From Sphaerochaeta sp. Phil3 (GTDB lineage Bacteria > Spirochaetota > Spirochaetia > Sphaerochaetales > Sphaerochaetaceae): DNA of 42,231 nt. The notes under the pieces were generated by a model, which saw only the letters and a list, made by a program, of their open reading frames with translations, searched no databases and was not told the origin of the DNA. Location of the stretch: NCBI GenBank assembly GCA_001940825.1, contig MSGT01000070.1, positions 1-42,231 on the forward strand, in the 5' to 3' direction. This document shows positions 1 to 42,231 of this stretch, in pieces. The position numbers were made by a program, and so were the translations under genes. Every line of letters begins with the position of its first letter. The stretch's first letter is position 1.

Positions 1-46
1 AACTTAAATAAATAACTTACCTTTATAAGCTGGGGTGCTGAAAAGG

Positions 47-74
47 TTGACAATATGCTGAGGGGGGGTAGACT
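47..74 (+). promoter_or_regulatory. Candidate promoter for the surface lipoprotein
   Basis: TTGACA at 47-52 is followed after 16 bases by TAGACT at 69-74 (4 of 6 matches to TATAAT). The spacer contains a run of seven G, which is unusual for a promoter. A leader of about 45 bases would separate the start point from the ATG at 127. The -35 box is perfect but the -10 box is weak. Confidence 0.3.
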
Positions 75-126
75 GACGCAGTCAGTTGGGGAGAAAAAAC
101 ATGCTCCGCTGTCAAAGGGGTAGATA

Positions 127-1515
127 ATGAGAAAGAACGTTTTGATTGTCGCTCTCGCACTTGTGTTGGCTCTTGTGAGCTGTGCAGAGCACGAATGCAC
201 CTGGGATGAAGGCAAGGTGACTCTTGAACCTACATGCACGGAGACTGGTGAAAGGAAATACACCTGCACAGGTTGCGGTGCAACAAGAACAGAGTCAATT
301 GCAGCTTTGGGACACAAGTGGGACGATGGAGAGATTACAACGCCGGCCACCTGCGAAAAGGAAGGTGTGAAGACCTTTACATGTACTGTTTGCAAGGAAA
401 CGAAGATTGAAACCATTGAGAAGGTTGCCCATAACCTTGGTGAGGACTACAAGTGCAGCATGTGTGGAAACTACTTCTATCCTTCTCTTGCTGAGTTCAA
501 TTCCAAGGTTACCCTTGAGAATTCCAAGGATGTTGTTGTAACTGTTAAACTTGGAGACGAGAAGTTCGGTGATATTTCTTATTCTGAAAACAGCTCCGGG
601 TATACTGGAAAAGGTTTGTGGATTGGTAGAGCCATTGACGATAATCCATTGAACAAGTATGGGAAGACACCCGAGAAGAAGGGCCTCTACAAGTACGTGT
701 TCGAAGGTGGTACGATTACAAGCTCATCAACGGGATATGAATCCATCGATGGACTTAAAGACACCTCTGTGTATATGCTCGTTCCAAGTAATTCAGACAT
801 TGTTTTCGATGGTGTTACATTTGAGGGTGTTTTTAGTTTTGACGTACAGATGTATACATCTCCATGGAGCTTCCTAAATTCAATAACGTTCAAGAATTGT
901 ACATTCAATGGAATAGTTGTCGGAACCGCTCCCGCATACAGTGCCACATTTGAAGGTTGCACATTTAACAGTTATACTAATTCAACTTCTGCAAACAATT
1001 CCAACCCAATCTGGTGGAGAGCCGGTGCTGGAGATTGGAGTTCTGCAGGACTAGAAATGAGTGTTACATTGCAGTCGCTTAACTTCATAAACAACAAAGT
1101 ATATGGTTCAAGGCCTGTGAAGTTCGAGAGAATTGGCCTATGGTCTACTGGCAATGAGATTCCTTATACTCCGGAAATCAAGATTCTTGACAATTATTTC
1201 GACATTTCATGTGAGAACCCGGCCGATTACAAAGAGGTTGAAGGAGCGTCTGTGAAAAAGGATGAAGAAAAGCACATGGCCATCAATATTGGACAGCACA
1301 GCAACAAGAGTTTCTTCACTCTTTACGATGATGGGAACACGATATCAGAAGGAACAAAGTCTCTTTACGCGGCAGCTCTTAGTTCTGGTTCCAATCAGTA
1401 TATTGAAGTTTACGGCACAAAGATTCTTGACAGAAACGGAAATCCAAAGGAGATTGAAGCTCTTGTCTGGAAGACCTCAACAGGTGAAACCTTTACAATG
1501 AAATCAATCGACTAA
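127..1515 (+). CDS. Surface lipoprotein with Cys-rich repeats and a beta-helix-like domain
   Basis: A 462-residue exported lipoprotein of unknown role. Residues 1-19 form a signal peptide ending in the lipobox LVSC, so Cys19 should be lipidated. Residues 22-118 hold two and a half copies of a module of about 38 residues, pattern H-x-W-x-x-G...T-C...G...C-x-x-C, with CxxC pairs at 47/50, 86/89 and 110/113. Such modules are common in surface proteins of gut clostridia and treponemes. From about residue 190 the sequence is rich in short strands with repeats such as FDGVTFEG, FKNCTFNG and FEGCTFNS, the stacked-coil pattern of a right-handed parallel beta-helix. No catalytic residues are recognisable. 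It is a single gene closed by its own terminator. It is probably displayed on the cell surface or in the periplasm, perhaps as an adhesin or glycan binder (inference). Confidence 0.85.
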   Translation: MRKNVLIVALALVLALVSCAEHECTWDEGKVTLEPTCTETGERKYTCTGCGATRTESIAALGHKWDDGEITTPATCEKEGVKTFTCTVCKETKIETIEKVAHNLGEDYKCSMCGNYFYPSLAEFNSKVTLENSKDVVVTVKLGDEKFGDISYSENSSGYTGKGLWIGRAIDDNPLNKYGKTPEKKGLYKYVFEGGTITSSSTGYESIDGLKDTSVYMLVPSNSDIVFDGVTFEGVFSFDVQMYTSPWSFLNSITFKNCTFNGIVVGTAPAYSATFEGCTFNSYTNSTSANNSNPIWWRAGAGDWSSAGLEMSVTLQSLNFINNKVYGSRPVKFERIGLWSTGNEIPYTPEIKILDNYFDISCENPADYKEVEGASVKKDEEKHMAINIGQHSNKSFFTLYDDGNTISEGTKSLYAAALSSGSNQYIEVYGTKILDRNGNPKEIEALVWKTSTGETFTMKSID

Positions 1516-1536
1516 ATCAAGTTTTGACATCCAAAG

Positions 1537-1567
1537 GGGCTGTGGCTTGTGCCGCAGTCCTTTTTTT
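1537..1567 (+). terminator. Rho-independent terminator of the lipoprotein gene
   Basis: A 10-bp stem, GGGCTGTGGC paired with GCCGCAGTCC through two G-U pairs, has a TTGT loop and is followed by seven T (1561-1567). It lies 21 bases after the lipoprotein stop codon. Confidence 0.85.
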
Positions 1568-1603
1568 ATGAAACAAAATCTTTGATTTTCAATGGTTTAG
1601 TTG

Positions 1604-1644
1604 AAAAAATGCAACAAAAACTTCAAAAAAGCTTATTTTTGTTG
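1604..1644 (-). terminator. AT-rich hairpin, candidate terminator of aroDE
   Basis: CAACAAAAA (1612-1620) and TTTTTGTTG (1636-1644) form a 9-bp stem. Read on the minus strand it is followed by a T run (the complement of 1604-1609). It sits just after the aroDE stop codon. The stem is weak because it is nearly all A-T. Confidence 0.45.
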
Positions 1645-1652
1645 AAAAATAC

Positions 1653-3107
1653 TCAAAGGACGGCAAAGTCATCCAAAGGGTATTCGAAACCGGTGAACTC
1701 CTTGAACTGAAGCTTTCCTTGGGCAAGCAGCATGTCAAGGCCATGGATTACGTTGCATCCCGCATTTATAGCTCTTTTCAAAAACGCAGTCTCATGTGGG
1801 CGGTACACCATGTCGCAGACTATTTCGTCGCCATCGAACTCCAAGGAAGGTGCTGCGTCTACAGAGGGTTCGTCCATCCCTGCAGACGATGCCTGGACTA
1901 CAAGCTGGGCGGTCCCCGCATAGTCTCCGGCATCTTCCAATGACGCATAGGATGAGCCTGTCTCCAATGCGAGCCTTCGAGCGTTTTCAATGGTTCTGTT
2001 TAGAATCGTCACTGAGACACCTTTGTTCCTAAGCGCCCATACGACGGCCCTGGCTGCGCCACCTGCGCCAATGACTATTGCGGATCTTATCCGTCCGTTT
2101 GAAAGAGGCTCTGAAACGAGGGACAGGAACCCATAGTAGTCCGTGTTGCTTCCGTTCCAGCTTCCGTGCTCCCTGACTACGGTATTGCATGCTCCAAGCT
2201 GTTTGACTTCTCTTGGTATGCGTGCAAGGTAGGGGATGACCGCTACTTTGTGAGGGACTGTTACTGAAAAGCCTCTCATTCCAATCATGTCTGCGAATGC
2301 AAAGAATGAACGAACGTCATCGACGTTGAATGGAACATAGACTGCATTGTATCCAAGTTCATGGAAGCCTAGGTTGTGAATGGATGGGGAGATGCTGTGG
2401 CCGACGGGTCTTCCAACGACTCCATACACTCTTGTGGATGAATCGATTTCGTGGGCTCTGTAGAGCTTGGCCATTGTCTTTGGAGAAGGAAGGCCAACTC
2501 CAAAGAGGTCCTCTGTTGCGCAGAACGTCATGCAAGATCCAAGCTTTCTGTAGAGAATCCTTGATGGCAGGCCGTATTCGCCCATGCCAATGAGGATTTT
2601 GTCCTTTATGTGCGACATCTGCCCCGATAGCTTGAACAGTTTTATCAAATCCTTCACACCCCCTATCCTCACCGCTATCTTGGGTACGTCGCCTTTGGAG
2701 GCTATCCTTGTTGCCTTGAGCGCCAGGTTGTCTGGGAAGCTGTCCATGAAATGCATTGAGCGAATGACAGTGATGCCACGGCTTTTGGCATCGGCCTCAA
2801 GGGAGGGCTTTCTGACATCGGACTCTATGTCTATGTATGAGAAGTCCCCTTGGAGGACCCGTGCAAGTACGGCAAGGCGTCTGCGCTCTGTGACGTTGGA
2901 AAGGCCGCCGTCGCTCTCTCTGCGGAATGTGAGTATCACGGGTTTGTCAACGGAGGATGGAAATGCGGCGGCCTCGTCCAGCTGAGACTTATTGGATATG
3001 TCCAATGCATCCAGGCGCAGTTCCAGAACCTGTACATATTGTGCGTTTTCCTTGAGTATGGTTCGGTTTTGGGCCATTGTTCGGCCGTTGAGCGTTAGGC
3101 AAAGCAT
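1653..3107 (-). CDS. aroDE: Bifunctional 3-dehydroquinate dehydratase (type I)/shikimate dehydrogenase
   Basis: A 484-residue fusion catalysing shikimate-pathway steps 3 and 4: dehydroquinate to dehydroshikimate, then NADPH-dependent reduction to shikimate. Residues 1 to about 220 are a type I dehydratase: ELRLDALD (29-36), TFRRESDGG (60-68), catalytic His119 and the likely Schiff-base Lys143 in VPKIAV. Residues 227-484 are shikimate dehydrogenase: GRPVGHSISPSIHN for shikimate binding, PHK with catalytic Lys287, NTD with Asp323, and the nucleotide loop GAGGAARA near 348. Both active sites look intact. The ATG at 3107 follows AAGGAG at a good distance. The same domain order is known in plants and in some bacteria including chlamydiae. 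It stands alone, away from aroK and aroC at 9-10 kb. Confidence 0.95.
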   Translation of the reverse strand: MLCLTLNGRTMAQNRTILKENAQYVQVLELRLDALDISNKSQLDEAAAFPSSVDKPVILTFRRESDGGLSNVTERRRLAVLARVLQGDFSYIDIESDVRKPSLEADAKSRGITVIRSMHFMDSFPDNLALKATRIASKGDVPKIAVRIGGVKDLIKLFKLSGQMSHIKDKILIGMGEYGLPSRILYRKLGSCMTFCATEDLFGVGLPSPKTMAKLYRAHEIDSSTRVYGVVGRPVGHSISPSIHNLGFHELGYNAVYVPFNVDDVRSFFAFADMIGMRGFSVTVPHKVAVIPYLARIPREVKQLGACNTVVREHGSWNGSNTDYYGFLSLVSEPLSNGRIRSAIVIGAGGAARAVVWALRNKGVSVTILNRTIENARRLALETGSSYASLEDAGDYAGTAQLVVQASSAGMDEPSVDAAPSLEFDGDEIVCDMVYRPHETAFLKRAINAGCNVIHGLDMLLAQGKLQFKEFTGFEYPLDDFAVL

Positions 3108-3140
3108 TCCAGTCTCCTTGATTGCATCGTTTTGGTGTTC

Positions 3141-3170
3141 TTGATGAATCAGCGTAACCTATGTTAGAGT
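3141..3170 (+). promoter_or_regulatory. Candidate promoter of the ABC-F gene
   Basis: TTGATG (3141-3146) and TAGAGT (3165-3170) are 18 bases apart. If used, transcription starts near 3177. That would exclude the upstream in-frame ATG at 3161 and favour the ATG at 3215. Confidence 0.3.
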
Positions 3171-3214
3171 ATCACAGGTTTTTTGTTGTTACTAGAACAG
3201 TTTGGTTTATAGCT

Positions 3215-5311
3215 ATGGGAATTCTTCAGGTTCAGAACATAAGTCTCTCGTTTGGAGACCGCAACATACTTACTAATGTATCACTCACTCTTGGTGAACA
3301 TGCCAGAGCCGCCCTTGCAGGTGGAAACGGAGAGGGCAAGACGACCCTTATGAAGATAATCGCAGGTATAATGCCATGCGATGGCGGGAAGATCACGCGC
3401 ACGAAGGGGATGAGGGTTTCATATCTTCCTCAAAGCGACATCGTCTTTAGGGATGGAACGGTCTACGAGGAGATAGAGAAGGGGTTTGCACGTTTCCAGT
3501 CCAATCTGGAAAGGCAGCATGAAATAGAAAGGCAGCTTTCAGAGGAACATTCAGAGGAGATTTCAGGGGAAAACGTAGACAATCCTCAAAGCAATTTCTC
3601 AAAATCCTCCAACGAGTCCCTTCTCATGGAGCTCAACGAACTTCAGGAAAGCCTTTTGGACAGTTCCTATTATGATAGGGAGGCCATGATATTCTCCGTT
3701 GCAAAAGGCCTTGGCTTCTCGCAAGCGGATATGAAGCGTCCGTGCAGGGAGTTCTCCGGTGGATACCAGATGCGCATAGCCTTGGCAAAGGTGCTTTGCG
3801 AGGAGCCTGATCTCATGATGCTTGACGAACCCACCAACTACTTGGACATAGAAGCCCGCACTTGGCTCAAGGAGTTTCTCAAGGGCTACAAGGGTTCCCT
3901 GTTCCTGGTCTGCCATGACAAGGGATTTCTGGACGATACGGTGAATGAGGTCTATGAACTCTTCCGTGGAAAGCTTACGCGATACAGTGGGAACTACACC
4001 TTCTACGAGAATCAGAGAAGGCTTGAGATGGAACAGCTTGAGGCTGCGTACAAGAAACAGCAGGCGGAGATCGAACGCACAGAGCAGTTCATAGAACGGT
4101 TCAGATACAAGGCAACCAAAAGCCGTCAGGTCCAAAGCCGCATAAAACAGCTTGAAAAGCTTGAACCTGTTGTCGTTCCTTCCCACCTCAAGAAGCTTCA
4201 GTTTTCGTTTCCAGAGCCTCCACACAGCCCAAACGATGTCGTGATAGTGGAGGACATGACGAAAAAATATGGAGACCAAGTGGTCTTCAGCCATTTCAAC
4301 ATGCTCGTACCAAAGGGCCAGCGCCTTGCAGTCACCGGTCACAACGGCATTGGAAAAAGTACGTTGCTCAGGATCATAGCCCAAAAGGACGATGCCTTCT
4401 CTGGTATCGCACGCCTTGGAGTTGGCGTCAAGGTTGGCTATTATGCCCAGGATACGCAGGACTCCTTGGACATGGAAGGTACGGTGTTCTCAGAGGTCCA
4501 GCCCTACGGGACAGAGTCATCCATACGCAATGCATTGGGGTCCTTTCTGTTCTCAGGGGACGATATCTACAAGAAGATAAGCGTTCTTTCAGGAGGGGAG
4601 AGGTCTCGACTTGCACTTTTGAAGATTCTGCTTCAGCCTGCGAACCTTCTTATTCTTGACGAGCCTACCAACCACCTTGACATAAACTCAAAGGACATGC
4701 TCCTCAAAGCGCTCGAGGACTACAGAGGCACCATCGTGTTCGTAAGCCATGATGCCTACTTCATAAAGGCGCTTGCCAACAAGATCCTGTACCTGTCCGC
4801 AGACGAGCCTGAGTTCTTCAATGGCGACTACGACTACTTTGAGTGGAAGATGGACCAACGTCTTGGACTTGAGACCTCAAAGCAGTCGTCTTCATCCAAA
4901 GCTGCGACAACCCCAAAGGTTGCACCCAGCGGAGTCCCCAACACCATTGCAACGCAACAAGGACAGAAATCCAGCATAGAACAGCTGAGGGACTATGTGG
5001 CAGAGCAGAAGGCCTTATACTCAAAGGGTCCATCGACGTCTGAGGACAGAGCTGAGGCCAACAGACGACGCAACCGCAAAAACAAACTCAAGACCAACCT
5101 CAAGGAACTCCTAGAGAAGACCGATTCCCTTGAGCTTAAGATCTCAGAGGTCAAAGCCCTGATGAACCTTCATGAGAACTACAGCGATGCCGCCAAGATA
5201 GGGGAGCTTGCGAAGAGGCTCGAAGACCTTGAGGCTCAGAAGGAAGAGACTGAGCTTGAGTGGATTTCAAAGAGCGAAGAGTACGAGAACGAGTTTGGAC
5301 AGGACGAGTAG
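3215..5311 (+). CDS. ABC-F family ATPase (ribosome-associated type)
   Basis: A soluble tandem ABC protein of 698 residues with no membrane segments. Domain 1 has Walker A GGNGEGKTT (about residue 37), signature FSGGYQMR and Walker B LMMLDEPTNYLD. Domain 2 has GHNGIGKST (about 375), LSGGERSR and LLILDEPTNHLD. Between them is the charged helical linker typical of ABC-F proteins, which act in the ribosomal E site. The last roughly 120 residues are a Lys/Glu-rich coiled coil, as in Uup and YdiF-type members. A Ser/Glu-rich insertion lies in domain 1 near residues 100-140. An in-frame ATG at 3161 would add a hydrophobic stretch foreign to the family, so 3215 is preferred, although its ribosome-binding site is weak. 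Housekeeping and antibiotic-protection roles cannot be separated from sequence alone. Confidence 0.9.
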   Translation: MGILQVQNISLSFGDRNILTNVSLTLGEHARAALAGGNGEGKTTLMKIIAGIMPCDGGKITRTKGMRVSYLPQSDIVFRDGTVYEEIEKGFARFQSNLERQHEIERQLSEEHSEEISGENVDNPQSNFSKSSNESLLMELNELQESLLDSSYYDREAMIFSVAKGLGFSQADMKRPCREFSGGYQMRIALAKVLCEEPDLMMLDEPTNYLDIEARTWLKEFLKGYKGSLFLVCHDKGFLDDTVNEVYELFRGKLTRYSGNYTFYENQRRLEMEQLEAAYKKQQAEIERTEQFIERFRYKATKSRQVQSRIKQLEKLEPVVVPSHLKKLQFSFPEPPHSPNDVVIVEDMTKKYGDQVVFSHFNMLVPKGQRLAVTGHNGIGKSTLLRIIAQKDDAFSGIARLGVGVKVGYYAQDTQDSLDMEGTVFSEVQPYGTESSIRNALGSFLFSGDDIYKKISVLSGGERSRLALLKILLQPANLLILDEPTNHLDINSKDMLLKALEDYRGTIVFVSHDAYFIKALANKILYLSADEPEFFNGDYDYFEWKMDQRLGLETSKQSSSSKAATTPKVAPSGVPNTIATQQGQKSSIEQLRDYVAEQKALYSKGPSTSEDRAEANRRRNRKNKLKTNLKELLEKTDSLELKISEVKALMNLHENYSDAAKIGELAKRLEDLEAQKEETELEWISKSEEYENEFGQDE

Positions 5312-5318
5312 CTTAAGT

Positions 5319-7220
5319 CTAATATGTACGCATGAGCGTGACTTGATAGATCGTCCCAATCGGTATGGTTCGAACAGTCCCTTCTGGAAGCACAGCCGCC
5401 TTCAGGAAGGCCTTGGATCCGCTGCCTTGGATCTCCAGCGGTACGGCAAGCACTTCATCCTCAAGCAGCTCCAGCTTCAGAGGTATGGGGTTTGAGTTTG
5501 CTTTGCGGCCAATGGCCTTCTTTATAAGAGCGAGCTTTGCGTTGAAATCGAACCCTCCGGCAGTCGGAAGCTTTTCGTACTTGAAAGCCTTTCCAATCTG
5601 ACTTGTGGATACGATGCGCTTTGCGTCTATGAGATTTCCAAGCTCCTCTGTCATGCAGCCTTTGGCGTTTGCATCATCTATTAGCTCCTTTCTGACATCA
5701 TCCCACGACGGAGCTTCCTTTGCCGTGCATTCTGTGGTTGGCCTTCGTTCCGCCTTTATTCCATGCCAACGGAAAACGTTTGAGTTGAGGCTTCCATCAT
5801 GCGTGTTCTCACAAATGGGAGATGGAAGGTCCTCCAAGTCCAAAGCCTTTGACAGTACACGTCTCCACTGTTCCTCTGTGGAACGCTTCATGAGAAACAC
5901 TCCGTCTCCAAGTTCAGCTATGACGTTTCTGCTGACTCCAAAAAGCTTATGTACTAGAAACGATACCTCTTCAGTGCATTTCAGTACGATTCCATCATAG
6001 ACCTTCACTCTGGATGCGGCCCTTTCCCATTGCTCCAGCACTACGTTTGTCTTTGGGTCGTTGAGGTACTTTTCAATCTCATCCCTTGAGGTCTCAAAGC
6101 CCAAGGCCCTTGAGAAACTGGACTTGGTGATGGCATAGACGATGAGGTTGTCGCATTTTTGAACGTCTGCAAAAAGATATAGGATATCGTATTCGTCTGG
6201 TATTCCGTAGTAGGAGACCATAAGGTCCGAGTCTATCGTAAGGGCCGACCTCTTCAACGGAGGCTCCATGATAGCCTCGTTGAGGCTTATTCCATGGCTT
6301 GCTCCTGCATTTGATTCGTTCAAAAGTCCCAAAGCCTCCAGATCCTGCACGAACCCTTCGGGAGCGCTGTCTCCAAGCGTGGCCGATACTATGCCGGTGA
6401 ACCTCTTCTCTTCCATTGGAAATTCAATGAGGACAGGCAACGTTTTTGCAAGTGCTTTTTCCAGCTCCGGTCCATACCACACCCTCATGGCGGAAAGACA
6501 GACGTCAATCGTAGGCAATATGAAAAGGTGCCTGCATGTGTACCTGTCCAAACTTACGTGTGAGCCGTTGAGTTGGATTGCATCGGACTCCATGATGACC
6601 TTTCTTATGAGTTCGAACATCCTTATGGCTTTCTTTCCTTCGAACTGAGGGAACACCGCCTGGATCCTACCGCTTTTGTAGAAACGATGCAGGTTGGCTT
6701 CCCTCTGTGGGACGGAACCGTTTATTAACATGTTCAGAACCGCTCTAAGTACGTTGGAATCCACATAAGGACGTTTGGTGCCTGTTCCTTTGCGGACATC
6801 GCCCTTCAGGGCCATTATGTCGTCTTCCAAAAGAGGATTTACGACATACCCATCAGCGGTCTTGAAGAGAAGGAGCCTATCGCATAGGTTCTCGATTCCA
6901 AGTACAAGGACATAGTGGTTCATGTCGTTGCAAAAGGCTTCTATCTGTTGGAGATTGGCCTCCTCCATGAGGGAAACGAATTGAAGTATCTTTCGTTCGT
7001 CGTCGTTTATGGACAGGATTGCATTTCTTTTGTTCCCTTCGTTGGCGAAGAACGAAAGGATGCTTCCGTTCAGGCTCTGCTTGTTGAACGGTGTAGGAAT
7101 GGCTCCCAGTATGCATGAAGCAATGTGGAAATAGTACTCTTCGTCCAATGAGGACAAGCGGTTCAAAAAGACATCGGTCTTGTCATGCTTTTTGATTCCG
7201 AAAAAATCCTTGTAGTCCAT
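5319..7220 (-). CDS. XPB-helicase partner protein with a Helicase_C_3-type domain
   Basis: A 633-residue protein and the last gene of the aroK-aroC-helicase operon. GGAGGGG precedes the ATG at 7220, and the stop lies 7 bases from the convergent ABC-F stop. Residues about 327-412 carry the pattern known as Helicase_C_3: LTIDSDLMVS, a fae-like segment, VYAITKSSFSRALGF, then a closing strand VYDGIVLKC. The N-terminus of the helicase encoded just upstream has the same pattern. The protein has no P-loop or helicase motifs of its own, so it is unlikely to be an ATPase. The N-terminal 300 residues are helical and probably winged-helix-like (inference). I infer that it is a binding partner of the XPB-like helicase acting on DNA; its exact role is unknown. 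Confidence 0.75.
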   Translation of the reverse strand: MDYKDFFGIKKHDKTDVFLNRLSSLDEEYYFHIASCILGAIPTPFNKQSLNGSILSFFANEGNKRNAILSINDDERKILQFVSLMEEANLQQIEAFCNDMNHYVLVLGIENLCDRLLLFKTADGYVVNPLLEDDIMALKGDVRKGTGTKRPYVDSNVLRAVLNMLINGSVPQREANLHRFYKSGRIQAVFPQFEGKKAIRMFELIRKVIMESDAIQLNGSHVSLDRYTCRHLFILPTIDVCLSAMRVWYGPELEKALAKTLPVLIEFPMEEKRFTGIVSATLGDSAPEGFVQDLEALGLLNESNAGASHGISLNEAIMEPPLKRSALTIDSDLMVSYYGIPDEYDILYLFADVQKCDNLIVYAITKSSFSRALGFETSRDEIEKYLNDPKTNVVLEQWERAASRVKVYDGIVLKCTEEVSFLVHKLFGVSRNVIAELGDGVFLMKRSTEEQWRRVLSKALDLEDLPSPICENTHDGSLNSNVFRWHGIKAERRPTTECTAKEAPSWDDVRKELIDDANAKGCMTEELGNLIDAKRIVSTSQIGKAFKYEKLPTAGGFDFNAKLALIKKAIGRKANSNPIPLKLELLEDEVLAVPLEIQGSGSKAFLKAAVLPEGTVRTIPIGTIYQVTLMRTY

Positions 7221-7244
7221 GACCCCTCCACTAAATTTTCTCCA

Positions 7245-8906
7245 CTAAACTTCCTCCACCACATAGTGATAGCCTTGCTCCACCAGGAATTTCTGCCTGT
7301 TTGCAGAAAACTCCTCTTCCACCGTGTATTTGCTTACAAGGGAGTAGAAGAAGCACGGATTTCGCTTTGGGCGTAGGATCCTTCCAAGTCTTTGGGCCTC
7401 TTCCTGCCGTGACCCAAATGTCCCCGAGATTTGGATTGCAACCGACGCATCTGGCAGGTCTATTGCAAAGTTCGCAACCTTTGAGACGATTATGACCTTG
7501 TCCAATCCTTCCTTGAAACGACTGTAAAGTTCATCCCTTTTTGAATTGGAGGTGCTCCCCGTGATCATTGGGAACCCAAGCCTTTTCTGAAGGTCCTTCA
7601 GTTGGTCTAGGTATTGTCCAATTATGATGATGCTCTCTCCTTTGTGCTTTTCAAGAAGGCTGTCTACAACAGAGTTCTTGGCGTCGTTCGTGCTTGCGAG
7701 CTTGTATTTCTCCCGTCTGTTTGCAATTGCGTAGGGGAGTGCAAGGTCCTCTTTTAGTGGAACCCTTACCTCTACGCAGTAGGCACTTGCAATCCATCCT
7801 TTCTGTGAAAGGTCCGTCCAAGGGATGTCGAACCTCTTTGGCCCAACGAGGCTGAACACATCGTCCTCCTTGCCGTCCTCCCTTATGAGGGTTGCCGTAA
7901 GGCCTGCACGGTATACCGACTGCAGTTCCGCCGTTATCTTGAAAACAGGAGCGGGGAGCATGTGGACTTCATCGTATATGACAAGGCCCCAGTTTCCCGC
8001 TTCTATGACCTTCATGTGTTCAAAGTCCCCATCCTTGCTGGCCCTATAGGTCAGAACCTGATAGGTACAGACTGTAATTGGCCTTATCTCCTTCTTTTCT
8101 CCAGAGTACTCTCCAACCATGTCGTCCGAAAGGTTTGTCTTGGACTTGATTTCGTTTATCCACTGGTGTACGGCAACGACATTTGGACATAGAATCAACG
8201 TCCTTGTCTGCAAGGCTTCCATTATCTTCATTCCAACAACGGTCTTTCCGCTTCCGCACGGCATGACTATCGTTCCGTAGCCGGTTCCAGGTCCAAGGTC
8301 CCCAAGCAAAGATCTCACTGCATTTTCCTGGTAGTCCCTTAGCTTGCAGGACATCGTTATTGCTACGTGCTCCGATTTCACCAGTGGGATCCTGTCATCG
8401 ACAGGGTATCCAAGCTTTATCAGCGCAAGCTTGGCATCCCCTCTGTTGTACCTGTGTATCCTAAAGCTGTTGGATCCGTCATCCAGAGTAGAAACAAGCA
8501 TCTTGGATACCTTTTGGTTGGCCTGTACGGCCTTTGCAATGAAAGGGTCCGTGATTCTAAGTCTGTAGTAGTCCTCTTCGAGGCACGGCTCCAGTATGAG
8601 CTTGCCAAACCTGGAGGAAACGTCCTGGATGTAGTTCTCCACTGTCTGTGGTACGGCGAACTTGGACCAATGGCCAAGGCGCACAAGTATTTCCTCAGTG
8701 CTCAAGCCTGCGCTTTTTGCGTTCCACAGGGAAATTGCGCTTATTGCGTATGTGTGTATGTGTTCCGGGGCCTTCACCAGTTCAGAGAACGCCATTATCT
8801 CGTCCCTGCACGAATTGGCATTAGGCGAGTGCACATCAAGAAGCATTGTCCTGTCACTCTGCACTATGAGCGGGAGGTCGTGGCTCTTCGTCTCTTCCAT
8901 GGTCAC
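7245..8906 (-). CDS. XPB-like superfamily 2 DNA helicase
   Basis: A 553-residue helicase of the XPB/Ssl2 (RAD25) type. Residues about 13-125 form the N-terminal Helicase_C_3-like region (ILVRLGHWSKFAVP). The core follows: motif I MPCGSGKTVVG (about 214), motif II DEVH (about 310), motif III GLTATLIRED merging into the acidic RED-type loop characteristic of XPB, and motif VI QRLGRILRPK (about 504). XPB proteins translocate on double-stranded DNA and open it in repair and transcription. The start is GTG at 8906, overlapping the aroC stop as GTGA; an ATG two codons later (8900) is equally possible. Only 24 bases separate it from the partner gene downstream, where the sequence TTTAGTGGAG is repeated twice. 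The partner shares its N-terminal domain type. Confidence 0.92.
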   Translation of the reverse strand: MTMEETKSHDLPLIVQSDRTMLLDVHSPNANSCRDEIMAFSELVKAPEHIHTYAISAISLWNAKSAGLSTEEILVRLGHWSKFAVPQTVENYIQDVSSRFGKLILEPCLEEDYYRLRITDPFIAKAVQANQKVSKMLVSTLDDGSNSFRIHRYNRGDAKLALIKLGYPVDDRIPLVKSEHVAITMSCKLRDYQENAVRSLLGDLGPGTGYGTIVMPCGSGKTVVGMKIMEALQTRTLILCPNVVAVHQWINEIKSKTNLSDDMVGEYSGEKKEIRPITVCTYQVLTYRASKDGDFEHMKVIEAGNWGLVIYDEVHMLPAPVFKITAELQSVYRAGLTATLIREDGKEDDVFSLVGPKRFDIPWTDLSQKGWIASAYCVEVRVPLKEDLALPYAIANRREKYKLASTNDAKNSVVDSLLEKHKGESIIIIGQYLDQLKDLQKRLGFPMITGSTSNSKRDELYSRFKEGLDKVIIVSKVANFAIDLPDASVAIQISGTFGSRQEEAQRLGRILRPKRNPCFFYSLVSKYTVEEEFSANRQKFLVEQGYHYVVEEV

Positions 8907-9859
8907 CTTCCTGTCCTTGCATACAGCTGGTCCAGCACCGCTATGGCCGTCATTGCCTCCACCACGGGTCCAATCCTAAGGCAGATGCACACGTCATGCC
9001 TGCCCTCTATCCCCACCTCCCTAATTCCACCATCACGGGTCTTCATTGGCTGAGGCTTTGCAATGGAGGGGGTGGGCTTGACCGCAACCCTAAAACCGAT
9101 GTCGTTGCCGTCGCTTATTCCACCAAGTATTCCGCCTGCATTGCAGGGGAGGTTGTTTTCGCTGCCATACAAAAGCTCACTTGAGAAGCCGCTTCCAAAC
9201 TCTATTCCCTTGATGGCTCCAATGGACATAACTGCATGGGCTATGTAAGCATCAAGCTTGTCGAACACCGGTTCTCCTATGCCTTTTGGCATGCCCTTTA
9301 CTGTGCATTCCAAAACACCTCCAACGCTTTCGCCTTTGCGCTTGGCTTCTTCAAGGACTTCATCGAAGTTCTCTTTGCGTCCATGTATGGAGATGATTCT
9401 TGATTCTATTGCAATCCCTTTTGATTCAAGTACTTGCTTTGCAACTGCACCTGCCGCTACACGAGCTGCGGTCTCCCTTCCGCTTGCACGGCCTCCGCCT
9501 CTGTAGTCCCGTACTCCATAGCGGGCCTCGTATGTTTCGTCCGCATGCCCTGGACGATATACATCCTTGAGGTTCTCGTAGTCCTTGGAGTGCTGGTCGG
9601 TGTTCCTTATGAGGATTGCAACTGGGGTTCCAGTGGTGCGTCCTTCAAAGACTCCGCTTACGATTTCAATGCGGTCATGTTCCTTCCTTTGGCTTTCGAA
9701 TTCGTTCTGCGCAGGTCGTCTGCGGTCAAGTTCTTTTTGGATCCTTCCAACGTCCAATGGAAGGTTCGATTCGATTCCGTCTATGACGGCTCCAATCATT
9801 GGGCCATGCGACTCCCCAAACGTGGTTACGCGGAAAAATGAACCAAAGGTGTTTGACAT
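8903..9859 (-). CDS. aroC: Chorismate synthase
   Basis: A 318-residue enzyme for the last shikimate-pathway step: trans elimination of phosphate from EPSP using reduced FMN. It has GESHGPMIGAVIDG (His18), the Arg-rich RYGVRDYRGGGRASGRE segment, GGILGGISDG, and a C-terminal GIEGRHDVC with the second conserved His. It is somewhat shorter than the usual 350-390 residues but lacks no recognised block. GGGAGAG precedes the ATG, 29 bases after aroK. Its last bases overlap the helicase start, so the two are translationally coupled. The flavin reductase source is not visible here. Confidence 0.96.
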   Translation of the reverse strand: MSNTFGSFFRVTTFGESHGPMIGAVIDGIESNLPLDVGRIQKELDRRRPAQNEFESQRKEHDRIEIVSGVFEGRTTGTPVAILIRNTDQHSKDYENLKDVYRPGHADETYEARYGVRDYRGGGRASGRETAARVAAGAVAKQVLESKGIAIESRIISIHGRKENFDEVLEEAKRKGESVGGVLECTVKGMPKGIGEPVFDKLDAYIAHAVMSIGAIKGIEFGSGFSSELLYGSENNLPCNAGGILGGISDGNDIGFRVAVKPTPSIAKPQPMKTRDGGIREVGIEGRHDVCICLRIGPVVEAMTAIAVLDQLYARTGR

Positions 9860-9888
9860 CGTCTCTCCCGTACAAAGGAAAGCTTACG

Positions 9889-10452
9889 TCAACGCTCTGC
9901 AAACATCCTGCATACTGATTCGACAGCTTCTTCCTTCGTGCAATCAGACAATTGTAGCACATAATCTGCAAAACAAGAATAGATTTCGTTTCTTCTTAGA
10001 TACAGCTCGTGGAACTGCTGCTTCGCATCGCTTTCGTTCAGGTAAGCAGGAAGCCCTTTGGCATTCATCCTTTCGAACAAAACATGTTCTGATTGCTGAA
10101 GATATACGAGAATTCCGTTAGCTTTTGCTGCTTCTAGGACATTGTAAGCATCGCATGCACCGCCTCCAAGAGAGACTATCGCCATCTCTTCTTTGGCTTT
10201 GCACCGCTTGATCATCGTCTCTACGGCAATGGATTCCTCATTCCTGAAGGCCTGCTCTCCAACTGCCATGAACATTTCACGGCATGATACGTATTTTGGA
10301 TTCCTCTTCAGGATTTCATCGTCGCAGTCCATCCAAATGCACCCTGCGTGCTCTGCGACGGCGTTTGCTATCGTCGTCTTTCCGCAGCTCTTGAGACCGC
10401 AGAGGAACACTGTCTTGCTTTTTCCAAAGACCTCTTCAATCCTCATTGTCAT
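9889..10452 (-). CDS. aroK: Shikimate kinase
   Basis: A 187-residue enzyme phosphorylating shikimate with ATP. The P-loop is GLKSCGKTT near residue 17, followed by MDCDDEI (shikimate-binding Asp), REMF and GGGACD. The lid region is LPAYLNE. The reading frame stays open to 10599, but that part is the upstream gene read in another frame. The start is taken as ATG 10452, or ATG 10446 two codons on, overlapping the end of the upstream gene by 17 or 11 bases. No good ribosome-binding site is seen, so translation is probably coupled. It is the second gene of the operon. Confidence 0.93.
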   Translation of the reverse strand: MTMRIEEVFGKSKTVFLCGLKSCGKTTIANAVAEHAGCIWMDCDDEILKRNPKYVSCREMFMAVGEQAFRNEESIAVETMIKRCKAKEEMAIVSLGGGACDAYNVLEAAKANGILVYLQQSEHVLFERMNAKGLPAYLNESDAKQQFHELYLRRNEIYSCFADYVLQLSDCTKEEAVESVCRMFAER

Positions 10453-10972
10453 TTGGCCTATGGATGCGGCGGGTATGCATGGGTTCAAAGACATCGGTCT
10501 TGTGGGAGGGGATAGCCTTTCTTTCCTGATTGGCCTTTGGATCCTCCTGTGATGCTTTTGTGGTGCGTTTCGCCACCATGTAGGTCGAGTCGTCGTCACC
10601 GGATTGCCAGAACGTCTTTGGTGCGGTTTTGTCTCTGATGAACAATGCCTCCGCCAGGTTCCGTTTGTCCTTGACCGCCTGTACTGAGCTTGGGTTCAGT
10701 GCCGCACGGAATACGACTATGTCTATGAGCCATATAAAGGACGCACCAAGGAAGAATATTGAAAGCGCCTTTGAGAAGACCTTCGTGGTGGTGTCTACAT
10801 TGGTGGATGTCTGGGCTAGCAGACACAATGCAGAACCTGCAAGGAATATGAGGGTGAGGAGTACAGGCACGATCCACACTGCACCTTTCTTGGAGAAGAT
10901 GAACTTGAGGCACATGAGGAGGCACACGAAGTCGATCACTAGCGATAGCAATGGGTATACGAAATCTGGCAT
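10436..10972 (-). CDS. Small membrane protein, first gene of the aroK-aroC-helicase operon
   Basis: A 178-residue protein of unknown function. Three hydrophobic segments at roughly residues 5-25, 30-55 and 70-95 are followed by a hydrophilic, Lys/Asp-rich cytoplasmic tail of about 80 residues. The start is the ATG at 10972, because GAGGAGG lies 5 bases upstream; an in-frame TTG further up is part of that ribosome-binding site. It overlaps aroK and is divergent from dgt. I recognise no family. Its operon partners suggest no role beyond co-expression. Confidence 0.7.
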   Translation of the reverse strand: MPDFVYPLLSLVIDFVCLLMCLKFIFSKKGAVWIVPVLLTLIFLAGSALCLLAQTSTNVDTTTKVFSKALSIFFLGASFIWLIDIVVFRAALNPSSVQAVKDKRNLAEALFIRDKTAPKTFWQSGDDDSTYMVAKRTTKASQEDPKANQERKAIPSHKTDVFEPMHTRRIHRPNDNED

Positions 10973-10997
10973 ATTCCTCCTCAAAGCTCCTATTGTG

Positions 10998-11006
10998 TGT
11001 TATGAT
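10998..11006 (+). promoter_or_regulatory. Extended -10 promoter of dgt
   Basis: TGTTATGAT is an extended -10 element (TG, one base, then TATGAT at 11001-11006). No good -35 box is visible, as expected of this promoter type. The start point would be near 11013, 22 bases before the dgt ATG. Confidence 0.5.
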
Positions 11007-11034
11007 ATCATGTAAACGAGGATGAGAGAATACT

Positions 11035-12183
11035 ATGAATTTCAAAAACCAGTTGTCAGACGATGTATTGCTCAAACGTACCAAAAGCCGCACTGCAGAC
11101 GATGTGCGCTCTCCATACTACAGGGATACGACAGCGATAATCCACAGCTCTCCGTTCAGAAGGCTCAAGCATAAGACTCAGGTCTTCTTCGCTCCCAGCA
11201 ACGACCATATATGCACCAGAATGGAGCATGTCCTCCACGTTGCATCCATAGCCACCGCAATCTGTAGGGCCATGGGGCTGAACGATGAGATGGCATGGGC
11301 CATTGGAGTTGGCCATGACCTTGGGCATACTCCGTTTGGACACATTGGCGAGTTCATCCTCTCCGATATGATGAAGGAGAAGGGCTTTTGCGGTTTCGAA
11401 CACGAAATAAACAGCCTCAGGGTCGTGGATTTCCTCTCACATCTCAATTTGACGTATGCCGTGCGCGACGGCATTGTTAGCCACTGCGGAGAGCATTTCA
11501 TAAGGACGTTGGCTCCGGATTTCACCGTAAAGGACCTTGATGCCGTCGAGACGAAGAAGGGAATCCTTCCTGCAACATGGGAGGGGTGCGTCGTTAGGTT
11601 TTCGGATCAGATTGCATACCTTGGGAGGGATTTCGAGGATGCCTCCCGCCTTGGAATCGTGAAGAAAGAGGATTTGCCCGATATATGTACGAAGGTGCTT
11701 GGATCCACAAACGGCGAGATAATCAACACCTTGGTGGAGGACATAATCACGAACTCTGAAAGGGAAGGGGTGATTGGGTTCAGTCCTGAAATCTACGAAG
11801 CCATGCGCACCATGAAGGACTTCAACTACCAGTACATATACAAGTCTCCTATGCTTGGAGGTTACGAGAAGTATTTCAGGCGTCTCATAAAGCTCATATA
11901 CGACTACCTTTCAGGTCTTTTGGATAAGAATGGCTTTGATGGTAATCTCTATATGCAGGAAGGAAATATGCTCAGTGCTGGCTTCTTCAACTACGTAATT
12001 GAGAAAAAGGATGCGTACATGGAGCACGACGGCAGCCTTGACAGGATCGTATTCGACTACATTGCAGGCATGAGCGACAATTTCTGCATAGACTGCGGCA
12101 ACGAGATACTTCGTCCAGAGCATTTGAACGAGTCCATAGAGAGGTCCCTTACCGGTAAGTGGTTCGATGTCGCAAAGCCCTGA
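11035..12183 (+). CDS. dgt: Deoxyguanosine triphosphate triphosphohydrolase-like HD protein
   Basis: A 382-residue HD-domain enzyme that would split dNTPs into deoxynucleoside and triphosphate, lowering the dNTP pool. Signatures are SSPFRRLKHKTQVF, the metal ligands TRMEHVLHV and GHDLGHTPFGH (HD pair), and a downstream SHCGEH. The size fits the shorter Dgt-like class common in spirochaetes and firmicutes rather than the 505-residue E. coli enzyme. A purine-rich GAGGATGAGAG precedes the ATG. It is convergent with nrdR, the repressor of ribonucleotide reductase genes, so genes that drain the dNTP pool and limit its synthesis lie side by side. Confidence 0.92.
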   Translation: MNFKNQLSDDVLLKRTKSRTADDVRSPYYRDTTAIIHSSPFRRLKHKTQVFFAPSNDHICTRMEHVLHVASIATAICRAMGLNDEMAWAIGVGHDLGHTPFGHIGEFILSDMMKEKGFCGFEHEINSLRVVDFLSHLNLTYAVRDGIVSHCGEHFIRTLAPDFTVKDLDAVETKKGILPATWEGCVVRFSDQIAYLGRDFEDASRLGIVKKEDLPDICTKVLGSTNGEIINTLVEDIITNSEREGVIGFSPEIYEAMRTMKDFNYQYIYKSPMLGGYEKYFRRLIKLIYDYLSGLLDKNGFDGNLYMQEGNMLSAGFFNYVIEKKDAYMEHDGSLDRIVFDYIAGMSDNFCIDCGNEILRPEHLNESIERSLTGKWFDVAKP

Positions 12184-12217
12184 GGATGTTGGGCCTTTGA
12201 GCTATTGTTTTGGTTCG

Positions 12218-12234
12218 TGAGGGGAGTGCCCTCA
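12218..12234. terminator. Small hairpin between the convergent dgt and nrdR genes
   Basis: TGAGGG (12218-12223) and CCCTCA (12229-12234) form a 6-bp stem with a 5-base loop, overlapping the nrdR stop codon. There is no T run on either strand, so terminator function is doubtful. Confidence 0.25.
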
Positions 12235-12696
12235 GTTCGAGGACTTGGCCAGGCTCTCTATTTCCTTTATGAACTGCTCTACATCGTTGAACGCCCTATA
12301 TACCGATGCAAAACGTATGTACGCAACGGCATCGACCTTGTAGAGCTGCCTTAGGGTCTCCTCCCCAATGGCGGTGCTCGTTATCTCGTGGCGAGACCCT
12401 GCCTGGATCTTTATTGCTTCCTCTATGTTCTGTATGAGGTTGTCTATCGTCTCTTGGTCTATGTTGCGCTTGTCAGTGCATATTCGTATTCCACGCTCTA
12501 TCTTTGCGATATCGAACGGTTGGAGATCTCCGTTCCTCTTTATTACGGTTATGGGCTTGTCCTCGACCCTCTCGTAGCTGGTGAAGCGGTATCCGCACTT
12601 GAGGCAGACCCTGCGCCTTCTCATTGCGCTTCCATTGTTCGTAGTTCTGGTCTCAAGGACCTTGTCTTCCATTTCCCCGCATGCTGGGCATCTCAT
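12232..12696 (-). CDS. nrdR: Transcriptional repressor NrdR
   Basis: A 154-residue zinc-ribbon/ATP-cone repressor of ribonucleotide reductase genes. The ribbon ligands are Cys3, Cys6, Cys31 and Cys34, with the usual RRRR-x-C basic turn. The ATP-cone runs from about residue 49 to 139 (VIKRNGDLQPFD onward) and senses ATP or dATP. The length is typical of the family. AAAGGAAG lies 8 bases before the ATG. The upstream region carries inverted ACACTA half-sites, which resemble NrdR-box halves. Confidence 0.96.
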   Translation of the reverse strand: MRCPACGEMEDKVLETRTTNNGSAMRRRRVCLKCGYRFTSYERVEDKPITVIKRNGDLQPFDIAKIERGIRICTDKRNIDQETIDNLIQNIEEAIKIQAGSRHEITSTAIGEETLRQLYKVDAVAYIRFASVYRAFNDVEQFIKEIESLAKSSN

Positions 12697-12774
12697 ATCA
12701 AATACTTCCTTTAGGCTTTAGGCAATTCTTATGTAAATTCTTTGGGCACATGGGAGAGTACTACAAATGCATCG

Positions 12775-12827
12775 CTAGTGTCTAGATTATTCGTAAATCT
12801 TTTGGTTAGGGTTGCGTTTGACACTAG
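12775..12827. repeat. Inverted repeat upstream of nrdR
   Basis: CTAGTGTC (12775-12782) and GACACTAG (12820-12827) are perfect 8-bp arms 37 bases apart. Each arm contains ACACTA on one strand, the half-site of the NrdR box consensus (ACAC-A/T-A...). The second halves of the boxes are poor. It may be an autoregulatory site or a structural hairpin. Confidence 0.4.
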
Positions 12828-12852
12828 ATATGAACGTTCCGTTTTGGTTCGT

Positions 12853-12951
12853 CACCACACCCACCACGCTCACGATGCTCACCAAGCTGACCTTGCTCAC
12901 CATGCGCACCAAACTAACCAAACTCACCAAACTAACCATCGCTACGAATCA
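12853..12951 (+). repeat. 9-bp tandem repeat array, copy A
   Basis: Eleven degenerate units of 9 bp in unbroken register, consensus CACCAAACT, for example CACCAAACT at 12907-12915 and 12925-12933, and CACCACGCT at 12862-12870. The same family occurs in the opposite orientation at 38111-38263. It lies in a gene-free region 157 bases upstream of the nrdR start. Confidence 0.8.
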
Positions 12952-13037
12952 CCCACAATTTCAGGCGGTTTCCAAAAACAACCGTTATGAGGAAGCTCGT
13001 TTATACAACACCTTTGTATTTTTATCCAAAAACAATG

Positions 13038-13066
13038 TTGCAAAAAAGTGCAAAAATGTTTATAAA
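13038..13066 (+). promoter_or_regulatory. Promoter of the ACT-protein/transporter operon
   Basis: TTGCAA (13038-13043), a 17-base A-rich spacer, then TATAAA (13061-13066). The start point would be near 13073 and the gene start is at 13116. Confidence 0.6.
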
Positions 13067-13115
13067 ATAACGCTATGTGAATTTGCGTCATTCAAGGCGT
13101 TTCTGGAGGAGCGTT

Positions 13116-13778
13116 ATGGCTGAATCTGTTAGCAAAAAGGTTAGGGAAATTGTTGATAGAACACCGTTTTTGCGCGATGTTCTCAGGAAGGGCTTTCTGA
13201 ACTATACGAACTTCACAGAAAGCATCATCGATGAAGTGGCGCAGTCCTGCAACAAGGAAGTGAAGGAGACTGCCGTCATAATGGCCCTCCGCCGTTATGC
13301 CACGGAGCTCAACAGAGCTGAAGGGCAGAAGAAAAGCGACGGTGTGAGCTACACGATCGTGATGCACACGAACATAATAGACTACAACTACAGCAAGACC
13401 CCTGAGCTTATACAGCAGCTTGGAACGCTGTACGAACTTTCCGGCCGCAACGGGGGGAACGACTTCCTGAACATAATTCTTGGTTCCAGCGAAGTCACAA
13501 TAGCAGCGTCTGAGAAGCTTATTCCCTGGATCGAGAAGACCCTGAGTTCGTTCAAGACCACATACAGACAGGACGACCTCGTTGCCGTGACCATGATCTT
13601 TGGATCCAACTTCGTGCAGACTCCTGGCATAGTCTATGAGGCGGCAAGAAGGCTCGCATGGAACAGCATCAATGTGTATGAGATAGTCTCAACGGTGTCT
13701 GAGCTTACATTCGTCATAAAGAGGACTGACAGCTTCGAAGCCTACAGGGTTTTGCAGAATCTACAGGGAAAGAAATGA
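13116..13778 (+). CDS. ACT-domain protein, probable regulator
   Basis: A 220-residue soluble protein. The C-terminal 70 residues fit an ACT domain: PGIVYEAARRLAWNSINVYE, then SELTFVIKRTDSFEAY, as in the amino-acid-binding part of aspartate kinases. The N-terminal 70 residues are helical and resemble a small DNA-binding or dimerising domain (VSKKVREIVDRTPFLRDVL), but no helix-turn-helix is certain. No catalytic domain is present. The start is ATG 13116, preceded by GGAGGAG; the frame continues 13 codons upstream without a ribosome site. It overlaps the transporter gene by ATGA, so the two are co-translated. A ligand-sensing role is inferred from the ACT fold. Confidence 0.75.
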   Translation: MAESVSKKVREIVDRTPFLRDVLRKGFLNYTNFTESIIDEVAQSCNKEVKETAVIMALRRYATELNRAEGQKKSDGVSYTIVMHTNIIDYNYSKTPELIQQLGTLYELSGRNGGNDFLNIILGSSEVTIAASEKLIPWIEKTLSSFKTTYRQDDLVAVTMIFGSNFVQTPGIVYEAARRLAWNSINVYEIVSTVSELTFVIKRTDSFEAYRVLQNLQGKK

Positions 13779-14482
13779 ACAACACACTCCTATGGTTCAT
13801 AATGATGGCGGTCAATTTCGCCTTCATCATGTTTGCATTCCGCAGGTGGGGTAGGATAGGGCTTCTGGTTTGGATACCAATCAGCTGCATCGTAGCAAAC
13901 ATACAGGTCACGAAGAACGTCATACTCTTTGGATTCGAGGCAACGCTTGGCAACATAGTCTATTCCACCAGCTTTCTTGCAACCGACATGCTCAGCGAAT
14001 TCTACAGAAAAGAGGACGCAAAGCAGGCGGTGGGGTTTGGATTCTTCGCACTCGTAGCCATGACTGTTCTGATGCAGCTTGCGATCCTCTTCGTTCCGTC
14101 CCAGACCGATATCGCTGGCCCTAGCCTCAACCTGATCTTTGGTCTTATGCCGCGCATAGCTATAGGATCTCTCGCAGCTTATCTTCTGAGCAACTATCAT
14201 GACGTGTGGTCGTATGCATTCTGGAGAAAAAGGACCCATGGCAGGCATCTTTGGATTAGGAACAACTTCAGCACCTTCGTGAGCCAGATCATAGATACTT
14301 TGGTTTTCACTCTCATTGCGTTCTATGGTGTATACGAAAACGGCGTTCTCATACAAATAATGGCATCCACATTCCTCCTTAAGTGGATTGTAGCCCTTGC
14401 CGATACTTCGATGATCTATCTTGCTAGGTATTGGGTGAAAAAAGACCTCATCAAGGACGTTGTGGACTATCGTTGCTGCTAA
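13775..14482 (+). CDS. yhhQ: Queuosine-precursor transporter (YhhQ/VUT family)
   Basis: A 235-residue membrane protein with about six hydrophobic segments. The family pattern is clear: ANIQVTKNVILFGF followed by NIVYSTSFLATDMLSEFY, and a later FVSQIIDTLVFTLIAFY with the conserved Gln-Asp. Members import the 7-deazaguanine precursors preQ0 or preQ1 for queuosine in tRNA. The gene overlaps the ACT-domain gene by 4 bases. No queuosine-synthesis gene or preQ1 riboswitch is visible in this window, so the substrate is assigned from the family only. It converges on the phosphatase gene. Confidence 0.85.
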   Translation: MNNTLLWFIMMAVNFAFIMFAFRRWGRIGLLVWIPISCIVANIQVTKNVILFGFEATLGNIVYSTSFLATDMLSEFYRKEDAKQAVGFGFFALVAMTVLMQLAILFVPSQTDIAGPSLNLIFGLMPRIAIGSLAAYLLSNYHDVWSYAFWRKRTHGRHLWIRNNFSTFVSQIIDTLVFTLIAFYGVYENGVLIQIMASTFLLKWIVALADTSMIYLARYWVKKDLIKDVVDYRCC

Positions 14483-14517
14483 AGCTTCAGCGAATCAGCG
14501 AACCCATAGACCTTGGG

Positions 14518-15417
14518 CTACATAAGCCTGAACGTCTTCTCCATATACTCAAGGCATGCATGGTTTCCCACAAGGATTGGCTTTGCAAAGCGCCTGCGCT
14601 CAATGAGAAGGCCATCGTCGTAGACTACAGGTGAGCCGTCTATGTATGCAACCTCCAAACCCAGCTTGAGGGCCAAGGCATGGGGTGCTGCAACATCCCA
14701 CACATAGCATTTCGTGGTAAGGCATGCGTCAATGTTCGAGTATGCGAAAGGAGCGGTCATGTGGAGGATTCCACTGCCGAATACGCGCAGTTTGCCTGAA
14801 AAATCACCAAGATCAACGTGGTTCAGGATATCGGAACCGGCTGTCATCTGCTTTGGTTCGTCATAATGCTCCAATGGTTTCCAGAGCTTGCCGTTCATGA
14901 AGACATCGGCCTTGTTGGGCATGCTGCAGAAGAACATGTCGTCCTCCCCAATGCCAAAGCGTGGGGCGTAGACGATGCCTCCGCATGGCTTTCTTGAAGA
15001 GTCAAGGATTCCAAGAGCGATGCACCATGACGGGAAGCCTTGGCTGTAGGCGTCCGTTCCATCTATGGGGTCAAGGATGAAGGTTAGCGGTGCGTTGTCG
15101 TCGAATGAGTGGAGGTCGATCTCCTCTGTGACGATGTTGCATCCTGGGTAGAGCCTGCGTATAACGGGCAGAAGTGCGTTGGATACTGCAAGGTCCGTTT
15201 CTGTGAGGATCGAACCGTCTTCCTTGAACGAACGGTGTATGAGCCTTTGGTTGCTGCGTGCGACCTTCCCGCATTGGAGGACGGCATCGCAGAGGTGGAA
15301 GAACGTCCTTGATTCGTCGTCAAGGAACGCAAAGCCAAATCTGCCGTCCGGTTCGCTTGCGGTTATGTCAATCTTCGTGATTCTTTCATCGTCTTTGGAG
15401 AGCGTCGTTTCCTGCAT
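14518..15417 (-). CDS. Inositol monophosphatase/CysQ-family phosphatase
   Basis: A 299-residue Mg-dependent phosphatase of the FIG superfamily. Metal-binding motifs are all present: TETDLAVSN, VTEE, LDPIDGTDAYSQGFP and, near the C-terminus, WDVAAPHALA. The substrate could be inositol phosphate, 3'-phosphoadenosine 5'-phosphate (CysQ) or fructose 1,6-bisphosphate, and the sequence does not decide. The frame is open to 15522, but ATG 15417 is chosen because AGGAG precedes it by 9-10 bases and the extra residues look like repeat-derived sequence. It is transcribed away from mfd and carries no signal peptide. Confidence 0.87.
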   Translation of the reverse strand: MQETTLSKDDERITKIDITASEPDGRFGFAFLDDESRTFFHLCDAVLQCGKVARSNQRLIHRSFKEDGSILTETDLAVSNALLPVIRRLYPGCNIVTEEIDLHSFDDNAPLTFILDPIDGTDAYSQGFPSWCIALGILDSSRKPCGGIVYAPRFGIGEDDMFFCSMPNKADVFMNGKLWKPLEHYDEPKQMTAGSDILNHVDLGDFSGKLRVFGSGILHMTAPFAYSNIDACLTTKCYVWDVAAPHALALKLGLEVAYIDGSPVVYDDGLLIERRRFAKPILVGNHACLEYMEKTFRLM

Positions 15418-15606
15418 TTGCTTGAACTCCTTTTGCTTGAGAGGAGCTTTCAAAACTCCTTCATGCGTCCTGGCCATGCCCTGCACGGCTGGAACCACGC
15501 CTTCAGCAACTTCATAATACACAAAGTATTATCTCAGTTGCTTCAGACGGCTTCCATCTCGGCAATCCATGTCCATTCCGCACAAAGCATAGTTTTGAAA
15601 GTTCCT

Positions 15607-15654
15607 CTTGAACTTTTTGTTTGAGCCTTTGCTTGAGCTTTCACTTGAACTACA
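15607..15654. repeat. Four 12-bp imperfect tandem repeats upstream of mfd
   Basis: Units at 15607, 15619, 15631 and 15643 share the pattern xxTTGAxCTTTx, for example CTTGAACTTTTT and GCTTGAGCTTTC. Similar CTTGAACT pieces recur at 15418-15450. The core TTGAxC resembles a -35 box. It lies in the divergent space between the phosphatase gene and mfd. Confidence 0.6.
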
Positions 15655-15682
15655 TTGCTCATAATGGTACATTTTGCCAGTG

Positions 15683-18600
15683 ATGCAGACGCTCCAATCG
15701 TACATCAAAAAGAGCGAAGGGTACAAGGCGTTCTCTTCCAATAGAAAAGCGGACATCAAGGTCGAAGGGCTGGACGGATTTCCGCTGTTTCAGTGCGTCC
15801 ACATGATGGCAGGCGACATCGACGGCATAACATGGCTTGTATGCCCAACGGATGAGATTGCGCGCCAACTGTATTCCAACTCCAGCCTCGTTCCAGCAAG
15901 CACTACCGTCCCAATATTCCTTCTTCCTGGAAGCGGACGTGTGCTCTACAGTCAGTGGGAGGGGACTGCCAAGGAGTACGAACAGCTAAGATGCCTTGGC
16001 TCCATTGGGGACTGCAGACAGGCCGTTGTGATAACATCCATACGAACAGTGTGTTCGCCCCTACCAGGAAAGGGTGCGGTGGACGTTGGAACCATAAAGC
16101 TCAAGGTCAACGATGCCATTGATACAATGGAACTGGCATCCCGTCTTGCACAGGGCAACTACTACCGCAGCGCCAACACGACGATGACCGGGGAGTTTAC
16201 CGTAAGGGGCGAGGTCTTCGACATATTCCCCTATGGGGCCACTCAGCCGGTAAGAATCTACTTGGACTGGGACAAGATAGAGCGTATATGTGTATATGAC
16301 CCGCTCTCCCAGCAGATCTCAAAGCAACTTGGACACGTGGACGTCCAGATCCTCATGTCTTCAGAAAGCCAAAGAGTCATACCAAACGGGATATCCGAGT
16401 TCATTGGAAAGACCGATTACATTGTGCTCTACGGAGACCGCCGGCTTGAAACAAGCTTCAAGAGCCTGGAACTCGAAGCCAAGACCCTTTACCGCAAGGC
16501 CTACCAGCAGGATCGCGAAGCACTGCGTCCTGATCAGATACTCTTTGATTTCCTGTCGTTCGTAGGAGAGCGCCACGGCTCAATGACCGTGCTGGATCTA
16601 ATGGGACAGGACAAGGATGCGTACAGGTTCGAGTTCGATGGGCCACGCTCCTACTTTGGAAACTTCACCTATTTCAAAGAGGACCTAACAGGACTTGAGG
16701 ACGATGGATGGGACATTGAGATATTCGTATCGTCTGAAATCCAAAAGAAGCGTCTTGAACAGATGTTAAGCGACTTTTCCACCATAAAATACCATATTGG
16801 TGTACCTTCAAGTGGCTTTGCTATCCGTTCTAGGAAGTTTATCGTGATCTGCGAGAACGAGATCTTTGGCCGTCGCAAACAGGTTGTAAAGACGCTGCAG
16901 CATACGCAGAGCAGTGCCATAGACAGCTTCGTGGAACTTCATGAAGGGGACTTCGTCGTCCATGTGAACTACGGCATAGGACGCTTTCTTAAGATAGATA
17001 GAGTCCGCGACCGCGACTACATAAAGATACAGTTTGCAGACAAGGAGAACCTGTACGTTCCAATAGAGCAGGCCAACCTCGTGCAAAGGTACATTGGATC
17101 TGCTGGTGAAGCCCCTCGACTTGACAAGCTTGGCGGCACTGGATGGGAGAACAAGAAGTCCAAGGCCCGTAAGAGCGCAGAGGACCTTGCATCACATCTC
17201 ATACAGCTTTATGCAAGAAGGCGTAACAGCAAAGGCTTCCCCTTTGCAAAGGACAACGACTGGCAGCTCAAGTTCGAGGCTGAATTCGAGTTCGATGAAA
17301 CTGAGGACCAACTTACATGCATCCAGGACATAAAGGACGACATGGAAAGCTCCACCGTCATGGATCGCCTTATATGCGGAGATGTAGGCTATGGAAAGAC
17401 TGAGATAGCCTTCCGTGCCGTATTCAAGGCCGTTATGAGCGGAAAGCAGGTTGCATTCCTTGCCCCCACGACAATCCTTGCAGAGCAGCACTACAGAAAT
17501 TTCAAGGAGAGACTGCATGAGTTTCCTCTCAAAGTAGGTCTCCTTAGCCGCATGGTTCCTGTAAAGGAGCAGAAGAAGACCTTGGCTGCCCTTGCGAGCG
17601 GACAGCTTGATGTGCTCTTTGGAACGCATAAGATCATCCAAAATGACGTGGTGTTCAAGGACCTGGGGCTTCTGGTAGTTGACGAAGAGCAGCGCTTTGG
17701 GGTCAAGGACAAGGAGCGCATAAAGGAGCTCAAAGCCAACATAGACTGTTTGAGCCTTTCAGCAACTCCAATTCCTAGAACTCTTTACATGTCGTTGTTG
17801 AAGATACGTGACATGAGCCTCCTTACGACACCTCCAATATCGCGCAAGCCTATAAAGACCATAATAGAGCAGTATGACCTTGATGAGGTTGAGCGAGCCA
17901 TAAGGTTTGAGGTGGAGCGCCATGGACAGGTGTTCTATCTTCACAACCGTATTGAGAGCCTGGAAGAGGTAGCCTCCATGCTGCGTCAGAGGATGCCTGA
18001 CATCATCATAGACACTGCGAACGGTCAGATGCGCCCTGAGCTGTTGGAAGATACGATGCGCCGCTTCGTCTACGAGGGCATACAGGTTCTTGTTTCAACG
18101 ACCATCATTGAGAACGGAATAGACATTCCAAACGTCAACACCATAATCATCGACAGAGCAGACATGTATGGGGTGTCGCAGCTTTATCAGCTTAAGGGAA
18201 GGGTGGGGCGTTCTGACAAGGAGGCCTTTGCATATCTCCTTTATCCATCGGACTATGCACTGTCTGAAATTGCGGTCAAAAGGCTTCAGACGATATCCGA
18301 GTTCACAGACCTTGGTTCTGGCTTCAAGGTCGCAATGAAGGATATGGAGCTAAGAGGCGCAGGAAACCTCCTTGGTCGAGAGCAGAGCGGTTTCATGTCC
18401 GCAGTAGGCCTTGATATGTACATACGCCTTTTGGACGAGGCCATTGCAAAGATGCAAAACAGTGATGCAAAGCCTGAGACGGAGGTGTTCCTTGAACTTG
18501 ACTACAGCGGATACATCCCTGACAGCTACATATCCGACCCAACCGTCAAGCTTGAGATATACAAGAAGATTGCGGGAATCAGGACATCCAACCAGCTTGA

Positions 18601-18922
18601 ACGCCTTTCTGCAGAGCTCAAGGATCGTTTTGGAAGCATTCCGGATGAGGTTTCCAACCTGTTGTATATATGCGAACTTAAGATCGTATGCCGTGCATTG
18701 GACATATACCACATGAAGGAACGACAGGGAGCCGTCGTCATTGAGTTCTCGCGCATAGCGTCCATTTCAATAGACCGCCTCATCGAGATGATCCGCACCT
18801 CTCGCGGAGCTGTCACGATAGATCCAAAGCGTCCTTATATAATGAATATGAAAACCAATGCCATCTCGTTGCGTGACAAGGCATTGTTCATACTTGAAAA
18901 ACTACAGCGGCTCATGCCATAA
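15683..18922 (+). CDS. mfd: Transcription-repair coupling factor Mfd
   Basis: A 1079-residue ATPase that pushes stalled RNA polymerase off damaged DNA and recruits UvrA. Domains in order: a UvrB-like N-terminal module (GEFTVRGEVFDIFPYG), an RNA-polymerase-interacting CarD-like domain at about 416-475 (GDFVVHVNYGIGRF), the RecG-like helicase core with Walker A GDVGYGKTE (about 570), DEEQ (about 668), LSATPIPRTL and QLKGRVGRSDKEAFAYLL, then the C-terminal TRCF domain from about 935. The length matches the family. The frame also offers TTG 15674 and GTG 15680; no strong ribosome site favours any of them, and ATG 15683 is a default. trmB follows after 42 bases and is probably co-transcribed. Confidence 0.96.
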   Translation: MQTLQSYIKKSEGYKAFSSNRKADIKVEGLDGFPLFQCVHMMAGDIDGITWLVCPTDEIARQLYSNSSLVPASTTVPIFLLPGSGRVLYSQWEGTAKEYEQLRCLGSIGDCRQAVVITSIRTVCSPLPGKGAVDVGTIKLKVNDAIDTMELASRLAQGNYYRSANTTMTGEFTVRGEVFDIFPYGATQPVRIYLDWDKIERICVYDPLSQQISKQLGHVDVQILMSSESQRVIPNGISEFIGKTDYIVLYGDRRLETSFKSLELEAKTLYRKAYQQDREALRPDQILFDFLSFVGERHGSMTVLDLMGQDKDAYRFEFDGPRSYFGNFTYFKEDLTGLEDDGWDIEIFVSSEIQKKRLEQMLSDFSTIKYHIGVPSSGFAIRSRKFIVICENEIFGRRKQVVKTLQHTQSSAIDSFVELHEGDFVVHVNYGIGRFLKIDRVRDRDYIKIQFADKENLYVPIEQANLVQRYIGSAGEAPRLDKLGGTGWENKKSKARKSAEDLASHLIQLYARRRNSKGFPFAKDNDWQLKFEAEFEFDETEDQLTCIQDIKDDMESSTVMDRLICGDVGYGKTEIAFRAVFKAVMSGKQVAFLAPTTILAEQHYRNFKERLHEFPLKVGLLSRMVPVKEQKKTLAALASGQLDVLFGTHKIIQNDVVFKDLGLLVVDEEQRFGVKDKERIKELKANIDCLSLSATPIPRTLYMSLLKIRDMSLLTTPPISRKPIKTIIEQYDLDEVERAIRFEVERHGQVFYLHNRIESLEEVASMLRQRMPDIIIDTANGQMRPELLEDTMRRFVYEGIQVLVSTTIIENGIDIPNVNTIIIDRADMYGVSQLYQLKGRVGRSDKEAFAYLLYPSDYALSEIAVKRLQTISEFTDLGSGFKVAMKDMELRGAGNLLGREQSGFMSAVGLDMYIRLLDEAIAKMQNSDAKPETEVFLELDYSGYIPDSYISDPTVKLEIYKKIAGIRTSNQLERLSAELKDRFGSIPDEVSNLLYICELKIVCRALDIYHMKERQGAVVIEFSRIASISIDRLIEMIRTSRGAVTIDPKRPYIMNMKTNAISLRDKALFILEKLQRLMP

Positions 18923-18964
18923 GGCCCACTGCCTTGTGGTCCATGCCCTGAATTGGAGAATACT

Positions 18965-19771
18965 ATGGAAGACACCAACAAGACCGATGTCCTTGAGCTT
19001 CGCGATGCAGTTGACTCTGTCGACGCTCCCAACACTGTAGGTGCGTTGGAAGCCGTTTTCGCAAAGATTCCAGAGCTTCGTACAGTGGAGCGCCGCAATG
19101 AGAACTCTTGGCGAGAGGTAAAGAGCTATGTCCTTAGAGGACAACGTCTCAAGCCTTCCCAAATAGAGGCATTGGACAAGCACTTCTATGACTATGCATT
19201 GGTCCATTCCATGGAGAAGCTTGATTTCAAGAAGGTCTTTGGAAACGACAATCCCGTCGTCATAGAGATTGGCTTTGGAATGGGGGAGAGCACTGCACGT
19301 ATAGCCCGTGAGAATCCAAACATCAACTACCTTGGCATAGAGGTGTTCCTGTATGGTTTCTCCAAGCTGTTGTCAGTGATTGCAAACGAAGGTCTCTCAA
19401 ATGTGCGAATCATGCGTTTCGATGCTGTTCAGGTGCTTGAGGACATGATCGAAGACGAAAGCGTCTCAGGCTTCCATATCTTCTTCCCAGACCCATGGCC
19501 AAAGAAGAGACACCACAAGAAACGCCTCGTCCAACTTCCTTTTACTACTTTGCTGGCTAGCAAGCTCAAAAAAGGCGGCTACATATACTGCGTCACCGAC
19601 TGGGAGGACTACGCCAAGCAGATGCTCTTTGTCCTAGAGTCCACACCAGGTATGTCAAACCCCTACGATGGCTATGCCCCCGCTCGTCCATGGCGACCTG
19701 AGACAAGCTTTGAGCGCAAGGGCCTTGACAAGTCCTACACCATCAACGAAGTGTGGTTTGAGAAGCTATAG
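18965..19771 (+). CDS. trmB: tRNA (guanine-N7)-methyltransferase
   Basis: A 268-residue SAM-dependent enzyme making 7-methylguanosine at position 46 of tRNA variable loops. The SAM motif is VVIEIGFGMGEST near residue 99, and the family hallmark FFPDPWPKKRHHKKRLV follows, then CVTDWEDYA and a C-terminal motif with FERKG. The first roughly 60 residues are an acidic, poorly conserved extension not needed for the fold. TTGGAGAA lies 8 bases before ATG 18965. The in-frame TTG at 18953 is part of that ribosome site. It is probably co-transcribed with mfd. Confidence 0.95.
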   Translation: MEDTNKTDVLELRDAVDSVDAPNTVGALEAVFAKIPELRTVERRNENSWREVKSYVLRGQRLKPSQIEALDKHFYDYALVHSMEKLDFKKVFGNDNPVVIEIGFGMGESTARIARENPNINYLGIEVFLYGFSKLLSVIANEGLSNVRIMRFDAVQVLEDMIEDESVSGFHIFFPDPWPKKRHHKKRLVQLPFTTLLASKLKKGGYIYCVTDWEDYAKQMLFVLESTPGMSNPYDGYAPARPWRPETSFERKGLDKSYTINEVWFEKL

Positions 19772-19774
19772 TTT

Positions 19775-19843
19775 TGCCAAATCGCCAAATGAAAACTTGC
19801 CAAATCGCCAAATGAAAACTTGCCAAATCGCCAAATGGCTTCT
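19775..19843 (+). repeat. Three exact-length 23-bp tandem repeats
   Basis: Units at 19775-19797, 19798-19820 and 19821-19843. The first two are identical and the third keeps the first 17 bases. Each unit contains two GCCAAAT octamer-like copies (GCCAAATC, GCCAAATG). The third unit supplies most of the -35 box (TTGCCA) and reaches the first base of the -10 box of the following gene. Confidence 0.95.
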
Positions 19844-19848
19844 ATAAT
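19820..19848 (+). promoter_or_regulatory. Promoter of the AAA_14 ATPase gene, predicted to give a leaderless mRNA
   Basis: TTGCCA (19820-19825), a 17-base spacer, and a perfect TATAAT (19843-19848). The expected start point, 7 bases after the -10 box, is 19855, which is the A of the ATG. No ribosome-binding site exists upstream. Confidence 0.75.
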
Positions 19849-19854
19849 CAACGT

Positions 19855-21129
19855 ATGAGTTCATACAAACCAAGGATTGCAGATGCATTGCTAGCCAGGA
19901 AATTGAGAGGTAAAGGTGCTGTTATAGTAGAAGGGCCAAAGTGGTGTGGAAAGACCACTACTGCAGAACAGCTTGCGAAAAGCGTCCTTTATATGTCCAA
20001 ACCTGAGGATTTGAAAGAGAATCTCTTAATGGCAGACATAGATCCATACAGTTTGCTTGAAGGTGAAACTCCTCGTCTGATAGATGAATGGCAGATAGCT
20101 CCAGGGCTTTGGGATGCAGTCAGATTTGAGGTTGACCATAGGGGAGGAGTTGGGCATTTTATACTTACAGGGTCAGCTGTACCACCAAGGACAGCTGAGA
20201 TGGTTCATTCTGGAACCGGTCGTTTTTCAAGGATGAAGATGAGACCGATGTCGTTGTATGAATCAATGGAGTCTTCTGGAAAAATCAGCCTTGGTGACTT
20301 GTTCTCTCAACCAAAAAAGGTTTTTGCAAACAACGATTTGGGAATAGCAGAATTGGCTTTTCTCATTTGTAGGGGCGGATGGCCAAGTTCCATCGATATG
20401 GAGCAAGATGTTGCACTGGATCAAGCTTTCGATTATTTCGATGCAGTTGTCAATGTTGATATCTCAAGAGTCGATGATGTAAGACGAGATTCTGAAAGAG
20501 CCAAACGTCTTATGAAGTCGTACTCAAGGCATCAAGGAACGCAGACGACATATACTGTGATAAGAGATGACATTGCCGCAAATGACTCCGATTTCCTAAC
20601 TGAAGATACTGTATATTCATACACGAATGCCCTGCGGAAAATCTTCGTAATAGAGGATATGCCTGCCTGGAATCCAAACCTTAGATCCAAGACTGCAATA
20701 AGAACTTCCGATACGAGGTATTTCGTGGATCCATCGATAGCGGCTGCAAGCCTTGGACTTGGCCCCAAGGATTTGCTAGGGGATTTGAATACCATGGGTT
20801 TGTTGTTTGAAACTCTTTGTGTCCGTGATTTGAGGGTGTATGCCGACAGTTTGTTTGGCAACGTCTATCATTACAGAGACAAATCAGGACTTGAATGCGA
20901 TGCCGTTGTTCATCTGCGCGATGGTTCGTATGGATTGATTGAAATCAAACTTGGAGGAGATAGGCTCATAGAGGAAGGTTCTAGGAATCTGAAGGCTTTG
21001 TCGGAAAAGATAGACACAACCAAAATGAAGGAACCTTCGTTCCTAATGGTTCTTACGGGAACTGGAAAATACGCCTACAGAAGGGAGGACGGTATCTACG
21101 TTGTTCCCATAGGGTGTTTGAAGAATTGA
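19855..21129 (+). CDS. AAA_14/DUF4143 ATPase
   Basis: A 424-residue protein of the bacterial and archaeal AAA_14-DUF4143 family, whose role is poorly known. The P-loop GPKWCGKTT is at 27-35, the acidic Walker B-like PRLIDEWQ at about 73-80, and the sensor segment HFILTGSAVP and arginine-rich GRFSRMKMRPMSL follow. The C-terminal half is DUF4143, ending in a PD-(D/E)xK-like core: Glu/Asp in GLECDAVV and EIK near residue 362. The ATPase and nuclease-like residues both look intact. It has its own promoter overlapping a triple repeat and no ribosome-binding site. Members are often solitary and spread by transfer. An autoregulatory or defence-like role is speculation. Confidence 0.88.
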   Translation: MSSYKPRIADALLARKLRGKGAVIVEGPKWCGKTTTAEQLAKSVLYMSKPEDLKENLLMADIDPYSLLEGETPRLIDEWQIAPGLWDAVRFEVDHRGGVGHFILTGSAVPPRTAEMVHSGTGRFSRMKMRPMSLYESMESSGKISLGDLFSQPKKVFANNDLGIAELAFLICRGGWPSSIDMEQDVALDQAFDYFDAVVNVDISRVDDVRRDSERAKRLMKSYSRHQGTQTTYTVIRDDIAANDSDFLTEDTVYSYTNALRKIFVIEDMPAWNPNLRSKTAIRTSDTRYFVDPSIAAASLGLGPKDLLGDLNTMGLLFETLCVRDLRVYADSLFGNVYHYRDKSGLECDAVVHLRDGSYGLIEIKLGGDRLIEEGSRNLKALSEKIDTTKMKEPSFLMVLTGTGKYAYRREDGIYVVPIGCLKN

Positions 21130-21135
21130 TTTGAA

Positions 21136-21161
21136 CAAGGAGGAACTTTCAAGGCTCCTTG
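21136..21161. terminator. Hairpin between convergent ATPase and AraC-type genes
   Basis: CAAGGAG (21136-21142) pairs with CTCCTTG (21155-21161) around a 12-base loop. There is no T run on either strand. The position between two convergent stop codons suggests a weak shared terminator. Confidence 0.35.
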
Positions 21162-21178
21162 ATACATGAAATGGCTTT

Positions 21179-21961
21179 TCAATTCTTGGACGGAGCGGTT
21201 CCGAATACCTTCCTATAGGATCTATAGAACGTCGAATAGTATTCGAATCCCGAGTTCAAGGCGGCCTCTTCCGCAGAAACTCCGTTCAGCATCAGGTTTT
21301 TGGCCGAGATGCATTTTTGGATTCTCACATAACTCATGACTGGTGTCTGTATATGCTTGATGAATACCTTGTTTATCGTCGAAGGGGACATCCTTATGCC
21401 ATTTGAAATGTCATCTATGGTGCGTATCGAATGAAGGTTCGAGTCTATGTACTCTATTATCCTCGCAACGGATGTGTTAATTATGTCTTCTTTTCTGCTG
21501 AGGTTCTCAGAGGCCGTCAATAGGCACAGTATTATGGTGAGTTGGGAGAAGAACACAGTTTCCTTGATCTGTTCGTCCAATGACTCGGCATATTTGTCCA
21601 AATTAAGGATCTCCCTCTCCAACAAAGAGTTGCGTATGTCGAATACGTTTGAACTACTTGCCAATCGTGTGTTTAGTTCCGGTGTTATGTCTTCAGGGGA
21701 GAACCTAATGACTATTCGTTCGTAAGGGGAAACCTCCTTGATGATTATGTTGTGATACTCTCCCGGCCTGATTAGAATGAGGTTGTGGGAATGAAGATGA
21801 TAGACCTGCTGCCTCAACGTGAAATCGGCTTTGCCCTTCATGAAAAAAAGCAGTTCATAGCTTGAGTGATAGTGCTCCTTGAAGTTCTCCCTTGAATCAT
21901 CAGGTGTTTCATCAATGGAATGCTTGAAAAGATAGAGTCCTTTGCGTAGTTCAAAACCCAT
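21179..21961 (-). CDS. AraC-family transcriptional regulator
   Basis: A 260-residue regulator. The N-terminal part is a cupin-like sensor (HYHSSYELLFFMKGKADF, then LILIRPGEYH). The C-terminal 100 residues hold two helix-turn-helix units: IDDISNGIRMSPSTINKVF and AEEAALNSGFEYYSTFYRS, the latter the AraC signature. ATG 21961 is chosen because GGAAGGAC precedes it; an ATG 7 codons upstream has no ribosome site. It is divergent from the sugar-type ABC/GH3 operon, with a repeated motif in the shared 120-base region, so it is very probably that operon's regulator, sensing the imported compound or a breakdown product. Confidence 0.93.
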   Translation of the reverse strand: MGFELRKGLYLFKHSIDETPDDSRENFKEHYHSSYELLFFMKGKADFTLRQQVYHLHSHNLILIRPGEYHNIIIKEVSPYERIVIRFSPEDITPELNTRLASSSNVFDIRNSLLEREILNLDKYAESLDEQIKETVFFSQLTIILCLLTASENLSRKEDIINTSVARIIEYIDSNLHSIRTIDDISNGIRMSPSTINKVFIKHIQTPVMSYVRIQKCISAKNLMLNGVSAEEAALNSGFEYYSTFYRSYRKVFGTAPSKN

Positions 21962-21997
21962 ATTTAAGTCCTTCCTCTCCATTATTGGACTAGCATG

Positions 21998-22033
21998 GCA
22001 AAATTTGCAATGTTTTTTTACGTGATATGCAAT
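21998..22033. promoter_or_regulatory. Candidate AraC-type operator in the divergent region
   Basis: A palindrome GCAAAATTTGC (21998-22008) overlaps the first of two direct TGCAAT copies (22006-22011 and 22028-22033) 22 bases apart. A spacing of about two helical turns is usual for AraC-family half-sites. It lies between the regulator gene and the operon it would control. Confidence 0.45.
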
Positions 22034-22081
22034 TTACGGCTGAAAAAAGTCGGGTTAGACTCAAAAAAAAGGAGTGTTCCA

Positions 22082-23605
22082 ATGACATCTAACGGTATGG
22101 AATGCAGTGCCGCCAACGATGTTCTTCTTGAAGTTAAGAACATATACAAGAACTTTGGTGTTACCATTGCACTCAAGGACGTCTCTTTCAGTCTTGAAAG
22201 GGGAAAGGTCTATGGACTGATAGGGGAGAATGGCAGCGGAAAGTCCACTGTGTCTTCAATCATAGCTGGTATGCAGCCTGCTTCTCAGGGGCATATGGTC
22301 TATAAGAATGAGGAATGGAACCCCTCCACAATGCTTGTAGCCCAGGAAAAGGGAATAGGCATGATTGTTCAGGAATCCGGCACCATACCCAACATATCCG
22401 TTGCAGAGAACATATTTCTAGGACACGAAAGGCTTTTTTCAAAAGGTCTTTTCGTTGACAGAAAGGCAATGACCCAAAAGGCGCAGGAACTGTTGGATTC
22501 CTTTGGAATATCGATGTTCAAGGCTTCCGATAGGACAAGTCATCTTGACATGCAGATGCGCAAGATAATCGAGATAGTCAAATGTCTCTACTGGAATCCT
22601 GATTTGCTGATAGTTGACGAGACCTCGACTGCCTTATCATTGGAGGGTAGAGAGTTCCTTTATTCGGTGTTGGATAGACTTCGCAAGGAGAACAAATGCG
22701 TCCTATTTATCTCCCATGACCTGAATGAAATGATGGAGCACTGCGACAACCTCACAGTGCTTCGCGATGGCGTGATAATAGGAACTCTGGAAAAGAAGGA
22801 ATATGAACCCAACGTCATTAGAAAGATGATGGTCGGCAGAGAAATCAAAGGTGATTACTACAGAAGCGATATGGATGCTTGTTCTGATGAGGTCGTACTC
22901 AAGGCGGACTGTATAACCACCCTTGAAAAGCTGCTTTGTTTCAGCCTTGAGCTGCACAAAGGAGAGATTCTTGGGATAGGGGGATTGTCTGACTGTGGGA
23001 TGCATGATGTGGGAAGAGCCCTTTTTGGAATCGAGAAAGTCCTGGATGGAGAAGTCAAAGTCCGAGGTTGTACGATTTCAAGTCCCCAGGATGCAATTGC
23101 CAATAGAATGGCATACGTATCCAAGAACAGGGATACGGAATCACTTGGTCTATCAGCAACGATATTCGAAAACATCGCATCTACGGGATACAGAGTCAAC
23201 CGATGGTTTGCTAACATCGTATCGGGTAGGAAGGAGAACGCCTATGTCGATAATCAAATCCACGAGCTTTCAATCAAGTGTGCGGGGAAGCATTATGCTG
23301 TGAACACCCTCTCAGGGGGGAACAAGCAAAAAGTGGTTTTTGGTAAATGGGTCGCATCCAATGCCGATATCCTTGTTTTGGACTGTCCAACGAGAGGTAT
23401 AGACGTTGGGGTCAAGGCTTCCATGTACAAGTTGTTCTATGAAATGAAGAAATCCGACAAGGCCATAATACTAATCTCCGAAGAACTACCTGAACTCATT
23501 GGTCTTTGCGATAGAGTTATTATCATGAAGGACGGTAGGATATCCCATGAGGCCTTCAGAACGGAAGGCCTCACGGAACATGGGCTTATAGACTATATGA
23601 TTTAG
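22082..23605 (+). CDS. Sugar-type ABC transporter ATPase (RbsA/MglA-like, tandem domains)
   Basis: A 507-residue cytoplasmic ATPase energising the two permeases of this operon. Domain 1 has Walker A GENGSGKST, Q-loop QESGTIPNISVAENIF and Walker B LLIVDETSTALS. Domain 2 has a degenerate P-loop region (GLSDCGMHDVGRAL, no GKS/T), a good signature LSGGNKQKVVFGKW and LVLDCPTRGIDVG, where Cys replaces the usual catalytic Glu. Degeneration of domain 2 is usual in this family, and the Cys may be a subgroup trait. ATG 22082 follows AAAGGAG by 7 bases; the frame is open 29 codons further upstream into the operator region without a ribosome site. Confidence 0.93.
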   Translation: MTSNGMECSAANDVLLEVKNIYKNFGVTIALKDVSFSLERGKVYGLIGENGSGKSTVSSIIAGMQPASQGHMVYKNEEWNPSTMLVAQEKGIGMIVQESGTIPNISVAENIFLGHERLFSKGLFVDRKAMTQKAQELLDSFGISMFKASDRTSHLDMQMRKIIEIVKCLYWNPDLLIVDETSTALSLEGREFLYSVLDRLRKENKCVLFISHDLNEMMEHCDNLTVLRDGVIIGTLEKKEYEPNVIRKMMVGREIKGDYYRSDMDACSDEVVLKADCITTLEKLLCFSLELHKGEILGIGGLSDCGMHDVGRALFGIEKVLDGEVKVRGCTISSPQDAIANRMAYVSKNRDTESLGLSATIFENIASTGYRVNRWFANIVSGRKENAYVDNQIHELSIKCAGKHYAVNTLSGGNKQKVVFGKWVASNADILVLDCPTRGIDVGVKASMYKLFYEMKKSDKAIILISEELPELIGLCDRVIIMKDGRISHEAFRTEGLTEHGLIDYMI

Positions 23606-23615
23606 GGGGTTTGGG

Positions 23616-24602
23616 ATGAAGTGTTCAGAATGGTGTTCAAAGGCGAGTGCCTCGTTCCGTCGATTCACAGAAGATAGACTCTTCTCGAGATTGCTCCCAG
23701 TGGTGTTCCTCCTTGTGCTTGTATGTGTTTTTTCAATCGCTACAGGGGGACGGTTCACATCGGCCCAAAGCATGAAGGTCATAGTCCAGCAGGCATTGAT
23801 AGTCGCAACCGTCTCCACGGGAGCATGCTTCATATTCGCAACGAACAACGTCAATCTTGCAATGGGAGCCACTACCGTTCTTACAGCCGTCCTCTCAGGT
23901 ATGGCGTACAATGCAACGAACAGCGTGGTGGTCATGGTGGTCGTCGCCCTGTTGCTTGGTTCCGTGATAATGACCGTATCGGCACTTCTCAGTACGTTGC
24001 TGAGGGTCAGAGTCATGTTCGTCACCATCGTAATGATGTCTTTGCTTTCAGCCGTGCAGGAATCTATTCTAGGAGGTTCTACAATCTCCCTTCCCTACGA
24101 GATGATAACGATGCTGACGGACATGAACTTCTCATATATCGCTTTTGGATCATTCTTCATTGGGTGTGTGATCCTATTCCATTTCACCGATGTTGGACGG
24201 TCATTGAGATTCATAGGTACGAACAGCACATGTGCGGAACAGACGGGAATAAGCAGGAACAAATACATGCTCATCGCCTTCATAACAGCAGGTGTCGGCT
24301 GCGGAATCGCCGCTCTTCTTGCAATCGTCAGGGCAGCCAGCATAGGAAGCAAGACCCTCTCTTCTTTGAACATGGACTGTATGTTGGCACTCGTTCTAGG
24401 AGGAATGTCGATTTTTGGAGGCAGCAAATCGTTTGCCTTTGCTGGAGTCGTGGGAGCTGTGACAGTCTGCGTCCTCAACCAAGGGCTTCTTATGGTTGGG
24501 GTATCATCGAGCATTATTCAGGGAATAAGAGGGATTCTGTTCCTGATTCTCGTATGCACTGCCCAGACAAGGCCAAAGGGGCTTCCCGCCCCAGAGGGTT
24601 GA
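23616..24602 (+). CDS. Sugar-type ABC transporter permease 1 (RbsC-like)
   Basis: A 328-residue inner-membrane permease of the BPD_transp_2 class with about nine or ten hydrophobic segments. Family features are the early GACFIFATNNVNLAMGA segment (equivalent of the GGIDLS region of RbsC), the cytoplasmic RFIGTNSTCAEQTGISRNKY coupling region, and LALVLGGMSIFGGSKS. It starts 10 bases after the ATPase stop with a G-rich ribosome site. It should pair with the second permease (26166-27182) as a heterodimer. Confidence 0.93.
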   Translation: MKCSEWCSKASASFRRFTEDRLFSRLLPVVFLLVLVCVFSIATGGRFTSAQSMKVIVQQALIVATVSTGACFIFATNNVNLAMGATTVLTAVLSGMAYNATNSVVVMVVVALLLGSVIMTVSALLSTLLRVRVMFVTIVMMSLLSAVQESILGGSTISLPYEMITMLTDMNFSYIAFGSFFIGCVILFHFTDVGRSLRFIGTNSTCAEQTGISRNKYMLIAFITAGVGCGIAALLAIVRAASIGSKTLSSLNMDCMLALVLGGMSIFGGSKSFAFAGVVGAVTVCVLNQGLLMVGVSSSIIQGIRGILFLILVCTAQTRPKGLPAPEG

Positions 24603-24851
24603 TTATGGTATTTGCAGAACTGATGTGGTTCTGTAAAGGGGTTTATTAGATTTTTGCAAAACGAGCTTTGTGGAGATTGGTTTTGGATCTATGGGATGAA
24701 AAGCATTTTCTGAAAACCGAAATGATACTTTGTGTATCACGAGGTTGTAAGAAATGCTCTTCTAGCCGGAAAAGCAAGACCAAAAACCATGAAGGTTGTT
24801 TTGAAAAAACCGCTTATCTCTGAAATTCAAAAGGAAAAAAGGAGTAGTTCT
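24603..24851 (+). other. Intercistronic region before the binding-protein gene
   Basis: A 249-base gap inside the operon. It contains two small hairpins, CAGAAC/GTTCTG (just after the permease stop) and TGATAC/GTATCA (24723-24739), neither followed by a T run. The reading frame of the next gene is open from 24732, but there is no ribosome site there. It may hold an internal promoter or an mRNA-processing site; I cannot identify either. Confidence 0.4.
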
Positions 24852-26087
24852 ATGAAGAAAGTTCTAGTCGTTCTAATCGTATCATTGCTGGCGACCTCCA
24901 TGTTGTTCGCCGGTGGGGCATCGGAGGAGAAGGGTGCAGCCCAATTCAAGATTGGTGTCGCTACCATCCACGAAGGTGAGACTTGGGAGATCCAGAAGAA
25001 GTATTTCAACGAAGAGGTAGGTCCAGCGTTGAACATGCAGTTCATGTTCTCCGAGAAACTCAACGATGCAAACGGACTTGTTGATTTCATGGATCAGGCC
25101 TATGCGGCAGGATGCGTTGGAATCATCAACTTCGTTACAAGCAACGATGCCGTTGCGCAGGGATCCAGAAAAGCTGAGGAGTGGGGCGTTTGGTTCGTTA
25201 CCCAGAACTCCGCCTTGAATTCAAATGTTGCAAAGATAACCCACAACCTTGGACATTGCGGTGCATCCGCAACAGGAATGGGAAGGGCTTATGGAGAGGC
25301 CATCAATGACCTTGTGTCAGATGGCAAGGAACACAGCATATTCATCTTCTCAGGTGCTGCGGTCGGTGGTGCCATAGGACAGGGTGCAGCCTCCCATTAC
25401 TATACTGTGGAAGGGATTCTGAACGCAATGAAGGAAAAGTACAACCTCAAGTACGAGCTTGGAATAGATGAAATCATCAACAACCAGAATCCGGGGGAAG
25501 TGGCTACGGGCAATCCAAATGTCAAGATATACATCTATCCTGGAACGAACGTCTCTTCTGCAATAACGGCGGCACAGACCCAGTTGCAGAATGGTCCATA
25601 CGACATTTTCGCCGCAGTTTTCAGCTACAGTTCGTTCTCCAATGCAATTGCTGACGTAGAGAAGTCAACTGGAAAGAACATCAAGGTGCTTGGAACCGTA
25701 TCAATTGAAAAGCAGACAAGCACGGGATTCTCGTCAATGGATTCGTTTGGCGATTCCGTTCTCAGTGCTGCGGTGCTCAATCCTCTGAACATCCAGAACG
25801 GAATGTGCGCAGTCATCCTCTACAATGCTCTTACGGGCCACGCAGAAGCAATGAAAGCCAATGGACATACCATTCTTTTCAAGGTCGAGCCTTGGTTCTG
25901 CAAGGATGCAAAGACATATGAGAACATAAGCAAGCTTGACAATTCCCATGAAACATACGTCCTCAATGGGGAGGATCTAAAGGCTCTTTGCGTTGAGAAC
26001 AACCCAGCGATCACATACAAAGACATTGAGGCGAAGCTGGTTGAACTGTCCAACATAGATGCAATCATCGAAAAGAGGCTCAAGTAG
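24852..26087 (+). CDS. Periplasmic sugar-type substrate-binding protein
   Basis: A 411-residue secreted protein. Residues 1-21 are a signal peptide ending LLATSMLFA, cleaved before GGASEEKG, a form typical of spirochaete binding proteins; there is no lipobox Cys. The mature part begins FKIGVATIHEGETW and has alternating strand-helix segments of the type 1 periplasmic binding fold (YAAGCVGIINFVTSN, FIFSGAAVGGAIGQGA). It is about 100 residues longer than RbsB. AAAAGGAG precedes the ATG. It lies between the two permease genes and is followed by a strong hairpin that probably raises its mRNA level. The ligand is inferred from the downstream glycosidase to be a glycoside. Confidence 0.88.
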   Translation: MKKVLVVLIVSLLATSMLFAGGASEEKGAAQFKIGVATIHEGETWEIQKKYFNEEVGPALNMQFMFSEKLNDANGLVDFMDQAYAAGCVGIINFVTSNDAVAQGSRKAEEWGVWFVTQNSALNSNVAKITHNLGHCGASATGMGRAYGEAINDLVSDGKEHSIFIFSGAAVGGAIGQGAASHYYTVEGILNAMKEKYNLKYELGIDEIINNQNPGEVATGNPNVKIYIYPGTNVSSAITAAQTQLQNGPYDIFAAVFSYSSFSNAIADVEKSTGKNIKVLGTVSIEKQTSTGFSSMDSFGDSVLSAAVLNPLNIQNGMCAVILYNALTGHAEAMKANGHTILFKVEPWFCKDAKTYENISKLDNSHETYVLNGEDLKALCVENNPAITYKDIEAKLVELSNIDAIIEKRLK

Positions 26088-26101
26088 GTTTGTATGGAGT
26101 A

Positions 26102-26132
26102 AGGATTGGAGTTTCGCTGCATCTCCAATCCT
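26102..26132 (+). promoter_or_regulatory. Intercistronic stabilising hairpin after the binding-protein gene
   Basis: AGGATTGGAG (26102-26111) and CTCCAATCCT (26123-26132) form a perfect 10-bp stem with an 11-base loop, 14 bases after the stop. There is no T run. Such hairpins commonly protect binding-protein mRNA from 3' decay or partly terminate before permease genes. Confidence 0.65.
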
Positions 26133-26165
26133 ATGTGGATTGATGTGAATGGAGGAGAGTGATCG

Positions 26166-27182
26166 ATGTTTAGGAACAGAAAGGCAAAGGATGCGTTGTT
26201 TACATTTGCATTTCCACTTGCGATGTTCGTCCTTATGGAATTGCTGTGTTTCTTTTTGAAGGGTAGGCATCTTGTAGGTTCTCTTTTGGATGTCAAAACG
26301 CTTGTCAGGAACACTGGGATTTCTGCAATCATAGCCTTTGCGCTCTCCTTCAACCTTTCCTGCGGACGCTTTGACCTTTCTTTGGGTGCACAGCGTCTTG
26401 CAGGAACGATAATAGGAGGGATGATTGCAATGGAACTTGGCCTTTCAGGGCTTTGGTTCCTTTTGTTCTCCTTCCTCTGCGGACTTGTTTTCGGATTCAT
26501 AACAGGAATGGTGTTCGTCATAACCAGAGTCCCTCCCATGGTGCTTGGCGTGGGAATAGGACTCGTATGGGAGTGCGTACCTTATACGATGTCCAAGGGA
26601 AAGGGGCTTAACCTTTTTGGCGTTCATGGAACAGAAATCCTTACAGATACTGTTTTTACGATTGCAGTCATGATTGTCGTGGCGGTTTTCGTGTCTTTAA
26701 TCATGAATAGGACGAAGTTTGGTTATGAGATGAAGGCCATCCAAGGTTCTCAGCTCATAGCTCGCAACAGCGGAATAAATATATTCAGACATGCTGTTCT
26801 GTGCTACATGTTTGCAGGTGGGTTGGTGTGCGTTGCTGGAATAATAGACGCTGCGTTTCAGACCCAAATGAGTTCAACGATGGGGCTTGCAAGCAATGGT
26901 GTCGTCGTTTCAAATATGTTCGCCATGATGCTTGGGGGGTACATAGGAGAGAGATCCAATCAGGCTACGGGTGTAATAGTGGCATCACTTACCCTCAACC
27001 TTTTCTCTTACGGACTGACCCTAATGGAGTTGTCCGAGGCGAACACAAGTGTTGTCAATCAGACGGTCTTCGTGTTGTTTTTGGTCTTCCTTGCAAACAG
27101 ATATTACTTTAGAAAAAGGAAGGCGGAGAAGGCAAGGATTGCACAGGCCTTGGAACAGAGAAGAATCATGTCTGTGGCCTGA
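26166..27182 (+). CDS. Sugar-type ABC transporter permease 2
   Basis: A 338-residue permease of the same BPD_transp_2 class as the first, with about nine hydrophobic segments. It carries the SFNLSCGRFDLSLGAQ segment matching the conserved GGIDLS region and a cytoplasmic EMKAIQGSQLIARNSGI coupling loop. GGAGGAG precedes the ATG. The C-terminal tail is basic and cytoplasmic. Two distinct permeases with one tandem ATPase and one binding protein make a complete importer. Confidence 0.92.
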   Translation: MFRNRKAKDALFTFAFPLAMFVLMELLCFFLKGRHLVGSLLDVKTLVRNTGISAIIAFALSFNLSCGRFDLSLGAQRLAGTIIGGMIAMELGLSGLWFLLFSFLCGLVFGFITGMVFVITRVPPMVLGVGIGLVWECVPYTMSKGKGLNLFGVHGTEILTDTVFTIAVMIVVAVFVSLIMNRTKFGYEMKAIQGSQLIARNSGINIFRHAVLCYMFAGGLVCVAGIIDAAFQTQMSSTMGLASNGVVVSNMFAMMLGGYIGERSNQATGVIVASLTLNLFSYGLTLMELSEANTSVVNQTVFVLFLVFLANRYYFRKRKAEKARIAQALEQRRIMSVA

Positions 27183-27229
27183 TTGATAGGACAGGCCTTG
27201 ATACAGCGTTTTTCAAATGAGGTGTAAAA

Positions 27230-28951
27230 ATGGTTGATTTGAAGGCTAAACCCTTCTGTTTGGATGATGAGTCCCTCAGATGGGTCGAAGATACAATTGC
27301 AGGTATGTCGGTTGAAGAGAAGATCGGACAGCTTTTCATTGGCATGAACTATCTTCATACCAAGGAGCATTACGACTCCATGATAAACGTGTTCCATATA
27401 AGTGCGATACGTTGGCAGGGCGGCGATCTTGGGGATATCTACGACCAGAACCGCTACTATCAGGAGCAAAGCAGGATTCCCATCCTTATAGCGGCAAACT
27501 GCGAAGCCGGAGGGAACGGAGCCGTGAAGGAAGGTACTCTTGTCGCCACTCCAGCTGCATGTGCAGCTTCAAGTCCAGAGGTCGCCTACAGAATGGGGCA
27601 AGTCGCAGGTAAAGAAGCCAAAGCTATAGGTTGCAACTGGTCATTCGCTCCAGTGTCAGATGTCCTTTTGAACTGGAGAAACACGATTGTCAATACCAGA
27701 GCCTTTGGAGATGATCCTGACAATATAATAGCCTGTGCGACTGCGTACATGAAAGGCATGTGGGAAAGCGGAATAGCCTGCTGCACCAAACATTTTCCAG
27801 GAGATGGATCGGAGGAGCGGGACCAGCATCTCGTTTTAGGGTGCAACGACCTTTCAGTCGAGCAGTGGGACAATACATATGGAAAGGTCTACAAGGCTTT
27901 GTTCGATGCCGGTCTTGAAAGCGTAATGGTTGGACACATCTGTCTTCCTTCCTATAGCAGACTGCTTAGACCGGGCATTAAGGACGAGGATATAAAGCCT
28001 GCCACGATTTCCCCTGAGTTGCTTCAGGATCTTCTCCGGGATAGATTGGGGTTCAATGGACTTGTAATGACCGATGCATCGCACATGGCTGGTCTTTCCA
28101 CTGCCGCTACGAGACGCGAGCAGGTTGTTGGTGCAATAGCATCTGGCTGTGACTTGTTCCTTTATTTCAATGTGCCGGAAGAGGATTTCACTTATATGTT
28201 GGAAGGATACGAAAACGGCGAAATAACCGAACAAAGGCTGTCCGATGCTCTTCATAGAATTCTTGGATTGAAGGCCAAACTTGGACTGAACAAGCTTGTA
28301 TTCCCTGAAAAGGAAGGTCTTTCCGTTGTAGGGTGCAAGGAACACCACGAAGTCGCAGCATGGGCTGCCAATCGTAGCGTGACTCTTGTAAAGGATACTC
28401 AGAAGGCTTTGCCTATAGATATCAAGAAGAAAAAGAGATGCAAGCTCTATTTCATAGAGAGTGCTCCGGTATCGGTCTTGGATGGTACCGACAAGGCAAA
28501 GAAGATAGTGGTCGAGGAGTTGGAGCGTGTTGGGTTCGAAGTCACCTGCCATACGGACTACTACGAGTATGAGTGCGAGAAGCAGGATTTCATGAATAGA
28601 TTCCGAGTCATGCAGACCGAGAGCGTTGAGGAATTCAAAAAGAAATACGATGTCATTTTCATGTTCATAAACATGAAAGGATATGCTCAGGAGAACAACG
28701 TGAGAGTCAGATGGTCGGCATCCCACTCCAATGAACTTCCTTGGTTCGTGAGGGAGGTTCCTACCGTAGGTGTTTCCTTGAACTATACGAACCATCTGAT
28801 AGATGTTCCAATGCTCAAGACTTTCATAAACGCCTATGCTCCTACAAGGGAGTATATAAGGGCCGCCGTCGAGAAGATTGTGGGAATGTCGGAATTTGAA
28901 GGAAAGGCTAACGAACTTGTTTGGTGTGGTAGATGGGAGACCAAACTTTGA
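27230..28951 (+). CDS. Cytoplasmic GH3 beta-glycosidase, NagZ-like
   Basis: A 573-residue glycoside hydrolase family 3 enzyme without signal peptide. The catalytic barrel carries KHFPGDG (about 187-193) followed by RDQH, the Asp-x-His pair used by NagZ-type beta-N-acetylhexosaminidases as acid/base, and GLVMTDASH (about 278-286) with the Asp nucleophile. A second alpha/beta domain follows from about residue 380. Enzymes with this Asp-x-His loop cleave terminal N-acetylglucosamine, some by phosphorolysis. GAGGTG precedes the ATG. Its place behind the importer suggests it cleaves the imported glycoside in the cytoplasm, for example chitin- or peptidoglycan-derived material (inference). Confidence 0.9.
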   Translation: MVDLKAKPFCLDDESLRWVEDTIAGMSVEEKIGQLFIGMNYLHTKEHYDSMINVFHISAIRWQGGDLGDIYDQNRYYQEQSRIPILIAANCEAGGNGAVKEGTLVATPAACAASSPEVAYRMGQVAGKEAKAIGCNWSFAPVSDVLLNWRNTIVNTRAFGDDPDNIIACATAYMKGMWESGIACCTKHFPGDGSEERDQHLVLGCNDLSVEQWDNTYGKVYKALFDAGLESVMVGHICLPSYSRLLRPGIKDEDIKPATISPELLQDLLRDRLGFNGLVMTDASHMAGLSTAATRREQVVGAIASGCDLFLYFNVPEEDFTYMLEGYENGEITEQRLSDALHRILGLKAKLGLNKLVFPEKEGLSVVGCKEHHEVAAWAANRSVTLVKDTQKALPIDIKKKKRCKLYFIESAPVSVLDGTDKAKKIVVEELERVGFEVTCHTDYYEYECEKQDFMNRFRVMQTESVEEFKKKYDVIFMFINMKGYAQENNVRVRWSASHSNELPWFVREVPTVGVSLNYTNHLIDVPMLKTFINAYAPTREYIRAAVEKIVGMSEFEGKANELVWCGRWETKL

Positions 28952-28975
28952 CGTTTTGGGACAAGAGGTGAGTTG

Positions 28976-29857
28976 ATGTCGAGTATTCTGACTGACATGA
29001 AGAAAAAGCACGATTTTCTTGTGTGCGTTGACTCAGATGGTTGCGTGTTCGACAACATGGAACTTAAACACAAGGAGTGTTTCTGTCCAGCAACTGTGAA
29101 TGTTTGGGGTTTGCAGGGGGTTTCCCGTTATGCAAGGGAGGCTGCCGAGTTTGTGAACCTCTATTCTTCCACTAGGGGTTCCAACCGGTTTCCAGCCCTG
29201 ATTCGTACCTTGGAGCTGGTTTATGCAAGAACGGAGGTCTCTTCCAGAGGATATGTGATTCCTGACCTTGGACCTCTGAAAGAATGGGTAGCAAACACTC
29301 CTGTTCTAAGCGCTGTGGCCATAGAGGAATACGAAAAAGAGCATCCTGATATGCCGGAAGTTCTTGCTACGGCTGCAAGATGGTCTAGAGAAGTTGATGA
29401 GAACATATCCCGGATAGTCCATGGAATAACTCCATTTCCTCACGTCAAGGAGGCTTTGAAGATTCTTGGTGCGTTCGCAGATGTAGTTGTTGTATCGGCG
29501 ACTCCCCATGAGGCGCTTCTCAGAGAGTGGGAGTCCTGTGGCTTGACTTCCTATGTCTCCGTCGTCGCTGGACAGGAACTTGGTACAAAGGCCCAATGCA
29601 TTCGACAGGCCATGGCTGGCAAGTACGATGCGGAACATGTTTTGAAGATTGGCGATGCTCCTGGAGATTACAATGCCGCCGTTTCCAATGGAGTTCTGTT
29701 CTGTCCTATAATTCCAGGAAAGGAAGATGAAAGCTGGCAAAGGATTATAGAAAGGGATTCAATCCTGTTCAAAGAGCTCAAGTACAAAGGTTCGGTGATG
29801 GATTCCAATCTAAAGGATTTCTTTGGCGTTTTGCTTGATACTCCTCCTTGGAGTTGA
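28976..29857 (+). CDS. HAD-superfamily hydrolase
   Basis: A 293-residue hydrolase. Motif I is VDSDGCVFDN with nucleophile Asp19 and Asp21, motif II VVVSAT, and motif III/IV is the Lys region before KIGDAPGDYNAA. A helical cap domain of about 120 residues lies between motifs I and II, as in phosphoglycolate- or sugar-phosphate phosphatases. AGAGGTG precedes ATG 28976; an adjacent TTG is also in frame. It is the last gene of the importer/GH3 operon, so the likely substrate is a phosphorylated sugar from this pathway (inference). No kinase is present in the operon. Confidence 0.87.
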   Translation: MSSILTDMKKKHDFLVCVDSDGCVFDNMELKHKECFCPATVNVWGLQGVSRYAREAAEFVNLYSSTRGSNRFPALIRTLELVYARTEVSSRGYVIPDLGPLKEWVANTPVLSAVAIEEYEKEHPDMPEVLATAARWSREVDENISRIVHGITPFPHVKEALKILGAFADVVVVSATPHEALLREWESCGLTSYVSVVAGQELGTKAQCIRQAMAGKYDAEHVLKIGDAPGDYNAAVSNGVLFCPIIPGKEDESWQRIIERDSILFKELKYKGSVMDSNLKDFFGVLLDTPPWS

Positions 29858-29902
29858 GGTTTTGTTTTCCAAAGGGTTTCTTCTTTGATACGAAAAGATA
29901 CG

Positions 29903-29936
29903 AAAAAGGCGGCTGCAATGGAACAACCGCCTTTTT
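29903..29936. terminator. Bidirectional terminator between the GH3 operon and EF-G genes
   Basis: AAAAAGGCGG (29903-29912) pairs with CCGCCTTTTT (29927-29936). The T run on each strand lets it work for the HAD gene (plus) and the class II EF-G gene (minus). Confidence 0.85.
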
Positions 29937-29956
29937 CTTTGTATTACAAGGTATTA

Positions 29957-32047
29957 TTACTTGTTCGCCTCTTCCTCGGCTGCTGCCTTGGATGCCTTGA
30001 TGACATCTTCTGCCATCTTGCCTGCAAGTGTCTCGTAGTGGTCGAATGCAAGCTCGAATGAACCTGTACCGGACGTCATGGACTTGAGGTCTATGGCGTA
30101 GTTGAGCATCTCTGCCTGAGGGACTTCTGCGTTGACCTGAACCATGTTCCCGCCAAGGTCCTCCTGTCCAAGGACGCGGCCGCGCTTGGAGGAGAGGTCT
30201 GAGAGGATGTCTCCAAGATACTGGTTGTCAATGTAGACGCTGAGCTTTGCAAACGGCTCAAGGAGGACAGGACCTGCCTTCTCGATTGCAAGCTTCATTG
30301 CGCCCTTTGCCGCAAGTCTGAATGCCATTTCAGAGGAATCGACCGGGTGTTCCTTACCGTCGACGAGCGTAACTCCAATGTCAACCATTGGGTAGCCTGC
30401 GAGGAAGCCTTCCTCCATCTGGTCATGGAGGCCCTTTTCAATGCCTGGAACGTAGCCCTTGGAGACGGATCCGCCCTTGACTATGTTGTCGAAGGTGTAG
30501 TAGAGGCCTCTGTCTATTGGAGCTATCTCAATGAGGACCTTACCATACTGGCCGTGTCCACCGGACTGCTTCTTGTGTGCGTACTCGACGATGCCGGACT
30601 TCTTCGTAATCGTCTCTCTGTAAGGGACCCTTGGAAGCTTGGTGTTGATCTGAATCTTCTGCTTCTCCTTGATCTTGTCAAGGATCATATTGAGATGGAG
30701 CTCTCCCATTCCAGATACCGTGGACTGCTTCGTCTCTTCGTTGTATGCAACCTGGAATGTGAGGTCTTCTTCCGTGACCTTATGCAGGGCATCGTTCATC
30801 TTGTCTTCAGACTTCTTGTCTGCTGCGGATATTGCAAGCGAGTAGATTGGGTTAGGGAAGCTGAGGCTCTTGAACGTGAACTTCATGTCTGCACTGCCAA
30901 GGAGCGTGCAGTTGGTGGTTGCTATATTGCTCTTTGTGATGATTCCAATGTCACCGGCCACAAGGGCATCGGTCTCAATGAGTTTCTTTCCAACGGCTCT
31001 GTAGACCTTGCCCGGCTTTTCCTTCTTGCCCAATGCTGGGTTGAAGAGGTCTGTGTCGCCTGCGATGCTTCCTGTGACGACCTTGAGGAAGGAGAGCTTT
31101 CCAGAGAACTGGTCTATGGTTGTCTTGAAGCAGAGTGCGGATGCCTGTCCTTCTGAGGATACTGCAAGCTCCTCTTCGCTTCCGTCTTCCTTGACGATGG
31201 TCTCCTTTGCGCCGACTGGTGATGGGAAGTTCTCTGCAATGAAGTCCAGAAGGCTTGTGATGCCTGCACCGTTTGCCGTGCACCCGCAGAACACTGGAAC
31301 GAGGACGTTGTTCTTGAGTCCTTCGCATACGCCGCGATGGATCTCCTCAGCCTCAAGGGTCATCTCTTCGAGATACTTCTCCATGAGGTCGTCTGCTCCT
31401 TCTGCTGCGGACTCGATGAGGGCTTCTCTGTACTGCTCGACTTCGTCTGCGTACTCGGATGGGATGTCTCCAACCTTCTCCTTCTGTCCTGGTTGGAAGA
31501 AGTATGCCTTGTTCTCAATGAGGTCTATGACCCCCTTGAAGTCAGGTCCGTTGCCCATTGGAATCGTTACAGGAACGAACGTGGTCTTGAACTCTTCCTT
31601 GAGGTGTGTGAACGTCTTGTCGTAATCGACCCTTTCGCGTTCCATCTTGTTGAGGAATACGGCTCTTGGCTTGGAAAGCTTGTTGAGGTTTCTCCAAAGC
31701 TTGATTGTCTCGATCTGTGCGCCGTCTCTTGCATCTACGACCATAAGGGCGGATTCGCATGTTCTGAAACCGCAGATGACCTCACCAACGAAGTCAGCTG
31801 TACCAGGAGCGTCTATGAAGTTGAGCGACTTTCCTTCCCATGAAATGTTCGCAAGTGCGGAGTGGATTGAAATCTTGCGTGCAATCTCCTCCTCCGTGTA
31901 GTCGCTGGTCGTCTTTCCTGACTCGACCTGTTCCGGTCTTGAAATCACGTTGCTGTAATAGAGCAGCTGCTCAAGAAGAGAAGTCTTACCTGTTCCATTG
32001 TGCCCCGCAATTGTTACGTTCCTGATATCCTTCGAAGCTAAAGCCAT
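29957..32047 (-). CDS. Class II EF-G-like GTPase with altered G motifs
   Basis: A 696-residue translational GTPase with the five EF-G domains. The opening GHNGTGKTSLLEQLL, the switch I segment EEEIARKISI and the PGTADFVGEV loop place it in the EFG II group rather than with canonical EF-G. Two positions are unusual: the switch II catalytic His (PGH) is Thr (DAPGTADF), and the guanine-specificity motif NKxD is NKME. Domain IV contains KKQSGGHGQYGKV, the conserved loop region. AGGAGGG precedes the ATG. Class II proteins bind the ribosome, but their cellular role is not established. It sits 214 bases downstream of the canonical EF-G gene. Confidence 0.88.
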   Translation of the reverse strand: MALASKDIRNVTIAGHNGTGKTSLLEQLLYYSNVISRPEQVESGKTTSDYTEEEIARKISIHSALANISWEGKSLNFIDAPGTADFVGEVICGFRTCESALMVVDARDGAQIETIKLWRNLNKLSKPRAVFLNKMERERVDYDKTFTHLKEEFKTTFVPVTIPMGNGPDFKGVIDLIENKAYFFQPGQKEKVGDIPSEYADEVEQYREALIESAAEGADDLMEKYLEEMTLEAEEIHRGVCEGLKNNVLVPVFCGCTANGAGITSLLDFIAENFPSPVGAKETIVKEDGSEEELAVSSEGQASALCFKTTIDQFSGKLSFLKVVTGSIAGDTDLFNPALGKKEKPGKVYRAVGKKLIETDALVAGDIGIITKSNIATTNCTLLGSADMKFTFKSLSFPNPIYSLAISAADKKSEDKMNDALHKVTEEDLTFQVAYNEETKQSTVSGMGELHLNMILDKIKEKQKIQINTKLPRVPYRETITKKSGIVEYAHKKQSGGHGQYGKVLIEIAPIDRGLYYTFDNIVKGGSVSKGYVPGIEKGLHDQMEEGFLAGYPMVDIGVTLVDGKEHPVDSSEMAFRLAAKGAMKLAIEKAGPVLLEPFAKLSVYIDNQYLGDILSDLSSKRGRVLGQEDLGGNMVQVNAEVPQAEMLNYAIDLKSMTSGTGSFELAFDHYETLAGKMAEDVIKASKAAAEEEANK

Positions 32048-32152
32048 GTTTCCCTCCTAGAAATGTTGGCAATGTTTGTTTATGCAAGTTTATGCAGTTC
32101 AGGTGCACCTTTTGGCCCCAACCTTTGTCCTGCAACCACCAAAAGACAGGTG

Positions 32153-32199
32153 GATATGAAAAGACGAAAGGTCGTCCGCAAGGGGCAACCTTTCATATC
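32153..32199 (-). terminator. Nested inverted repeats between the two EF-G genes
   Basis: Outer arms GATATGAAA (32153-32161) and TTTCATATC (32191-32199), and inner arms GAAAGGT (32166-32172) and ACCTTTC (32188-32194), overlap and so are mutually exclusive. Read on the minus strand the inner hairpin ends near TCTTTTC, a poor T run. It may be the terminator of the canonical EF-G gene or an attenuator. A 10-bp duplication of TTTATGCA-type sequence lies nearby at 32080-32097. Confidence 0.4.
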
Positions 32200-32261
32200 A
32201 TATAACAGTATATGCAAAAAAACTAGAGAAATCTTCTTTAATTTCAGTCCTAATTCCAGTT

Positions 32262-34301
32262 TTAGTTCCCTGTTTTTGGTGCGTAGTGGCTGAATTCCAT
32301 GGAGAACGAGCCTCTTCCCTGCGTAGCGGAGCGCAAGGCCGTGGTATATCCAAACAGTTTTGCAAGCGGAGCCTGCGCTATGATATGGTCCGCAGACGGC
32401 TTGCTCTCCATGCTGGATACGATTCCACCTCTTGTTGTAAGGCTTGAGATCGCTTCTCCAACGTACTGGGATGGGACTATGAGCGTGACATCCATGATTG
32501 GCTCCATGAGCACCGGTTCTGCTTCGTTCGCAGCTGCATCGAAGCACATGGCGGCGCAGGCCTCGAATGCGAACTCGCTTGCCGTAAGCTCGTTGTACTT
32601 GACTGAGACGAGCTCGACCTTGGTGTCGCAAACCTCGTAGCCGTACTTTATTCCGCTTTGGAACGAATTCTCCACGCCTCTCTTTATGGCATCGAAAAGC
32701 TCAGGCGGCATCGTCTTTGCAGACACCAGGTTCTCGTATACGTTGCCTTCCTTGGATTCCTGTGGCGTAAGCCTGAGCGTAACTTCTGCGGCATTCTCCT
32801 TTCCTGCAATGACTCGGCTGAACGTCTGGGTATGCTCGACACTTTGGGTTATGCTCTCCCTGTACGTGACCTGTGGCTTTCCGACCTGACACGAAACCTT
32901 GAGCTCTTTGGTGAGCCTTGTGACAAGGACATCCAAATGGAGCTCTCCCATCCCGCTTATGACAAGCTGTCCCGTCTCTTCGTTGTCCTTCCATGTGAAG
33001 GTTGGGTCTTCGCTTGACAGTATTTCAAGCGCCTTCTGGAGTTTGTCCTGGTCGCTTGCTGTGGTTGGCTCTATTGCAACGGAAATGACCGGGACGGGGA
33101 ACACCATCTTCTCCAACAGAATCTGGGCACCTTCAGTTCCAATGGTATCACCCGTCTGGGCTCCCTTGAAGCCTACGACGACTCCAATGTCACCGCTTTT
33201 CAGCTCCTGGATCTCCTCCGGCCTGTTTGCGTGCATCCTAAGGAGCCTGTTTATCCTTTCGCGCTTCTTCTTCGTGATGTTCAGCACCGCTGTGCTCTTG
33301 TGGAACGTACCCGAGTAGACCCTTATGAAGCACAACGGGCCTGCCTCTCTGTCGTACTGGACCTTGAACACCAACGCCAACGGTGGGCCCTTGGGGTCGT
33401 TCTCCACCTTGACCTCCGTCTCCTTCTTTGCATGGATCCCTATTGCAGGCGGGATGTCCGCAGGGGAGGGGAGAAGGTCCACCACACCATCCAAAAGGCA
33501 CTGTACACCGATGTTCTTGAGCGACGATCCAACGAACACCGGAAGAAGCTTCCTTTCAAGGGTGCATTTCCTTAGCGTTGCGATTATCTTGTCAGACGGA
33601 ATCTCCTCTCCTGCAAAGTACAGCTCTGTGATTTCGTCGGAGAAGGAGGAGACGCTGTCTATGAGCTTCTCCCTCCACTGGTCCGCCTCGTCCTGCATGT
33701 CCGCAGGGATGTCAACATAGCTGTAGTCGTAGCCTTCAGATGCCGCATCGAATACGACCATCTTCATTTTGAGGAGGTCGATTATACCTTCAAATTTGCT
33801 TTCTTTCCCAACCGGGATGAATAGTGGAACTGGTTCTTCCTTGAGCTTTGTCTTTATATCTTCAAGTACGGCATAGAAATCCGCACCAAGACGGTCCATT
33901 TTGTTTACAAATGCAATCCTTGGGACGTTGTAGGTGTTGGCCTGCCTCCAAACAGTCTCGCTCTGAGGCTCCACACCTCCTACTGCGCAGAACACTCCAA
34001 CTGCTCCGTCGAGGACTCTGAGAGCCCTTTCGACTTCAGCAGTGAAGTCCACGTGGCCCGGAGTGTCTATTATGTTTATCTGTTTGCCCTTCCAATAACA
34101 TGTGGTGGCGGCGCTGGTTATGGTGATTCCTCTGTCCTGCTCCTGCTCCATCCAGTCCATTGTGGCTTCGCCGTTGTCAACCTCTCCAATCCTGTGGTTC
34201 TCTCCTGTGTAGTAGAGTATCCTCTCGGTCGTGGTGGTCTTTCCCGCATCTATGTGGGCCATTATCCCTATGTTTCTGATGTCTTCTGATTGCATGTGCA
34301 T
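32262..34301 (-). CDS. fusA: Elongation factor G (canonical motifs)
   Basis: A 679-residue translational GTPase. G motifs are standard: [27 protein letters not shown] and NKMDRLGAD. It also has [10 protein letters not shown] in domain III and a C-terminal domain V with RGGIVSSME. Spirochaetes usually carry two specialised EF-Gs, one for translocation and one for ribosome recycling (the spdEFG1 and spdEFG2 groups); which this one is cannot be decided by eye. ATG 34301 has another in-frame ATG two codons later and no visible ribosome-binding site. A terminator from the upstream gene lies within 30 bases, so a very short leader is expected. Confidence 0.9.
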
Positions 34302-34326
34302 AATCTACCATAAAGTGCAATAACAA

Positions 34327-34362
34327 GAAAAGAGCCGCAATTTGTCCGTTGCGGCTCTTTTC
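34327..34362 (-). terminator. Strong terminator of the P-type ATPase gene
   Basis: GAAAAGAGCCGCAA (34327-34340) and TTGCGGCTCTTTTC (34349-34362) form a perfect 14-bp inverted repeat with an 8-base loop. On the minus strand it ends in CTTTTCTTG. Confidence 0.85.
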
Positions 34363-34383
34363 TTTGGGGTATCGGTCCAGGTG

Positions 34384-36447
34384 TTACTTCCTTATGGCTC
34401 TCATGGAGTTGAGGACGGCTATGAGGGTGACGCCTACGTCGGCGAAGATCGCTCCGTTCATGCCTGCAAGTCCCATTGCGCCAAGTATCATGAAGAGAAC
34501 CTTTACGGTGAGTGCAAAGGCAATGTTCTGCTTTGCGATGCGCATCGTCTTGCGGGCGATTTCCACGCTTTCAGGTATCTTTGCTATGTCGTCTGTCATG
34601 ATGACGACTCCGCTGGCCTCTATTGCGCTGTCGCTTCCAACTCCTCCCATTGCAAATCCAATGTCCGCGGTTGCAATGACAGGTGCATCGTTTATGCCGT
34701 CACCTACGTATGCACAGGTGTATTTTTTCTTGAGGTCCTGAACCATCTCGACCTTCTGCTGAGGAAGGAGCTCTGCGTGGCATTCGTCTAGGCCTGCGGT
34801 CTTTGAGATGTATTCTGCGGTCCTTCTCTTGTCTCCGCTGAGCATGACGGTCTTTTTGATTCCAAGAGCCTTGAGCTTTGCAATCTGCTCAGGCACTCCG
34901 TCCTTGATTCTGTCGCTGATCAGGATTGTACCAAGCCATTTGCCGTCCTTTGCAACATAGACCAGGGAACCGACTTCGTTTGCGAAATCCTTGGAATCGG
35001 TCCTGATGCCCATCTTTTCCATGAGCTTGTCGTTTCCGGCATAGATCGTGTGACCATCGACCTCTCCTTTGAGTCCAAGTCCTGAAAGCTCCTGTACTGC
35101 AACGTTGGAGCAGGGGCTCTTGATTTCGTTCTTCCTGCAGTACTCCACAAGTGAGTTGGCTATTGGGTGCGTGCTCTTCTCTTCAAGGGCTAGAGCCGTT
35201 TCAAGTATTTCATTGCTTTCAACCTTGTCTGCGGCTACGACCTTTTGGACGGAGAAGACACCTTCCGTTATGGTTCCTGTCTTATCGAATGCAAATGCTT
35301 CTACCTTTGAGAGGGTCTCAAGATGCGTACCGCCCTTGATGAGGATTCCTCTCTTTGCTGCTCCGCCCATTCCTGCAAAGAACGAAAGAGGTACTGAAAG
35401 CACCAGTGCACAAGGACAGCTTATTACGAGGAAGATGAGTGCTCTGTGAAGCCACTGCGCCCATTGTCCTGTTATGATAGACGGAACAAGCGCCACAATC
35501 ACTGCAATTCCAATGACTATTGGGGTGTAGACCTTTGCGAACTTTGTTATGAAGCGCTCCGTAGGGGCCTTTGTGCTCTGTGCGTGCTCTACAAGGTCAA
35601 GGATCTTCTTGACCGTGCTATCTCCATAGGCTTTGTCGGCTCTCACAGTAAGGACTCCGTCCGATACTATTGAGCCGCTGACTAGTGTGTCTCCGGCCTT
35701 GACCTTTACAGGGACGCTTTCCCCGGTAATGGCCTTCGTATCTATGAACGACGTTCCTTCTATGATCGTTCCATCAAGGGCGACCTTTTCGCCTGCACGG
35801 ATCTGCATTAGGTCTCCAACCCTGACTTCCTCTGGCTTCTTCTCCGTTACGTTGCCGTTTTCGTCTATTACCCGTGCACTTTCAGGTGCTATGTCCATGA
35901 GTTCAGAGATGTTGTCTCTTGAGCGCTCGGCAATCGCATCCTGTGCGAACTCTCCAATGTCATAGAAGAGCATGACCATTACGGCTTCCTTGAAGTCTCC
36001 AAGGGCTGCAGCTCCAACCGTGGCTGTGAACATAAGGAAGTTCTCATCGAACAGCTCTCCGTGGAAGAGGTTTCTTATTGCATTGAATGCAACCTCCCAT
36101 CCAAGAACAAGATATGCGGCTATAAGAAGTGCATAGTGGATGTACATTGGCCATGCGAACGTGTCTCTTGCGACGAATGCAAGTATCGTAAGGACTGCAC
36201 CCACAGCTATCTTGATGATCTCCTTCTTGGAATCCTCTTCGTCATCACCTGAATGGTCGTGGTGGCAATGTCCACAACCGCAGCCGCAGACCTCTTCATG
36301 TGTGTGGCTGTGCGAATGATCATGGTTGTGTTCGTGCGAATGACTGCCCTCTTGGGAGTGCTCGTGTTCGTGGCAGCAGCATGAGCTTTTGCAGTGTTCG
36401 CCATCATGTTCATGAAGCTCTTCGTGTTCATGTTTTTCATGTGCCAT
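34384..36447 (-). CDS. Zinc/cadmium-type P1B ATPase with a His-rich N-terminus
   Basis: A 687-residue heavy-metal export pump. Residues 1 to about 72 are packed with His, Cys and Glu (HEHNHDHSHSHTHEE, CGCGCGHCHHDH) and replace the usual ferredoxin-like metal-binding domain. The core has the CPC metal site in SCPCALVLS (about 344), phosphorylation motif DKTGT (about 388), the STHPIANSL His-Pro motif, GDGINDAP (about 582), and in the last helix GAIFADVGVTLI with the Asp typical of zinc/cadmium/lead pumps (ZntA, CadA). Eight membrane segments fit. AAGGAG precedes the ATG. It has its own promoter with an overlapping palindrome and its own terminator, so it is monocistronic. Confidence 0.95.
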   Translation of the reverse strand: MAHEKHEHEELHEHDGEHCKSSCCCHEHEHSQEGSHSHEHNHDHSHSHTHEEVCGCGCGHCHHDHSGDDEEDSKKEIIKIAVGAVLTILAFVARDTFAWPMYIHYALLIAAYLVLGWEVAFNAIRNLFHGELFDENFLMFTATVGAAALGDFKEAVMVMLFYDIGEFAQDAIAERSRDNISELMDIAPESARVIDENGNVTEKKPEEVRVGDLMQIRAGEKVALDGTIIEGTSFIDTKAITGESVPVKVKAGDTLVSGSIVSDGVLTVRADKAYGDSTVKKILDLVEHAQSTKAPTERFITKFAKVYTPIVIGIAVIVALVPSIITGQWAQWLHRALIFLVISCPCALVLSVPLSFFAGMGGAAKRGILIKGGTHLETLSKVEAFAFDKTGTITEGVFSVQKVVAADKVESNEILETALALEEKSTHPIANSLVEYCRKNEIKSPCSNVAVQELSGLGLKGEVDGHTIYAGNDKLMEKMGIRTDSKDFANEVGSLVYVAKDGKWLGTILISDRIKDGVPEQIAKLKALGIKKTVMLSGDKRRTAEYISKTAGLDECHAELLPQQKVEMVQDLKKKYTCAYVGDGINDAPVIATADIGFAMGGVGSDSAIEASGVVIMTDDIAKIPESVEIARKTMRIAKQNIAFALTVKVLFMILGAMGLAGMNGAIFADVGVTLIAVLNSMRAIRK

Positions 36448-36509
36448 ATTGTCTTCTCCTTCATCCGTGGCGAGCCCTTTTGAAATGGGTGCGCTTTGGA
36501 ACAGTTGAA

Positions 36510-36547
36510 TTAACGTTTAAACATATTAGAATATGTGCATACGTTAA
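36510..36547. promoter_or_regulatory. Nested palindromic operator of the metal pump
   Basis: Inner arms ACATATT (36521-36527) and AATATGT (36530-36536) and outer arms TTAACGT (36510-36516) and ACGTTAA (36541-36547). Both are perfect. The site covers the expected transcription start and touches the -10 box, the usual repressor position. AT-rich palindromes of this type are bound by ArsR/SmtB metal sensors. No such sensor gene lies in the window. Confidence 0.7.
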
Positions 36548-36574
36548 TATATTGAAAAGCCATATATATGTCAA
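36546..36574 (-). promoter_or_regulatory. Promoter of the metal pump
   Basis: On the minus strand TTGACA (36574-36569), a 17-base spacer and TATATT (36551-36546). This is near consensus. Transcription would start near 36539, inside the palindrome. Confidence 0.8.
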
Positions 36575-36829
36575 TGTTTGGAAAAGCAAAAGAGGTGATT
36601 TTCTTCTGTAAGTTGGGAAAAGAGGGTTTTATGAAGAAAACTTTCTTCAGTAGGATTCAAAATTCAAAGAAATGAAGAAACTTTGGCTGACATCCAATAG
36701 CCGAGAAGTCAAAAAAGGGGAGCCTGTGGTTGTGTATCCACAAACTCTCCTTTGGTTGTAGAATTTTTATATAAAAACTATATTATGATAATATCAGATT
36801 TAAATTCTTTCTGTATTCTAATGGTACTA
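36575..36829. other. Gene-free stretch upstream of the metal pump
   Basis: It holds a 7-bp palindrome GAAGAAA/TTTCTTC (36633-36648) and the terminator of the next minus-strand gene at 36711-36750. A 14-codon frame from 36631 has no supporting feature. Nothing else is recognised. Confidence 0.5.
36711..36750 (-). terminator. Terminator of the secreted-protein gene
   Basis: On the minus strand a stem of GGAG/CTCC and TGTGG/CCACA with internal mismatches is followed by a T run (complement of AAAAAA at 36711-36716). It lies 80 bases after the stop of the gene at 36830. Confidence 0.7.
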
Positions 36830-37729
36830 TTATGTCCATTCTTTCAGAAGGGCTGCGATCTCGTTGTAGTTATCGACATCGGCTTGGGTGTGGGTTTTCC
36901 TGCCTTCGAAGACGGCCTGTGCGTATTTGAGGATTACGACCGCTTCCTGCCTGTCTGTCATGGAGGATAGGGCTGTCTTGGTCCAAAGAGGATATGCCTG
37001 TGCGCCGTTTGCGCCTTCGTAGTATTTGTACTTCTCTATGTTGGAGGTCTCCTTGTCCCAGTTCTTCTGCATTTTGGAGATCTCGGATGCCCTCTTCTTT
37101 GCGTTCCAGTTGCGGTTCCAGAGCATCTCGGCAAGCTGCTTGTAGGTTCCACCATATATTACGTTCCTTGGAATGGTGTCGCAGGCGATTCTGCCATAGC
37201 TTATGGCGGCGTTGCTGTTTCCAAAGCTGATTGGCTTTCCTGGAAGCGAATCGTAGAGAACGGCAAGTACGTACCATGCCTCAGAGCTGTCGAGGCAGCC
37301 AAGGTCGTCTATCATGACCTCAAGGTCCTGCACCATTGGTTTTGCCTTTGCAAGTGAGTCGAACACTCCCTTCGTCTGTCCCCAGCGTCCTATGTTGGAG
37401 CACTTCCAAAGGTATCCTTGGGCTGTAGGGTAGGCTGCTATGGAGTCCAATGCATACTGTTCGCCTTCTTCGTAGATGGCAAAGCGAGCTTTCTTGTCGC
37501 TCTTGTCTATGGCGTCTCCAAGGTCTACGCAAACCCTTGAGAGCCTCCAAAGGACGTTGGCCTTTTCCTCTCCTTCCGTTGCCTGTTCAAGCATAACGGT
37601 GAGCTTGTCGTATACTTCCTGGTCATGTTCGTCCGTAAGGTAGAGGGCATCCACCTCTGTGAAGTCAAGTGCTGCGAATGCAACGGTGCATACAAGAAGC
37701 GCCATGAGCACCATGATAAGTTTCTTCAT
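36830..37729 (-). CDS. Secreted helical-repeat protein, possibly TatT-like
   Basis: A 299-residue exported protein. The start is ATG 37729, preceded by AAGGAGG; the frame is open 27 codons further up, but that part covers the promoter. Residues 1-19 are a signal peptide ending TVAFA, with no lipobox Cys. The mature protein is all helical with TPR-like spacing (ANVLWRLSRVCVDLGDA, SSEAWYVLAVLYDSLPG, YGGTYKQLAEMLWNRNW). The segment with RWGQTKGVFDSLAKA and LPGKP recalls the TatT (T component) periplasmic proteins associated with spirochaete TRAP transporters, but no such transporter is nearby and the likeness is by eye only. It is a single gene with its own promoter and terminator. Confidence 0.75.
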   Translation of the reverse strand: MKKLIMVLMALLVCTVAFAALDFTEVDALYLTDEHDQEVYDKLTVMLEQATEGEEKANVLWRLSRVCVDLGDAIDKSDKKARFAIYEEGEQYALDSIAAYPTAQGYLWKCSNIGRWGQTKGVFDSLAKAKPMVQDLEVMIDDLGCLDSSEAWYVLAVLYDSLPGKPISFGNSNAAISYGRIACDTIPRNVIYGGTYKQLAEMLWNRNWNAKKRASEISKMQKNWDKETSNIEKYKYYEGANGAQAYPLWTKTALSSMTDRQEAVVILKYAQAVFEGRKTHTQADVDNYNEIAALLKEWT

Positions 37730-37764
37730 AACCAATTCCTCCTTGGGCTGTGTCCATGTCTGGA

Positions 37765-37793
37765 ATTGTAGCATAGAGTCCTCCATAAGGTAA
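37765..37793 (-). promoter_or_regulatory. Extended -10 promoter of the secreted-protein gene
   Basis: On the minus strand a weak -35 TTACCT (37793-37788), a 17-base spacer ending in TGC, and TACAAT (37770-37765), giving an extended -10. The start point would be near 37758, about 30 bases before the ATG. Confidence 0.55.
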
Positions 37794-37993
37794 TCCCAAA
37801 GTAGTTCCAAGTTAATTCAAAAGCGATTTCTTTGCGTCCAAGCCCTGTTTCGATCCGTTTGATTCTTTTGCTTGGACTAAACAATAGTTTTTTGTCAGTA
37901 AAATTGTTAAGTAAATTCTACTTGAAAAATAAGTAATGTTTACGATAACCTACTGAGTTACGAAACTATTAGGTATGGAAGGACTGTAATAGA

Positions 37994-38098
37994 ATGAGTG
38001 TTTTAAGAAAAAGCGTTTTTGTTCTCTGTTCTCTCTTACTGCTGTTTGCTGTCGTCTCTTGTCTGGATGAAGCATATGTAAGTAAGGAAAGTAGTTGA
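37994..38098 (+). CDS. Tiny lipoprotein (34 residues)
   Basis: A short frame encoding an almost complete lipoprotein signal peptide and little else. It begins MSVLRKS, runs through a hydrophobic core of Leu, Val and Phe, and has the lipobox VVSC at residues 20-23, so Cys23 would be lipidated. The mature peptide is only 12 residues (CLDEAYVSKESS). GGAAGGA lies 10 bases before the ATG. It could be a true small lipoprotein, like the entericidin type, or the stump of a longer lipoprotein gene whose 3' part was replaced by the adjacent 9-bp repeat array. No good promoter is visible. Confidence 0.5.
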   Translation: MSVLRKSVFVLCSLLLLFAVVSCLDEAYVSKESS

Positions 38099-38110
38099 GT
38101 ATTTTGTAAT

Positions 38111-38263
38111 GTTGGTGAGTTTGGTGAGTGTGGTGGGGTTGGTAAGCATTGTGAGTGATGTGAGCTTGGTTGAATCTGCAGCCGACCTGTGGCGGTTGTA
38201 GCAAGTATGACGTTCGTAGAATCTGTGGCATGTGTCGCATCTGTAGCGGTTGTGAACCTTGTA
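38111..38263 (-). repeat. 9-bp tandem repeat array, copy B
   Basis: Seventeen degenerate 9-bp units in one unbroken register, with TG at positions 6-7 of nearly every unit on the plus strand (GTTGGTGAG, TTTGGTGAG, GCGGTTGTA, GCATCTGTA). On the minus strand the core is CTCACCAAx, the same as copy A at 12853-12951. The minus strand stays open for 107 codons across it, but there is no ribosome site or family likeness. Confidence 0.8.
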
Positions 38264-38278
38264 GAGCCTACATCAAAG

Positions 38279-38303
38279 AAAAAGGTCTCCATTTCTGGAG
38301 ACC
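38279..38303 (-). terminator. Terminator of the tRNA transcript
   Basis: On the minus strand the perfect 7-bp stem GGTCTCC/GGAGACC (38303-38297 with 38290-38284) has a 6-base loop and is followed by TTTTT (38283-38279). It lies 8 bases after tRNA-Glu. Confidence 0.85.
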
Positions 38304-38311
38304 TAGTTGAA

Positions 38312-38383
38312 CATCGCCTGCGAGGATCGAACTCGCGTTGACGGGATGAAAACCCGTTGTCCTAACCACTAGACGAAGGCGAC
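38312..38383 (-). tRNA. tRNA-Glu (anticodon TTC)
   Basis: A 72-base tRNA. The anticodon stem ACGGG/CCCGT encloses TTTTCAT with anticodon TTC. The D-arm is TAGTGGTTAGGA and the T-arm GCGAG-TTCGATC-CTCGC. The acceptor stem GTCGCCT/AGGCGAT has a G-U first pair and discriminator G. CCA is not encoded. It follows tRNA-Lys by 15 bases in one transcript. Confidence 0.93.
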
Positions 38384-38398
38384 ATCTAGTTGCAAGCA

Positions 38399-38471
38399 TG
38401 AGCCACATTGGATTCGAACCAATGACCCACGCCTTAAAAGGGCGTTGCTCTACCTACTGAGCTAGTGGCCC
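38399..38471 (-). tRNA. tRNA-Lys (anticodon TTT)
   Basis: A 73-base tRNA. The anticodon stem ACGCC/GGCGT encloses CTTTTAA with anticodon TTT. The D-arm is TAGCTCAGTAGGTAGAGCA, the T-arm CATTG-GTTCGAA-TCCAATG, and the acceptor GGGCCAC/GTGGCTC with one G-U pair and discriminator A. CCA is not encoded. Confidence 0.95.
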
Positions 38472-38487
38472 ATAACAACAAAGTGAG

Positions 38488-38515
38488 ATTATCAAAAGTG
38501 AGGCTTTTGTGTCAA
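38488..38515 (-). promoter_or_regulatory. Promoter of the tRNA-Lys/tRNA-Glu transcript
   Basis: On the minus strand a perfect TTGACA (38515-38510), a 16-base spacer and GATAAT (38493-38488). The start point would be about 10 bases before tRNA-Lys. Confidence 0.8.
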
Positions 38516-38553
38516 TAACTTATGGGGAAGCAAATGAGCAACTTGCAGAACTC

Positions 38554-40011
38554 TTATATCAACGATTTCCAATAGTAGTCCCCAAGCCCATAGCGCCTGA
38601 GCTCGGTTGCCATGAGGAAGTCCTCCTCTGAGACATCGGCCCTACAATCGAAGTCTGCAATCGAGCGGGCAAGAGCAATCGTTCCAAGTTGGCTGCGGGC
38701 GTTGGATTGGGATTTCTGGCATATCTTCATGAAAAGTTCACGCTCCTTTGACATAAACGCAAAGGCTTTTGGAGTGCGACAAAGCTGGCCGTTGAACGAC
38801 ATTCCCTCTATATATTTATACCGCGAGGCCTGACGCTCACGGCTTTCAACGGCTCTTTCTATGTAATACGAGTCTGTCTTGGACATACTACTGGAAGCCC
38901 CCTCAACGGTCCCGCAAACAAGCCATCCCGCCGATTCCTCCAACGGTAGGCGCACATCGAACCTCTCGACAAACGGCTTTCCAATCTTTGACCAATAGCC
39001 TTCGATACGCTTTGCAGAACACGAACATATAGCCTGCCTGCTTCCAAGTCCACCGCACGGACACGGATTCAGATTCGCCACGACCATGAAGTCGCCTGCC
39101 TCCCGCACAGCTCTGCCATCCACCACGTCCCTTATCAGGTCAAGCGTCTTGGGCGCATATTTGTTCAGCTCATCCAGCACGAGGGCCCCACCGCAAAAGC
39201 CGTTTGGCCTATTCTGAGAGAACTCCATAAGCATCTTCAAGACCGATGCCGTTGAGCTTTCATGCGGAAGAATCAATGACATGGGTCTGTCGTGAGATGA
39301 AATGCGTTCCAGAAAAACAGGGATGCGCATCGAAAGCATGGTCTTGCCAACACCTGGTGGGCCAAAGAGAAGTGTTCCATGCATCCCTGATGCAGCGATT
39401 GCAAGTGCCGTCTTCTGTGTTTCAAGACCAATGACATCATCGAAGATTGGCTGAGTGGTCTTGGAGCACTCCATGGAAGGGTATGGCTCGCCTCCAAGTG
39501 CCTTCGTACATATCGAAATGGCATGGGCAAGGGTATCGGCCTTGAAGAGTCCCGGCATTCGTGGGACGTTGCAGCCTTCTGGTACGATGCATAGTTGGCA
39601 GCCGGATGAGACGGCCTTTTCAAGAGCCCCATTGGTTTCGCGGGTGGGGAGGAGTCTGCCTTCCAGCGTCAGCTCTCCAACAGCCATGATTCCAATGTCC
39701 CCTGTGAAGTTGCCGTTGCAGCTTTGGACCGCCTTGCAAAGGGCAATCGAAAGGGCTATGGGGAGGTCTAGCGAAGTTCCGTCCTTTTGGATGTTCGACG
39801 GACTCAGGTTTACGAGGACCCTGTTTTGGGGAAATCCAAGACCGCTTGCCCTGAGTGCGGATTTGACGCGCTCCCTTGCTTCCTTGACCGCCGTTCCAGG
39901 AAGCCCCGTCATGTCGAATCCAGGAAAGCCGTTTCGTATCAGGCAGTCCACCATGATCTCCTGGATTCCATAGGATGTCGATACGCATCCAAATACAGTT
40001 GGCTTGTTCAT
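38554..40011 (-). CDS. comM: ComM/YifB-family AAA+ ATPase (Mg-chelatase-like)
   Basis: A 485-residue protein. Residues 1 to about 165 form the Lon-like N-terminal domain (GLPGTAVKEARERVKSAL, NLSPSNIQKDG, LDLPIALSI). The AAA+ core has Walker A GPPGVGKT (217-224), Walker B ALVLDELNKY, the family hallmark ANLNPCPCGG, then Cys-rich CSCSAKRIEGYWSKIG and the arginine motif VERFDVRLPL. The C-terminal Mg-chelatase lid follows. ComM is a hexameric helicase that helps branch migration in natural transformation; in bacteria without known competence its role is open. AAAGGAGG precedes the ATG. It is divergent from the amino-acid ABC operon. Confidence 0.93.
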   Translation of the reverse strand: MNKPTVFGCVSTSYGIQEIMVDCLIRNGFPGFDMTGLPGTAVKEARERVKSALRASGLGFPQNRVLVNLSPSNIQKDGTSLDLPIALSIALCKAVQSCNGNFTGDIGIMAVGELTLEGRLLPTRETNGALEKAVSSGCQLCIVPEGCNVPRMPGLFKADTLAHAISICTKALGGEPYPSMECSKTTQPIFDDVIGLETQKTALAIAASGMHGTLLFGPPGVGKTMLSMRIPVFLERISSHDRPMSLILPHESSTASVLKMLMEFSQNRPNGFCGGALVLDELNKYAPKTLDLIRDVVDGRAVREAGDFMVVANLNPCPCGGLGSRQAICSCSAKRIEGYWSKIGKPFVERFDVRLPLEESAGWLVCGTVEGASSSMSKTDSYYIERAVESRERQASRYKYIEGMSFNGQLCRTPKAFAFMSKERELFMKICQKSQSNARSQLGTIALARSIADFDCRADVSEEDFLMATELRRYGLGDYYWKSLI

Positions 40012-40129
40012 ACGATCCTCCTTTTGTATGTGTTGTCGTCTGTTTGCCGCCTACAAATAACTAGATACAAGAAACCTGAGCTTTCCATTCTTGGTTTTGG
40101 AAATTTTTTCGTTTTATTTGCTTTTTCAC

Positions 40130-40158
40130 TTTACCACTTTAGCGAAATAAAGTAATAT
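40130..40158 (+). promoter_or_regulatory. Promoter with palindromic operator before the amino-acid ABC operon
   Basis: TTTACC (40130-40135) and TAATAT (40153-40158) are 17 bases apart. The spacer is filled by the palindrome ACTTTA-GCGAAA-TAAAGT (40136-40153). A repressor bound there would block polymerase. The TrpR-like protein at the end of the operon is the obvious candidate. Confidence 0.6.
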
Positions 40159-40190
40159 GACCGCCATAAGGAAAGCCCAAGGAGGGATAT

Positions 40191-40970
40191 ATGAAGAAGC
40201 TTTTGTTGCTGGCCATTGCTATTGCGGTATGTTGCCCGTTGTTCGCACAGGGAGGAAAGGAGGGCTCTGACCTTGAACTTGTGCAGAGTAGGGGTACATT
40301 GGTTGTTGGCATAACCGATTTCGCTCCAATGGACTACAAGGACGGTTCCGGTACTTGGATTGGATTCGATGCCGATCTGGCAAAGGCGTTCGCCAAATCC
40401 CTTGGAGTCGAGGCCGTGTTCGTGGAAATAGATTGGGACAACAAGCTTACTGAACTTAATACAAAGAACATTGATTGCATTTGGAACGGCATGACGCTTG
40501 ACGAAGGTGTTCTGGTTTCAATGGAGACATCCAAAGCCTACATGAACAATGCCCAGGTGGTGGTCGTTCCAAAGGAGAAAGGCACGAAGTACGGGACTGC
40601 GGATTCCATAAAGGGGCTTCGTTTTGCAGTTGAAAGCGGCAGCGCCGGCGCCGCTCAGCTTGAGAGCCTTGGAATCGAGTACATTGGAATGCAGACCCAG
40701 GCCGATGCCTTGCTTGAAGTCGCATCCGGAGCTTCCGATGCCTGCGTGATAGACCTGTTGATGGCCTGTGCAATGACAGGTGAGGGGACAAGCTATCCGA
40801 ACCTTTCCTATACGGTGAAACTGAATGACGAGGAGTATGGGGTTGGATTCAGAAAAGGCTCGGATCTGGCGGCGCGTCTGGATGATTTCCTTGTTTCCAG
40901 CTTCGAAAGCGGAAAGACTCTTGAGATTGCTATGAAATACGACGTGCAGGGAGCATTGGTTTCGTTTTGA
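40191..40970 (+). CDS. Amino-acid-type ABC substrate-binding protein (family 3)
   Basis: A 259-residue secreted protein. The signal peptide ends near CCPLFA before QGGKEG, with no proper lipobox. The mature part is the SBP_bac_3 fold: RGTLVVGITDFAPMDY, WIGFDADLAKAFAKSLGV, ELNTKNIDCIWNGMTLDEG and a second lobe with KGLRFAVESGSAG. The conserved Asp/Arg-type ligand contacts of polar amino-acid binders are only partly present, so the ligand is unknown. AAGGAGG precedes the ATG. The permease gene starts 2 bases after its stop. Confidence 0.9.
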   Translation: MKKLLLLAIAIAVCCPLFAQGGKEGSDLELVQSRGTLVVGITDFAPMDYKDGSGTWIGFDADLAKAFAKSLGVEAVFVEIDWDNKLTELNTKNIDCIWNGMTLDEGVLVSMETSKAYMNNAQVVVVPKEKGTKYGTADSIKGLRFAVESGSAGAAQLESLGIEYIGMQTQADALLEVASGASDACVIDLLMACAMTGEGTSYPNLSYTVKLNDEEYGVGFRKGSDLAARLDDFLVSSFESGKTLEIAMKYDVQGALVSF

Positions 40971-40972
40971 CT

Positions 40973-41626
40973 ATGTTTGCATCTGTTCTTGCTTCGCTTT
41001 GCTCTGGATTTCTCAGAACCCTTGAGATATTCGTTTTCACCTTGGTTGGCGCAATCCCTTTGGGTTTGGTCGTCTGTTTTGGATCCATGAGCGGAAACAG
41101 AGTTCTGAGCTTCATTGTCCGCTCCTTGATATGGATCGTAAGGGGAACTCCACTTATGTTGCAGCTTTTGATCGTATTCTATGGTCCAGGTCTTGTCTTT
41201 GGCTGCAATATTTGGGGCGGTAGCGGATCAGGACGCATGGCGGCGACTTTGGTCGCTTTCATATTGAACTATGCCTGCTATTTCTCTGAAATATATAGAG
41301 GAGGTATTGAGAGCATTGGCAAAGGCCAGTTCGAAGCCTGTGCCGTTCTTGGCCTTAACAAGTGGCGCACATATACCTTCGTCATATTCCCTCAGGTATT
41401 CAGACGCATCATCCCTCCAATGGCCAATGAGATAATCACATTGGTGAAAGACACCTCTTTGGCTAGAATAATAGCTGTTTATGAAATAATCTATGAAGGG
41501 CAGTCGTACATAAAGGCAAAGGGTATAATATGGCCTTTGTTCTGTACCGGCATCTTCTATCTTGTTCTGAACGGTGTCCTTACCATGCTGTTCTCCAGGA
41601 TGGAGGAACGTCTTTCTTTTGAGTGA
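40973..41626 (+). CDS. Amino-acid ABC transporter permease (HisM/GlnP type)
   Basis: A 217-residue inner-membrane permease with about five hydrophobic segments. It shows the HisMQ pattern: LRTLEIFVFTLVGAIPLG, IWIVRGTPLMLQLLIVFYG, NYACYFSEIYRGGIESI (coupling EAA loop: GQFEACAVLGLNKW), and FRRIIPPMANEIITLVKDTSL. ATG 40973 is chosen; an in-frame TTG at 40967 overlaps the previous stop. No ATPase gene follows, so the pump must share an ATPase encoded elsewhere. Confidence 0.92.
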   Translation: MFASVLASLCSGFLRTLEIFVFTLVGAIPLGLVVCFGSMSGNRVLSFIVRSLIWIVRGTPLMLQLLIVFYGPGLVFGCNIWGGSGSGRMAATLVAFILNYACYFSEIYRGGIESIGKGQFEACAVLGLNKWRTYTFVIFPQVFRRIIPPMANEIITLVKDTSLARIIAVYEIIYEGQSYIKAKGIIWPLFCTGIFYLVLNGVLTMLFSRMEERLSFE

Positions 41627-41637
41627 GGTGTGATGAA

Positions 41638-41919
41638 ATGGATACTAGAGAGGACGGCAGACTTGAATCGATGAAGGACGATCTTTATGCAACGCTTGCT
41701 TCATTGACCAATGTAAAGGAGATGGAATCCTTTCTTGCAGATCTGTGCACGTTCAAGGAAGTCGAGCAAATGGCGCAGCGCCTCTATGCAGCCCGTCTGC
41801 TGAAAGACGGCATGACATATACTCAGGTCATAGAGAACACTGGAATTTCCTCTGCAACCCTCAGCCGGGTTTCAAGATGCGTCCATTATGGAGAAGGCTA
41901 TAACAGGGTCATCAAGTAG
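41638..41919 (+). CDS. TrpR/YerC-YecD family repressor
   Basis: A 93-residue DNA-binding protein. The family pattern is complete: FLADLCTFKEVEQMAQRL, then the helix-turn-helix MTYTQVIENTGISSATLSRV and CVHYGEGYN. It has the length and spacing of TrpR and of its YerC/YecD relatives. AGGTG precedes ATG 41638 by 7-8 bases; a GTG at 41623 overlapping the permease stop is also in frame. It is the last gene of the uptake operon, suggesting feedback by the imported amino acid, perhaps tryptophan or another aromatic (inference). Confidence 0.9.
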   Translation: MDTREDGRLESMKDDLYATLASLTNVKEMESFLADLCTFKEVEQMAQRLYAARLLKDGMTYTQVIENTGISSATLSRVSRCVHYGEGYNRVIK

Positions 41920-41979
41920 GTGTGTTTTGTTTTGCTTTTTGTATTTCATTGTTATAAAAAGAATTATTTTTTATGCATG

Positions 41980-42035
41980 AAAAAGCAAAAAATTTTCAAA
42001 AATTTGTTGACAGAAAAATGGCTTTGTGGTACTTT
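41980..42035 (+). promoter_or_regulatory. Very strong promoter with A-tract upstream element, rRNA type
   Basis: Perfect TTGACA (42007-42012), a 17-base spacer and TACTTT (42030-42035). Phased A and T tracts at 41980-42004 resemble an UP element bound by the RNA-polymerase alpha subunit. An 11-bp inverted repeat (41930-41940 with 41980-41990) lies upstream of and partly within it. Confidence 0.75.
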
Positions 42036-42041
42036 CATTGA

Positions 42042-42231
42042 GCGTGCCGAGAGGTACGACAGACAAAGTTCTTTACATTGTTAACGAAGGAAAGAGATAT
42101 CATGGAAGCTATGAGGGCTTCCTAGTCAATTCGAACGAACTGAGAAAGTAGATACGATCAGGGTTCGTGGTCATGTCCGAGAGGACATGGAGTTGAAGGA
42201 TATGGAGATTGAAGTCATCCGGTCTTCGGAC
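42042..42231 (+). ncRNA. Structured untranslated leader, probably of an rRNA operon (runs off the window)
   Basis: No coding frame is supported. AGTTCTTTACATTG (about 42067-42080) resembles the boxA antitermination signal of rRNA leaders. Two stems have GAGA tetraloops: CGTGCC/GGTACG (42043-42058) and CATGTCC/GGACATG (42172-42189). A third stem is GGAAGC/GCTTCC (42104-42122). The 16S start is not reached, so the rRNA identity is inferred from promoter strength, boxA and folding. Confidence 0.55.

What the first reader, a model, noticed from the sequence alone, without database searches (positions are those of the whole stretch)
19775..19855. Triple 23-bp repeat merges with a promoter that should make a leaderless mRNA
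Three 23-bp units, each with two GCCAAAT copies, end exactly where the -35 and -10 boxes of the AAA_14/DUF4143 gene begin. The -10 box is perfect and the ATG is where transcription should start, with no ribosome-binding site. Neighbouring genes mostly have clear ribosome sites. The repeats look like an operator array, so the gene may control itself or be silenced by a host factor.
Basis: partly seen in the sequence, partly recalled or inferred. Interest (0 to 1): 0.55.

Follow-up and report, generated by a model that had tools for sequence, protein, structure and literature searches.

The report
Private promoter arrays of DUF4143 ATPases
A very common but uncharacterised family of candidate anti-phage genes carries, in front of many of its members, a short repeated DNA address of its own that the gene's protein seems to read, so these genes probably control themselves and can now be tested.

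Summary
The repeat is real: three 23-bp units (19774-19837) before an AAA_14/DUF4143 ATPase gene. It overlaps the promoter (-35 TTGCCA 19820-19825, -10 TATAAT 19843-19848; predicted transcription start at the ATG). It is not a local oddity. Among 80 orthologs from several phyla the best repeat lag is 23 bp (70) or 46 bp (8). Many paralogs in this genome carry arrays with different units; spacing follows protein clade (23 or about 33 bp), and a classical clade shows no excess. Unit letters covary with the protein: residue 343 K goes with C at unit position 2 in 92/92 genes, other residues in 2/27; a separate test set alone gives 28/28 against 1/14. Residue 251, at the start of the modelled recognition helix, covaries with position 11; other rules failed to replicate. 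Best explanation: operator arrays bound by the gene's own winged helix, most likely for self-repression. Binding, direction and function are inferred. PADLOC models place the protein in PDC-S01, reported as the fourth most common defence in prokaryotes, validation pending. My paper searches found no description of such arrays, in a library that lacks most subscription journals and preprints.

The parts
19774..19837 (+). operator array: three 23-bp units; cores 19776-19790, 19799-19813, 19822-19836
   Evidence: present as a 23-bp-period array in orthologs
19820..19825 (+). -35 hexamer TTGCCA, inside the third unit
   Evidence: 17 bp from the -10
19843..19848 (+). -10 hexamer TATAAT; the distance from the last core to the -10 is 7-8 nt in 9 of 15 Spirochaetota genes, window included
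19855..19857 (+). ATG and predicted transcription start (leaderless mRNA, inferred)
   Evidence: 7 nt after the last base of the -10; no SD-like motif before it
19855..21129 (+). gene of 424 aa: AAA_14 + winged helix + DUF4143 (PD-(D/E)XK-like); PADLOC PDC-S01 model hit
19933..19956 (+). Walker A, residues 27-34 (GPKWCGKT)
   Evidence: G27, K29, C31, G32, K33, T34 invariant in the 59-sequence alignment A1
20491..20724 (+). modelled winged-helix domain, residues 213-290
   Evidence: AlphaFold2 model, mean pLDDT 91.2
20602..20640 (+). recognition helix, residues 250-262; residue 251 covaries with the unit, best supported for position 11
20881..20883 (+). codon of residue 343 (loop of the nuclease-like domain), covaries with unit position 2
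20893..20949 (+). PD-(D/E)XK-like active-site stretch, residues 347-365 (E347, D349, E363, K365 invariant in A1)

Best explanation
The repeat is an operator array for the AAA_14/DUF4143 protein that it precedes. The protein's winged helix (residues 213-290), helped by a loop of its nuclease-like domain (around residue 343), reads each 23-bp unit; several copies bind side by side on neighbouring units, cover the -35 and the spacer and shut off the promoter, so that the gene limits its own expression until something (phage infection, ATP state or loss of the protein) releases it. In Spirochaetota the mRNA is probably leaderless. Paralogs have different units, so the many paralogs of one genome should not cross-regulate. 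Shown here: the arrays, their conservation, clade-specific spacing, near-privacy of the units tested and covariation with the protein. Inferred: DNA binding, occupancy of several units, the sign of regulation (repression), and the trigger.
For: Best lag 23 or 46 bp in 78 of 80 orthologs, 69 of 80 above the 99th percentile of 1854 windows of the same loci. Own genome: 11 of 18 full-length DUF4143 genes above the 95th percentile (4 above the 99th) of 108 control genes with at least 100 bp of non-coding upstream DNA, Mann-Whitney p 4e-8. Lag follows protein clade: 7/7 genes of the window's clade and 16/22 of the 33-bp clade against 2/108 and 1/108 controls; the classical clade, 1/28 against 3/108, is an internal negative. 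Units found only at their own promoters in whole-genome searches for the three paralogs tested. Covariation: 343 K with C at unit position 2 in 92/92, otherwise 2/27; held-out set alone 28/28 against 1/14, Fisher 5.5e-10; 251 D with C at position 11, held-out p 0.033, independent pairs 6.6 same and 0.0 opposite of 10, median p 0.016. In a scan of all residues over 35 independent pairs, 251, 247 and 250 are among the top four of 236, and residues 243-258 exceed the rest, p 0.0027 (the stretch was chosen after on the same genes). Overall unit divergence is only weakly related to protein divergence (rho 0.10), although the closest pairs share units. The array stays at or just before the promoter while its distance to the ATG differs between phyla, which argues for action on DNA.
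Against: No binding or expression data. The sign is open: in Bacillota the core ends a median 28 nt before the -10, a place where activators also sit. The held-out set confirmed only part of the covariation: 251 D/N with C at 11 p 0.34, 334 D with A at 12 p 0.32, 212 N with A at 15 p 1, 245 E with G at 11 p 0.067. For residue 343 the tree gives 6 supported independent pairs, 4.7 same and 0.0 opposite, median p 0.0625; 343 with G at position 1 gives 3.8 and 1.0; 251 D with G at 12, though p 6e-6 in the held-out set, gives only 1.7 and 0.1 of 10 pairs; 334 N with G at 12 gives 0.6 and 0.0 of 8. The top 20 residues by mutual information are not significantly enriched in 205-260 (p 0.11), and the top residue of the pair scan, 57, lies in the ATPase domain. 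Seven of 18 own paralogs are not above the 95th percentile. One other unit (L033) has a further copy about 2 kb away.
Confidence: 0.65

Rival explanations
1. Positive autoregulation: the same protein binds the array but recruits RNA polymerase, giving an all-or-none burst of the gene.
For: In Bacillota and Bacteroidota orthologs the array tends to lie upstream of the promoter, as activator sites do; the same evidence for binding by the own protein applies.
Against: In the window, and by the 7-8 nt spacing in 9 of 15 Spirochaetota genes, the last unit covers the spacer and reaches the -35; in paralog L041 a unit lies between a -10-like box and the ATG (read by eye).
Confidence: 0.14
2. The array is the target of a host regulator or silencer, unrelated to the gene product.
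For: Multi-copy sites overlapping a promoter also fit a host regulator; no binding data exclude it.
Against: Array kept across phyla with different hosts, unit different between paralogs of one genome, letters covary with the protein.
Confidence: 0.06
3. The array is a DNA target of the nuclease-like domain: a cleavage, integration or exchange site that makes these genes mobile or lets members displace each other.
For: Active-site residues invariant in 59 sequences; residue 343, four residues before them, covaries with the unit; relic 23-bp arrays lie directly before other ATPase genes or gene pieces with repeats of their own (own L034; L404, L420, L401, read by eye).
Against: No unit core within 1 kb downstream of the gene in 72 of 73 loci, so it does not flank both ends; cutting the own promoter should be harmful.
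Confidence: 0.08
4. Neutral tandem duplication or a phase-variable repeat that tunes promoter strength by slippage.
For: Unit number varies from 2 to 6 among 81 arrays and differs by one between orthologs with 98.6% identical proteins, L103 and L105.
Against: Period kept at 23 bp and the same letters kept across phyla; units homogeneous inside an array (mean 1.27 differences in 7 positions) but not between arrays at 60-70% protein identity (4.16).
Confidence: 0.05

Closest known systems
PADLOC candidate system PDC-S01 (single-gene phage defence candidate)
   Same: The protein hits seven PDC-S01 models, best 4.6e-60 over residues 1-422. PMC12988326 (passages) describes PDC-S01 as an ATPase domain fused to a PD-(D/E)XK member and the fourth most common defence, with validation pending for most such candidates.
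   Different: Promoter arrays are not mentioned in the passages that I read; defence was not tested here.
Autoregulated operons with multi-site operators, such as toxin-antitoxin modules (recalled, no call)
   Same: Operator copies overlapping the promoter, gene product as the likely binder, units specific to each system.
   Different: Here a single ATPase with a nuclease-like domain rather than a small antitoxin; the same spacing across phyla; many members with different units in one genome.
SSO1545 (2fna) and PABY2304 (2qen), archaeal ATPases
   Same: Best solved-structure matches among the chains that Foldseek ranks highest: Z 13.5 and 14.3 over residues 1-300 and 1-301.
   Different: 16-18% identity; the nuclease-like part is not covered; no promoter array known to me.
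Orc1/Cdc6 initiators bound to origin DNA (2qby)
   Same: AAA+ plus winged helix that binds DNA (recalled); Foldseek E 8.7e-5, TM-scores 0.28 and 0.31.
   Different: Initiators bind origins; here the repeats lie at the own promoter and a nuclease-like domain is added.
Cdn1 / Card1 nucleases (9u49, 6wxw)
   Same: Among the Foldseek matches (3.8e-6 and 1.4e-4); PD-(D/E)XK-type nucleases (recalled).
   Different: TM-scores about 0.2; no AAA_14 domain (recalled).

Membership tests
Pfam AAA_14 + DUF4143 family | scores above both gathering cut-offs | tested here: met
   DUF4143 108.8 bits (cut-off 28.1), AAA_14 52 bits (cut-off 27)
PDC-S01 defence candidate | full-length match to a PDC-S01 model | tested here: met
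   PDLC04790, 4.6e-60, residues 1-422 on model 8-417 of 422
PDC-S01 defence candidate | protects cells against phage | not testable with these tools
   no experiment; published validation pending for most of these candidates (PMC12988326, passages)
PD-(D/E)XK nuclease superfamily | conserved acidic and lysine active-site residues | tested here: met
   E347, D349, E363, K365 invariant in 59 sequences; the motif itself is recalled
PD-(D/E)XK nuclease superfamily | cleaves DNA | not testable with these tools
   none
Autoregulated operator | operator copies overlap or abut the promoter | tested here: met
Autoregulated operator | operator conserved with the gene in relatives | tested here: met
   best lag 23 or 46 in 78 of 80
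Autoregulated operator | own protein binds it | tested here: inconclusive
   covariation only
Phase-variable repeat (contingency locus) | unit number changes between close relatives | tested here: inconclusive
   one-unit difference between L103 and L105; no strain series examined
Leaderless gene | transcription starts at the start codon, no SD | tested here: inconclusive
   promoter spacing and lack of SD, conserved in Spirochaetota; no 5' end mapped

The most novel reading that the evidence does not exclude
Several subfamilies of AAA_14/DUF4143 (PDC-S01) proteins are self-addressed DNA-binding nucleases: each carries its own tandem address at its promoter, the address can be re-programmed by few residues (343 and the start of the recognition helix), and the array is not only an operator but the place where the protein is stored or assembled, so that loss of occupancy (for example when invading DNA draws the protein away) both switches the gene on and frees the nuclease. 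Relic arrays in front of other family members suggest that such genes also displace one another at these sites.
Probability: 0.15. Interest if true: 0.88.

Novelty: new variant of a known kind. Interest (0 to 1): 0.72.

Why it matters
The family is reported as the fourth most common defence in prokaryotes (29,494 detected in Bacteria, 9,986 in Archaea; PMC12988326, passages) and the most frequent single locus in a survey of cattle rumen genomes (10,358; PMC13356809, passages); I found no established mechanism. A promoter array of its own gives each array-bearing member a ready binding site for the purified protein, a reporter for its regulation, and a predicted specificity code to test by swapping residues. 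It would also be a natural set of mutually orthogonal regulators.

Tried and rejected
Phage decoys: three patterns for unit arrays (one of three units, two of two units) gave no exact match in viral contigs. An earlier pattern had the wrong period (24 bp, my counting error); its 24 matches are other repeats, and tblastn found no relative of the protein in the fetched stretches. They are not used.

Array as a flanking element: only 1 of 73 loci has a unit core within 1 kb downstream. A shared chromosomal site: tblastn with trmB, mfd and the AraC gene of the window gave no hit in the fetched DNA around the orthologs (loci hold 2 kb or less on each side, L361 0.4 kb; no positive control was run).

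Solved structures by sequence: no close relative (best E 0.3). Samples by phylum gave few orthologs at E 1e-120: 7 of 398 genomes for Bacillota, and 1 of 395 for Bacteroidota, each count including the centre genome itself; a family-level sample was used instead (54 of 301 at E 1e-110).

Covariation rules that failed are told in the Against line. The identity limit of 56.5% for the held-out set was chosen after I had seen its table; the rule 251 D with G at 12 was added then too. Rows dropped: L087, L104, L124, L127 from the covariation set (weak arrays; 77 of 81 kept); in the test set 3 of 101 hits without a readable Walker motif, then near-copies over 95% identity (85 left), then 18 of 85 without a detected array, then the 25 more diverged genes with arrays (42 left). 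Lag classes were named after seeing the data, and related genes are not independent, so the Fisher values overstate the case. Seven of 110 survey genes were dropped as duplicates or for short upstream DNA. The control windows include much coding DNA.

Paper searches: DUF4143 1 paper (its passage read); COG1373, PF13635 or PF13173 8 papers, passages of three read; PDC-S01 3 papers, passages of two read; SSO1545 2 papers, passages of one read; unit sequences 0; PADLOC with related phrases 13 papers, listing only; combined terms 3 that look unrelated and 0. One search was spoiled by a term that matches unrelated words.

Full report
THE OBSERVATION. The window holds a 64-bp array of three 23-bp units at 19774-19837, 100% matching, directly before an ATPase gene 19855-21129 with AAA_14 and DUF4143 domains. 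The -35 box TTGCCA (19820-19825) is the start of the third unit, the second half of that unit fills the spacer, and TATAAT follows at 19843-19848, 17 bp away; the ATG stands 7 nt after the -10. So array and promoter overlap. The exact unit core occurs three times in the 2.36 Mb genome, all here; one other site has one mismatch.

ORTHOLOGS. A protein search of named genomes gave 80 relatives at 62-78% identity from Spirochaetota, Bacillota, Bacteroidota, Lentisphaerota and Actinomycetota (only the best 80 of at least 580 were kept). In 180 bp before their starts the best repeat lag is 23 bp in 70, 46 bp in 8, and other values in 2; 69 of 80 exceed the 99th percentile of 1854 windows from the same loci and 73 the 95th. 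An iterated profile gives 2-6 units per array in 81 genes including the window. Positions 3-5 (CAA) and 13 (A) are the most strongly kept, 14 (A) less so; positions 6-12 vary between lineages but are homogeneous inside an array: 1.27 differences over 7 positions inside, 4.16 between arrays whose proteins are 60-70% identical, 1.27 again at 90% or more.

PLACE. In 15 Spirochaetota genes (window included) the last core ends a median of 7 nt before the -10 (picked in 14) and 19 nt before the ATG, and 1 of 15 has an SD-like motif; in 37 Bacillota the medians are 28 and 66 nt and 29 of 37 have an SD-like motif; in 20 Bacteroidota a TAnnTTTG box was found in 17, at a median 17 nt (quartiles 16 and 39), ATG at 68 nt, no SD-like motif (boxes picked by simple rules, with some false picks). 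The array thus keeps more to the promoter than to the start codon. This fits a DNA-level role, and a leaderless mRNA in Spirochaetota.

PARALOGS. The genome has 20 DUF4143 matches; 18 are full-length with a Walker motif. Reading their upstream DNA shows 2-3 direct copies in many of them, with different units. Against control genes of the same genome (248, of which 108 have at least 100 bp of non-coding upstream DNA), 11 of 18 own genes and 23 of 85 genes from other genomes of the phylum exceed the 95th percentile of the 108, and 4 of 18 and 9 of 85 the 99th; Mann-Whitney p 4e-8 and 1.8e-7. On a tree of 103 proteins the lag follows clade: 23 or 46 bp in 7 of 7 of the window's KWCGKT clade, about 33 bp in 16 of 22 of a GARQVGKT/GARRVGKS clade, 32 or 64 bp in 5 of 10 of a third, against 2, 1 and 1 of 108 controls; a classical clade has such lags in 1 of 28 against 3 of 108, and its scores do not differ significantly (p 0.074). 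In a further clade, spacings of 39-40 or 74-86 bp were seen, some with internal palindromes by eye, too few to test. Whole-genome searches of two further units at up to two mismatches found only the three copies at their own promoters. Of 13 unit cores checked at up to one mismatch against 430 kb of the genome, three had a match elsewhere: two cores of only 13 bp (three places together) and one long core (L033), about 2 kb from its gene.

DOES THE PROTEIN READ THE ARRAY? Mutual information between unit positions and protein columns in 77 orthologs ranked residue 343 with positions 1-2, residues 245 and 251 with 9-12, 334 with 12, 212 with 15 near the top; only residues 245, 334 and 343 exceeded the maximum of all 20 shuffles, and the top 20 residues are not significantly enriched in 205-260 (p 0.11). 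A scan of 236 variable residues over 35 independent pairs put residue 57 first (ATPase domain, unexplained) and then 251, 247 and 250; residues 243-258 exceed the rest (p 0.0027; the stretch was chosen after on the same genes). The AlphaFold2 model (mean pLDDT 91.2) has a winged helix with helices 213-225, 233-242 and 250-262 and a wing to 290 (naming by me), so 243-258 is the start of the recognition helix and the turn before it. I then gathered a separate test set: 85 genes no more than 95% identical to the first set or each other, 67 with an array found by a detector that favours no letter at positions 1-2 and 6-12 (it fires in 3 of 1000 random pieces). In the 42 closer ones with arrays, 343 K goes with C at position 2 in 28 of 28, other residues in 1 of 14 (p 5.5e-10), and with G at position 1 in 25 of 28 against 3 of 14; 251 D with C at 11, 14 of 19 against 9 of 23 (p 0.033), and with G at 12, 18 of 19 against 6 of 23; 334 N with G at 12, p 0.0066; the rules for 251 D/N, 334 D, 245 E and 212 N did not reach significance. 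Over all 119 genes, 343 K goes with C at 2 in 92 of 92, others in 2 of 27. On the tree the independent pairs are 4.7 for and 0.0 against (median p 0.0625) for 343 with C at 2, 3.8 and 1.0 for 343 with G at 1, 6.6 and 0.0 (median p 0.016) for 251 D with C at 11, 6.2 and 0.4 for 251 D/N, 1.7 and 0.1 for 251 D with G at 12, 2.2 and 0.0 for 245, 0.6 and 0.0 for 334 N. I take this as good but indirect evidence that the protein itself reads the unit, with its winged helix and a loop next to the nuclease-like active site, whose residues E347, D349, E363 and K365 are invariant in 59 sequences.

WHAT IT IS. PADLOC models assign the protein to the candidate PDC-S01. Two papers, of which I read the passages with that name, report it as the fourth most common defence in prokaryotes with ATPase and PD-(D/E)XK parts and validation pending for most such candidates (PMC12988326), and as the most frequent single locus in cattle rumen genomes (PMC13356809). 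Solved-structure matches are archaeal ATPases 2qen and 2fna (Z 14.3 and 13.5 over residues 1-301 and 1-300), then NLR and CED-4 ATPases; Foldseek also lists Cdn1, Card1 and Orc1/Cdc6 on origin DNA.

MECHANISM. Most likely: the protein binds its array through the winged helix, several copies side by side, and closes the promoter (repression, inferred from overlap with -35 and spacer). Different units keep the paralogs apart. The trigger, and the role of ATPase and nuclease-like domain, are unknown; defence is a candidate only.

GENE TURNOVER. A two-unit pattern in 301 genomes of one Bacteroidota family matched in 35 genomes (the same pattern read backwards in 3). Of the 30 array loci held, 12 stand before an intact ortholog, 5 before a remnant of it (4 by tblastn, L417 by eye), 13 before neither; at least two of the 13 (L415, L416) look like plain simple repeats. 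In L404 and L420, as in the own paralog L034, a relic 23-bp array stands directly before another DUF4143-like gene or gene piece with its own 33-bp-spaced repeats (read by eye).

NOVELTY. None of my searches found a description of these arrays (listings, and passages where stated); the library lacks most subscription journals and all bioRxiv preprints, so earlier notice elsewhere is possible.

CHANGE ON CHECKING.

Noticed in passing
L034 (own genome C36), about 125-165 bp before the gene start: A paralog of the 33-bp clade has its own 33-bp-spaced repeat and, just upstream, a 23-bp array of the Bacillota type of the window's clade (GCCAATCGTCGGAA), although no such gene was seen beside it. It looks like the relic of a lost gene.
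   Followed up: partly
L404, L420, L401: Relic 23-bp arrays directly before other ATPase genes or gene pieces that have repeats of their own: nested promoter arrays (read by eye).
   Followed up: partly
L407, L417, L418, L419, L421: Arrays followed only by short N-terminal or C-terminal remnants of the gene; in three loci a match to the last 40-56 residues remains close to the array.
   Followed up: partly
L410, L393, L398: Orphan arrays beside genes that by eye resemble AbiE-type and DndC-type defence genes (names recalled, not searched).
   Followed up: no
own genome, 20 DUF4143 matches; G063 with 27: Strong expansion of the family in single small genomes.
   Followed up: partly
L253 480-520 (own genome C3, near 10.5 kb): A further copy of the unit of paralog L033 about 2 kb from that gene, beside a sequence that also occurs before paralog L026 (by eye).
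   Followed up: no
32-bp clade: L243, L246, L188, L217, L247: Promoters framed by inverted and direct copies of motifs such as TGCAAAATAGTC, by eye, in some with TTGACT inside and the ATG at the edge: perhaps leaderless and operator-covered too.
   Followed up: no
L401 gene (GRRRVGKT ATPase): A related ATPase without the KWCGKT motif may carry promoter repeats (TTTGGCATAATCT) as well.
   Followed up: no
plasmids H1-H6, phage records H7-H10, viral contigs L289-L292: Relatives of the protein on 6 plasmids of Bacteroides and Collinsella, on 4 phage records from human faecal samples and on 4 IMG/VR contigs.
   Followed up: no
L261, minus strand, upstream of the ORF starting at 11085: A control gene with a 31-bp exact repeat at 66 bp distance before it; not identified.
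   Followed up: no
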